A stretch of DNA of 64,000 bases from Lepisosteus oculatus (lineage: Eukaryota; Chordata; Actinopteri; Semionotiformes; Lepisosteidae): the NCBI RefSeq assembly GCF_040954835.1, contig NC_090705.1, positions 16,690,436-16,754,435 on the forward strand, written 5' to 3'. Positions 1 through 64,000 of this stretch are shown here, piece by piece. A model generated the notes under the pieces. That model was not told the origin of the DNA and made no database searches. It saw only the letters and a program-made list of their open reading frames with translations. How positions within the stretch are numbered: position 1 is the first letter of the stretch; each line of letters begins with the position of its first letter. The position numbers were made by a program, and so were the translations under genes.

Positions 1-962
1 CAGTGTGTGGCCCTATACAGTCAGTGGGAGGACTGTGTGAGTTAGTAGTGGCTTTTCTTTATGTTTGTAGTGAGCTACTGCAAGGTGTATTTGCAGAACT
101 AATAGCAGATTTTCAATAAAGCCCTTTCTAGCAATAAATTGCAAGTCTGTTTCACCCTTCTGAACCTTTAGATGAACTTATTTCATGTAATTCTGTGGTG
201 GGTTTCCTTATAGGCCTGTCAGTGAGATGCCAAGAAATAAAGCCATGGTTTGCAAAAGGGCACGGCCCTGAAGAAAATGTGTCTGGGGGAACAGGTCAAG
301 TGTCTTTTTCAATCAACGCGTTATCACAGAGATCCACATCTGTGACTTCCCACCTCATCTGGAAAGCTGGAATCGAAGCCTCTGTGCTCGAGTGGGCGGA
401 AACACTGTGACTCTGACATGAATAATAAGCAGTTATTACATCTTGACACTGCAAGACAAGATTCCCATAAGCTCAAGACATTAATTGCTGCCTACTGAGG
501 CGAAGCCCTACAGTAAAAGAGAAACTACACTTCAGCTTGGTTTAATTGCTGGAGGAAGATTTGTATGAGGGTGGACCAGAAATTTGGAGCCTGGTAATAA
601 AGAAGTCACAATATTTTAAACGACTTTGTCCCTTATTTATTCCCCTTTGCTGGAAACTAAAAATCCAAAATTCACAACACAGCAAGATAACTTAGGAGGT
701 GCCTGTGGCTCAGTGTTTCCTTGCCTTGAACTTGTGGTTCTTAAGATTTTTTTTTCATTTATATCACGAAATTATGTATTTTTGCAATCGCCAATTGAGT
801 GTGTTTTCCATTTCTTCAACCTCATGACCACACACGGGGAACAATGAGACGCCTCCACCACCCACCTTTGAACCAATCATCTTTTAACGCATTACAGGTA
901 GTCCCACCCAGTACCTGAGAATCAACTGCTTATTGGAGGAGAGGCACATCTGTCACTTACAC
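1..962. other. No gene recognised
   Basis: Non-coding, moderately AT-rich. Two short frames (195-410 and 626-847) have no domain. No repeat family was recognised with confidence. Confidence 0.5.
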
Positions 963-1316
963 CACTGCATGTCTCCAGCACCCAGGAGGCCACAGCAGAT
1001 GCTGTATCACCGATAGTGACTTTGCCCAGGCCGACTAGTCTCACTCTCACAGCCTGATAATTGGGCAAATAACATTTCAAACCCTTTCAATATTTTTTTA
1101 AAAATTGCTTTTCTGATATGTCATTTTATCAATAATAAGTACTGTAAAAATGATTATCTGAGAAAAGCATGAGAATGAGCGTTGCTGGCTATTAGCTCTA
1201 ACAAGCTAAATGAACTGAAGTAGTTCAGGTGGGTAGCTGCGTCAGCATGCGTAGGCTGCAAAGGAACAAGTAATAGGTTTATTCCATGCTGAAAAAAAGA
1301 AGAAAGAGAACACAAC

Positions 1317-1341
1317 GTTTCGGCCGTGGAGCCTTCTTCAG
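1317..1341 (-). repeat. Hammerhead-like stem-loop, block C left copy
   Basis: The inverted copy of the motif at 1736-1760, identical in the core boxes and in the 3-bp stem. Confidence 0.5.
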
Positions 1342-1735
1342 GTGTGAGAGAGACAGGGCAGTAGGCAAAGGGAAAGTAGCGGGAGCAATGCAAAAAGCAA
1401 TTTTTAAAAAAATATTGAAAGGCTTTGAAATGTTATTTGCCCAATGATAAGGAAACTGTTGCACCTGGGGATAATGATCTTTGAACATTATCAAAGAGCC
1501 AAGTTACATCATTTCCAGTTTGTTTCTGAAAGATGTTAAGTCTTTTGTGGGTCATGTGTGCAAGTTTATGAAATATTTTTTAAAAATCAGGCTGTGAGAG
1601 TGAGACTAGTCGGCCTGGGCAAAGTCACTATCAGTCATACAGCATCTGCTGTGGCCTCCTGGGTGCTGGGAGACATGCAGTGCTGTAGTAGCTCCCGCTA
1701 CTTTCCCTTTGCCTACTGCCCTGTCTCTCCCACAC

Positions 1736-1760
1736 CTGAAGAAGGCTCCACGGCCGAAAC
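1736..1760 (+). repeat. Hammerhead-like stem-loop, block C right copy
   Basis: CTGAAGA (1736-1742), one A, GGC, a six-base loop, GCC (1753-1755), then GAAAC (1756-1760). This has the CUGANGA and GAAA boxes of a hammerhead core around a 3-bp helix II, but with an extra A and no clear helix I. Confidence 0.5.
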
Positions 1761-1815
1761 GTTGTGTTCTCTTTCTTCTTTTTTTCAGCATGGAATAAAC
1801 CTATTACTTGTTCCT

Positions 1816-2507
1816 AAATGAACTGAATCTTTCTAGACTTGAGCAGAGAAGAACGAATCCTCAAAAGATATTGACAAAGTCAAACCAGTAGACATCTTCA
1901 GAATCTGCAGTGACACGCAAACTATCAGACAACAATGGTGAAAAACGTTTAAAATTGAGAACTTGTTTTTAGATCTATGGTTTTATGGAACTTTTATAGA
2001 TTTATTATTTATGTTATTAGACATATGTGGGAGTATGGGACAATCTAACCAGCCATGTTGTAGAAATTTATACCCTGGCTACTTTAAGCCAGTGGCTGGA
2101 TGAGACCATCATATCAATTAGCTACAGTACTAACTACCAAATGAACAACACAGGCCAGATGGCCACCTCTTGATTGCAGCCTTTTACACGTTATTATCAT
2201 AATTCTGTAACATGGGTGTAATACTGATACTAGCATACACAAATAATAAAGAAGCATTACAGAAATTACCTTACAATAGCAGCAAAAATATTTTGTTTGA
2301 CATTAAGTACTAGTGACTTGCAGCATCGGAAAAATAGTTTTGGTTGCTTGTCACAACAGAGCCAGCAACAGAGAGGTGATGGGGTGACATTAGAAAATTA
2401 GCCCACTGCATCATCCGAACACCACAAAAACAAGGCCTTTGGGTCAAATGTGGAAAATCTAGTATTTCTGTTCATATTACTGTTGTATTATGAGAGAGAG
2501 GTCACTA
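1816..2507. other. No gene recognised
   Basis: AT-rich non-coding sequence; nothing recognised. Confidence 0.45.
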
Positions 2508-2776
2508 TATTGGCCAAATACAACTTCTTGTTTTAGGAATTTGTTTTTTCACATACTCCAACTTGCTCTCCATGAGACACACAGACATGGAGAGAAGCTT
2601 GGGGTCAGAGCACAGGGTCAGCCACTTATATGGCACCCCTGGAGCAGTTGAGATTAAGGGCCTTGCTCAGGGGCCCAACCGAGTAGGATTTCTTTGCCAG
2701 CCACAGGATACGAACCAGCAACCTTCCAACCATGGGTGCAGATTCTTAGCCACAGAGCCACCACACCACCCCAAAA
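2508..2776 (-). mobile_element. tRNA-headed SINE, family 1
   Basis: On the minus strand it begins with a tRNA-like head (GGCTCTGTGGCTAAG, A-box region; GGTTCGTATCC, degenerate B box). It continues with the body phrase GGGCCCCTGAGCAAGGCCC and ends in a tail with AAATTCCTAA. It is clearly the same family as the plus-strand copy at 39055-39338, with many substitutions, so both are old. Confidence 0.85.
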
Positions 2777-2778
2777 AT

Positions 2779-4324
2779 ATGTAAATATTTATATATAATA
2801 TATCATTTTTTGGGTGGAGGGACAGAAGTCTCCAAATGGGATTCATATTACTGGCCACATCTGAGCGCTCAAACTACTTACTATATGTTAGATTTTAAGG
2901 AACCTTTAAGGAAATGTTCTGAATTAGCACATTAGACAATATGGAGTGTCAAATAGAGAACGTGTAATCAGGATCAGATCCTGCATAAATAAAAAAAACT
3001 TTTGGAAGTGGAGAACAAAACCTTTTTTGTCCTTCATGCTCCAAGATGACCTTCATGGTCTGAAAGGACAAGAGCTGCTTTCATAACCAGAGTGATTTCT
3101 CTTCCATATGTGACTTTATATGATATCACTGCCAGGGCACGTCTTGAGATATTCCACTACCAATTTACCTCCTTATTATATTTAAACTAACAGATGTTAA
3201 AGCCCTGGAGCAGCAAGTGAAGTGAAAATTGCAGAACTGTAATTTGACAGTCTATGCTTTTAAACTGCAGCCCTGTTATTAATTTGTGTCAGACTACACG
3301 TGAAACTACTATGTATGCCTCGATCAGGATGAGCAAAAGTTTTAATGATGACTGCACTGTGCAGTACATTCAGATATTTCTGGTTTCCATCTTGTGAATA
3401 AAAAAAAAGACCTCTGTGATTTTGCTGTAGCCACTGCTGTATATAATTACAGTAATAACATCACATAACATCCTGTGTAAACTATCCCAAAAGTTGTGAA
3501 AACAATGCTGATTTCCAAAAATCTGTTCTTGTGATTCTCTTATCATTCTATTTTCTGGCATGGCAGAGGGTAACAACGAACCTACTGCGTACTTTTGAGT
3601 GTAAAAAGGAAAGGTGTCAATTTTTCTGTCCTGGATACATTTTCTGAAACCTCAGTGCAAATGTTAATGTTATTAACTTTTTTGTTGTTCATTTGACTTT
3701 GTGAAAGCTTAAAGACAGATTTTTCTATTCAAACTGCTCTGCACCTCAGAAAGTGGAACTGCAATCAGGGCAGTCTCGCTGTGTTCCTGCAGGTGATTGA
3801 ACCCTCTCTAACACACCAGCACCTAAGAGCTGGGAGCAGTTGTTAAATTGATTCAATAAATAGCTGGTTCATACCAGGTCACTAAGCTGAAATGAAAACC
3901 TGCAAACACAGAGGCACTCTGTAACCAAAACTGCACACCCCAATGGTAGAAGAAATGGAGAACAGTGGTTTCCAGCCTTGGGATGGCTGTCTCTTCTAGT
4001 TTCCTTTCCAGCTGAGTTCTTTATTACCAAGGCTTATTAAGCCCCTTAATTACATTTTTTGTTTGCTCAGACCCTTTTAATTTCTTTCCTAAGTTCTTGG
4101 TTTCAACAATGCTGGGCTGTGGTCGTTCGAAAAAAAGCTCATATCCCAGGTCTATTGTATGACCTAATTCAGGGCTCGTAGCAACTCTGTAGTTTTCTTA
4201 ACTGCTGTTGATAGGCGACCAGTTGAGAATGTATAGCAGGAATTATGCTGAATTCAAGCAATCGTTGAGCGAAGTAGCTAAATTTTAGACACCTGAATAC
4301 AGGTCAGTCTGTATCTCGGTAAAA
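2779..4324. other. No gene recognised
   Basis: AT-rich non-coding sequence. A 68-codon minus frame at 3370-3576 has no recognisable domain. Confidence 0.45.
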
Positions 4325-4680
4325 AATAATCATAAAATTAGCACACCTTTATCTTACATTAATAAAAAGGCAGGGGATACAAAAATCAATAATAGTGCCA
4401 GGGCTGGTAACTTTTTACCTTTTTTTGTTAACAAAAAATACATTCAATCGGTGAGTAGCAAGTAGCTCAATGGGAATGGAATCCAAGAAAAACAGGTTTG
4501 TGCTCCAGGTTACACAATGAGCTGTAATTTAGAACCAGCAGGTGGCAATCTTCCCTCTGAGATAAAGCATTCAGCGCTAAGCTTTCAGCTTAATTCTAAT
4601 GTTTTAGTTGATGGACCTCATTTGGGTATCCCCTGCCATTTTATTAATTAATGTAAGATAAAGGTGTGCTGATTTTATCA
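4325..4680. mobile_element. Foldback or MITE-like element with inverted arms of about 60 bp
   Basis: The left arm (4325-4385, with AGCACACCTTTATCTTACAT and GGCAGGGGATAC) reappears as its reverse complement at 4620-4680. The arms differ by a few substitutions and a small indel. The 235-bp centre shows no frame. The exact ends and any target duplication are unclear. Confidence 0.65.
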
Positions 4681-5528
4681 TCAAATGATGTGTGTGTCTG
4701 GAACACTGAAATCACTGATGTTGGTTTACATAGCAAACCTAGGACTACCAGTTGCAACCCAGAGCTGGGAAGAAAAACCTAGGGTGAACCCCTGAAGAAA
4801 GAAGGCTGAGGTAAAAAAATAAATAAAACTGAAACAAAATGTTTGTGGTGCAAGCCCAAAGCGCTTCTGAAGAGTGCGCAGGGCTGCTGGTGTTTGACAA
4901 GCGAAATGGACTGGAGGATGATCTGGTAATGCTTTATCAGGCCTTGTGCTGCCTGGGTGTGGAGAAAGAGACATGTCTTCTTCTTTATGTCAGGGCTCTG
5001 GAGATGAAGGAGTAGGGGCTTATTGAAGACAATATTTTTCACCAACAATATATTTTATAACCTTGCTAAATGCACAGCTGTACAGTTCCCTGCTGAATAA
5101 GGGAATCAATTCATTAACTGGACTAATTACTTACAAATAATAATAATCAATTAATTTCAGCCTTATTACTTCCTGCTTGGATCTTCTGCACACAGACATT
5201 TCATTTGTTTTGGTTTCAGAACTGTTCTGTATTCAGGAGAAAATGTTTCTCATTTTTTACCATCTGCATAAAGATAACACAATATATAGAATACAGTATT
5301 CAAAACCTGGTGTCTATTTAGTATTTTACTATTCCCTACACCTTTTCCTGTTTGGGATTTAGTTTTATGACTTTCATGACCTCCAGGAAACTAGCATTTT
5401 TCAGATACCATTAATGATCTTCCCGCTCAATTTTTAACTTAATCTCGTGGATTTAAGTCTCAGAGGTACCTGCTTTTGCACGAAGATTTCACACCTTCCT
5501 CTTGTGATTGACTCCTGAAAACTGGAAA
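4681..5528. other. No gene recognised
   Basis: Non-coding. Overlapping minus frames at 4726-5048 lack any domain and look like chance. Confidence 0.4.
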
Positions 5529-5800
5529 TCACGGTGGCACAGCGCCTCACAACTCTTGAGTTCTAGGTTTGATTCTTGGCAAGGACACCTTCATCAGTAC
5601 GTGGAGTTTGCATCTTGCTTCAGTATGGGTTTTCTACACTGTTCTGGTTGCCTCTTATCTTCCAAAGACATGCTGGCTAGGTTAACCGGTATCTGTAAGT
5701 TGTCCCTTTGTGTGTGTGCATACATGCCCTGTGATGGATAATGTCTCATTCGGAGTGTGGGCCCTCCGTTACCTGTGCTCCTGGGATAGAATTTGGCAAA
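5529..5800 (+). mobile_element. tRNA-headed SINE, family 2 (diverged)
   Basis: Contains the family phrases CGGTGGCACAG, GGAGTTTGCAT, CCAAAGACATGCTGG and CCCTGTGATGGA in the expected order. This family is recognisable as a fish repeat whose body carries GGAGTTTGCATGTTCTCC. Heavily mutated. Confidence 0.75.
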
Positions 5801-6639
5801 ACAAACGGGTTCAACACAGCATGTTTCCCAGTGACTATAATCATTTTCTTTTTGTTTTTTTTCCAGCATTCTGACTAATGATCCACCAGCTCAAATTCAT
5901 GTTTGCATATTTGTCAGTCATGCCTTGTACTGTATCATGAGATTACTCGCAAATTTGTATTGATAAGTGCGATGTCGTTTGGAAAAACAGCATTAGGAAA
6001 AGAATAAATTAGTTTGTACTCCAGGTAAGATTGTGTCTCTTTCTTGTCTTATTTCCTGTTCAACTGGTTTGAGTTATAGTAATAGTGGTTTTTGTCAATT
6101 GCACATTTAGTATAGCCACATTGCCTGCATACTGTAAGTACCTTATCAATTAGGACCAAATGTGTGTTAATGACCAATACTGCTGCTTTTTAAACCAGCT
6201 TTAGTGTAACGTGTTGTTGATTTTCATAAAAAAACTTAGAGACAGTGTTCACAGGGCTATTCTGTAGTTTATGGTTTTCAATGCTTTTCCTTTTAGATGC
6301 AGATATCCAACTTGTAAAGCAATCTGACATTATTAACTGAGGAATCTTGTCTGTGGCTGCATTACATTGAATTTCTACTGATAGCTGGCCTTCAATAAAG
6401 ACTTAGAGTGGAAAACGGTGGCCTGCTTAGGAATTCAGAGTACAAAAAAAACAACCTGGCAGCCCACTGACACAGGCATGTACTGTACTGTACGTACTCT
6501 GTTGGGTCTGCTGAGCCCAACAGCTTGAGAATGGGCTCCTAATTCTAAAATAAACAAAAAATTATTCTCAAACCCAGCTCAACGTGTGAAGCATCCTACT
6601 AGAACAGCAACAGTCTAAGCCCATCTGTGATAATATGGA
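5801..6639. other. No gene recognised
   Basis: AT-rich non-coding sequence. Confidence 0.4.
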
Positions 6640-7870
6640 CCCTGAGCTCCAGCTCCTGATAGAAGGAGTTCACTGGAGCTGCAGGAACTGAGAGTGCAGA
6701 AAAAGATGGAGGAACCAGCGCATCCCACATTCATAGGGGAACGTATCCTAAGCAATGGTGGAGATGTAGATTTGTACATCAAAAAGAACAGAAATTGAAC
6801 TTGAGTACTTAGATCTCATGATCTGTGTAGGTCAAATGTGCAAAAATAAACCAAAAAGGCATTGTGCTAGGAATCTGATAAAATCAACCCAATTCATATA
6901 TCAATTATAATGAAATCAAGAACATTTGTGTAAAAGAAGAAATGGTTTAAATGGGAGATTTTAATTCTCTTTACTTAAATTTGGGGGAGGAGGCGACTGG
7001 GGATGTCAGGTACCGAAATTGAAATAGTAGACATAGTTAACAACTACTTTAAGACTAGTTTGTCAAATCACCTAGCAAGGAAGGAATGCCTGCATTGATC
7101 TAGTCTTTTCACACAATCAAGAGCCAGGAAACCAGATGTGAAAGTGTCATTAAGAAACTGCGATCAATATGGCATGGCTTTGAAGAATACTTTGAAACTA
7201 GTAAGTGGACTCCAAATCAAAAGAATACAATTTCAGGAAAGCCGACTCTGAAGAAAGGAGACAGCATTCGGATTGAGATTAATGAATACCGTACGCAACA
7301 GGGTACAGATAAGAGGTGAACGCTTTTCCGAGCAGAAATTGAACTCGTTGAGTACTGAGTACTGAGTATTGAATTGAGGATATATATTAGTATCACAGTT
7401 CATCCTGATTTATATGGGTGATCTAGATTTGGTATATTTTCAGAAATAGTCAATTTCACAGATAATACCAAACTAGGCAAATGCAAATTGTCATCTGCAG
7501 GTAGCAAAAACAAACTATACAGAAGAGGAAACACTTGAAGTACCTACTTGAAATCTGTACACAGAAGAATGACCACATACCCAGCCTTAAAAAACAGTCC
7601 TCCTCTAACAGGTTAAAAGAGCCTAATCTTTAGAGGACCTGAGGGACCTGATTGAATATTAAAAACCCAGTGGACTTCTTCTGGATCAGCAGTGAAACAA
7701 ACCAGAGGGCACAAGTGGAAACTACAGGAAGTGCATTTAAAACTCGCAGCAGTGGTCAATTCTTTACGCAAAGGGTGGTAGGAGTGTGGCTTTTTAAAAA
7801 AAAACTGCTGGATGAGATCCCTGGCTATTAAGCAAAACACACAGGTAGTCTTAAAGTCCTAAATTTAAAC
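6640..7870 (+). pseudogene. Degenerate CR1-like LINE relic and linked repeat
   Basis: Around 6955 a frame reads MGDFNSLYLN, matching the MGDFN motif of the APE-type endonuclease of CR1-like elements. Near 7100 the translation DLVFSHNQEPGNQ resembles the DLVLTNNQEP motif that follows in that domain. The frame is broken many times. Sequence at 7680-7870 (ACGCAAAGGGTGGTAGGAGT) matches a repeat often found with such elements in fish. Nothing here could encode a working protein. Confidence 0.55.
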
Positions 7871-8974
7871 AATTATTTTGTCAGGTTTGAAACACTTTTT
7901 GTGTGTAATCAAGGGCCACAACCGTTTCAGAGTAAGAAAAGTCTGGCTCCTTTTGTTTTAGTTAAATGTTGACAGAAGGTGGGAAATTCAGTTCACATAT
8001 TCATAAATAAACACAGAGTAGATCTTGGAATTTCCAGGGCTGACCAGGGAACGCTGCTATGAAATTTATCCATCCATGTTGAGCTACAGCATTTGTCTAC
8101 CTTTAACAATATTTTCTTTTGGTTGATGTTGCTTGTAAAGTATATTCTCCTTTTGTATTCCACAGCAGTTACTGAGGATAATGTCTGTGTTAGTGAAAAC
8201 TATTTTTGTTACAAAAAATGTTTCTATTTATGTTTCTAGTGTCGTGCATATTCAATATAATCAGGATCAGAGGGCCTCTTACATCATTAGCGCTATTGTG
8301 GTGCGATATTTAAAGATTCCTCTCACTGCCTTTCGCGGGCGACATGCAACCTTGCCATTAACAGGCCCAGCCTCCGGGCAAAATGTGCTTTGGATCAATC
8401 ATTCACAAGTAGGACAAATCACACAGCACATCCATCCACAGTTTCACACATTCAACTGCAAAATCTGCTAAAAGCACCTCTGTGCTAAAAACCAAAATAT
8501 CTTAAAGGGAGAAGGTTACTAAAGAAGACAGATGCCAAAGCATATTTTACCAGTCACCTAATTTGAATTTTCTACATTCATTATGCCTTCAGTCAAGCAC
8601 ATACTGTATATTCATTTCCCTTCCCATACAAGTTTTCTAGATCGTCATGTCAACATGTCACACACTGCAAGCCAACTGCAACCGTTGTTAATGAGTTACA
8701 TACAGTAGGAACATCTGCCATTTTATGGCAAACGAACTGTGAAATAAGACCTTTTTATATGACAGTTCATTGGATTCATAAGAGCCTGAATCTGAAATGA
8801 AACGATTCACACTGTTCTCATGGCAAACCTGATGTGCTGGTTGAGTGCTTAAAGAAGCAGTGAGCGTACTTTTTGTCTGTGCTTCGTCCTGATTAAATAA
8901 AGCATAATGAGAGTAAAATCTGTCTGCCAAAATAATCCATTTAGAACACCGAGGGACAATTCATTTTTAGTCTT
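7871..8974. other. No gene recognised
   Basis: Non-coding. A 96-codon plus frame at 8181-8471 has no recognisable domain. Confidence 0.4.
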
Positions 8975-9145
8975 GTTCCCAAGGGACCCCTGTGTCTGCA
9001 GGTTTGTGTTCCAACTGAACCCTTAATCACCTGCTAATCACTTGGGTTTATTGGTGCCAGTAATTGTTGAGGCTTTTTACTTTGCACCCAGGCCTTGTAG
9101 CAAGAATACCCAAATGCAGTGTTCCTTACTCCAGTTCTTCACAGG
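8975..9145. mobile_element. Fragment of the CAGGGG-type MITE family
   Basis: Contains CTGCAGGTTTGTGTTCCAAC and the following ACCCTTAAT, internal phrases of a hAT-type MITE family common in fish. Related copies are at 30822 and 54345. The termini are decayed. Confidence 0.45.
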
Positions 9146-10197
9146 CGAGTTCATAAGATCTGGTAATGTTCAATTGATTTGAATAGAAACTGTTCAGAGA
9201 TAGAAATGATTCTTCCTGGTTCAGCTCCTATTCCAGAGCTGCTCACTTATCATTGACTTCTTGGGGATTAAAAGACAGATGTGCTTGACAGGCTCAGTGA
9301 CTCCAGTCCTATCACTGTCCTTTTCCCAGTCCTCTGCCATCTAAACTGCACGTCTCTGCTTCCTGCTCCCCTCAACACACCCCTTCCTCTGCCTGAACTA
9401 CGACACCCTGGGCTGTCACATGGAGCAGCCTCCATCTTGAGCACGCCGCCGGACCGCAGGCAGCTGGGAAGAAAGAAAGGAAGCAGAGTTAAGGGAACAG
9501 GGACAGGAAACAGTTTGTGTTTCAATTTGCACCTGATGCGGTCAGTGCAGGAACAAGCGCTAAGCTTTCATTTTGAATGAAACTTTCTTTGAATGAAAAG
9601 TGAAACGATTGAGGCCTGTTTGTAGGAGGTTCTGTGGATCCACGCACAGCCGGAACTGTCTCCCCCCCCCAAAAAAAAGTCCTTTTGCCATGCTTTGTAA
9701 CGCAACTATTAAAAACATCATTCACTTTAAAAATGTTCAGTGTATTAAAGTCACTTCCTTGTTGCATAACACAAAGTAAGCACTGCATATCAAACTCAGG
9801 TTAAGGGGTACTTTAATGCACATGAGCTTGTGACAGTATCACACACAGACATATCTTGCATCTTTTTCCCCACTGTAAAAATCAGCTTATTTAATAAAGC
9901 TGTATTATTTAAGTCTGTATTATTCCACTCTGCACTTTTGCACATTTATGCACTACATGTGTTGTTCACAAGTTAAGATATCACCTAAATAATATTTACA
10001 ACTATACAGTACATTATATATGCACGTAGGGAAAGGAGAATTAATATATTAATAAATACATGGGACATTTCCATGCATTTGGCTCCGAAGAACCATCCAT
10101 ATACTGTTAGAAAGCTATTTTTCCTGGTGAGAGTCCCAGAGTCTTAGAAGCTCTCACCAAAGCTCTCACCAGCCTTTACAAGGCTGTGCTGTAAATG
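9146..10197. other. No gene recognised
   Basis: Contains a C-run followed by an A-run at about 9661-9678 and a CT-rich frame at 9281-9580 without domains. No gene or repeat assigned. Confidence 0.4.
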
Positions 10198-10290
10198 ATG
10201 ACACCCAGCAATACAAACTCAGAAGAATGTCCAAACTCCACACAGAAGGAGAATGGAACCCGGGACCCTAGAGTCGTGCCACCATTCCAA
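10198..10290 (-). mobile_element. tRNA-headed SINE, family 2 (head fragment)
   Basis: On the minus strand: AATGGTGGCACGACT, CCCGGGTTCCATTC (B-box region), then TGTGTGGAGTTTGGACATTC. Truncated after the tRNA-like head and first body motif. Confidence 0.65.
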
Positions 10291-10971
10291 TTTGCAACTC
10301 ATGCCACAGATTCCTTGTTTGCAGTACCCTTTTAAACCAGCAGCTGCATCACGATATTTTACACTGTGTACTTTTTCATCTGAGGATAGTCAATATGTGA
10401 TAGTGACAGGACCTGACTCTGCGCTGTAGTCCATCTGTGCCAAGAACCAGCTTTAATCTGGGAACAGCACTTTAATCTGCTTTATGGTGCTGCTTGCCTA
10501 AGGTGACACTTGTTGTATTGCTCTGTCTGTGTCTAAATGTTTGCAAGAGGGTATAAGACTGCTCCTTCTGTCACTTTTTTACAAAATGAACAGCAACATT
10601 ATTTCTCTTTACATATATTTCAAATTAGTACTGCTGTGCTATGACATCTTTAGATCATGTAACACGCAGGCCTCATAAAGAGCCTTGTACTCCTATAAAC
10701 GAGACATTTGTTGTTTTGAGTATTCCAATCAAGGGAATTCTAAAAAAGAAGACAAAACCGGGCTCTGGGAATGTGTTCACAGTGCTGTTGTACATCATCA
10801 AGGGTTTGCCTCTAACCAGCTCGGTCATGACAGGAAAACCACTTTAACCAAGCGCCCAACACCTGAGCGAGCTCACAATGCAAATGAATAGCTTTGTGAC
10901 CTGTCTGTGGTAGTCATGTGACCTGGTGAGATCACAGAGAGTCTAGAGCACTAGTCAGATCTAGTGCAAGT
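10291..10971. other. No gene recognised
   Basis: Non-coding. Two overlapping 68-codon frames at 10641-10891 have no domain. Confidence 0.4.
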
Positions 10972-11541
10972 GTTCACATTACTCCTATCCTGGAGTCCTT
11001 GCACTGGCTTCCGGTCAAATTCCGCGTAGACTTTAAAATCCTCATGTTCACCTACAAGGCTTTACATGGCTTGGCACCTCAATACCTGTCTGAACTTTTA
11101 TCGCCCTACTCCCCACCTCGCAACCTCCGCTCTTCAAATTCTGCCCTCCTTACTGTCCCCCAAGCCCGTCTACATTGTATGGGCGACAGGGCCTTCTCCT
11201 GCTATGCCCCCAAGCTCTGGAACTCCTTGCCCAAGGATATTAGAGAGTCACCTTCTCTAAACTCCTTCAAATCCAGACTCAAAACCCTCCTTTTCAGAAA
11301 AGCCTGAAAACTGGTTCCATTCTTCACCCCTCTGCTCTTCTTAATACCATCTTCCACGGTCTCCTCTATTGTTATTGTTGTATTGTTGTAATTATAATTG
11401 TGTCCTGTCTTGTGAAATTTTCTTATTTATTGTTGTAGTCTTCTTATTTATTGTTATTGTCATCCTGTAAAGCCCTTTGAGAAGCCACCTTTAAAGGCGC
11501 TATATAAAATAAAGTTTATTATTATTATTATTATTATTATT
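10972..11541 (+). mobile_element. L2-type LINE, 5'-truncated 3' end
   Basis: The frame from 10972 to the stop at 11305-11307 encodes the very C-terminus of ORF2 of an L2-like LINE (VHITPILESLHWLPVKFR, then YKALHGLAPQYLSELL, APKLWNSLP, SFKSRLKTLLF). It is followed by a 3' UTR with GCGCTATATAAAATAAAG and an ATT microsatellite (11515-11541), the usual L2 3' structure. The frame is intact over about 110 codons, so it is comparatively young. The reverse transcriptase core is absent. Confidence 0.85.
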
Positions 11542-13432
11542 AGAGCCCTTAGGTTGTAACCCACTGACAGACTTGGTAACACAAATGGGTTACTCCTGCA
11601 GGTTCATGGTATGACTAGAGCCAAGAGGAGGCTGTGTGACAAATAAAATCCTGTTTTACTTGAACAGTGCAGTAAGTAATGAAAATCTCAAGTGATACTT
11701 GAACAAGGCTTAAAGGATTTCGAGAATGTGGTCTGCTCACGGTGCTGAAAAAACAAAGAACGAAGAATCAATAAAGTATGAAATGCAATGTTACATGTAT
11801 AAATGAATATCTTTGCAAAGCAGCTCAGACAAACTGCTAAGCACCAAAACAATCTCCATTTCTTTTTCAATATCAGGGGTAGGATGAGGGCAAAGAATCA
11901 CGAGCTTAAGTACAACTTTAATCACTTCTCTTCATCATCTGCGCCCACTGAGGAAACATCATAATTAGATTTGTAAAGTTAATGCTGCTGTACTAGCTTT
12001 CCGAACGTCGCCACATGAGAACACAATGAGTTTGAATGTGAGAAAAATGACACTAAACATTCTTCCCCAAACACCATCAATTCTGTGGATGTTTACATCA
12101 CTTAATTAGAATGAACATTTCTAAAAAACATACAATTTCGCATGTGTAAATTAAAAATAATTTATTTGGATGACAAGGAGGCCAAAGAAATGACTGAAAT
12201 AGTGTTTTAGACTGATACCCAGCAGAATTCAAAGTCAACTTATGAAACACACTCACTGCACTCATTGCAACATCTTTTAAAGAGGGAGGGGATGAGGGTC
12301 TGTTGAAAGATATTTAAATATGGGTTGTCTGCATCTCAGAATTCAAAAGCTAAACCCCTGTTTCCTCTCTGTTGAACGTCTGTGCGGTTCAATTTAATAG
12401 CAAGAGGTGTTTTAACAAATTAGGCTTGACAAAACTTTGGTCGTTGTGTCTGTTTGTCAGTAGCATGCGCCGGTTTCTCTAAGAGGTCTGACGATACCAG
12501 GCAGTTGCATGTTTCTCAATACTTAAAGTAGCAAGTGTTTCCTCAACGGGTGAAACGTCAGAGATAAAAACTGCTCATTTCAATGGCCTGCTCCTTTCTA
12601 ATTCCACCTATCAGAAAACGTACAATATGAGGTAGCACGAGGTAAAACAAAACAGAAATAGCAGAAGCTGTTCCTTATATTCTAAAGCCCCTGCTAATGA
12701 ATGGACAGCACTTTAGCAAGTGGTTGGATTCTTTGTGCCTTCAAATGTGTGGCTGCTGGAAATCCACTAATGGCTGTTTCATCCTCGCCGAGAATGCTGA
12801 TCTCTGCATCTACTATGAACAGTGCTCAAGTCCCCCGAAGCAAAACATTTCTTACGCTAACTGCAATGCTTGATTCTTCAGTGCGGGGCTTTGAGCTTCA
12901 GAGGTAACTGGTTCAGATGTAGCATCACAGCGCCTGATCTGAGGGTGGAGAGGCCGTCTGGTAATAAGGCTCAAGGGTTTATTTCCAGGAGGAGCCTGGG
13001 ATGGTTCTGGATTAAAATTCTGGTTCAATCCAGAATTTGCCACTGACTCATTTTGTGTTACTCAAAGCATGCCCCACCCTTTGGTGGAGAGACAAACCCA
13101 AAGCCCTGTGTCAAATAAGCTGCAGTTAGTCACGTGAAGTTCAGGGACCTCGTCAGAGTATATAGGAAATGTCTTTTGGAGGTCTCCATCACAATACTGA
13201 CTGGACAGAGCCTTGCTTAACTCCTGAGACTTGACCAGATCAGGCTAGAAGGTAGTAGTGCTGTTGAGTAATAATGGTTGTTAAAAAAAAAAGCAATTCA
13301 ATCAGACAGCACTCTGGTCTACTTGACATGGGCAGAGACAACCTTACTTAGCATAAACTGTTTCCATCAGTACCACCCTTCAAACAAGATCAACTACAGA
13401 ACATTTGCAATTGCATAGTGACTCATTTGTTG
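11542..13432. other. No gene recognised
   Basis: AT-rich non-coding sequence; frames under 70 codons only. Confidence 0.4.
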
Positions 13433-13748
13433 CAGTGGTTCTCAACCGGGAGTAGACGTAGCCCTGGGGGTACCTCAAGATGTACCAGGGGGTACCTCAG
13501 GCATCGCATCCAAAATGCTGGAATTTCATGTGCTACGTTTTTAGTAAAATATTTACCAGCCAATTCGGAAATCACTTAGATGTTAAATGATATATACATG
13601 TTTACGATGTATTATTCCACTATAATACAGCACATACGTACATGCATGCAAAAAATGAAAAACACCCCTTTGTATGCCTACGATAATCTTAATGGGTACC
13701 CGAGGACCTGGCCGACCCTCCAGGGGGTACAAAGGTTGAGAACCACTG
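13433..13748. mobile_element. hAT-type MITE, 316 bp
   Basis: Terminal inverted repeats CAGTGGTTCTCAACC and GGTTGAGAACCACTG are perfect at the ends. Inside them lie GGGGGTACCTC and its approximate inverse. The 8-base flanks ATTTGTTG and GTTTACTG match at five of eight positions with only transitions between them, as expected for an old 8-bp hAT target duplication. It encodes nothing and depended on a transposase elsewhere. Confidence 0.85.
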
Positions 13749-13914
13749 GTTTACTGTATCCATTCATACAACCTGTTCTCTGTTTCTAGTGCAGAGCGGC
13801 AAGGCAACACAGCCACTATGGAACAGGGCAGACAAAAGAGGTGGATCTCCCCCTTCCTCCTTCATGGACACATGGGAATGAACCATGTGAGAGTCATTTC
13901 AAAGCAGAAGATCA

Positions 13915-14015
13915 ATCCTGCACATCACTGGGAGGAAATCAGAGTACCCATGAAAACGCTGGGAAGAACATGCACACTTGAACCCTGCAGCTGTGAGGCA
14001 GCAAGGCTAACCTGT
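13915..14015 (-). mobile_element. tRNA-headed SINE, family 2 (fragment)
   Basis: On the minus strand: TTGCTGCCTCACAGCTGCAG, GGGTTCAAGTG, GCATGTTCTTCCCAGCG. It lies 125 bp from a second copy in the opposite orientation. Confidence 0.6.
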
Positions 14016-14140
14016 AAATAGAAATGAATGGGAAAACATTGTTTGCAAGGAATTTGCATTCAGACAAGCAGATCTGAGTTTTCGTACAAAGTGCTTAACT
14101 CACAAAGATTGCATTACTACTTATTGTATGATTGTATTAT

Positions 14141-14481
14141 GGGGCAGCACAATGTGCAGTGGTTAGCATTGCTGCCTCACTGCACTGAGTTCAACTCTAG
14201 ACCTGGGGTGCTTTCTACATGGAGTTTGTATGTTCTCTCTGTGATCACAAGAGTTTCTGCCTGGTGCTCTGGTTTCCCCCCACACTCCGAAGACAGGTTA
14301 ACAGGCTTCTGGAAAAATTGGCCCTGGTGTGAGTGTCTGTTTGTGTCTCTGTGTGCCCCGTGAAGGACTGGCGTCACATCCAGAGTATATCCTGCCTCGT
14401 CTCTGTGGCTTGCCAAGATAGGATCTAGTTCCCCACAACCCCGTACAGGAAAAAGCAGATAGAAAATGGATGGATGGATGG
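14141..14481 (+). mobile_element. tRNA-headed SINE, family 2 (near full length)
   Basis: The most complete copy in the window. The head is GCAGTGGTTAGCATTGCTGC (A-box region), with a degenerate B box GAGTTCAACTC. The body contains GGAGTTTGTATGTTCTC, TGCTCTGGTTTCC, GAAGACAGGTTAACAGGC and a GACTGGCGTC motif, and it ends in a GGAT microsatellite. The tRNA-like head and simple-sequence tail show it is a LINE-mobilised SINE. Confidence 0.85.
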
Positions 14482-14837
14482 GTGGATTTATTATGTACAG
14501 TAATTACCCTTAATAAGAAACAAAAGCACCATTCATCTTTCTTTGACAATTTCTTTGTGTTTTTAAAATTGACCTAATTGCTTTGCACAAAACGCAATTT
14601 AATCAAGGTATTTTCTGCTCAGGAAAGAACACATGTTTTCGTTTGTTGCCGTGTTGAAGCCCAAGTCAACATGTTTGCAAGGTTCTCTCCACAGGGTACA
14701 GTAAAAGCAGAGTGCTAGTAACCACTTCCACCAATCGAACTGATGTCGGCTGGGAAGCTGACCACACACTGGCATCTTGGCTCACATTGCTGCCTCCCAC
14801 TGCAAGCCTTACACTCTTGGAAAGAAGCGGGAACAAG

Positions 14838-14965
14838 AGAATGGCTACAAACGAAGAGAAGGCCATTTGGCCCATCAAGCACGGGATCCCATTTTGGGTT
14901 ACGAGCAAGAAGAAAGAAAGGAGGGAAGAAGAAAGAGTTGCCCAAGACTTGAATGATCGACCCCC
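14838..14965 (+). repeat. Fragment of a dispersed repeat (GAGGCCATT family)
   Basis: ACAAACGAAGAGAAGGCCAT followed by TTGGCCCATCAAGC matches the start of a long dispersed repeat. Other pieces lie at 43545-43990 and 50815-51265. Confidence 0.5.
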
Positions 14966-15984
14966 AATGAATCATGCTGTAGAATCCTTTTAACCTCTGA
15001 TAGGTTGTGTTTTGTTCACAAGGCCCCTGCAGGGCATGCGATAGAAATCACAGCAGATGTGATTTTGTTGCGACAGTCTAAAGGTTTCACTGGCAGGAGG
15101 CTCGTTCAAGAACAATTGCTTAGTTACAGATGGAATGATGCTGAAAAGCTAGAAGAAAAGCTCTCTTGGGACCGTAGGAAACAGATTTGCTAGACAGCCA
15201 GCCCACTTTTACCAAGATAAATAGCTGTGGCTTTTTATCTCAGTGGCTGAGCAAGAGACTTCAGCACCTCTCTTGCTGCGCCATTCATTATAAAAGGAAA
15301 ACCTACTGCCCAGTTCAAGTCAAGAACAAGCTATACTGTTTTCTGCAGATGTTTGTTCAGAGTACAGTAGAGTCTTGACATCTGCAAAATCAAGATTCAC
15401 GATTTTGGTTAGTCAGGATTCAGTGTGGCTGACACAGGTCACACACAGGATAGCACAGTGGGATGAACCGAGCTGAAGGCAGTTGAACGCAACTTTCAAA
15501 TCAGTGGCACAACAGACTACGATCACAAGAAATCTAGCAAGTGAGTCTCTCCCTGCCCCCCAGTTCAAGAACTTTCTACACAGTGTCCGTATCTCTACAA
15601 GGACTTCCTCATAGTATGTTACAACGGCATCGGGAATGACTAGAGAGGACTTTATAGGCTCAAAGAAAGTTTTATTGCTTTTTTCATTACAATGGGGTAT
15701 GCTAATCATGGAGCAGGGAAAGCAAAGAAAGTTCAGAAATCCACTGGGCACAGAAGAGGGATACATGTTGTCTTATTTTAATGGATTACTATGACTGTGG
15801 TTACTGTTGTTTTAGTCAATGTTATTTTAATTAACTTAAAGCCACTGCATTAATTTGATAATCATATAATGGGGGGTTAACTGTCTTTTAATCACACATA
15901 CAGCTGTATATTCTGCGGTATATGATGTGATGGTAGCGGGGTGGACTTGCCACTACTATACCTTTGTACAGGTATAATGTAACA
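14966..15984. other. No gene recognised
   Basis: The longest frame (15413-15766, minus, 117 codons) shows no domain or repeat match I know and is probably chance. Confidence 0.4.
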
Positions 15985-16950
15985 AAGACAAAGTAACTGG
16001 TGGTAGATTTCAGGAGGAAAAAGGTCAAACCTACTCCTGTCTACATCCATGGGAGTGGCGTGGATATGGTGGACTCGTACAAGTACCTGGGAGTGCACAT
16101 CGACGATAGACTGGAATGGTCTAAGAACATCGAGGCCATCTATAAGGAAGGACAGAGCCGACTTTACTTCTTGAGGAGGCTCAGGTCCTTCAATGTGTGT
16201 AGTAAGATGCTACACATGTTCTATGAGTCAGTGGTAGCGAGTGCCATTTTCTACGGAGTGGTGTGCTGGGGCTCTGGGATTAGAGCAGTGGATTCCAAAA
16301 GGCTGAACAAGCTCATCAGGAGAGCAAGCGCTGTAATTGGGTCTGACCTGGACCCCTTGGAGGTAGTGGCTGAGAGAAGAATGATGTCCAAACTAGAGGC
16401 CATCATGGACAACTCCTCCCATCCCCTCTATGACAGGCTTGCAGGAATGAAGAGCACGTTCAGCAATAGACTGATTCATCCACGGTGCAACAGGGAACGC
16501 TACAGGAGGTCATTCTTGCCTTCTGCCATAAGACTGTACAACGCATCCACCTTACGTCTTGGCAGAGGCAACATCGACAGTGACCTATTTCTGGACTAAA
16601 CACATCTACACATCTACTGCTACATCTGTTCTCTTTCTTTTTCTTTTTCCCCGTTTACAACCATTTTTTGTGCTATAAATTGCCAGGGACCTGTGCAATA
16701 CATTTATATTTATATCTATAGTTACATCTATATTTATATTCATATGTCCGATACGATATTCTGTGTACTGTTCTGTTCTAGTTTGTTCTTGTGTGTCCGG
16801 ACTGTGAGTAACTCTTGTATTGTATTGTATGTATTGTACTATTATTATATAATTCGTTACACTGTGGCTGTGTTGTGTGTGTTAAGCTGCTGTTGCACTG
16901 CAATTTCCCTCACGGGATCAATAAAGTATCTATCTACAAATATATATATA
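15985..16950 (+). mobile_element. Rex1/L2-like LINE, 5'-truncated 3' end
   Basis: An open frame from 16000 to 16599 (199 codons after an in-frame TAA) encodes the C-terminal part of a Jockey-superfamily reverse transcriptase: LVVDFRRKK, YKYLGVHIDDRLEW, SRLYFLRRLRSFNVCSKML, FYESVVASAIFYG, NKLIRRASAVIG, FLPSAIRLYN. The 3' UTR ends with CAATTTCCCTCACGGGATCA and then ATAAAGTATCTATCT. The catalytic FADD core is missing. The LINE clade (Rex1-like or L2) is uncertain; the LINE identity is not. Confidence 0.85.
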
Positions 16951-19900
16951 AAACAGCAGCTACACTGCTTCTATTAGGTTCTTGTGATTCTTAATTAACA
17001 GAAGGTGACACTTTAGTCAGTAGAGACACAACAGTAGGCAGAACAGCTGGTAGCTGGTGACTGACTGTTAAAACTCTTCAAATGGAGGTTGGTGACAAGT
17101 AAATCGAATTTTCCTCAGGCTTGTATATTGAGTGTGAGTAAGGCTGTCATCTGTTAATTAGAAATTCTCTTGCTGCAGTAGCTTTAAGAGAAGCCCATAG
17201 AGCAAAACCTCCTTCTTTTAAGGGACTATAAGCAAGTTCAAGGATTTACAGTATGCATTCCCACTATGACAATACCCCTCCCAAACCACCTTATTTTACT
17301 TTGCGTGGATGTTGAAGCAGTTCCTCACTCTGTGCATCAGCCCTCTTTTGCCATTGTATAGCAGCTGATGGGGCTGTTTTAATTAATTATGTAATTATCT
17401 GTAAACCAAATTAGACAATAGGTAATCTGTTTAACACACTGGTGAGAAAGACTACTAAAAACCTCACACTTATCAAGATTTATTTTCTTATTGTTACAAA
17501 AGTGCAATACCTTAAGACGGTCCCTACAGTGAGCACTTTAACAATGACAAAGGAGGCCATGCCGGGCTGCCATAATACTAACAGGAAAGCTTACAAACAC
17601 CTGTAGTGCCCACTTGGCAATTTCGCTTTTAGTAAATTATGGATCCAGCCCTTCAGTTTTAAGAACATGACCACGTAGCTTGTTCCAGGGCTCAAAACTT
17701 TCTGTTCCCAGGTCCTTGTCTCATTGTTGGATAAGAGGAAACGTATTGGCTTGACTTTGTTCATCCATTTCACAATTTTGAAAGAAAGGATCAACTATCA
17801 TCTGCTAGGAATTATTCAGATCACTGTGTGGTGACAAATTACTAATTGTGTATTTTGAAAAGTAATTTCTGGTAAGTCAAGGACGTGTGAAGAGTAGAAT
17901 GTATTCTTTGTCCCAGCCAACATGATGCACAGGATGTGCCAAGATATATAATAGAGTTTTAATTTCTCTCTCTTAAAACACTTTAAATTGTATTGTTTTA
18001 GCAATTGTTTTTCCAAAACTCTGCTATGTAATACACAGAATTAGTATTTTCTCTGACTGATTTCTGTATTCCTGTGAAAATGTGTCAGTATTTTTAATTG
18101 CCTGAGGTAGTTTTTATTACTTTTAGACCATTCTGAAATTGTTTCCTAAAACTAGGATTGAGGGAAGACACTATTAATTCAAATAAAAATAATGTAAATG
18201 CATTAAGAATCAAAATGTTTATTTGGGCATCATAGGCCACAATCTTAAAATACTATGTTAAGGGCTCTTTGTACTTGTACTTGTAATACTTTGTTAGGAG
18301 TCAAATTAGAAAAAAAAAACAACAGTTGAGATTTCGCACCCAGAAACTCTGATTTTGTAACTGGAAACAGAACAAAAATGTAATTCATGGAGAGCAAGCC
18401 TACAAATGCGACCATTTTGAAAAGTTAATTTCATAACCTCCCTAGAGAAAGAGGAGACATCTTAATTTGCAAGACAAGGCAGCTCATCAATAGATACATC
18501 TGAATGTCATAATAGGTTACCTGCACTAAGATCAAAACAAAATGAACATTGAGCTTCAGCTGAGTTGATAATGATGCTATACTCTATATCCCCAATAAGC
18601 AGAATAAGACCTCTCCTCATGTTCTAATGCTCCTGAAGCTGGTACAAAATGAGGAATTCTTAAGCCCACTGAAACTGCCTCAAGCTAACTCTTATATAAG
18701 TTAAGCTTCTTAGAAACTCCTACTACTTTCCAAGTCTCCATCGAAGCAGAGGTGAAGATCTCCTATTTTACATGGCTTTACACGTGAATTCTTCCTAATG
18801 GTATGGGGTCAAGCTGGCCCTCAAGTACCAAGTTCTGTAAATCTTTCGTTGTCATTTTCTGCAGAAAATAGTTTTTCATGGAGACTTTATATCAGCTGCA
18901 ACATAGCTGCAGGCTGCTCCTGCTGTCAAGCTCATAACATAAAAGTGTTTGCAAAGATTCTTTCTAAACAGATGGAAACACATATGAGTCATCTGAAGAA
19001 TCATGATCAGACAAGGGCCCTGCACAACCTGCTCCTCTGAGTGGCCACAGGGTTTGTGCAGCAACTCCAAGACGGGCCTAAAAGTCATCTGCAGAAAAGG
19101 AGGTAGTGTTCTTTATTAAGCTCCGGCACCAGTTTAACACACTTAAACTGAATCTGTTTTTGGATTTCACCTGAATATGTGCCAACATAAAAAACCTTCA
19201 AAAACACTTTCTACTTAATTGTTTTTTCTGTGAACTCTACCATCCTGCTCAAAAATGCCTATTTATAGACACTCCTGCACTCATCAACACAAGAAACGGG
19301 CCCCGGTTTCTCTTCTCTTTCAAGGTGCCTGTGACACGCTGTGTCCTGAACCCTGGCTCTGAGCCAGTACCCGATGGCTTCTGCGGTCGAAAATTGTAAG
19401 GCTTGGTTCTGGCACAGCTTTACAAAATGAAAATCAAGCTCTGCTTTAAGGCCCTTGGTTTTGTTCAGGTGGGCCAGCAAGAAAAGACCAAAAGTGCTGG
19501 AAAAGTATCTAGACCTGTAACCCCATGAAACGGCCAATACGATGGGATTTTCTAGTGGAAGGAACCATCTGGGTACAAATGTCATTGAGGATGTCCATAG
19601 AGATAACCTTCATTCCTGACTGAGTCTGGAGGAATAAAAGCTATATAAAAAGTGTCTACAATCAGGGGCTTCCAGTCCTGTACAACACCTGCCTTCAGCT
19701 CCAGTTGAGATCTCAGTTACACAACTGAGCCCTTAATTTACATAATCAAACAGAGTCCAAGGACAACTTTGCTCAAATTATTATTATGTTAACATGTTCT
19801 TTTTAAAAACCCATGATCTATATTACAAACTATATTCTCTGATAACTACAATAAAATGTTCTACAGGCTATTACTGTGCAGATGGATTGCTTTGGTAACA

Positions 19901-20571
19901 TACAGCTTTGCCAGGAATATGAATAGACTTATTCTCAGCACTCCCTACAAAAAAAAGAAGACAATGGAGTTTGATGTTGAATACAAAACCTATTATAGGA
20001 ACAGTCTCAAATGAGTGCAAGCTGCCTCAACCATCCAGTGCCATTTGGAATACCTACAGAAGAACATGAAGAACCTGGAAATTTCCTTGCTTCTTCAGAT
20101 TATTGAAGTGAGCTTCTTGGGACTCACAGGGGAGTGCAAATTCTTTTTAAGAAACAGACATGGAAAGCTAACATTCTTCCGTGTATTTGTTTGGGCCCTA
20201 CACCCTAGTCCCCCTCAGATCATTATCTGCATCACATGGCTATGTAAAATGCAATTGCAGGTGCAATGAATAAAAAGATGCGTATCACATAAACAATACA
20301 ATATATTTTTTTCTCAGATTATTAGTAACTAACAAGAATATGCTGGGTTACAATCAGCCCTTCCAAAAGTGTTTTAAACAAGAATTACAATGACAAAGAA
20401 AAAGAACCATCTATTGAACAAAGCACGGGTTACATTAAAAAAAACTCAGTGGAAGTTTACAAATAACACTTCAAAACATTTTTCCAAAGTTGTTTCAAAT
20501 CCTCTCAGATTTATGTGTAAGATTTTATTTGGTGCAGATTGCTTTCTCAGGTCATTCCGGTGCATAGCAGT

Positions 20572-20611
20572 TGACTTCTCAGATAAAGAATGGTCCTTAT
20601 CAGAGAAGTCA
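20572..20611. other. Strong 15-bp hairpin
   Basis: Arms TGACTTCTCAGATAA (20572-20586) and TTATCAGAGAAGTCA (20597-20611) pair at 14 of 15 positions around a 10-base loop. It is in the 3' flank of plekhf2. It could be a small MITE remnant, an RNA hairpin in a long 3' UTR, or chance. Confidence 0.5.
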
Positions 20612-22918
20612 TAAAGGACTGGGATTGGTACAGAACTGAACTTGCTCCAGCAGCAACAAAGGCAAAGCAACCTTCATCATCTCACAGGGACAATAAAACA
20701 CTGCAAGCACTGTGCAAGCTTACATAAGCAGTAGATGAAATACGTACACCCCTTGCAAACAGCTTTCAGCAACAACTGTAGCCTTGTGCTTCCCTACAAG
20801 CTGACAGAAGAAAAGAAATGTGCCACACATTTTCCATTTAAACTTATTAGCTAGGAAAAAAGACACTAAACAGTAACTTAAAAAACAGCTTGCTCTAAAC
20901 CTAATTTTAACACACTGTGATAAATGCATGTCTTCGGGAGAACAAAAACACACCTGTGACACTTAAGAACTTGATGTAAGGATTTTAAATCAAGAAAAAT
21001 AAAATGCTGCACTAACACCCTCCATGGAATACACCCAAAAGGTGGATTTTTTTTCATTGAAAAAACAGCTATTTGTTCAATTAATTAAACATTAACTTTT
21101 AAAAACAACGAATTACTCCAGCAATGGACAAGGCACTGAGTAATTTACTACAAGAATTCTGAGATGCTACGTCGACTGTTTCATGATTCAAGCCCTCGCA
21201 GATCCCAGAGCTAGTAAGCTCTACCATATGAGCTCATCTTTTATCTTACATCAGACAACCTTTGTTGAACTCTTTAAAATGACCAATGTGTGTAAAATAA
21301 AAACTTTACAGAGGACCAATTCTATTTGCAAGTCATTCCCTGTAAAAATGTATTGCATCTGATACAGGGGGAATAACCTACAGTCACATAGTGTCACACC
21401 TATTAGTATCATCATCATTGTAGTACAGAAAAAGGGAAACACTGGCCTAGCAGCTTCACTGGTTAATTTAAACGAAGACAACTATTATAGTTTTGTTAGC
21501 ATTTCCAGGAACGTTTACGTCATTTTGCTGAATCGGCAAACGAGTCCTTCTTTTACAGAATGTTTAGCTCATCTTTTGAAGAAAAAGAAGAAAACTGGTG
21601 CCACTTCTGGATGTTTCTACTACACACTGTCTCTCCTTTTAGCTTTTTTCTCCCCGTTTTGCTGTTTTAGAATGCGCCCCAGATATCTCAGACTTCTACA
21701 AGTGGCTGGCTTTGTGCAACACTATCTGCAGTGAATTAAGCCAGGGTAACACTAATAGTTCTGCGACTCGTTCACATTGTCTTTGGATATATTAGATCAA
21801 GCTGCTTTTAACTAAATGTTTATCAGGCTGAAGGTATTTGGTGTTACAGTTACCCCCAAGGGCCTCAGTCACATATACATCACCTTTCTTTATCTACCAT
21901 GGCAAATGGTCTCAGGAACATGTGCATGGCATCAACTAGTTACAAACAGTTGGATTTGCAACAAGATCTAACATGACAGGTATGCAAATGCTCTGTATGT
22001 TGTGTCAAAAGAGGCATGTAAAACCAATTCACTGCAAAGCTTCTAATTGGATAACATTTAGATCCTATCAACAAATTTTCTGCTGCGCCTTCACTTTGAA
22101 AGTCAAACAGAAACTAAGCTAAACACCTTGAGAGAAAGATGGCATTTTTGTAAGATTTCACATTGTCCTACTAGGACAACTATTATTCCTTAATTAAGGT
22201 TTGCTAGATACATTTTAATATAGACTTTTGTAAAAATATATTTAATAAAAGTATGCTGTGCAACAACCACCCATAAACTGACACTGACTGCGAACTAAAC
22301 TGCCTTTCCAGAGTATGGACAAGTTTTAAATCTATTTGTGATGTGGACCATGTCTACAGTTCTCTTACAAATGCAAAATTCTAATTTAAAAAACCTAGTA
22401 CCTCGCCGCCAAACTCAAAATTATGTATTAATCATTCAAATATTTTTTTTTTATTGTGCTATACGCATCTTGAAAAGGCAGCGTGTGGTATATAAGGCAT
22501 TGAGAACTTTTTTTTTTACCAGCATTAATGACTTAAAAGAGAACTTTACATAAAAATACAACTTTAGAATTTCCAAATAAAAATGTAAAAGCCTCCATTT
22601 GATTTGTCATAAGCAAGAAATCCAAAAAGAGAAATTCATATGCCTAAAGTAGCCTGTTATCTCAAAAAAAAGTTGGTTTACCTGCAACTGCTTTTCTTTG
22701 CATATTTGATTACTTTCATGGACTGAGGGTTTTGTCTGAAGGAATCACAGTTCGACAAATAAAAGGCAGGAAGGAAAATAAAGGGTAAAAAAACATATAC
22801 ATAGCAAAATGCACCACTTGTTTACCTGATAGCCTTACAGTAGAAATATGTACAGTCTGCAAAAAACAAGTTACTAAAGTTCATATCCCTGCAGAAAAGC
22901 CAGCATTGAGGCACGTGC

Positions 22919-22924
22919 TTTATT
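22919..22924 (-). terminator. plekhf2: Candidate poly(A) signal for plekhf2
   Basis: TTTATT on the plus strand is AATAAA on the minus strand, about 500 bases past the stop codon. A second candidate is at 22450-22455. Which is used, or whether the 3' UTR runs further, cannot be decided from sequence alone. Confidence 0.3.
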
Positions 22925-23420
22925 TAAGGTTCATTGGTAGAAAAATATGGCTAAGAAAAAAATAAAATAACTGAAGCATTTCAAAGCAAACATCTTTCTC
23001 CAAAAGCAGCTCCACTCAGAGCTTGAAATCAGCAATAGGAATTCTTTGGGGGCACGTCTGTCACGTCTACCTCTCCCATGGATTTTGAGGTAAATTAGAA
23101 AATTCACACCAAGTAAGGAGCAGGATAAACCAGTGGCATTCAGAAGAGAATCCTTTGTTAATCTCTAGAAACAGTCTCAGGTCTGTAGTAAGCCAGAAAT
23201 GCTAACACCCCTCTCACCTTCTAACACGTCTGTGAATTTTTCAGGAAGTCAGCCCTACGCACAGAAAAAGTGCCTTCCACAAATTTCCCGTGAGCAAGAA
23301 GACATCGGAATTTTGGAGCACCATCACTAGGAAAGCCCTGCAACCCAGCACTTGCTAATTACAAGCCCTGCAGAAAATCCTATATGAATATCCTAAATAT
23401 TACAAAGGAAGTCGCCGTTT

Positions 23421-24167
23421 TCAGTCACTGCTGTCGTCTTCGTCGTCGTCGTCCGAAACGCTGGGGGCGGGGAACTTGGAGGAGCGGCTGTAGGAGTCCG
23501 ACCTGGCGGGTAGGCTCGCGGCCTGCCCGCCCGCCAGCTGCTCGTAGCAGAACTCGCAGACCCGCACGGGCTTCGAGGACTGGCTGGGCAGCAGGAACTT
23601 CTTCTCCGAGCAGGGCCCGCACACCACGAAGCCGCACTTGCGGCAGTGGTGCCGGCGGCTCACGGGCGTGAACTTGATCTTCTGGCAGCGCATGCAGACC
23701 GTGGCCTCCGAGTCGGGCACCCACACGGCCGCGTGCTCGCTGCTGGGGGACTTCCCGCTCTTCTCCAGCAAGTCCGATACGCACTTGTTGATGTGGTTCA
23801 TCCACTCCGACTTCTCCGTGGCCGTGGCGGCGTAGACCGCGAACGACTTGGTGGGGGTCTTTATGAGCCAGCCGTTGCGCAGGTCTCCTTCGTCCTCGAT
23901 GGAGTCGATCGTGACGTTTTCCAGCGGGATGATGTGCTGCTTGTTGTACTTCTTCTTCTGGATCACGATGTTCCCGTACACCAGGATGTCGTTGAAGAGG
24001 AAAAACTGCCTGGCTTTGGGCTTCTTCCGGCAGAGTTTCGTCAGAACTCCCTCTCCGATAAGGACGCGGCCGGGAATGGCCAGGGGCTGGCCGGCTGTCC
24101 CAAAGCAGCCTTCCACTAGTGCAATGCGCTTAGAGTTTGCTTCGCTGTTAGCCAAGCGATCCACCAT
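23421..24167 (-). CDS. plekhf2: Phafin-2: PH and FYVE domain-containing endosomal protein
   Basis: A 248-residue uninterrupted frame with the full architecture of vertebrate PLEKHF2 (human about 249 residues). Residues 1-34 form a short N-terminal segment. A PH domain lies at about 35-131, with the conserved tryptophan of its last helix at W122. A FYVE zinc finger at about 150-210 has the WVPD start motif (149-152), the basic RRHHCRKCG patch (171-179) and all eight zinc ligands (C158, C161, C175, C178, C183, C186, C204, C207). The tail is serine-rich then acidic (SDDDDEDDSSD). The family binds PtdIns3P on early endosomes and acts in endosome fusion, macropinosome maturation and autophagy. The start ATG follows AAAG and precedes G, a good Kozak context, and lies 10 bases after a splice acceptor, so the whole protein sits in one exon. 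The CDS is GC- and CpG-rich, unlike its AT-rich surroundings. PLEKHF1 is the only close alternative; the N-terminus and acidic tail fit PLEKHF2 better. Confidence 0.97.
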   Translation of the reverse strand: MVDRLANSEANSKRIALVEGCFGTAGQPLAIPGRVLIGEGVLTKLCRKKPKARQFFLFNDILVYGNIVIQKKKYNKQHIIPLENVTIDSIEDEGDLRNGWLIKTPTKSFAVYAATATEKSEWMNHINKCVSDLLEKSGKSPSSEHAAVWVPDSEATVCMRCQKIKFTPVSRRHHCRKCGFVVCGPCSEKKFLLPSQSSKPVRVCEFCYEQLAGGQAASLPARSDSYSRSSKFPAPSVSDDDDEDDSSD

Positions 24168-24177
24168 CTTTCTTTAC

Positions 24178-24200
24178 CTGCAACAAAAAACAAAGAGAGC
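24178..24200 (-). other. plekhf2: Splice acceptor of the plekhf2 coding exon
   Basis: Read on the minus strand, a T-rich tract (CTCTTTGTTTTTTGTTG) ends in CAG at 24180-24178. It is followed by GTAAAGAAAG and the start ATG. The coding exon therefore begins at 24177 with ten bases of 5' UTR. This matches the two-exon layout known for vertebrate PLEKHF2, in which exon 1 is non-coding. Confidence 0.75.
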
Positions 24201-25624
24201 AGCTCATGAAGAGATCTAGAGCAACCTCTCAAAACATTATTTCTCTCCCCTGCTGTGGTTGTTCAGGACATCTCAATCACCATCAGGTTGGCGACGTTAG
24301 AATTATAATGAAAATCCATTTGTTTTATCTCTAAAGACAGCTTCTGGAGAAAAAAAACATCACTTTCACAGCAGGGTGTGTAGCTGATGATTGTGGGCTT
24401 AAGGATACAAGCGTTCAGCTGAGCTCTTTGATTTCATGCACTGACCCAGAACTGAATTGTACAGTGACAAGGACTGTTTTTTGTTCACGTGCAGTAACCA
24501 CTAAGAGTCAGGCGCATTATCAACACCAAGAACCTTACATTTTTAAACTGTACTATAAGACGTCTACCAAGACCTTACAATTATTCAGTGTGAAATGCAC
24601 TTCACAAGAAAGATTTGAAAAGAAAATACTAATTTTCTTTAAGCTCTATCGGGGTCACTGCACTTTGAAAATCATCTTGCACATTACTGACCCCAGGCAT
24701 CTTGTGTTCTACTGCACATGCGACCACGATACATTTCATCAAAGTGAACTACAGGCTCTTCTAAAAAGCATGAAAAATGGGTCAGCACACAAAAAAAATA
24801 ATTCTGTGCCTATGACTTTAACACACTTCATGAGTTCTAATTGTTTTTTGAATGTATGGAGCATCTGAAGTATTTTTGGTAAATCAACCGCATTAACACA
24901 AACCTCTATCTTTAACTAAACCAATCAGATGTCCTTCCTGTTTTTAAGTCTCTGCAAGATGCACCTTCTTCCAACTACTGAAAGCTTTTTCTGAAATATT
25001 TTAGAAATAAAATGAACACATTAAGCAACACAAAGTAAAAGGTATTTTTAATTGGAGTGATTCTGTGTAGTCATGGACTCCAGCAAAAGCCCAGTTTTTC
25101 CCAACACAAAAGTTAGTTGTTTATACACAGCTTCTAAACTCACAAAGATCTGTGCACATTTTACCACGCAACAATAATGCAATTATATAACATGCAGTAA
25201 CAAGTACAAACACTTTTCCTATGTTACTATAACAGTAACAACAACACTGTGATGAAATACGATTACTAAAATACACTGCAAAACACTTAGAAAGATGAAC
25301 AGACTTTGGCATTTAGTTAATCTTCTTCATCTGAATGAATCACCAGCACCAGAGTAGGTTTACCCAACCAGACTTTCCAATCAATCTTGGAAATTAAATG
25401 CAAAACTTAACATCTGGGATTTGACTCCAGAACCCTCTGATTCTGCTTACCCTCGTCAAAAGCTGAAGCTTGTTTTAGACAGACACAACAGCACAGAAAA
25501 TGAATTGCACCGAGCTGATTCTGCCATTTAGAAATGACGGTCTTACGATATTTGCGTCTTCTGGGGTGTGGCTCCTGCCTTGCAATCTCAAGTCACAGGC
25601 TGGTGCAAAAAAAGCCAACATACA
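24181..25624. other. Intronic stretch, nothing recognised
   Basis: AT-rich and without repeats I can name. Confidence 0.4.
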
Positions 25625-26230
25625 GACAGCAGCACGGCCAGCTTGTAGCCTGATCTGATCCCAGAGCCTAAACGAGGCTTGGGGAATGGTCAGTGAGCAA
25701 AGCCAGGCCAGTGCAGTAGGTGGTGTTGGTGGATCAGCAGACGGTCGAAAACACCACAGGAAGTGCCATCCTTCAGATAAGACATTAAACTAAGGTCCTG
25801 ACGACCCGGTTACTGAAGTCTCCATGATTCTAGATAGACAGATAAGACTTTATTGATCCCGAAGGGAAATTGATGTGTTACAGCAGCCCAAGACAAGCAA
25901 AAAAAACAGACATCAGAATAGACGAAACATTAGAATACGTACAGTAATACAAAATAAATATAAAATAAAGGAAATAAAAATAAAAATAAATATAAATAAG
26001 CTCCGTAGAGTAGGAGAGTTAACCCTGTTTAACTGGATAAATGTCACTAAGCTTGAAGACTCATCTCCCTAAATATCCCCCTTAATTTAACTAGTGCAGA
26101 ATTTTGTGAAGTGGGAGTGTTGGTGCAGAATGGTTGTTTTGCGTCACCCAGGTGGGAGCTGCACTACAGCCCTTTCTATATATAAAGCACATTGGACTCC
26201 TCTGGGCTGAAAGATCCTATATGAATTTAA
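25625..26230 (+). repeat. Old dispersed repeat with L2-like tail, split by a LINE fragment
   Basis: GTGCCATCCTTCAGATAAGA and ACATTAAACTAAGGTCCTGA (about 25766-25802) belong to a fish repeat whose 3' end appears at 26150-26210 (CACCCAGGTGGGAGCTGCAC, then TATATATAAAGCACATTGG). The two halves are separated by an inserted LINE tail in the opposite orientation (25830-26066). Confidence 0.55.
25830..26066 (-). mobile_element. LINE 3' tail fragment (same tail type as 16900)
   Basis: On the minus strand it ends in CAATTTCCCTTCGGGATCAA followed by TAAAGTCTTATCTGTCTATC, almost the same terminus as the LINE ending at 16950. The body is A-rich and non-coding. Confidence 0.65.
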
Positions 26231-29200
26231 GACATTATGTAACTGCATGTTAGAAAATGTAACTGGCAATGACCTTTCTGAATGTCTGGTCTACTCTGAC
26301 CAAAAAGACATGGAAAACGGAGCCCGCAGAACAGAACTTCTGATGACTTTGGTTCTGCATGGCTGTTAGTCACAAAAGGGGGCGTTGTTCTTATTTGCCC
26401 CTGCCGTCGGTGCTGGATCACACTTCATCAACAAAAGTTACCTTACTCTACCATACAATTTTCTCCTTTTCATGGGTTTAGTTTGATAATAACCATGTAA
26501 AAAAAACAGCTTACTGCCAAGGGCTTCTATGGACATTACTGAATCACCCTGAATTTCTATGTGAGATATGAGCACATTGCATATTCAGCCCACACTGTCA
26601 GGGGCACTGCACATACTGAAAAGTACAACTAGAACCTAAAGAACATGTCCTGATATCATCCTGGGAATGTTCAAGGGGTCTGTACAGTAAGTGCATGAAC
26701 ACTCGCATTCTGGAAACATTCCATTAAGACATCAGTGCATTCTATTTCAGAATGGTGGGTTTCCAATTGCGTGGAACAGAATGTGCTTTTCCCCCAAGAG
26801 AAAAGTGTGAGTGGGCACTCTTTTTAAAATATAAGTGCACACACTATGCTAAAGGAATTCTGACCCAGTGTTGTACGACAACATCAATCGCATGTCAAAT
26901 ATATTGCTAAAAAGATAAAAGTTCAGTTTCACTTTCAATGATGTAACTCCAAAAGTTCCGAAGACCCTCCCTCTAAGTGACGTGAGCTTTATTAAATGAT
27001 TCAATACTTTTGTCAACAGCTCAATATATTTCATTTTAGGATGCCAGAAAAAAAGCCTTCTTTCAATCAAACTGACAACGCTTTAATGTTGTGTTGCAGT
27101 CACTGAGCTGGTAAGTGTGAGCTAATTTACACACAACTAAACTGCACACTGTGTTCCTGTAGTACCGCCCCAGTCCGTCTGCAGAACAGGCTTGCATAGG
27201 AGTGTGCCAATTTGACTGTGTCCCCTTCTCTCTCTCTCATGGTTGAAGTACTGTCCATAAGGAACAGAACTACTGGAGTGCCATTAAAATTAAACAAAAT
27301 GTTGTGAGTACACAACCGAAACATTAGCCAAACTATTGACTGAACAAACTAAGAAAAGTCGGTTTTAATTTTCTTCCCCTAATGCCTTTAACTGTCTTTA
27401 AGCCACTAAAACACATTTGAAAATTAGATCTAATTTTCAGGTTTACCAGTGAAAACTGGAAAATAAAATCTGTAACGGTAAAAAAGGAAAATTCTCTGTT
27501 GGACTTTTTCAGAAACAGTTTCAGTTATAGGGCTGTATATTGCCATGGTAGTAACACATAACATACACATACGTGGTAGCAACACATACTGCATGGCGCT
27601 GAGGGAATCTGGAGCTGAGCTTTGTTCTATCCTTCTCGAGCTACAGCAAGTGGAAAAACACCAATTCTCTTCTGCACAAAACAAAAAGTGTCCACCCATT
27701 TTTATCAGATAAAAAAAAGATTAAAAATAGACTTGATAAAAATTATGCTACTTGTGTTTTACACTCCGAGACATGTCTGTGAATTATACAGTCACCAAAG
27801 AATTATACGCCCACGCAGATATGTCCACCTATTGCTCCAATAAAGACTCTACTCATCTTAAAAGACTGCTCAACTGAACATTAAAACTGACGCGGACCTT
27901 CTCTCTAACCCCTATCATTTAACACTCACAGCAAGAGAAGCAAGAAGTTATGAATACGACTGGTCTTGCAGCGACATGTTCAGAACCAAAACGCACGACT
28001 GCAGAATAAAAAAAAATCGAACAACAAAATTCCTTTAGATAGTCTCATCGCAGAGTTTGCCATATTCAGCTATATCAGAATGAGCCAACGACTGGGGCTG
28101 CCCACACAGTGAGCCTATGAATGCTTTGGCGGCAAAGCACAGTTGCTGACAGCATCCGACGTTTCTCGGACTATGACATTTATAGCTTCATCGAGATCAC
28201 ACTTCAGCTCATCTTTAATGTTTAACATTCTGCTTCTTCGGGCACAAGGTTAATCCCCTGGATACCGTGCTCTATAAAACGTATTCTGGACCACTCAAGT
28301 CTCTCTCATCATGTTCTCTGCGGGATTCTTTACAAGGGTTTACCAATAACACTGAAGATGATCGGACCACTCTGCCAGCAAGAGAAGACTAGCACGTAGA
28401 CAACCGTTTCTGCTGCGTTTCCTGCTAAAAAGCGCTGCCTTTCCTACTGCCTTTCTGCTACCTGTCAGAGCAGTTTGGGAGCTGATGAAAGTTTTAAAAA
28501 AAAACTTTTTTTTCCCTCCCAAGGTCTGTAAAAACACAAACATGTCACTTCTTTCACTCACCAAACCAGCAGACAGGCATGCTATTCATACTATCCATGA
28601 CATTCTGTGGGCTCCCATAACAGTACCTATAAATTGAATTTTTGGGGGAAAAAATGGAATCATGGGATTACCTTTGCTACGCTTCTTAATACTAGTTTGC
28701 TAGTTTACTAAAAATGATGTCGATGCTAGTTGACTAAAAATGAAGAGTTTACAGTTCGTGAAAATGAAAATGTAGGCTACAGCGCGCTCCTAAAAAAAGC
28801 ACCCAGCATGTAATTTCCCACTGTGTGAAAATCTCACTTTCAGTTCAGTTTTTGTCTAGCTGTTGCCTCTTGAACAGGAACATGCTATTAAGGAAGCAAG
28901 AAAGAAAGGGGACACTCGAGGCGGCTGTGGTAGAAAAGAAGCCTTTCCATCTCTGCATACTAGACCATGGAAACTCAGCTGCCCCATCATTCGGCTTGGA
29001 AATAAAAAAAAAGTTCTTGTAATTATTCTTTAAAAGGTTATATTCCTAGATGTACAAAAAGTACACATTACCCTCAATGCTCTTCCTACCAGCACGTCAA
29101 GTTTCATCGACTAGAACATTAATCTGGGCAACAATACAGTGTATTTTCTGAGCACTCACCAGTTTAAATGGTGCTCACTACCTTCCATAAATGTAGTCAA

Positions 29201-30821
29201 TGCCTATCTTCAGATCGAAGTCTCCTCCAGCTGAGCTTTTACACAGGAAATACGTATTCAATGATCTGGAGACGTCTTTCCTAGTTTTCGCCTAATAAGC
29301 ATGAAATGTTATACAGTACACAGAAAGCTAGAGAGCACGTTATTTTTAGTTTTGGTCTTCTGCACAACTAAGAAAAGCAATACACTAACAGGAATCTCAT
29401 TAATCTTTGTAAACTTGCCTCATTCACTGTTCATCTAGGCTGGTATGCTTCCTTGATTAGAGAGAGCGGACTGCAATAGATGGAGAGAAAAAAAAGCCGC
29501 TGCTGAAATATGATTGCATCTCCACAGCATCCGCAAAACACTGCTGTGCTTTAAAATTGCAGACGTTATTTTACAAATTAAATCATCTATTTTTAAATAA
29601 ACCCTAGGCTGCCTTTAAGCAGCTGGCAGCCTATGGTACATTGCAATCTGTTCTCAGCAGGTCATACACGAGACCAATCAACTACTGGTTACACAAGCCA
29701 TGCGTTTTGATATTTTCATATACCATGCATTACACTTTTGCAAATAAACCTCCCACAGATGTAAATATCCGACACCTAAAATTGTTTGTATCAAATACTT
29801 TTGAAAGCTGAACTGCAACTATTTTCTTATTGAAATTGATACAAAAGTCACTATTTGACCTGCTAATGGTTTTTATGTTGTTTAAGAAAACCATCACCAT
29901 TATGTACAGTATTAGCACAACAAGAAAAAACGTACACAGACCGCAACTGTTTTTTTTTTCCCCATTTCGCCCTATTTGGAATGGCAAATTCTGCAAGTGT
30001 AATGGCCATGTTTACATCATGGCTCATGGCTACAAGCCCTGTGACCAGCGGCAGCCCGTTCCATCAGCTTTAAATGCTCTGCCTCATCCTGCAAAACTCA
30101 TTACCATACTACGCCAATCTTCTTGCACTGACCCTTGCACTAGTAACTGTTAATAAGCAGCAACCTTATTAACAGGATAATAGAAGAGAGTGATGTTGTT
30201 TGTACAAGACTGAGTTCCATACAGATTTTTCAATTACACACGCTAAATATTTTTCCCCTCCATCTTCAACAAGCACTATTATTAACGAGGGGAATCTCGC
30301 TATCTTCCAAGCCAGTCGAGGTGGAGGAAGGGATTAAATAAAAGTTATGGTATGGATTCAGTAAGTCTAAGACTTTCTGAAGCACAACTAGTCACATTTC
30401 TGCCACCGGTGCCTTTGGATCTGGATGTGCTCCCAGTGCTGACATTTAGTATGCCTTCTCCTGTCAGAAGTATCCAGTCAGCTACCACACAACCAGGGAT
30501 CGGACCCTAACCACTGCAATCACACAATAAGCTACACAGCCCAATGTGGTTGTGTCCTCCCCGTTCATCTAACTTTGACAGGGACACCTTGTAAATGATA
30601 TGCTTGGGATCCTCTACAAAGCCTTAAGGGTACCCAGGGTAGCTCACAGCATGATGGACAGCACTGCCCTGCTGACTGACTGAACTGGGTTGCACGGCCA
30701 ACCCTGAGGCCCCAGGAACATTCTCCATATGTCGCAGCTGATATCGACTGCTTTCACACATCACAGCCTCGACACTGCCCTCAGCCGCCTTACACTTTGC
30801 CACATTTGTTATTCGCCAGAC
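26231..30821. other. Intronic stretch, nothing recognised apart from a small hairpin
   Basis: AT-rich with no coding frame of note. A 9-bp perfect hairpin (TAGGCTGCC/GGCAGCCTA) lies at 29605-29633. Conserved regulatory elements could exist here but cannot be seen without comparison. Confidence 0.35.
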
Positions 30822-30941
30822 CAGGGGTCTCCAAGCTGTTAGATATGTCCAATTAAGCAAATAACAAGCTTGAGTTCAATTAAGAGTTGAGCTGAAACCC
30901 CACAGAGACACTGCAGATTGGAGCCAGACTGAGGACCCCTG
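30822..30941. mobile_element. hAT-type MITE, CAGGGG family, 120 bp
   Basis: Starts CAGGGGTCTCCAAGC and ends TGAGGACCCCTG, giving imperfect terminal inverted repeats. The 8-base flanks CGCCAGAC and CCCTAAAC agree at five of eight positions. The internal phrase CAATTAAGAGTTGAGCTGAA is shared in type with related copies. Confidence 0.7.
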
Positions 30942-33900
30942 CCCTAAACCCACATACTACTGTGATTAAGGGCTTTTCAATCCCCTTCCTCAAGGACACT
31001 GTCTTGTCACACTTTTATTTCACCTGAGCTTGAAATTACAGAGGGTATTCAAACCCTTTCAGTGAAATATCTACATGAAAACGGCTTTCTTATCTAATTC
31101 CTAACAAGTGGAGTACAGGCTGATCAGAGTTCTGTTGAGCACAACACAGTTACAGCAGGATATTTCTGAAACTGTAGGGAGAAATTTAGAAAATGCTTCA
31201 ATTAAGGGTCCGATAAGACTGCAATTAAAAACTCAGCTGGAACACAAACAAAACACGCACCTACCAAGAAAGACTAGAATAGAGAAGCTCTGGTTTAGGC
31301 AACGTTAATAGCAAATCAGTTTTCACAGCTTCGCGCACTTATCAGACCCATATTTATTTAAGCAAAACAATGATTTGGCTGTATCATGATAATTAACAAT
31401 ATAAAAGCATTTCAGATGAATGTGCTTATTTGCTGCTTTACCAGGACTAGAGTATCTAGTTAATGACAGGCTTCCTAATAGAAACGTACTCTAACTCAAT
31501 GCATAGTTAAGTGCACCAAAGCACAGTGATCCCTAGAGGTAATCAACAGCTACACTTCATGGTTAATGAATGACTGTGAATCCCTCCTCCAGCTTCCTGC
31601 AAGAAGCAGAAAAGATAATTCAGTTTGTAATTTTTTAAAACAACCATAACTGAAATGTCACTCCACGATTTGAGTTCACACAAACAAAAATAGATCCTAT
31701 CTACTGGGACATGTATATGCATAAATGTACAAACTGCTGTTTTATATGATTTAGTTTATTTTGCAAGACAAACAGAAAGATTTACAGTTCTCACAGTGCC
31801 GTCCCCGTTTCAAAGCTTAAAATCGAAATCTGTCTTGTGGACTCAATAAAAACGACGCAAGATCGCAAAACTGAAATGAACAAACTGAACTCTCAAAATT
31901 GATCGTTATTTTGAGCAGCTTATGATACCGGTGATAACACATGGGATCAGTTTAATGATTACACAGACCACAGAAAAGATTCCATTCTGAAAGATTTATA
32001 TTAAAACTATAAGATCTGTACAAATATTAACAGCACATGAGGTTCTCCCTACATTACAAAAACAACGTTTCCACACATGACGACTACCCCCTGGAGTGAA
32101 AACCATCAGTGAAACACGAGCTTTACTTTCCTTTGCTGGTGATGACAGAGCACTCCACAAGTAAGACTGGCTCCAAAAACAGATGGGAAAAATAAGGATA
32201 ATCACACAAAAGGATATGACACAGCTAAAGCTTGTAAGAAATTGTATGAGGGAAAGAATGGGTGTGTACCACTTAGTGCAAAGCCATCGCAACCCTGCCT
32301 GCTGGAAACACTTATATGAACGGGGATTATGCATATGATAACATCAACGAAGCTCTGAGCTGTATTTTACCATAGCCCAACTATATGACTATTTTGCACG
32401 CAAGACAAAATCTGAAAAAGAAAAACTGTTATGGTTTTAACAATTTGCCAGATATAGATATAGTAGTGCTTATGTGTGATCTCACGCAGTTTAGTAAGTT
32501 TTTAACAAAATCATCCCTTCTGATGAACACGCTCTGACAGGGGAATGAAAACACAAAAACGCATACAAACCATGCACCTGATGAAGAGGACAGGCCTCCT
32601 ATGTCCCTTCTTAAAGCCTGTGGTGACGTGCCTTACATTTTCCATTTCAACAGCTGCTGCTTTCCATTTACAAATTTTCATTTCCATTCCCGGAGAACTA
32701 AATAATGAAAAACTACATGATCTGCCTTTTCCGTCTCTTCGAAGTAATCTTTTTTTAGCTCATTTTCCATTTTTGTGGTTTTGAGAGACTGTGTGGTATA
32801 ACAGGAGAGCTCGTCACAGGCGTTCATGAACTGTCGGCCTGGAGATACTCGTCTCGCGGAGGGCCTTCCCAGAATTCACGCCGTGACGGACCAGAGCTCA
32901 AACATAAATCAACTCTGCTTACAGAGTGCTCTGCTATTCATTCCCAGTTTCTCCAAAGGCACTTTCCCACCTCAAGAGCACGGCAACGTAAGGGAAAGGC
33001 AGACGTTTTGATACGAGGATAAAAGGATTTTTTGGTACACAGAACTGACAGTCTTTTTTCCCCTCTGAGATTTGGTTTGGTCAGTCTTCTTACAGCCCAA
33101 TCGGATAGCCTAAAATAAGGTCTCTATAAAATGATGCGCATTGCAAGATGAAAGGGGGGATATCTGAATAATTCAAGCGTTCATGTTTTTTTGCTCTCAA
33201 ACGAAAGGATTCATCACACGTTTGAAAGAGGAAAAAAGTTGCTGTTTTTTAATTTCAGATTTGGAACTTTAGCTCCTAAACACTCATCAGAAACCAAGCT
33301 GTTGGATATGTTGCAGTATGAAGTCCAGTAATCACCTGATTTGGATGAATTTACTGATTGTACATAATTTCGGATCGGCAGCATTAATAAAGCTGCAAAT
33401 TCACGCATTTCATGAAACTGCATCTTGTGACAGAAGCGCATTTCATTTAACCGAGTAAAATGGAGAAAGAAGAAAGTTTTCTTTTTCCACACTCTCAGAA
33501 TGCACCACACACCAGTTTCACCAATTTCAAAGATGTCTTCTCACCCACCTAAAAACACCCTCAGAGTGTTTAGAGTTTTTTTCTTGATAGGCAGAGTTAA
33601 TCATACTGTTTCAAGTCTTGAGACAGAAGCAAAATATTGCAAAGGCCAGTCTTGTTAATTAAGAATAATTCAGTAAAACATCAAGGCAACTTCAAACTTT
33701 GGAATACAAATCTGAAAAAAAATGTTTCTTCTAACAACTGAAAAGTAGATACACATGCATTGCATGTCTGCAGGTTTTAAACAGAGTAAGTTGCAGAAAC
33801 ATAAAAATCCATATTTTTAAACTACTATTAGTTTTACAGGCTAACTATGATGTGTTAAAAAACACAACTGGTTTTGTATGTAAAACCAGTTCTACACATT

Positions 33901-34979
33901 AATTTTAGGGTTATTAATAAGGGTTTCATGGTAAAAGTAATGTGTACACTTTCAAAAGGCTCAATTAGCAATAACAACACTTTCCCATTGACTTCACAGC
34001 AATCTCAAATTTGCCAAGGAAAAATCTTCAGTAATGTGCTCAGCCACAGACACGCCAGAGGAATATACAGCACACTCATCTATTTCTTGTCTTCAGACTG
34101 TTACTGTGAAAGAAACAATTGCTACATTGCTACATATTAAAAAACCGAAAGACAATCTGTTGCAATCGACGCAAGTAAAGTGTAAGTGATATAATGGAAT
34201 GTGCTTCATCGGTTAACAATGCTTGCTTAGTCATATCTAACAATCCTAACATGTTAAACTTCTGTATACACTACTGCATCTGTTTAAAGCTTGTTTTATA
34301 CAGTACTGTACATCCTAACAAAGTTCTCCACATTCAGATTTTAAGTCCACTACAAGCAGCTGACTTGAGTTCGGTGCACAGGTGTGTGTCTGAGGCTGCT
34401 GTCTGACAGACGTATTTCACTGCTTTGACAGAAATCCCTGTACTGTCTCCACCTCATCACAGCGAATGACATTCCTCTAGCCTCCACAAATTGTTACACA
34501 CACAAGGGCCTCAACGATGCTGTTCCTTCATTTAGAGGCTGCATTAAGCAATTTGACTTGATCACCTTTTCACATGCTCCAGTAGAAAATATCCAAACTG
34601 CGCCCACCTGGCAAATCACATTTTTGAACACCAACATTGGTATAACATGTTACTGACTGGACGCAGTAAAATTGTACGTAAAATGTTCAGCAAAATGTTG
34701 TATCTTTTAAGTTTTTTATATAAAATTTGGAACAGACTATTTAGACTTTCTATGCTACCAATGAAGCGCCAATCGCTAAGACTTTCGTTTCCGCCCAGGA
34801 GAGAAGGAGATGTCCTTCAAACTGTGTGCTGCTGAGTCATCCAGGTCTCTTTGGCACTGCAAGCCTTGCAGAGTTACTGCAGAGTGAAGCTGCAAGGTCA
34901 AAAGGCTGACAGGCTCACCCACAGCAATACCTAGACACAGCAGCCCAAGGAAACAGTATGTCCTGACACATCTCCTTTC
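30942..34979. other. Intronic stretch, nothing recognised
   Basis: AT-rich; frames up to 112 codons lack domains. Confidence 0.35.
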
Positions 34980-35205
34980 CACAACTCACACTTTTGCCCC
35001 AATTGTCGCCGTTTCCACCTCTTGATTGGCCTCTCTTTCTGTCCCCTGCTCCCGCCTCTCACTCCTCCTCCCTCCCAACTTTGTTCTCCCGCTACTTTAC
35101 CTTTGCCTACTGCCCTGTCTCTCTCACACCTGAAGAAGGCTCCAGGGCCGAAACGTTGTGTTCTCTTTCTTCTTTTTTTCAGCATGGAATAAACCTATTA
35201 ACTGT
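34980..35205 (+). repeat. Third copy of the GAAACG-motif repeat (block C)
   Basis: From CCGCTACTTTACCTTTGCCT onward it is nearly identical to block C at 1691-1815, including CTGAAGA (35130-35136), the GGC/GCC stem, GAAAC (35150-35154) and the T-rich end with AATAAACCTATTA. Upstream is a pyrimidine-rich tract absent from the first cluster. High identity suggests a relatively recent copy. Confidence 0.75.
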
Positions 35206-36579
35206 TTCCAAAAGATGTCTGCTTTCCTTTCACCTTAAATCAATACATTTGGCCCTCCAGCTAGCACCATAAAGGGTAACTCCTGGTTCGTAAAACATCC
35301 ATCGAAAGGGAGAGCTTTGCAATTAAGGGTGTCGGCTTAACCAGTTTTGACCAAGATGAATAATAAGTGTCTTCAATTTTAGCTGAAGATTCTTTGCATT
35401 TCGACATGAATCTAGCTCCATGTCTTGTGGAATTACCAACAGGTTTAAGGATACAGGCTGTTTCATTTTGGCTGACTAAGTATATGATCCAGTGAAGTTA
35501 TACAGACTGGTCTAAAAAACGTTAAAGTACTTAAAGTATTACTTGATTATGAAAGTAAAATCGTCACATCTTCTTGAGTCAAAATACACAGATTAAAGGA
35601 AAACAGCTTGCATAAAAAAAACTTCCTTGTTTACTTAACATACCTATGCATGCTAGATTTTATCATTCACAGGAAGAGATAAAATCTAGCTTCTGGCATT
35701 TAAAAAATACATATCCGTTCCAAAATTAATTCTTAGCCTTATCTTGTTACAGATGTAGCACATTTTACTATTTTCACAAGGCATAAAAAATAAATCCTTA
35801 AAACTACAGAACTCAAATTTGACTTTACCCTGAGAGACTTTATCTAAAAAAACTAATGTTTTTTCTGAAATATCTATTTTTACTGTGTTTGTTTGAAACA
35901 ACTGTGCTGATACAACAACATCTTTTTAATTGCCATTTTAAAAATGTACTTTTACAAACCACTGGAATTCCTTTGACCGTGCAAAATAAATATTATGTAG
36001 CAACCTCACCTCTTTTACATTTCAACACTGTGAAAAGTACAAAATTTGTGTTAATCCTTTTAAAAATACTCCACATTCAAATAAGCAGTGGTAAATGCGA
36101 TTGTGCTGGTGACGCAAGTCTTGACATCCAAAAATCACTTCGTCTCAGCTTTCTTGTTCTTGACACTCTTCAGGTTCATATTGTTCAAGAACTCGACACT
36201 TGATAAAATGTTTAATCTCATGTACTGATGTTATATTTGTCATTCTGTTTAGGATATTCATACACCCTCACCCATATTTGTTCAAGGGACAAATAATATG
36301 ATGCAGTTTCGAGATATATTTAGAAAGCCTGGCAATTTCTGAACTACTTTGAGACTCTGAGCCTCCCATCTACACCATACATCTCAATTCATCACCAACC
36401 GGCTGTTCACATGAAACTGGCCTTCCAACTGTTCTTGCTTCCTTAAAACTGTTAAATATAATTGGCATTTTGCTATGCCGTCTTCATGTGTCCATCTTCC
36501 TTTCCTCCCATTTTACTCTTGTGAGGTAACATCTGGAAAGGACATGGGAAGGAAATGGCAAATTCTGCCCTCCTTGGGA
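35206..36579. other. Intronic stretch with a perfect 13-bp hairpin
   Basis: No gene. GCTAGATTTTATC (35652-35664) and GATAAAATCTAGC (35678-35690) form a perfect inverted repeat around 13 bases. The rest is AT-rich and unassigned. Confidence 0.5.
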
Positions 36580-36812
36580 TTCACTGCAGACCTGGGGGAC
36601 ACTCTGCGGGGAGTTTGCATGTTCTCCCCTCTGTTTGCGTGGGTCTCTTCCGGGCGGTCCAGTTTCCTCCCACAGTCCGCAATATACTGGGAGGTTGAGA
36701 CGCTTCTGGTGCTAGGTGTGAGTTTGTGCGCGTCTGTGTCTGCCCTGCGATGGACTAGTGTCCCGTCCAGGGCGTAAACTGCCTTGTTTGCCGCGAAAAC
36801 GGATGGTTGGAT
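36580..36812 (+). mobile_element. tRNA-headed SINE, family 2 (5'-truncated)
   Basis: Body motifs GGGGAGTTTGCATGTTCTCC, TTTCCTCCCACAGTCCGCAA, CTGCCCTGCGATGGACTAG and CCCGTCCAGGGCGTA, ending ACGGATGGTTGGAT. The tRNA-like head is not visible. It is one of the best preserved bodies. Confidence 0.8.
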
Positions 36813-36909
36813 TATGTAAATGTAAAATGCAATAAAATACCTGTCAAAATTACAATTATGCCACGATATTTTCATGATAACTTGCAAAGAACAAAGACTT
36901 GGATGCAGA

Positions 36910-37180
36910 ATGGTGGCATGGATAGCTGTGCGACTCGGACCTTGTCTGTGTGGAGTCTCCTCGTGGCCATGTGGGTTTCGTCGGCGTGCAGCAGTTTTCT
37001 CCGCCGTCCAAAGGCGAGCTGGCTGTTCACTGGCACGTCTGTGTTGTATGTGTGTATGAGAGGCTGCCTGCGTGCGTCTCCCTTGACGAATTGGCTCTCC
37101 TCCAGGCTGTATCCTGCCTTCCAGCCATTGCTGGCCGGGCTGGGCTCCAGCTCAATGGGCTCCCGTACTGGACTAACAGC
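36910..37180 (+). mobile_element. tRNA-headed SINE, family 2 (diverged, tandem neighbour)
   Basis: TCTGTGTGGAGTCTCCTCGT, GCCATGTGGGTTTCGTCGG, TTCTCCGCCGTCCAAAGGCG, then GGCTGTATCCTGCCTTCC and GCTGGGCTCCAGCTC follow the family order. It lies 100 bp from the preceding copy in the same orientation. CpG-rich and strongly mutated. Confidence 0.6.
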
Positions 37181-38739
37181 ATACGCTATCATTCTGCCTT
37201 TCCAGAAAACCGCTTTCGAAAAATGTGCTTGCCGCGTAGCTCACTCCCAATCGCACGAAGCTCCCTGCAGAAATCATTTTAAAAACTCTCGAATATCCCG
37301 GGTTTTGCCATTCTTAAGATTTGCAATGCAAAGTTTACACCTCTCCAGTGCCTTTACTGCAGATGCACATTATTTGTTTTAAGGTGCACCCAACATTTAA
37401 CCAAACTAAAGTCAAGTTGTAACTTCCACAAATCCATGAGTTGTGTTACGATACCTTTAACACTCGAGGCAGCAGACACAAGTGTGCTGCAGGGCCAGAC
37501 CTGACAAATCCAAGCTCGGGATAACTTCAGATGCCCGTGTGTCATTTCTCAGTCCTCAACTGGGTGCCTCTTATTCACCTCTCTGGGCTGTCAGTGAGTT
37601 AGAATCGTTTCCCATCGTGCTAAATACCCCGGTCTCACATCTGAGCTCCTTAACTCTTGGCATCATTACCCTTTACGTACTGTACTGGCAAACATGTTCC
37701 CTACATTAAGTGTCCTAGTCTGCAAAATGCTGGCACGGGCATTTATATCACAATGGCTCATTAATTTCAAGTTCTATTGGAAGGATAAAAATAAAGAACA
37801 GCCTACAAGCAGCTGGAAAAAAAAATCACACCATAAATAATCATAAGGGAACGTTCCCCAGCTCCTGGACATTGTTTCTGTAAAGCAATTCGGTTTGTGG
37901 CAGGTTGTTTTTTTTTTTAAAACAAACTTGTACCCAGAAATTCCTTTTCATGTTTCCTTCCCAAATTTGGAACTGTAACTGTAACTCAGCCCCGGCTTGC
38001 TCTGACAGAGTCACAGACACTCGCGCGGCGCATTTCACCGTGAGGCCGACAGCACCTGGGGGTCAGTTCACTTGACGAGCGACGTGTCCTTCGATATCCT
38101 TAAAGGCTCTTCTACGTGGTGGTGCCAGGACGCCTCTGCCAAATGACGTCCACCCATCCGCAGCAACACGCGAGTAATTGTGCGCTCCTGCCGATGACAG
38201 CTGAACGGAAACCGGCATTTCAGACGGACAAGAGAACATGCGCTGAACCGAACTGGAGAGCACATGAAGAGCCTAAGCAAGTAATATATTTGATTAGGGG
38301 AACTTCGTGAAGGTAGGAAAGCCTTTAGACTTGTGTTACTTTGATTACTTCGTGACTCAAAGTGAAGTTGTTTTAAGGTGTGAAAGAGCAGGAATTTGGT
38401 GGTGATCTATAAAACCTGCCGGACTTGGGCCCCTAAGCTCGATGCCGGAGACTCATGCTCACACAAACAAGAGTGCATTAAAACAGGGATTATTTGTGGT
38501 TTAATTATAGTAAAACATAATTCCAAAAATTGGTGAGAAGAAGAAGTTTGCTTTCCCTCACTTTAGGTCAGACACCTGTTGAAACTCCCAAACAGTATCT
38601 ATTTGCTGGGTTCCCCAAAGGGAAAACCTAAGGCTATATGTGACCACTGTATTAGCTTGTGAATTAACTAGCTACTGTATCTTATTATTGTAACTGAACA
38701 ATATTATCCTGTAAAATGTGATATCTGACCACAATTACT
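37181..38739. other. Intronic stretch, nothing recognised
   Basis: Non-coding; a T-run at about 37909-37918. No gene or repeat assigned. Confidence 0.35.
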
Positions 38740-38890
38740 AGTCTGATTATAAGGAATTCATCGCGGATGTAGGCCTCAGGTCCTGCCTGAGGAAGAGATT
38801 TGTGCTCGAAATGTGTCTCTATTTGCTATTTTCTGTCTACATCAAGCCACCATTGTGTTCTCTTTGCTCATTCAGGAGCCGTTTCTTATT
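38740..38890 (+). repeat. Relative of the GAAACG-motif repeat
   Basis: CTGAGGA (38787-38793), one A, GAG, a seven-base loop, CTC (38805-38807), then GAAA (38808-38811). It is followed by a T-rich segment and TTGTGTTCTCTTTGCTC, as in block C. The stem sequence differs from the other copies but still pairs. Confidence 0.5.
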
Positions 38891-39054
38891 TTACAACCAC
38901 TGAGGCATAAAGTCTTTTTTCACTTTTAAAAATCTCGTGGCAAGTGACAAAGGGACGCAAAATTGTGCTGTCAGCCGATGATTCAGCTATGAGGAAACAG
39001 TGTTTTTTTTTCTACATCTTACTAAGATAGCACTCAAGGGGCCAAAACCCTAAC

Positions 39055-39338
39055 ACGGGGCAGAGCAGTGGCTCTGTGGCTAAGGATCTGCGCCTGTGAC
39101 TGGAAGGTTGCCGGTTCAAATCCCGCGGCCGGCAGAGGAATCCTACTCCGTTGGGCCCCTGAGCAAGGCCCTTAACCCTAACTGCTCCAGGGGCGCCGTA
39201 CAATGGCAGACCCTGCGCTCTGACCCCCAGCTTCTCTCCCTGTCTGTGTGTCTGTGTCTCCATGGAGAAAAGCTGGGTTATGCAAAAAGACAAATTCCTA
39301 ATGCAAGAAATTGTATAGGGCTAATAAAGAAACATTAC
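39055..39338 (+). mobile_element. tRNA-headed SINE, family 1
   Basis: The tRNA-like head has GTGGCTCTGTGGCTAAGG (A-box region) and a good B box GGTTCAAATCC (39113-39123). The body has GGGCCCCTGAGCAAGGCCC and CTGCTCCAGGGGCGCCGTAC, and the tail runs AAATTCCTAATGCAAGAAAT and ends TAATAAAGAAACATT. It is better preserved than the copy at 2508-2776. Confidence 0.9.
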
Positions 39339-40974
39339 AACGTGAAATTTTTCACCGAAAACTGCAATTGTTGACTATTTTTTATTGATGGTTTCTTTCA
39401 TTCATGTACAAAAAACACATTGGTTAATTAGTGAAAGCGCAAGTTTCTATAAACATTTTAAAATTTTACGTTTGTTAATCAACCTAGACTTCACGGAAAC
39501 GTGGGATTTTCAGACCAAGGAGATTTGGCCCCAGTGCGTGGGATCTGAGGGCTGTACATACCATCGAGGCTGCTAGCTGGCAAATGATCTTGCAGCGTCC
39601 TACTACAAATCAGTAATTCAATAAAGATTCCTGTGGACATTTTGTTAGCGTTCACACATTTGTTTAGCCAAGCAGGGCTGATTTTCGGCGAAGCTGCTCC
39701 TCTGGCCTGTATTCAACTACAGGAACCATGATTTGAGTATCTGCCTTCAGCGTTTGTTTTATGAGATTCTCATTTTGGCCAGTTAAACTGGTGAGAAATT
39801 TGCATCACGCACTGAGCCTGCCAGAGGATATTCTCATCATGAATATTCAGCAGAATGCGCCTGCTTTTAACGCAGCAGCCCTTGAAATACTTTGGAACTT
39901 TCTACTGCATTCACATAAAGCCCATTTTAGATATAAAGCACACTTTGCTTAAAATATGCCTAAGTGTTCATTTCTTTCCCCCCAGTTTTTAAAACCATAG
40001 GAACTCAATGGGGAATTTAAAGAAAAAGGCTTCAGAATCAGCTTTCAAACGTAACAGCAGCAACCAAACATCACCTTGTTTAACAGATGCTGTTCCACCC
40101 GAAAATCAAGAGGCAATTCCTCTTTAGGTTGCCCAAGCACATTTTAGATTAATCGTAATGTCCAGTCACTTCCGGTCCTCACTGTACTTAACCAGCAATA
40201 CTTCCACATTCAGAGATGCGTAACTTCATAACCTGTACACCTCCAAAAGATCATATGAACACTGCACTTGGATTAAACGGACATGACCGAAACAGTCAAA
40301 GGCCTCTCTGAATCTGAAGCTGAAACAAGTACAGCAATAGAACTAATCATATCTGTGGTGTTTTTTATCACACTAAAACCCCAGCAATTTGCAACTAAGG
40401 AAAATGCCACTAAGTGACTGTGCCTGAAACATATACACAAAATGCCTGTTTGTTTTCAGCATGGAAATGCACTGCAGATGGGCAGACACAGCATACCGCA
40501 AGACCAGCTTAACTGCAAAGAGGAAAATGACTTTTAGGTTTTCAGGTGCACTGGTGTAGTTTACTGTATGTCCAAGGAACTCAGGCTCCTTTTAAAACAC
40601 TGTACAGGAAGACTGTGTTAAACAACCGCACCTTTTGGGCAATGTGAAATACTCTGGCACCTTTAGCTCGTTCTAACTGAGCATTCGTTCATTACATAAA
40701 TGTATATTAAACATAAGAAACACCAAAACCAAAACAGAGTAACCCTTTTTTTGTTGACACTTAAACCTAAAGCTTAATCTACAACACGAACAAGAGATGT
40801 GAGAGGTGAAGAAAAACCCAAACTTTTTTCACAGCATAACCCTGCAAGACTGCAATCATTACAAGACTGTGTATGTCACACAGTGCCCTTATTCTTTTCT
40901 CAGTGTCATTCTATCAAACTGGTTTGGCAGGTGGTTTTGACAAAACCGGCCATTTCTTGCAGTCTTGACTTCTT
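39339..40974. other. Intronic stretch, nothing recognised
   Basis: AT-rich non-coding sequence. Confidence 0.35.
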
Positions 40975-41290
40975 TAACTTTATTCTTTATTCAACTTTAT
41001 TGTCATTAAACTTACACAGGTGCATAGTATAATGGAAAGTGTTTCTCATTAGTCACTCAGGTGCAGTATATAAATAGGACAGAAGATAAGACAATAGACA
41101 GTAACACGATAGCAATAACAGTAACATGTAATAACATAACATAACATAAATAACATGTAATCAAAACTGTGCAAAATTCCGCAAACAGAGAAAATATAAC
41201 AGGACAAAAACAGTGCAAGGTAATTCTTGGAACAGTGCAAAAATAGTATGGTTAATTAATAAATATTAAATATTATTATGACCGGGTACA
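40975..41290 (-). repeat. Probable LINE 3' tail fragment
   Basis: CAACTTTATTGTCATTAAAC on the plus strand, followed by long A-rich non-coding sequence with AACAT repeats (41128-41160), is the look of a fish LINE 3' end in reverse orientation. No coding remnant was seen, so the family is not assigned. Confidence 0.4.
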
Positions 41291-41539
41291 GTTTTACTGG
41301 GCTATCGAGGGGACAGTACAATTTTGGCTTACATGTGTGTGTAGTGGTGTAGGAGTACAGTCATAGTGGATTCAGGAAGATGTTAGGAGAGATCATAATA
41401 TGGTGGGAGAGAGTGGGGGCATTTAACACTATTGCTTTGACCGGTAACTGAAGTCTAACTCCAGCAGTGAAGTTTTGCGATGTGAGCTGGCTGATGCTTT
41501 CATCCCACTTTCAGTACATTGGCACCCATCTATTTGTCT

Positions 41540-41770
41540 GTGAATTTTATTTTGGTTAAAGTACAAGAAGCAGTGGCCCTCCTTGGATTTGAACCTAGAA
41601 GCTTTCACTTACAAGCCCAGAGCCCTACACACTGCTCCGCACAGCTGCCAACGCTGCCCACTCACGCCTGTGTGATGGCACAGCACTGCCGACTTGGAAC
41701 CCAGTACAAGCCTGCTCTGCAGCTCGATTTCCACGCGGAGGGCCTACTCCTAGGTCCCTACACTAAAGAC
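41540..41770 (-). mobile_element. tRNA-headed SINE fragment, possibly V-SINE-like
   Basis: On the minus strand CGGAGCAGTGTGTAGGGCTC and B box GGTTCAAATCC (in TTCTAGGTTCAAATCCAAGG) precede GGGCCACTGCTTCTTGTAC. This order resembles the tRNA-like head of vertebrate V-SINEs. The conserved V-SINE core was not securely identified. Confidence 0.5.
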
Positions 41771-43004
41771 AATTGGAGTTAAAACACCGCTGACACTCCT
41801 TTACACATGAAGTGCACTGAACAACATGCCATGCAGTGAGAGGACTACACTGCACGTTTCCATAGATTAGACACATCTCCGAGATAAAGTAAATCGTTTT
41901 AATCATCTTCAAATGCTAAAAATATACTGTACCCTATTCTAAAAAAACGTTAACCACTTTTCTGATCCCAGCTCTAAACTAAAACAAAATACTCAACTAA
42001 ACATAATTGGTCAGCAATGCAGATCACAGAAACCATGCCCACATCCAATCAATAACATGCTATGCTTTTATGATTCCGACAACAGGCTGAACAATTCAAT
42101 CATTCATTTTATGCCCTTTTAGTAGATGGGCTTACTTCTAAAAGCCCAGATCATATGGTAATCCACCCCTCTTTCTCTTTATCCAATTGTAGCAAGCAAG
42201 CCTTCAAAGGTTCACCGTTTTGACCACAGCCCCAGATACCAGAGTCTGAGCTATTGTAGGGTTTCTGGGGTGCAGGATCTTAATCAAATTATACCACTCA
42301 CAAAAAAACAGCAAATTACCTTTTATTGAGACAAGGTAACAAGCAAGAAAACACCACCAAGTGTGCTGCAGCCTTATCCATTAGACCCTAAAACAGATCA
42401 ACCTCTCTGTAATGCCAGTTACATTGAATAGAAAATGACATCCCTGCTCATTGACACTTAAATCAGTCCTTCTATGCCATGCTCTATTTCTTGCCATTAA
42501 TGGTTTAAAAATTCTGATACAGCCAAACACTAAATCACAAGCCAAAATATCAACATCCTGAGGTCCTGTGTTGAGGATTTAAAGAAATGAGTACTAGAGT
42601 GGATCTAGACGAACGTGCAAAAATGTTGCGTAAATTTTTTGTTTGCTTGCATTAAGCAATGTCATACAAGTCACCACCCTGCAAGAAAAGGCATAACTTA
42701 TGTATGCATGTTTAATAATTTGTGTCTTGCTCTTCTAAAACCGGGTTCTGAAAGGTCAAATCTCCTGCTTATGTCTGGCAAAACAGCTCTTGAAAACATC
42801 ATGATTTCAGGAAAGGGGACTTGTCTGTCGAACAAACATTTTAACCACAGGCAACAAACAGCTCCTTTAAAGACTCCTTTCAGTCTGACAATAAAATAAA
42901 AAAACAGCGCTGAGAAGTAACCTCAAAGAATTCAAGTTTGGCAGGAGTAGGTTGCAACTGATTCAGAAATCTCTAATTTTGTATCAGGATTTGTTTCCCC
43001 GTAA
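41771..43004. other. Intronic stretch, nothing recognised
   Basis: AT-rich; a 94-codon plus frame at 42615-42899 has no domain. Confidence 0.35.
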
Positions 43005-43520
43005 TATTATTATTATTAATAATAATAAATAATAATTGCTCACTCGTAGGTAGCGCTTTTCTGGACACTCCACTCAAAGTGCTTTACAGGTAATGGGGAG
43101 TCCCCTCCACCACCACCAACGAGCAGCCCCACCCGGATGATGCGACGGCAGCCATAGTGCGCCAGAACGCTCACCACACATCAGCTATCAGTGGGGAGGA
43201 GAGCAGAGTAATGAAGCCAGTTCAGAGATGGGGATTATAAGGAGGCCATGATTGGTAAAGCCCAATGGGAAACTTGGCCAGGACACTCGAGTTACACCCC
43301 TAATCTTTTCGAGAAACACCCTGGGATTTTTAATGACCGCAGAGAGTCAAGACCTCTGTTTTAAATCTCATCTGAAGGATGGCGCCTTTTTACAGTACAG
43401 TGTCCCCCTCACTATACTGGCGCATTAGGACCCACACAGACTGCAGGGTGAGCGCCCCCTACTGGCCCCACTAACACCTCTTCCAGCAGCAACCTTTTTT
43501 CTTCCCCAGAAGGTCTCCCA
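43005..43520 (-). repeat. Long dispersed fish repeat with L2-type tail
   Basis: On the minus strand it ends in AGTGTCCAGAAAAGCGCTAC followed by an ATT/AAT microsatellite (43005-43037), the L2 style of 3' end. The body has TGGTGGTGGTGGAGGGGACT, CATCCGGGTGGGGCTGC and GAGCGTTCTGGCGCACTATG. A truncated copy lies at 56010-56116. It is non-coding and probably mobilised by an L2-like LINE. Confidence 0.65.
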
Positions 43521-43544
43521 CCCATGGCTGCTGGCAGGTAAGTA

Positions 43545-43990
43545 AGTTTAAGAATGAGAGGAGCCACTTGGCCCATCCAGCCCATTTGGCAGATAACAGC
43601 TAATTAATCTGAGGGCCTCCAGTTGCTTTTTGAAAGAAGTCAGGGGGCTGGCTTCCACAACATGTCCCGTTTCAGACTCCCACAACCCTAAAAGCTCAAC
43701 ACCATTATTAACTACCGAATTCTAACCACTAGATACCAATAGAAACAATACAGTGTTTCAGATGGATTTTCAAATACAGGTGAAGAACTTCCATATGAAA
43801 ATGATTTTTCTCCCCAAAGAAAAAGGCAAACTAAGATAAGAAAAGGTATTATGCTGACACTAGCACCAACCAGGAGGCACCTCTTCACACAGAGTGTAAA
43901 GTTAGAGAAAACTCAAGATACCAGGATGAGATCCTTAAATCAGCTACTACCTATAGCAACCTGCTGAGCAAATGGCCTTTGTCACCTTTC
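43545..43990 (+). repeat. Pieces of the GAGGCCATT dispersed repeat
   Basis: GAATGAGAGGAGCCACTTGG, then CCCATCCAGCCCA, is the family start. AGGAGGCACCTCTTCACACA (about 43871) belongs to another repeat seen near 7740 (TTCTTTACGCAAAGGGTGG). Both are degraded. Confidence 0.45.
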
Positions 43991-46900
43991 TTATCTTCTC
44001 AGAATCCCCTCATATGGAAATACTGCACAGGGCTCTTCTTTTCTCTAGAAGACACCTGAAAACACTTTACCACTTGAATCTTTTGCAACAGAGAAACGGG
44101 TAGCACACTCACCACGTGAAAAGTGAATTTTTGTTCACAAAAGTAAAAGCTTGAGTACGTTAACGCCCTAATTCATGCAGGAAAAACGCCCACATTAAAG
44201 GTCACCTTAAAAACTGAAGGCCTCACATAAAGGTGAGAGACTGGAAATATGTTAATAATCGACAATGAAAACTATAAAGCAGGTGGGTGGCAGACAACTG
44301 AGAATGTAAAGGAACACAACAGATAGGAAGATCAACCATAAAAAGAAAGACATTGTGTACAAGTCTGCAAAAAACAAAAAGGAGCCTCAAAAAAGTTCAG
44401 AGACAAAACCGCAGCAAACTATATCGATTTATAGAATCATAAAAATACTGAACATATACACTTATAATTAATGTTTGTAAGGCTATAAGTACACACTGCC
44501 TAGGCTTTCAGTAGAGCACTCTTTGGATGGGAAGCAACTGGGTCCAACTATGCAAAATCAATTACTGCTCCTCCTTGGGTGTTGATTTAACGTTGCACAT
44601 GCAGACAGACTTATCCTAGGAAAAATGATGAGACTGTGGTTTTCAGGCCTGCCCGACTTCCGCACTCACAACATGCAGGACATCAAATACTGACTTCATC
44701 AGGACTCTACTCCGCCTTTATTGTGTCATAACTTCCTGCATTATTGACAAAGAAAACGCTTGTTTTTTGGTGTCATTATCTTATCAACAGGAGCACACTA
44801 AGTCCTCAAGAAGATATTGAGGGTGATTTCACATCAAAGTGACCGTGACCACAATGTATCACTGCCTAACTGTTTAGAAACCATGCCTGACTTTTTGAAG
44901 GACAAAAATTATGAACGATACTTTGGAAAGATTTGAACACAGGGGAGTTTTTAAGATTTTTTCTTTTACCTCTGGGACTTACAATTATGCAAGGAAAGAC
45001 AATTAAAAAGTACAGAAGAATATGTTAAAGTGCAAATCTAGTGTGCTTTAGCCATTTGTACAGCAGAGGTATTCATCATACAGTATTAATGTGTCTATCT
45101 TTCATAATGCTGTGAAGTAGGATTAGTGAATCGGGAAATATCTCTGATATGCTGTAGCAACAGAACTTAGTCTTTCACAATTCTAATGCAGTGTCAAATA
45201 CAGTACAAGACAAAGTAATTTAATTTTACTGGAAAAATGATAAAGAAACATTAAGATGCACAGGATAATTCCTGTTAACACAGTAAAGCCTACATAATTG
45301 GTATGCAAACCAAAAACTAGTCTGTCAAACTCATCTAACTATGTATGCGAACAGTACACATGACTCTTAACTACTTTAAAAGTCAATTTTATTAACAAAT
45401 GCCTCTCTACTGTGGCTCCCTGTTGAGGTTTCTATTAAGAGACATACAGTCGTTTTTTAACTGCACTACTGAAAATCACAGCATTAAATTAGCATGTAAA
45501 AATGTTTCCCCTTTCAAAACAATCCAGTGAAGCAGGTAAAGAATCTTGACCCTTCTTAAAAATTTTACTGTGACCAGATCTTTTCAGGGACACCAGACAG
45601 TACAATTGTACACCTTCTCATTGCAATTAATTAGTCAACCCAAATGCTGTTAAACAGCCCACACTGTTTCAGGTTTAGTGGTGGCTGGTGAGCTGGTGGG
45701 TATCTAAGGTTTCAGGACTACAACTGCTCTGAAGAAACTCACCGTTCCACAAATCTACACGAAAGCATCGGTAGGTTCTATTTAGAAATATGTCAGAATG
45801 ATTAAATTATCAATATTTATGATATATTCAAACAATTTTCTTTATTTCTGGATCCTCCTTTAAACCTGCATAAACAATAACTAAATATTTTTACTGTCAA
45901 TAAAAGTCTATTTTTTTAGCAAATGAAAGGTAAAGTGCCTCTTTTACATCCAGTAAACAACATACAGAAAATACTGATGGGAACATATATTTACATTTTA
46001 GAAACGTGTACAAAGATCTAAAAAAGTCCATACTCGTATGTAAGACCAGGTGTGAGAGAAAAAAAAGCCTTATAGACACTTAAAACTTTAAAATGTAATT
46101 GCAGTCTTGAACCACCTAAGCCTGAAAAGGATTATACAGTAGTAGCAGAATTTCCCCATCTTTTGAGCAATTAACCAACATGCCTTTTTAAAATTTTCAG
46201 TGTCCTATCACAGTTTTCATCTCAGTTTGACCTGTAAAATTTGCCAACAGTTTATCATTAATTTGTTTCCTTTGCATTTCTGTGTTCTTCCAGATTTCAA
46301 GAGAGTCTTGACTCCATAGGGCAACATTCAAACTCTTAACATGCTAATTACTGTAGGTCCTGCTGTACAAGCAGGGCATGAATGTACACTGTCAGCAAAA
46401 CGTATCATCCCATCACCTCATCGGGACAGTGCCTGGCTAGACTAAAGATTTCATTTTCAACGCCCCCTCTCGTTTGTAACCTGTCTTGGGTTCTGAACAG
46501 GATATCGATAACAGATGTTCTATACATTAGTTTCACATGCTCATATCAACTGAAAAAAGAAACAACCACCATCCTATTAGTATAGAAATGTGCATTGAAA
46601 ACTGCCTGTGCACACAAGGGGAAAAGTCAGCTATAAACCTTTTTACATCTCAAATAATTCCGTTAAGACACTGCACAAACATAAAAGTACCCCAAACATG
46701 CTAATTATGACAAGCTTAACTGCCCATAAATTAGAATAAGCTTTGATGTGCGAGTCATAAGCATTATTTTAGGGGAAGTTTTAAAAAAAATGGTGAAAGA
46801 TGGTCGATGAATTATATGAGAGGACTCTCAATATATCCACCTTAACACCACGATACTGATGAGAAAACTGATTCCCACAGGTGCCTGCCTCATCAGAATG

Positions 46901-47139
46901 TTTTAAAGTGTCTCGGTAAGATTTGTTTTGTTTTTTTTTACAGAAAACCTATCTACGCTAAGTTAGACATGGCTCAATACGTATGCTTCACATAAATAAT
47001 GCAAAAGAGCGGCTGAAGGAGGGCTCTGGTTAATGTTTACCACCACCAATCAAAACTTCTCATTGAAATCGTCATCCTCTGCATATCTTTTCAATCCTTA
47101 CCCTAGTCCAATATACTGTATAACGCACATTTGAATCCT
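43991..47139. other. Intronic stretch, nothing recognised
   Basis: AT-rich non-coding sequence up to the start of the CpG-rich promoter region. Confidence 0.35.
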
Positions 47140-48225
47140 TCACCGGGGTCCTTGATGTTAAGACGCGTGGCGAGTGTAGCAGTGTAGATACAGTACCAAC
47201 ACCATACCACGTCCAACACATACCGGCTGTTTTAAAACGCGCTGGACAGCCAGACCAAACTCCATCACGAGTTACATTTGAAGACACGGTCTGAAGTCCG
47301 GCTCTGCTCGGGAAGAGGCAGAAAGCGCGCTTCCACAGAGCAGGGGGCGTAAGGTCCGGAGAGTGTGCTTTTGAACTCTTACTAGCCCAGGAGGTCTCAC
47401 GGTACAGATCCAGACCCAGTCGAGCGGGTCATATCGACAATATCCCGAGAGGAGACGCGGTGCTGCGCGTTTTTAACTCTGCTCACGGCGATCACACCGC
47501 GGACACCCCGTCCGGGTCAGGAGCGCAAGCAGTTTTGTGGAGACGAGCCTCCTTCCATCCAGACGAAGGGACACTCCTCGGAAAGGCGTGCTAAATCTCT
47601 GGTGACAGGACAGGGACGGGCTCACACGACACGTTTTTGTTTTGTTTTGTTTTCGGACAACGCTAGACAGAGAATTTTTAAAACCACCGACAGAACTGTC
47701 GGCTGATTTTTCGAGCAAAGCCACTATCCTGGGAGGCTGACACGGGATCGCCACTTGTCCCTGTCAAAGATACCGGGCTGATCCCCGAATGATTCACAGA
47801 CACATGTGGAAATACTGACCGATCACCTCGGTCCCAATCTCACCCCCACCCAGCCTTCGTGAATGGTGTTCGATTTCGCCACTTTAAAGCACTGCATCCA
47901 TTTCCAGCTTTTCAAGTCTCCAGTTTCTTTCACTCAAGTTCGCAGCCCGCGACTCTGTAACTTGACTCCCCTCGGCCGATTAATCCAACACAATAAGCAC
48001 CCAAACCGAAAAGGAAACATCAGCAACTTCGTTTTCAATTTCACTGCCTTACCCCACCTCCCTCTCTCCCTCCCCCCCTTCACTGTCACATTTCCAAGTG
48101 TCGCTGGTTGTAGTGAAGTTTAGGAAGAAAATGACTTGAGAAGTTCAAAACCCCTACTTTCGCAAGCGCAACGCTAGAAACCAGCGCGCACACACGCACA
48201 CTGAGCAAGAACAAATCAAACTCAC

Positions 48226-48395
48226 CTACCCAATTTAAGCTTCTGGCTGAAACTTCCAAGCCACTTGTTACTCCTTCCGTTGATACAGACTAAACTCGCT
48301 GTCTGATGCCCCCCTACCTCCACCTCGCTTCTTTCCCAGGAGCTAGTTTAGCACTTCACGGGCAATAACAACATGGCTCCCGCAGCGGCGGCCGC
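48226..48395 (-). other. plekhf2: Probable non-coding exon 1 of plekhf2 (5' end approximate)
   Basis: On the minus strand the sequence leaving the CpG-rich promoter ends in GGTAG followed by GTGAGT (donor 48225-48220), a near-perfect vertebrate splice donor. No long frame crosses it, as expected for a 5' UTR exon. The upstream limit is a guess set by the CRE and the CpG peak at about 48400. Joining it to the acceptor at 24178 gives an intron of about 24 kb. The link is inferred from orientation and spacing; no transcript evidence is available here. Confidence 0.5.
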
Positions 48396-48397
48396 CG

Positions 48398-48405
48398 TGA
48401 CGTCA
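48398..48405. promoter_or_regulatory. Consensus CRE, TGACGTCA
   Basis: A perfect 8-bp CREB/ATF palindrome inside the CpG-rich core, just upstream of the presumed transcription start of plekhf2. Known biology: full CREs near CpG-island transcription starts are commonly occupied by CREB/ATF factors. Use in this gene is inferred. Confidence 0.55.
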
Positions 48406-48480
48406 CCGCGCACGCAGCGTGCGCGCAGCAGGAAGGCTGGGATGTGACTGCGCGTTCACGTTTTGAAGAAGGCTGAGACG

Positions 48481-50159
48481 AGCGGGAATTTCTGGCTGGA
48501 GGGTGTTGCCATTTTTTTCCGTCATTTTTGTTTCAATGTATTTTCCATGTGGTGTTTTCTTTTTTATTTGGGGAGGGCATACCCGGCCACACTGGTGGTG
48601 TGACTATGACTAAATCGCGCGTGCCTTGTTTCAAGTCAGCGCTCCCCTGACCCCTGGTGAAAAAAAAAAACAGTTCAGCGTTTTCGGAAGGGAAACGTTA
48701 TCTGGCCTTATTAAAACATATATGTGTTCTGTAAACATCTTTTACAGAACTGAAAAGACTGGCCTTCAGATTGCCGGTAGTAAATGGACTTATGACATTG
48801 CATGATCTGCACATTGCTACAACGATTAATCTTTGAAATAGCTTAAGGTTCATATCTGTTTTTCTTTACATTATTCTCTTGGAAACAATTTGATCCAGGC
48901 GTCTTCCGCTTAACATATGTGCTGCTAGTAATGAACTGTAATAATGAGCCGAAATGTCAAATACATACAGCAGATAATAATAGAAAAACGAATTTCTTAA
49001 AACGTCACATCTGGACATCATTTAACTGGATGAATTATAAAAGTGTTTTTCGAATAAAAAAACATCGTTTAACGTCAACTATGCATAAAATAGAAATAAA
49101 GTTGGTGTTTGTTTTTCCAATAAGCACTGAAACAGCACTGAAAACTAAACAAAACTGGAGACTTGGTATCTCACTACCTAGGGAGCCTGGAACATGTTGC
49201 TTATGATCCCTTTGTGTTTTGGAATTCATAGTGTGATATAGTTTTTCTGCACAGAGAACATATGGTTTATATTTAATCTGTTATGTAATTCTGTCCCATA
49301 TATGCCTCTCTACTAAGTCCACAACATCTAGAGCCTCTCTACTAAGTGCACAAACAGCATTGCCGGCTCATGTGAAACCCAACAGACAACTTGAAGCCAT
49401 ATTATAAGCCTGGAAGGCTTTCTTAACTTTTCTCAATATGGTGCCTCGTGAAATGCATTAATATATCCCATGAAAATTAGATAACACAGCCACCTTTACA
49501 AACTGGCATACACACCTTTTTTGAACTGTTCCTGCTATTTAACAATCTCATAACATGTGCCACTCATCAATTTGTACATGCAAATGTGGGACTAAAAGCT
49601 ACTTGTTTATAGTTCGCAGTCATATATACTGTGTAATATACATAGACATTTACTGTATATATATATTCATTTCTATCAAATTACAAATTAGGAGAATTGT
49701 AAAAAAATATATCCAGAAAGCCAGGTTTGCTGCTTTCAGGGATAATTCCCTAATTTTAGGGATTTTGTTTTCAGTCGCTATAAATGTTAAAGCAATGAAG
49801 CAAATAAGTTAAATACAGTATGTCCACTTGTGGCCAGACAATCTGGAGCAATGTTTTACTAACAATGTACATAGTGTTTTATTACACTGCAGCAACGCAA
49901 CACTAGAACTGAAGGTATACAGAGTAGGAGCGTGAGGGCAGGAGGTTCAAATTTCTTCAGAACCCCGAGAAAGATGGGGAGCACTCAACCATGAGTGTCC
50001 AGTCTGACACACGGTATGCCTTATGTAACCCCTTTTTAAAAAAGTGATCATTATCTTTCAAGAGCAAGATGAAAAGGTTGAAATTAAAAGTCATTTTGAA
50101 GAGAGATGGCGGCCCTCTGGGGAGCTTCTGGCGTGACAGCGACACATTGAACAAAATGT
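48481..50159. other. Upstream flank, no gene recognised
   Basis: AT-rich. A 95-codon plus frame at 48919-49206 has no domain. No plus-strand partner gene for the CpG region could be identified. Confidence 0.4.
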
Positions 50160-50214
50160 TCAAGCGTGCTGCCTGTGCATTCCAATTAAATATCTGGAGA
50201 GACGGGTAATTGTT

Positions 50215-50530
50215 GTGTGTTAAACAGTGCTCCTGCGCGGCCGATGGTTAACGGCGACGGCGCAGTGGAAGAGCTGGACGTGCTCTCACAGGTGTGGGAC
50301 GTGGAGACAGCAGGTGGGAACGGGTTCCCAGGCCAGTGGGGTTGGGGGGACTTGCAGAGGCGAGTCCAGCGCAGAACTAGTTGCCTGCAGGCTGGCATGG
50401 TGCACGACTGTTGAAGCCCCCCCTGAGCGAGCACCTGGAATTCCTGTTACAACACGACTGGACTGCTCCCCGCTGGCCCCTCACAGTCACGCCCCCACAG
50501 CTCCACACGGCAACTCACAAGTCTTTTTCT
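50215..50530. other. GC-rich island with open frames, unidentified
   Basis: A 300-bp GC- and CpG-rich patch stands out from AT-rich neighbours. Plus frames of 65 and 101 codons and a minus frame of 82 codons overlap it. The 65-codon frame (50217-50414) is preceded by an acceptor-like TGTGTTAAACAG. None matches a family I recognise. It may be a decayed CpG-rich repeat, a small CpG island or an exon of an unknown gene. Confidence 0.25.
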
Positions 50531-50814
50531 GAGGAAATGTGCATAACTGGCTATGGGGGAAAGTGACAACCCCCACAGCTATCTGGCTGGTAAATGAGAA
50601 CTCTCTTGAGGTGAGGGCCAGCACAGATACTGAGCACTCCTGTACATTTATGCATACTATTCCAAATCTATGAATAGCCCTAAACCTGACTATCAATTCA
50701 GAATCCCCTAACCCGAATCCCAAACCTAACCCTAAAAGTAACCAAAGGCTTTTAAAAAGGAACATATCTAGGCAGGGTACTTACAGTAGTATTGGTTTGT
50801 TTTAAAGCACAGTT

Positions 50815-51265
50815 ACAAAACAGAGGAGGTCATTCTTCCCATCCAGTCACAGTTTCAGCATTTCAGAGCAATTTCCACTTGTGCCCTATGGTTCATGTTT
50901 CACTGTTCATTCTGAGGATGTCTTGACTTTTTTGTGCCCTTGATAATTTTGGACACCCGTCTCAGGTCCCCTCATAGTCTCCTTTGTTCAGGATTAAAAA
51001 AGGTCCAGTTCGTTCAGTCTGTCAGTGTAGGACATTCCCTTAAACCCAATAATCTATCTGGTTGCTCTTCTCTGGACTGATTCCAGAGCAACGATTTCTT
51101 TTCGGTAACATGCTGACCACAACTATGCACACTATTCTAAATGAGGTCTTACTAATGCATTACACAAAATTAAAATAACAAACTATCGTTTAAATTCTAC
51201 GCCTTTGACTAACATTTTTTCTCCTTTTTTACTGCTTCCCCACATTAACTGGAGGATGAGCAGTG
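50815..51265 (+). repeat. GAGGCCATT dispersed repeat, long copy
   Basis: Contains GAGGAGGTCATTCTTCCCAT, CTCATAGTCTCCTTTGTTCA, TGGTTGCTCTTCTCTGGACT, AAATGAGGTCTTACTAATGC and GCTTCCCCACATTAACTGGA in the order of a long repeat known to me from non-teleost fish genomes. No coding remnant seen. Confidence 0.6.
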
Positions 51266-52125
51266 TTATACACAGCATCATTGCTCTTCTTCCATAACAG
51301 TATAAGATGTGCATTAATAAATGTCATTATAGTAGTGTTGTCTGTTTACTGGTTTGTATGCTACTCCAGACTACATTGAGACCATCTTCTTCAGGCAGCT
51401 GTTATTAGTGAATATGTTAGGAGGAATCCCTCTAGTACAGAATAGGTTTTTAATGAGAAGGAGACTACAGCTGCTGACTTTGATGAAGCTGACACTCACT
51501 AACATCATACACAGTGTACACATAAGAAAATGCCTCTAATGGTTTCCCAAGGCAATATTTAAAAGTAAATTGCAACAGGTATAAAATAATGCCAAAATAT
51601 AAGTCTTTTAAAGGCTGTATTGAAGGTCTAAATCAAATATTCTTTTTAGGTTTTACTCTGCAGCTCTTAAATTTTGTCTGTGACACTAAGTTCAGAATTC
51701 CTTTTCGCTTGCTTATAAAGTACAGTTATTTTGAGAAAAAAGATTCAAAACAAAAAGTTTATTATTTAAATCATTTGCCACTGAAATGGCATTCCTACTT
51801 TTAAAAATGCATGAAATGGAGTTAAAATCAAACCACAGTGTTCCTGTCACATCCTGTCATCGTCAGTGGACTAAAAGACCTGACTCAGTGGGTTCACTCA
51901 GTTCAGTATCTGTCCTGGAATACATTAAAAAATACGAGATTCCAATTCCATACTTACAGAGATGAAAGTACTCACCTTTCTGCATTCAATGTGTGAAATA
52001 AGGAGAATGGACCTGAATAAACAAATGGTTTAATATTAAAATTAAAGAGGTATAAAGCAATAAATCCACAGACCAACAACTACTCAGCAGAAAGGGATGG
52101 GCAAAATCATTTGGGACTTGTGTAA
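51266..52125. other. No gene recognised
   Basis: AT-rich non-coding sequence. Confidence 0.4.
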
Positions 52126-52262
52126 CACCCATTCGCTGGAAAGTTGCTAATATAGCACCCATCTATGTAAAGAGTGACAAAACTGAACCATGTAATTAGA
52201 GGCTAGTAAGTCTCACTTCTCTTACGTGTAAGATCATAGAAAAAATAATCAGATAGGGAATG
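52126..52262 (+). pseudogene. CR1-type reverse transcriptase fragment
   Basis: From 52137 the frame reads WKVANIAPIYVKSDKTEP, CN, a TAG stop, then RLVSLTSLTCKIIEKII. This matches the W.LANVTPIFKKG and YRPVSLTS...EKII motifs of reverse transcriptase region 1-2 of CR1-like LINEs. The in-frame stop and loss of all other domains mark it as dead. Confidence 0.75.
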
Positions 52263-52374
52263 GGAAGATGGGAAACACAGAATTTGAAAAAATGATCAAT
52301 GAAAACCTTATCTGGGGAAGCAATAAAAAGAAAATCGAAAGTTATACTCTTTACATCAAGGAATTAAACTTGTA

Positions 52375-52527
52375 TGGGAGGCATGGTGACACAGTGGACA
52401 GCACTGCTCCAACATAGCTCTGGAGTGCTAGGGCCCTGGATTCAATTACGGCCCTGGGGTGCTATCTATATGGAGTTTGTATGTTCTCCACATGTTTGTG
52501 TGGATTTCCCCTGGGTGCTCTGGTTTC
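52375..52527 (+). mobile_element. tRNA-headed SINE, family 2, interrupted by a LINE
   Basis: GCATGGTGACACAGTGGACA, GCACTGCTCC, GGATTCAATTACGG (B-box region), TATGGAGTTTGTATGTTCTC and GGGTGCTCTGGTTTC. The family sequence stops abruptly at 52527, where the LINE tail begins. The missing rest of the SINE was not found beyond the LINE. Confidence 0.8.
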
Positions 52528-53465
52528 AAATTCAAACAGCTTTATTGGCGTGACTGGTAAATTACAGTGTTGCCTAAGCATATGCAATCAATACAACATC
52601 TATGTACATTACTAATAGAAATACAACATAGTATATTTACATACAACAAATAGAGCATTATTGAGAGACAGGCTCACTGTGCCTCAGGCTGTGACAGGAG
52701 ATCATGTACTGTGTGGCCGTCTCAACTGAATTCCCTCCCTCCTGTCCCAGTAGGATTGGGAACTCTTCTGATTCTGGCAGGTATGGAAAGTCTGGGATTA
52801 GATTTGTTATTTTTGAGAAGAATATTTGTCTGATCCCAGAATATTTGTCACAATGAAATAGAAAGTGCATCTCTGTCTGTTTCTCCCTGCGGGGAGTTGG
52901 AACACAGCCTGTCCTCTCTGGGCAGCCAGGTTTGCCTGTGTCGCTCGGTTTTTATGGCTAGATTGTGGTCACTGAACCTGTACTTTGTCTGTTTCTCCTT
53001 GCTTTGTCTGTTTCTCCTTGCTGCTTCAGCTAGTGTGTATTTCTGTTGAGGGTTCTGTAGCATTCCAGTTTGTGTTGTGTTTGTGTGTGTGCCCCAGTGG
53101 GTAAGGTAGTGTTGTTTGGTTTGTGCTGTGATTTGGTTGATTTTGATTGTTGAAGCTCTGCTTTCCTGAGGCTGATTGGTGTCAATGATATTCAGGACCA
53201 GCTGGCTGAGGGGGCTCTTCTCTGGGCTCAGCTAATTGTGTTGTTTTGGTTCAAATTCTGCTTGCTGTTTCTCAGGTTTAATCGATATTTGATTGCTCTC
53301 TTTTGCATACTGATAAATAATGGATGTTGGCCTAATTCGGCCTGTGACACATTTTTAATAGTTTTTTCTCTTCACACGGAGAGATTCTGTGTTTTTACAG
53401 AATTCTGTGTGAAGAGTGTCTATGGGGTGTTTGTCCCCAAATGGATGGAGGTAACTCTGATGATA
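52528..53465 (-). mobile_element. I/Nimb- or Tx1-like LINE, 5'-truncated, with decayed ORF2 end
   Basis: Reading the minus strand, pieces of the ORF2 C-terminus run in order through several frames: ELGQHPLF-like and KRAIKYRLNLRN near 53330, then KYRFSDHNLAIKTERHRQ, TWLPREDRLCSNSPQGE and HFLFHCDKYSGIRQIFF, ending in a CHSLR motif (52658-53063). The C..C and H...C residues suggest the C-terminal zinc-knuckle region. The 3' end is CACGCCAATAAAGCTGTTTG followed by AATTTG, typical of fish elements of this type. Frameshifts show it is inactive. The clade is uncertain. Confidence 0.75.
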
Positions 53466-54344
53466 ATAATAAAGACAAAGTTATTGTTATTTATATCTGA
53501 AGACTTGAGATCAGGTTATACGGATCTACTGTACGTTGTGTGCTATTACTTTGCTGTGCACCCGATATTTATACCAAGTAAATCATGAACACTAAAACAG
53601 GAAAACACAAATGTTGCAGATTATTCGTGCAAGTCTTCATGTGTTATAATTGCAGATATTATTCAGTATGTTCTGCTCCTTGACATTGTGATATATCATT
53701 TCTTAATAAATACTGCATAAGAAACACAATAACAATTTGTGTTTTTTAATGGATGAAAGGTTTCCACTGACACATGTGAAAACAAAGGAAATGTCAAGTT
53801 TTCGGGCTTCCTCGCAGCTCTGTGACCTTTCTAGAGCGAGTTAAGAGGATCATGCTAGCCTCTCTGCTGTCACACTAATCTTCCTCCACTTAGTCCTTTA
53901 AATAGGCACCACAGTTCAAAACAAAGGTGAAAGCAGTCCAGATAATCAGGAGGTGCTCCAGTAAGAGAAAAGATTAATATCTAGAAATAGGAGACAAAGA
54001 GGACTTCAGTGGATGCAGACCAGGGAACAAGACTCTTCTAGTTAGATAACCCAAATAAATTGCATAATACTGCACATCACACATTGCACAGCGATATGGC
54101 TGATAACTCATTAGCGACATACTGTGAGCCCAGACAGACACATATAGTTTCCCATTTTTGGTTTCCCAAATTGGGAGCGAATGTTAACATGAGCACCATA
54201 ATGAATGGCTTAGCATGAAAGGCTGAGCATTGAGGTGGTTTTGCTTCAGTTTAGGCTCTGATTCTGGAATGAATGAAAACACTGGGGTGGTGGAAGAGAA
54301 CAGCAGCAGTGCACCAAGACAACTACTGAACACAAGAGTTACTG
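53466..54344. other. No gene recognised
   Basis: AT-rich non-coding sequence. The 116-codon plus frame at 53238-53588 lies partly antisense to the LINE and has no domain. Confidence 0.4.
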
Positions 54345-54548
54345 CAGGGGTCTCCAAAAGTGGTTCTGGAGAGGCCCAGTCCAGCAGGTTTCATAATGTT
54401 TAAATATTTAATTCGTGACAATCTAACCGCACGATGATCAATTAAAAAGGCGATGTGTTCCACTAACACGGATTTTTTAATCTAGAGATTATTTGGAGCA
54501 AAAATTAAAATATCCTTCAGCCCTTAAGAACCAGTGTTCCCTTCCCTG
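54345..54548. mobile_element. hAT-type MITE, CAGGGG family (diverged)
   Basis: Starts CAGGGGTCTCCAAAAGTGGT and TCTGGAGAGGCCCAGTCCAG, as in the family. A possible end is AGAACCAGTGTTCCCTTCCC followed by TG at 54548. The right end is uncertain. Confidence 0.5.
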
Positions 54549-54879
54549 AAACAAAACTGCTTAAGCAAGTGTTTCCTTCTAATCATTAAATACCCCATAG
54601 GTTTTAAACTATGGAGAAGAAGCTTCACTTTTCAGGATGGCAGCCGCCTGAAACACATTGCCAAATCAAAAAGAACCCCTGAACTCCAGAAGAATTTTGG
54701 ATCTGGAATAGAAAACACCTGCCACATGTCCATTTGAAATGTAATGAGTGGTGCTGAAGGACGCTGCTGTTGCCCAGGAGACCCACGCGTCTGAACACAC
54801 TGCTGGCACGTGTTGCTGGCATTCATGAATAGGGAAAGATTTACAGTGCAGATGTTCGCTACAGGTCACTACAGGCGTC

Positions 54880-54991
54880 TTCTCGGTGCCAGGGAACTGG
54901 ACAAAAGCCCTGGGAAGCTTTCTGTGTGGTGATTGCATGTTCTCCTCATGTTCATGTGATCTCCTCCTACAGTCCAAAGACATGCTGGTAG
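54880..54991 (+). mobile_element. tRNA-headed SINE, family 2, left half (split by solo LTR)
   Basis: TCTGTGTGGTGATTGCATGT, TCTCCTCATG and TCCAAAGACATGCTGGTAG lead straight to the LTR. Its continuation resumes after the LTR at 55466. Confidence 0.8.
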
Positions 54992-55465
54992 TGTCACGAT
55001 ATTAGTTCCCCCTCCTTAAGGGTGCTCCAGCCCTTTCACTCAAGACTTTATTCTGTGCACCTGTTTCCCATTCCCAGCCCACCTTAAAAGCCAGGCGCTG
55101 ACGCTCATCCGAGCTGTGCATCTGATTTCCATATCGTGCGAGTCCGGGACCTGGAAGTGCCTGGTCCCATTAAGGTTTTAATCCCGTTCCCCGTTCCCCG
55201 TCCGCCGGTTCCGACCCGGCCTTCGTGGTTTTTAACTTGTTCTGATGGATCTTCTGGTTTTAGACTTTCTCGTGTGTTTTTGGATATTCCCTAGGACTAC
55301 TCTTTTGGATTGTTCGCCTCGGCCACACCTCCCCCGTGCACCAGCGCACCTTGGACACGCCCCCCTGTCTTCTGCCCCGTATTCCTGCATGACGTTTCCC
55401 TAGTGTTTCCCCATTCCGTCGGACTGTGTCGTCCGCATAGGGTCCGGAAAGAACTGTTCGTTACA
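54992..55465. mobile_element. Solo LTR, 474 bp, with 5-bp target duplication
   Basis: Begins TGTCACGATA and ends TTCGTTACA, so it has the TG...CA termini of LTRs within short imperfect inverted ends (TGTCACGA and TGTAACGA). It is flanked on both sides by GGTAG (54987-54991 and 55466-55470). Removing it restores the SINE exactly: ACATGCT, GGTAG, GTTAATTGACTTCTGG. There is no internal region, so it is a solo LTR left by LTR-LTR recombination. The 5-bp duplication fits Ty3/gypsy-like elements. Confidence 0.93.
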
Positions 55466-55625
55466 GGTAGGTTAATTGACTTCTGGGAAAACTGGCCCTA
55501 GTGTGAGGGTGTGCATGTGTGTGTGTGTGTGCACCCGGCGATGGACTGGCATCCCTTGCAGGGTGTGTCCTGCCTCTCACCCATTGCTTGCTGGGACAAG
55601 CTCCAGCCTGGCAAAAACTATTCCA
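55466..55625 (+). mobile_element. tRNA-headed SINE, family 2, right half
   Basis: GGTAGGTTAATTGACTTCTG, AACTGGCCCTAGTGTGAGGG, a TG repeat (55513-55532), CGATGGACTGGCATCCC, GGGTGTGTCCTGCCTC and CAAGCTCCAGCCTGG continue the SINE begun at 54880. Confidence 0.85.
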
Positions 55626-56009
55626 AATACTTTTTGAAGTGATAAACTGTTAATAGTGATGTCGGTAGATTGATTATACTCCCTATCTCTCCTGATATAG
55701 TGGGATAAATATTCTTGCCCTTTACTGCTAATCATTCTTTGAAGCTGAATGTGAAAAATAAGAATGTCACTTGGTAAGAGTAGTGGCTCAAAGGCGGAGG
55801 GGTGAGAGGAGTTTGCCTGCAACCCCTCATTCACAAATTATACAGTCAAAATTGTATACATTTTCATAGATCATTTATTCATAAAAGGAGACAATATTTA
55901 ATGTGTGGCCATAATTTTCTTATACGTTGTTATTGGAATACATTTGGATTTTGTGCACAAATGATTATGACAGAGACTCGTGCTGAGTGAAAAGAAAAAT
56001 CGAAGAGGA
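55626..56009. other. No gene recognised
   Basis: AT-rich non-coding sequence. Confidence 0.4.
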
Positions 56010-56116
56010 TAATAATAATTGCTTACACTTATATAGCGCTTTTCTGGACACTCCAGTCAAAGCGCTTTACAGGTAGTCCCCTCCACCACCACTAACGTGC
56101 AGCATCCACCTGGATA
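56010..56116 (-). repeat. Fragment of the L2-tailed dispersed repeat (as at 43005)
   Basis: AATAATAATTGCTTACACTT, ATATAGCGCTTTTCTGGACA and CAAAGCGCTTTACAGGTAGT match the 3' end of the 43005-43520 element in the same orientation. Confidence 0.75.
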
Positions 56117-57027
56117 CTCAGCAGACTGTCCCACTGTCTGGTCTCTGGAGCACAAACTTAGCCATTCAGACTGACAGCTCACTTCACTTTGCAGCTTCCT
56201 GCTGTGCACCAGACATCTCAGGACAGTGCATGAGTACAGTAATGACTCAGGGTAGGTACTGACAACATCTAATTCATACAACAATCCCGGCTAATTCCAG
56301 CTGGCTGTTCCTGGAAGACTAAAACGTATTTCAAAAGCACCCAATCGAAATCTTCTGACAGTTATAATATGGATTGTTTTTGTTGTTGCTGTCGTGAGCT
56401 TTGGGTTTTTTGTTGGTTGTGATGAAAAGGCTTCTTGATGAAATGTAGGCTCATTTTATTTCTTCAAGTCTTCGTTCATTTTTGGAAAGCCAATCAGAAT
56501 CTCCTGTGTATGATCCATTAACTTTTTCTAATGCAATGCCTTCACCGATACTGTATATTCTATGGGTATTAATGTTCAAAATTCATGGACATTTAAAAAA
56601 AAAACATCATACTAACTCAGTCACTGATATGGATTCATGGTATGAACTTGTTTTAACAACTGGCTATAATCAATGTACTGCTGGTACGAAAAACTGAGAA
56701 ATTCTTAGTATCATAATAAAGTACAACAATATGGTGCATCAGCTTGCTTAACTTTGTGTTGAAAGTTGCATTTAGAAGGAAACGAGTTGGAGTCACCTGG
56801 TAACATAATGTGTGTGGCTACAACCAGCCAGGCAAGAGCATGTGAGAGTCACTGCATTTCACAGAACCGGTCTCGGTTAACTTGTTCTAGGTAGTGTCAT
56901 GGCTTTGAAAGTGCAAGATGTTTAATGCCTGCTGCTTTCACATCCTCATTTTCAAGCAGAAGTGTCAAATCTTCTCTGCAATGTTATTTAATCATTCTCT
57001 TCCATCTGCAGTTGAAATGTGAATGGG
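56117..57027. other. No gene recognised
   Basis: Non-coding; frames up to 75 codons without domains. Confidence 0.4.
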
Positions 57028-57178
57028 GCTGTCGAAGGAAACCAGACACCCAGAAGAATCCCACGTGAACGGGGGAGAGGATACAAACTCCACACAGATA
57101 GCACCCCAGTCTGGAACTGAACCCAGGGCCCCAGTGCTATAAGGCAGCAACCCTAACAACTGTGCCACCATGCTTCCC
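57028..57178 (-). mobile_element. tRNA-headed SINE, family 2 (head and first body part)
   Basis: On the minus strand: CATGGTGGCACAGTTGTTAG (A-box region), GGTTGCTGCCTTATAGCACT, GGGTTCAGTTCC (B-box region), GTGTGGAGTTTGTATCC and GGGTGTCTGGTTTCC. Confidence 0.8.
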
Positions 57179-57886
57179 TTACAGCGGTAGAAAAATAGGT
57201 GTCTCTGCATCAATCTACCGTTTAAGCTTAAATCTTTTTTTTACCTCTGTAAGCCACGCAGGAGTGTAGTTTATGCTGTGCTTTTATGTAAAAATTCTTG
57301 TCCAGTTCTTGTAATGCTGTATATGGTCTATGGGGATAAATGGATTTCTTTTTGTGTGTGACCAAGTAAATCGCCTCTCATGCTGTGCATCACTGTCATT
57401 TTCAATGTGGTGGTTGCTGTGAAGCTGTAGTGCACATAATGTGAGACAAGTGTGTGTTCTTCATTGTTAACAGCAGATGCCATTTTAGTAGGTTGGGCCC
57501 TAGGAACACTCCAATCTTGTTCACAGTTTCCATTATCAGTCAATCATTGCATCTTCCTACTGGTCCTTACACAAACAACTCACTAAATATATGGAAGAGC
57601 CGTTTCTGACACTGAAGATTATCACCTACTTTAAGTTCCAGTTCAATTAAGCTGAAACAGTTTTTCAAACCAGCTTCACAGTACCAATTACAGTGTTTTT
57701 AAGGTATTACTTTGATGGAGAAACTATTCCTACAGTATGTTGCTTTGCATTGTTACTGTATTAAATCCATTAGTTTCAAAATTGCAAAGACTCAAAGTGG
57801 AAGCTGAATGCTTCGCTATTGAGTTACTTCAAACGAGTTGTCTCGGACTTCCAGACACATGGTATAGCAATGTACCGCATTCATAA
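57179..57886. other. No gene recognised
   Basis: AT-rich non-coding sequence. ATAA at 57883-57886 may be the left target duplication of the next element. Confidence 0.4.
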
Positions 57887-58115
57887 TGTAACGCAACGGA
57901 GGCTCAGGCGGGCCCCTTGCCGCATCTGGTCGGCCCCTGCACTATTCGGGGCTCGAACCCGGGACTTCCGCGTCTCTCTGCAGCGACCTAGCCCCGTGAG
58001 CTAAAGAGAGATCTCTCTACAGCCGTGGTCCTGCTATCACAGGGATGGGCGGTGACATCACCCGCTCTGGTACGCCGGCTCTTACACACAGTGCTTGTCG
58101 GCCGTAAGCGTTACA
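57887..58115 (-). repeat. LTR next to the purine tract (3' LTR on the minus strand)
   Basis: 229 bp. On the minus strand its first half (TGTAACGCTTACGGCCGACA onward) is unique in the window. Its second half holds the tRNA-like segment and ends CCGTTGCGTTACA. It is probably the structurally normal LTR of the pair. Confidence 0.7.
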
Positions 58116-58160
58116 CTCTCCCCCGCTTAAATCGCCATCCCCGGCGAAGGGCTATCCCAC

Positions 58161-58176
58161 CCCACTTCTGACACCA
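58161..58176 (-). other. tRNA-Leu-type primer-binding site
   Basis: The plus strand reads CCCACTTCTGACACCA, which matches the 3' acceptor end of eukaryotic tRNA-Leu including CCA. On the minus strand it is therefore complementary to that tRNA and lies one base inside the LTR, the position required for minus-strand priming. Confidence 0.8.
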
Positions 58177-58177
58177 A

Positions 58178-58404
58178 TGTAACGCAACGGGGGCTCAGGC
58201 GGGCGCCCTTGCCCCATCTGGTCGGCCCCATCCCGACTGGAGGCTCGAACCCGGGACTTCCGCGTCTCTCTGCCGAGATCTCTCTTTAGCTCACGGGGCT
58301 AGGTCGCTGCAGAGAGACGCGGAAGTCCCGGGTTCGAGCCCCGGACGGTGCAGGGGCCGACCAGATGCGGCAAGGACGCCCGCCTGAGCCCCCGTTGCGT
58401 TACA
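58178..58404 (-). repeat. LTR next to the primer-binding site, converted into a palindrome
   Basis: 227 bp, with arms 58178-58273 and 58309-58404 that are near-perfect reverse complements around a 35-base centre. The left arm matches the corresponding part of the other LTR directly. The right arm replaces what should be the unique first half. Confidence 0.8.
58286..58347 (+). promoter_or_regulatory. tRNA-like segment, possible internal Pol III promoter
   Basis: TTTAGCTCACGGGGCTAGG resembles an A box and D-arm. About 30 bases later GGTTCGAGCCC (58331-58341) is a good B box, inside a perfect T-arm: CCGGG, a seven-base loop TTCGAGC, CCCGG. The same segment is on the minus strand of the other LTR, with B-box complement GCTCGAACCC at 57951-57960 and A-box complement near 57988-58004. 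A complete cloverleaf was not confirmed. Confidence 0.55.
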
Positions 58405-61400
58405 ATAATCTTATGAACTGGAAAATTGTTCGCTTTCCATTCCTTTCATGAAGAAGGGATAATCCTCTTTTTCCTCAGCGGAAGTGCATTTACTACTTGT
58501 CAGTAACCAGTGGGAAGCACTTTTAAAGGCAAAGTGAACAGTGTCCATATAGTATGTTAATATGGCGCGACAGGTCACGGAAACTCAACCCAAGGACCTG
58601 CCGTACCCGATGACTCAACCGTACCCGATGTGATGAGTCAACTTTTAGATAAGAAAGCCCTAATTTAACAAAACAGGCACCGGGAGAAAGAAAATCCGTG
58701 ATACCGACTGCCCTTTTGCGTCCCCGTGCAACATGTACAGTATATAGACACATGATGTACAGAATTAAAAGACGGATAATAGATCAGAGAAAAGGGTCAC
58801 TTCAAAATAAGTGGAATTGTGGAGAAGTGAAACCCTTTTTATCTTAAAAATTCCGAATACCGATTCTTTAGAGCGCTTGAGAACACGCGTGAAATTAATG
58901 AGTCTACAGTATAGTACGTAACTGATGGATTTTCAGTTTCAGACCAGGGGCTGCAGTCAAGCTGAACTCACGTTTCTGTGCGGTTTGAAAAGCTCTTTGT
59001 CTTTCGGCCAAGCGCTGATATTTGCTAGCGAGGCTGGCTGGGGGAGCGCTGCAAAGAAACTCCAGTATTTCTGACGATGCCCAGAAGAACTAATCGCCTT
59101 CAATTGCCGATTCCGTATTGCGTTTCATTTGTAACTGAAGTGTCCAACACACCCTTCATGTTCATCTGGTTTTGTGATTTCTTTAGGTCACATTCCGAGA
59201 GACAATAATTATTTTGAATCATTTTAGAAAATATCTTAAGGCTTTAAAACAAATGTTCAGGCATCCTCCTTACGCCACGTAAGAAACAAATTTAAAACAT
59301 ACAACATAAAACCACATCACATGTTAAAGGCAAGGATGGAACATGTTTAAATAAAGTGAGTCTAGGTGTAGACCTTTAGCTACACGTTTGTTTGTTTTTT
59401 ACTTTTGTAATGGCTACACAGTTCTAAGACGCCTACATTTTCTCCTATCGGATCGGACCGCAGGATGTACTATAACATGTGCTTCTAAGGAGTGTTTACT
59501 GTTACACACTACAGTATTAGAAGCGTTAATTAGCAAAACGCGGTGAAGGCATGACAAACCCGCTACGCAAAACCACAGTTATTTCACCTCTTTACTTTTT
59601 TGTTTCGGGTACAATCTCACATGTTGCACATTTCAAATAGACATCAACAAAAACAGAGTCATCTGCTGGCTGGACAGTGCACTGCAGATAGGCTGTATGA
59701 TAGGCTTGTGAACAAATTGCTTTAACCCACTGGGATATCTTTACGATAAAACACATCGGCAGAAGATGACCTTTTTAGCCTGATGCCAAACCTCCAGTCC
59801 TGCATCTTTGACTTTTTTTAACATCCACATTTCTGAGGGATTATTTATTTTGGTTTTAGCTTGGCATTAGTGACTGGCTTCTCAGGGAAACACTTTTTTA
59901 TTCCTTTACCTGCGATGCGAAAGATGTAATGACCACCTGTTTTCTCGTTTTGTTAGTCCTAAATCAGTCCTCATTGGCATTTTTCACATGGCGAGTTCAT
60001 GGAATTAAAGCCTGCGGCCCGCAGTCATGGTCTCGGAAAATCAGATGAGTCATACAGGAAGAGCCATGAAGTATGAAATTAAATGACAGAAATCACCTGC
60101 AACGGTTCAGACTCAGTTGCGGTTCTGTCTTAAGCCAACATCTTCAGAGCACGGAACATTTTATAGTCTCAACACACGCCTATAGAAGAACATCTGGATG
60201 AAGCGTCAGAGAGATATTTTCTGTCTTTTGCGTATTTCATTGTTTGCATATGATTACGCTATTTTTCCCTTTCTGTGGCAAAACAGTAAATACATCCGAA
60301 TCAGGCTCCTGATTGCCTGTTATTCACATTTTGTAAATTGCTATGGTAAATTACTTCTCACAATCACAAGTAATATGTCGTGTAATTTTGAAATACCGCT
60401 GTTCGGTAATCGAGTCAATAAAGCACTTTGAATTGGGATCTGAAGATTTTGAAAGAAAGCACTGACATGCCCTTAAAAAAGGTGTTACAACCACAGCTGT
60501 GTTGCACCGTCAGTGTCAAGACTCCTTGTTTTGACTTGACCTTCGGAAGGCATATTAATCGTTTTGATCGTTTGCAAATTAGCATAATAATAGTCATTCA
60601 TGGGAATTTGACCACATTGAATTTGTGATCCCAACAATTGGTAATAACTTAATTGAAAAAATAAGATGCCAAGATATTGTTTAGATTGTTCATATTATAT
60701 GTTCTCTATAATACTGGAATTCGATTTTTCTGTACAGAATTAGAGAATAATTCTCTTGATGCTTGTACAGTATGTACTGGTCATATACACACTTTCATTA
60801 GTGAGGAGATTTTAGAATATAACAGTCTTAGATTCACAACAGGACAGCTTCTTACTGCTCTTCCTGAAATCAAGATGACAGTCTTCCACATTAATGTGTC
60901 GATCCTTTAATTTCATTTGCTGCGGAACCGTTACTTTCTCTTGACTCAGCATGCTCTGTCTTAGGTCACACTGAACTTTAACAGTAAAATGATGCATCTG
61001 AGAAGAGACCGCAGGACTGGTTAGTGAAAGTAAACGTTAATAACAAGTAAAAGTTATATACAAAAAAACAAAACAAGTGCACCAGTCAATGACCAGCGCC
61101 CAAGGCAAGATGATGGCACAGCCTTGTGCACTTCAACACTCCCAACAATTTCCCATCCTGCTCAAGCTGCTCTTGTTATTCTTGTTACGCATTACAGTAT
61201 GAACGGATTTCTAATAATCTGGCCGGAGATTTTCCTAAAACATGCTTGCTGTGCTTTGGGAGAAGCATTACATTTGTCAGATTCTAAATGTTTAAACAAA
61301 AGGAACCCACACAGCTGAGATAGTCAGCCAGTTACTTAATCGGGTAAGTCAGGGTTTTCCAGCTGTCAATATTGTGATTGTGTAGTGTGATCAATCAGCT

Positions 61401-62994
61401 GAGGACAACCCCAGTGCCTCTGACATGATTTCACTCTGTATCCTGGCCTCCTCCAAGGCTGCCTTTTCATACTGGAGCTCTTATTAGCTTCCCTGTCTGC
61501 TGCAGCCAGCCACCCACTCATGTACAGTTTTCAGAGTCCCATCTACGCCAAGTGAAAGACTAATTGACTCTACCGACCCCACTGTAATTTGGAATTTTCT
61601 TCCCAGGGGAAAATGAAGGTCAGGTACCTTCAGTTCCATTATGCCTGGCATATTCACGCTTACTGAACAGATTTTTCTTTGGATGCCTGACTTAAGAACA
61701 TAGGAGAGTGACTCTCTGTAACAAAACTCATCTGCATTTCCTAATTTTTCCCACAATCGCTTACATTCTGGGCAAGAAAGGTATTAAACACAACACAACA
61801 TCTCCTTAAATTAATCCCGAGCTGGAATTAAAAAAAAAAATAAGAGAGTGTTTTGAGGAGCTATACCAGAATTTCTTCCAGCAATGTGAAATGAGAAAAT
61901 AAAATTAAAGACAATAACACAGTACAATATTAGCAGAAAATCACAGTGGACCATCTGTGCCACAATAAATGGTAATTGTCTTATTTAAGCCTTTATTTAT
62001 TCAGCATTGGCTGGTCACAATATCTGAATAGTGGCTCCCTAACTGCTCATAATTAAAGGCAATGGCTGAGCAAGGGCAATAGCAGAATTGCTCAGTGAAT
62101 CAAAGAAACTATTTATCATGGAAAACTATACAAGCAACCTTTCCTTGCCATTCTGTATTTCTTTCTTGTATAGGATTTCTTCTGATATAAGGAAACTAGT
62201 ATATAATAAATTCCCACATATGTGCAACATGTAGTGGAATCTGATGATACACTAAATTTCATGTCACAAAGTGTCAGACTAATGTTCCATCTAATTCACT
62301 TACCATGGAATGGACAGTTTCCCTATGTTTGGCCCATGGAGGAAAAAAACAAGTTATCCTGGTTTAATTAATGTATGATACTTAACAAGAAAGTTACCAC
62401 TGATTATAATTTAGTTGTATTAAAAGGGTGCTTCTTTATACTACTGATTAATATAATTCATCAGGATTTTGACTGTGTTGACACCAGTAAAGCTGAACTG
62501 ATTGCAAAGTGTCTCCCTATTTTTTATCTATTAACCGATCTGTTGGCATCCTCAAGGTTTCCATTCTGACTTTTTATATGTTTTGTTTTTTAAAACGTAT
62601 TTTCGCTCTGTTCTTGATTGTTTTTTTCCCCAGATGTCCAGTGACTAAGGAGGCCGGTCAAGAACAAGCACAGAAAAGAAAATCAAGACTGTTCTTTGCT
62701 CTGTCGTTTGGGGAATCCACTTAGCCGGTGGATCGTTTTTCTTCTAAAGCATTCTAAACATGCACTACTAAAACAAGACAAAATCACCATGGATACACCT
62801 GCACGCTTATATTTTTGGAAATGCTGCGTACATGTTCCACCAAACATATAGTCTTTTCTCGAAGGTGTGTTGAGGTGGGGGAGAGGTGTAATTTTCGTCA
62901 GACAATAGTTTTTAGAGTTTTTTTTTAAAACACGCATGTCATCAAAATGTATTTTTTCCTGAACTTATCTGAAATAAATTGTGTATTTATTGCT
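58405..62994. other. No gene or repeat recognised
   Basis: AT-rich non-coding sequence with frames under 91 codons. It holds a short duplicated motif with two AP-1 sites (58601-58640). Confidence 0.35.
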
Positions 62995-63278
62995 GAGCGA
63001 GACACGGTGGTTTCCATTGCTGCCTCGGTGGCACTGGGTTCAATTTCTGGGGAGTTTGCATGATCTCCCCGTGTTCGCGTGGGTTTCCTCCAGGTGCTTT
63101 TCTCCTCCCACTGTTCAAATACATACTGGTTTCTGGGAAAATTGACCCTGGTGCGAGTGTGTGCGGGTTTGTGGTCATGTCTGTTCCCTGCCTTGAGCCA
63201 GTTGCTTGCAGGGACAGGCACCGACTCCTCCGCGACTCGGAATTGGAAGAAGCGGTTAGAAAATGGATCGAGGGATTT
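62995..63278 (+). mobile_element. tRNA-headed SINE, family 2
   Basis: ACGGTGGTTTCCATTGCTGC, GGGTTCAATTTC (B-box region), GGGGAGTTTGCATGATCTCC, GCGTGGGTTTCCTCCAGGTG, GAAAATTGACCCTGGTGCGA and AAGCGGTTAGAAAATGGATC follow the family order to its 3' end. Confidence 0.85.
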
Positions 63279-63689
63279 TTTGCTGAAAGAATAAAAAGCT
63301 GACGTTTCGGTCAAAGACCTTCATCTTTGTATTAAATGCCTAATATAATTGGTTATTTGCACATACACTAAACACAAGTGTTACTAAGTAACCGCTAAAA
63401 CACATATTCACACATTCTCCAATATGTGAGTTGGCGGTAATACTTCTAATAGGTCAAGATTAATCCATTTTCACACAGTACAGTTTATCGTTCAAGACAA
63501 CGGATTTCAAAGTTGACAAATTAAAAATACGTTTTTTTCCCATTATTTCTAACATGAAAGTGAATCATATTTTTGTATTTCATGAACTTTCGGTGTGAAA
63601 AAATGTGCGGCTATTGGTAGTGACCTCTGTTCATTCATCTGTTTTCAACCACTAATTAGCACTGCTTAGGGACGCGGAGAGCATACTGT
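63279..63689. other. No gene recognised
   Basis: Apart from the stem-loop at its left edge, nothing recognised. Confidence 0.35.
63299..63330 (-). repeat. GAAACG stem-loop, fifth copy
   Basis: On the minus strand: GATGAA, GGTC (63319-63316), TTT, GACC (63312-63309), GAAAC, GTCAGC. It has a perfect 4-bp stem with a three-base loop. The first two bases of the CUGANGA box are changed to AA. Confidence 0.5.
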
Positions 63690-63945
63690 AACCTGTCACA
63701 AAGCGATGAATACACGGCTGAATACACGCTGGTCGGGACGTCAGTCGGTCGCAGGGAACACACACAAACACGTTGGATGACAGTTTGGTGACGCCATTTA
63801 ACGCAACAGGTGCTGGTACAGTATGTCTTGACACGATCAGGAGAACACTAATCTCCCGGGGAAAACCCGCCTGGACAACATGCAAACTCCACGCAGACGT
63901 CGCTCCGGGCCGGAATCACACCTAGGACCTGGAAGACCTACAAGG
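63690..63945 (-). mobile_element. tRNA-headed SINE, family 2 (diverged)
   Basis: On the minus strand: TAGGTGTGATTCCGGCCCGG, GCGTGGAGTTTGCATGTTGT, CCAGGCGGGTTTTCCCCGGG. The later part is poorly preserved. Confidence 0.55.
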
Positions 63946-64000
63946 TACCAGCTCTTTAATTTTCCTTTTTACCTAAAGAAAATCTGCTTTATCACGGGAG

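Follow-up and report, generated by a model that had tools for sequence, protein, structure and literature searches.

The element at 57887-58404 of the window, i.e. of the whole stretch of 64,000 nucleotides that was analysed, is read here as a non-autonomous miniature LTR retrotransposon (TRIM) of the Helenus kind that was rearranged at the cDNA stage, before its integration. We put the probability of this reading at about 0.7. The best explanation for the rearrangement, which has turned one of the two LTRs into a fold-back, is a template switch during reverse transcription, after which the product was integrated. The element was probably mobilised in trans by an element of the Gypsy class.

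Anatomy and boundaries of the element

The minus strand is the sense strand of the element, since the primer binding site (PBS), which is separated from the right LTR by a single base, is oriented leftwards and the purine tract (PPT) adjoins the left LTR. The features on which the analysis relies are the following.

57883-57886, strand not applicable: left target site duplication, ATAA
57887-58404, minus strand (sense): whole element, 518 bp, with TG...CA ends
57887-58115, minus strand: left LTR, 229 bp, the 3' LTR in sense, taken as the normal one
57949-57959, minus strand: B box of the left LTR, GGTTCGAGCCC
57992-58003, minus strand: A box of the left LTR, TAGCTCACGGGG, 44 nt upstream of the B box
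58005-58018, strand not applicable: perfect palindrome AGAGAGATCTCTCT, just upstream of the A box
58116-58177, minus strand: interior, 62 bp, with no room for genes
58116-58126, minus strand: purine-rich tract GCGGGGGAGAG, against the left LTR
58161-58176, minus strand: primer binding site TGGTGTCAGAAGTGGG
58178-58273, minus strand: inner arm of the right LTR, U5/R side only, of another subtype, with a B box and no A box
58241-58251, minus strand: B box of the inner arm, GGTTCGAGCCT
58275-58404, plus strand: outer arm of the right LTR, an inverted copy of the U5/R side of the left LTR, ending in a U5 end
58287-58298, plus strand: A box of the outer arm
58331-58341, plus strand: B box of the outer arm
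58405-58408, strand not applicable: right target site duplication, ATAA

The first-pass annotation had described terminal repeats with TGTAACGC...GCGTTACA ends separated by 62 bp, a PBS one base from one LTR, and a purine tract against the other, and this outline is borne out. The ends lie at 57887/58115 and 58178/58404, the interior (58116-58177) is 62 bp long, TGGTGTCAGAAGTGGG is read from the minus strand and lies a single base away from the right LTR, and GCGGGGGAGAG, on the same strand, abuts the left LTR. We take the PBS to match the 3' end of tRNA-Leu. A target duplication of 4-5 bp had been suggested as a check, and the 4-bp sequence ATAA is indeed present on both flanks of the element; a 4-mer flank match of this kind arises by chance with a probability of 0.005 in the local composition. 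The element also stands out by its GC content, which is 65% versus 41% for the window.

In size and parts the element corresponds to a TRIM, being shorter than 1000 bp, with a PBS and a PPT between its terminal repeats and no encoded proteins, and it is flanked by the duplication of a few bp expected of the class (ATAA on both sides). What it lacks is a near-identical pair of LTRs in direct orientation, the right LTR matching the left one only in its inner U5/R half. This mismatch is read as damage to the present copy and not as a trait of its family, a judgement made from one copy, and the TRIM label applies to the family, not to this copy as a working unit.

The right LTR as a fold-back

The two LTRs had been described as matching. 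They are not equivalent, the right one being a rearranged fold-back, and their near-equal lengths (229 versus 227 bp), which are a coincidence, may have misled the first-pass annotation. Aligned in sense orientation, the left and right LTRs share 164 identities with 53 mismatches and 22 gaps, whereas the left LTR and the flipped right LTR fit better, with 185 identities, 26 mismatches and 34 gaps. The U3 sides of the two LTRs align with a score of -52, which is no better than that of 500 shuffles (mean -60, sd 11, max -30). The right LTR (58178-58404) is devoid of U3, and the element terminates in a U5 end on either side. It forms an inverted repeat with arms of 104 nt (58178-58281 and 58301-58404) that are 87% complementary, and its folding has a z-score of -19.9, with none of 200 shuffles as good; for the left LTR, z is -1.35 and 17 of 200 shuffles are as good.

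The two arms differ in their relationship to the left LTR. From GAGATC to the U5 end, the outer arm is identical to the left LTR at 124 of 130 aligned positions, the remainder being 5 mismatches, all of them transitions, and 1 gap, which places the two in one subtype. By contrast, the inner arm is identical to the U5 side of the left LTR at 86 of 97 positions, with 9 mismatches and 2 gaps over the shared part, and it is assigned to another subtype because 6 of these 9 mismatches are transversions, several of them in one block. The inner arm furthermore lacks the 34 nt of the LTR that adjoin the inversion point. The GAGATC at which outer-arm homology starts is located 12 nt upstream of the A box, within AGAGAGATCTCTCT, the sole perfect palindrome of at least 8 bp in the left LTR. 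A 14-bp palindrome was present in 86 of 5,000 random LTRs.

An Rfam search of 57800-58500 with a loose limit returned 14 rows, all below gathering scores, and 13 of them fell on the right LTR. Nine of these 13 were microRNA models (8 different ones), the others being VA RNA, Y RNA, the Hac1/Xbp1 intron and a frameshift element. These sub-threshold matches to hairpin models are taken as a result of the fold-back. The segment 58241-58350 could be mistaken for a microRNA gene by automatic annotation.

Inverted repeats are also found elsewhere in the window. Those at 958-1821 are nested, with arms at 1262-1386/1691-1815 (99%), 975-1058/1586-1669 (98%) and 1053-1112/1393-1452 (95%), and a further copy of one arm is located at 35086-35215; together they look like an inverted duplication of a dispersed repeat.

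The tRNA-like segment and Pol III signals

The motif TRGCNNA followed at tRNA-like distance by GGTTCGANNC occurs at 2 sites in the window, one per LTR (58003, minus strand, and 58287, plus strand), and the spacing from A to B box is 44 nt in both LTRs. Among 20,000 LTR-sized Markov sequences, searched on both strands, only 2 contained such a pair. The A and B boxes that the first-pass annotation had placed in both LTRs are thus present as a pair in each, but the right pair sits in the inverted half, and the sense strand of the right LTR carries a B box and no A box. Against the full A-box consensus there are 2 mismatches, as for several chance sites within the element. An intact T-arm had also been claimed; it has 5 of 5 pairs at 58328-58344, but 4 of 5, judged by eye, in the left LTR.

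Tools dedicated to tRNAs did not recognise the segment. ARAGORN at its default setting predicted 0 tRNAs, and Rfam at the gathering threshold gave 0 matches. The tRNA covariance model, which had been proposed as a test, scored 58280-58352 at 10.8 bits against 29, with only the T-arm aligning well, and had no match in 57925-58015. With lowered thresholds, ARAGORN reported 7 tRNAs (50%) and 4 with introns (30%) in 601 bases; several of them overlap, and they were set aside as noise. The segment therefore does not pass a tRNA model, as a tRNA gene would, and, judged from its sequence, it is a promoter-like remnant rather than a tRNA, given the A-box mismatches and the failure of ARAGORN, Rfam and the tRNA models. 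Its putative tRNA origin rests on the boxes and the T-arm, while the tRNA models fail.

Neither strand of the element contains TTTT, AATAAA/ATTAAA or TATAWA, and this absence of a TTTT, a poly(A) signal and TATAWA weakly favours Pol III. The nearest TTTT, the Pol III terminator, is found 106 nt past the left end of the element in sense, with none inside. The A/B-box pairs of the outer arm and of the left LTR both point outwards, so that transcription of a sense RNA of this copy could not begin at the usual place. The anatomy supports the reading of the element as a TRIM whose LTRs contain a tRNA-type promoter segment, as put forward from the first reading; the role of Pol III was presented there as inferred, and it keeps that status here.

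It is doubtful, though far from negligible, that the element is an ordinary Pol II-driven TRIM in which the likeness to A and B boxes is a relic or due to chance and has no function. The failure of every tRNA model to pass, an A box with 2 mismatches to the long consensus and the absence of a terminator within the element would all fit such a case. They have to be weighed against a box pair that appears at tRNA spacing in just 2 of 20,000 random LTRs and is kept in both the left LTR and the outer arm, against the lack of a poly(A) signal or TATA motif in the element, and against the conservation of the boxes across published Helenus families (PMC10886601).

Searches for further copies

A blastn search of the window with the element returned the element and its own internal repeats only, with no second copy. 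No match to it was found among phage records, and exact patterns searched in viral contigs gave 0 matches for the LTR core, 0 for the interior, and 0 for the PBS plus interior. The bare PBS pattern matched once in viral contigs, with flanks unlike the element, and this match was taken as chance. Genome contigs from viral and prokaryotic collections likewise gave 0 matches to exact patterns. These collections being viral or prokaryotic, the misses say nothing on the host genome.

Other features of the window include two copies of a dispersed repeat (82%) in opposite orientation, at 39068-39329 and 2505-2761; the former is likely a tRNA-derived SINE, on account of GGTTCAAATCCC at 39113. PH and FYVE domains are encoded by a 250-codon ORF (23424-24173, minus strand), presumably a single-exon vertebrate PLEKHF2. 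A plus-strand ORF fragment at 15997-16596 matches PF09004, a model that often matches the end of LINE reverse transcriptases.

Origin of the fold-back

The DNA that was integrated probably had its present shape already, because both outer ends are U5 ends and the target duplication lies outside both of them. The outer arm and the left LTR belong to one subtype and the inner arm to another, which would be expected had two templates been involved. We tentatively propose a route through strong-stop cDNA, in which the self-complementary tail of the cDNA of a Pol III-driven TRIM would have primed on another strong-stop cDNA, the product being integrated with two U5 ends.

The distance between the Pol III start and the A box is about 12 nt in SINEs and usually longer in tRNA genes. 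According to the proposed route, the RNA would be started by Pol III within AGAGAGATCTCTCT, some 12 nt ahead of the A box, and a cDNA that stops at such an RNA 5' end, located in a palindrome, would carry a self-complementary tail. In the normal course, the strong-stop end would jump to the other R. In the present case, a minus strand that had been extended as far as the 5' end of a second RNA, one of the inner-arm subtype, would have paired through its tail with another strong-stop cDNA and copied the latter to its primer end, and the integrase of a helper would have inserted the product. The route predicts the order left LTR, interior, inner arm and inverted outer arm, with the left LTR and the outer arm sharing a subtype, and this is the order found. 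To account for the 34 nt missing from the inner arm, an extra step would be needed, which could be a switch of template at an early stage or a deletion that affected the palindrome later.

Several points count against the explanation given here as a whole: a second copy was not seen, the 34-nt gap is present, the palindrome alone may set the inversion point, the tRNA models fail, there is no terminator inside the element, and 12 nt fits SINE transcripts but falls short of the usual distance in tRNA genes. Inversion may have occurred at the palindrome regardless of an RNA start there; the two candidate sites of inversion, the palindrome and the 5' end of the RNA, coincide in place and are not distinguished by the present data.

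Alternatively, the fold-back could have formed in the chromosome after a normal insertion, if replication switched templates at the palindrome or if inverted gene conversion took place there. Such events are a known source of long inverted repeats, and a 14-bp palindrome is indeed present in the LTR where the inversion starts. This origin is nevertheless unlikely: the inverted copy runs precisely up to the end of the LTR, where the ATAA duplication follows, and the letters of the outer arm follow those of the distant left LTR (124/130), not those of the adjacent inner arm. It is quite improbable that two elements were inserted side by side or nested in opposite orientation and then underwent a deletion, the right half being a truncated second copy. 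The different subtypes of the inner and outer arms and the tandem arrays reported for zebrafish LTR-11_DR (PMC10886601) would agree with two insertions, but the outer ATAA is the only duplication seen, and the deletion must have ended exactly at the palindrome. Finally, a SINE inserted into the LTR as a mere passenger of this one copy is highly improbable even though SINE insertion has been proposed as the origin of such TRIMs (PMC10886601), as the tRNA-like segment is shared by the left LTR and, in inverted form, the right LTR, its B-box half being kept in the inner arm of the other subtype, and has thus spread with the LTR.

If the strong-stop route is correct, the inversion point, 12 nt upstream of the A box, would preserve the position of the RNA 5' end like a fossil, and the genome itself would provide evidence that transcription of Helenus begins where it is expected from a tRNA-type Pol III promoter. 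Were several such fold-back copies to exist, the transcript start could be located from genome sequence alone, and they could show that a cDNA bearing a U5 end on both sides is accepted by the integrase. Taken alone, a single copy, which cannot tell an accident from a variant, is a curiosity of reverse transcription.

Helenus and other known systems

A tRNA-type promoter in a TRIM from a fish had been considered a parallel invention with respect to plant elements. However, TRIMs of the tRNA type are already in print as Helenus, fish included (PMC10886601), so that the class has been described (in 2024) and the host group was probably already known to carry it. Helenus elements are TRIMs with tRNA-derived LTR segments found in fungi, animals and a plant, and their hosts include zebrafish and other Ostariophysi, sturgeon, paddlefish and coelacanth (Kojima 2024, PMC10886601). 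According to the same source, which compares them with Cassandra, they generate 4-bp duplications in animals, are primed in vertebrates by tRNA-His, -Leu or -Lys, and have in animals a primer-site region in common with Gypsy elements. Most Helenus families harbor a promoter-like remnant and not a tRNA, their boxes are conserved across families, and Pol III use is inferred there too (PMC10886601). Helenus LTR retrotransposons are also named in a 2026 meeting report citing PMC10886601, and a butterfly genome paper likewise mentions Helenus together with LTR retrotransposon.

The assignment of the present element to Helenus was made by the published feature description and not by alignment to consensus sequences of named families. 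The LTR contains TRGCY plus YGG for box A (TAGCT...CGG) and GGTTC for box B (GGTTC), the duplication (ATAA) has the 4 bp of animal members, and all the Helenus features checked are present except for matching LTRs in this copy. In the main text of PMC10886601, none of the words inverted, palindrom, hairpin and strong-stop occurs, and a limited search of the literature, covering sources that were in part accessible, yielded no earlier description of fold-back LTRs or self-primed integrants. The accessible part of PMC11700998 gave no information on where SINE transcripts start.

The closest known system is Helenus itself, e.g. zebrafish LTR-11_DR, with which the element shares its TRIM organisation, a tRNA-derived LTR segment, tRNA-Leu among the primers, a PPT, a 4-bp duplication and, presumably, a fish host. 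It differs from Helenus as described in its right LTR, which forms a fold-back and ends in U5 on the outside. Cassandra, a plant TRIM, also has a Pol III-type promoter inside its LTRs, but this promoter is of the 5S and not of the tRNA type, and its hosts are vascular plants (PMC7215508). Ajax, a nemertean TRIM carrying a 5S fragment, resembles the element in its promoter derived from a small RNA and in its tRNA-Leu primer site, and differs from it in the 5S type of this promoter and in its 5-bp duplications (PMC10886601). With regard to the proposed mechanism, self-priming has been reported for the minus strong-stop cDNA of HIV-1, the 3' end of which primes on itself or on like DNA (PMC4668388). 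Whereas the HIV-1 product is a heterogeneous or abortive cDNA that hinders strand transfer (PMC4668388), the product found here was apparently integrated.
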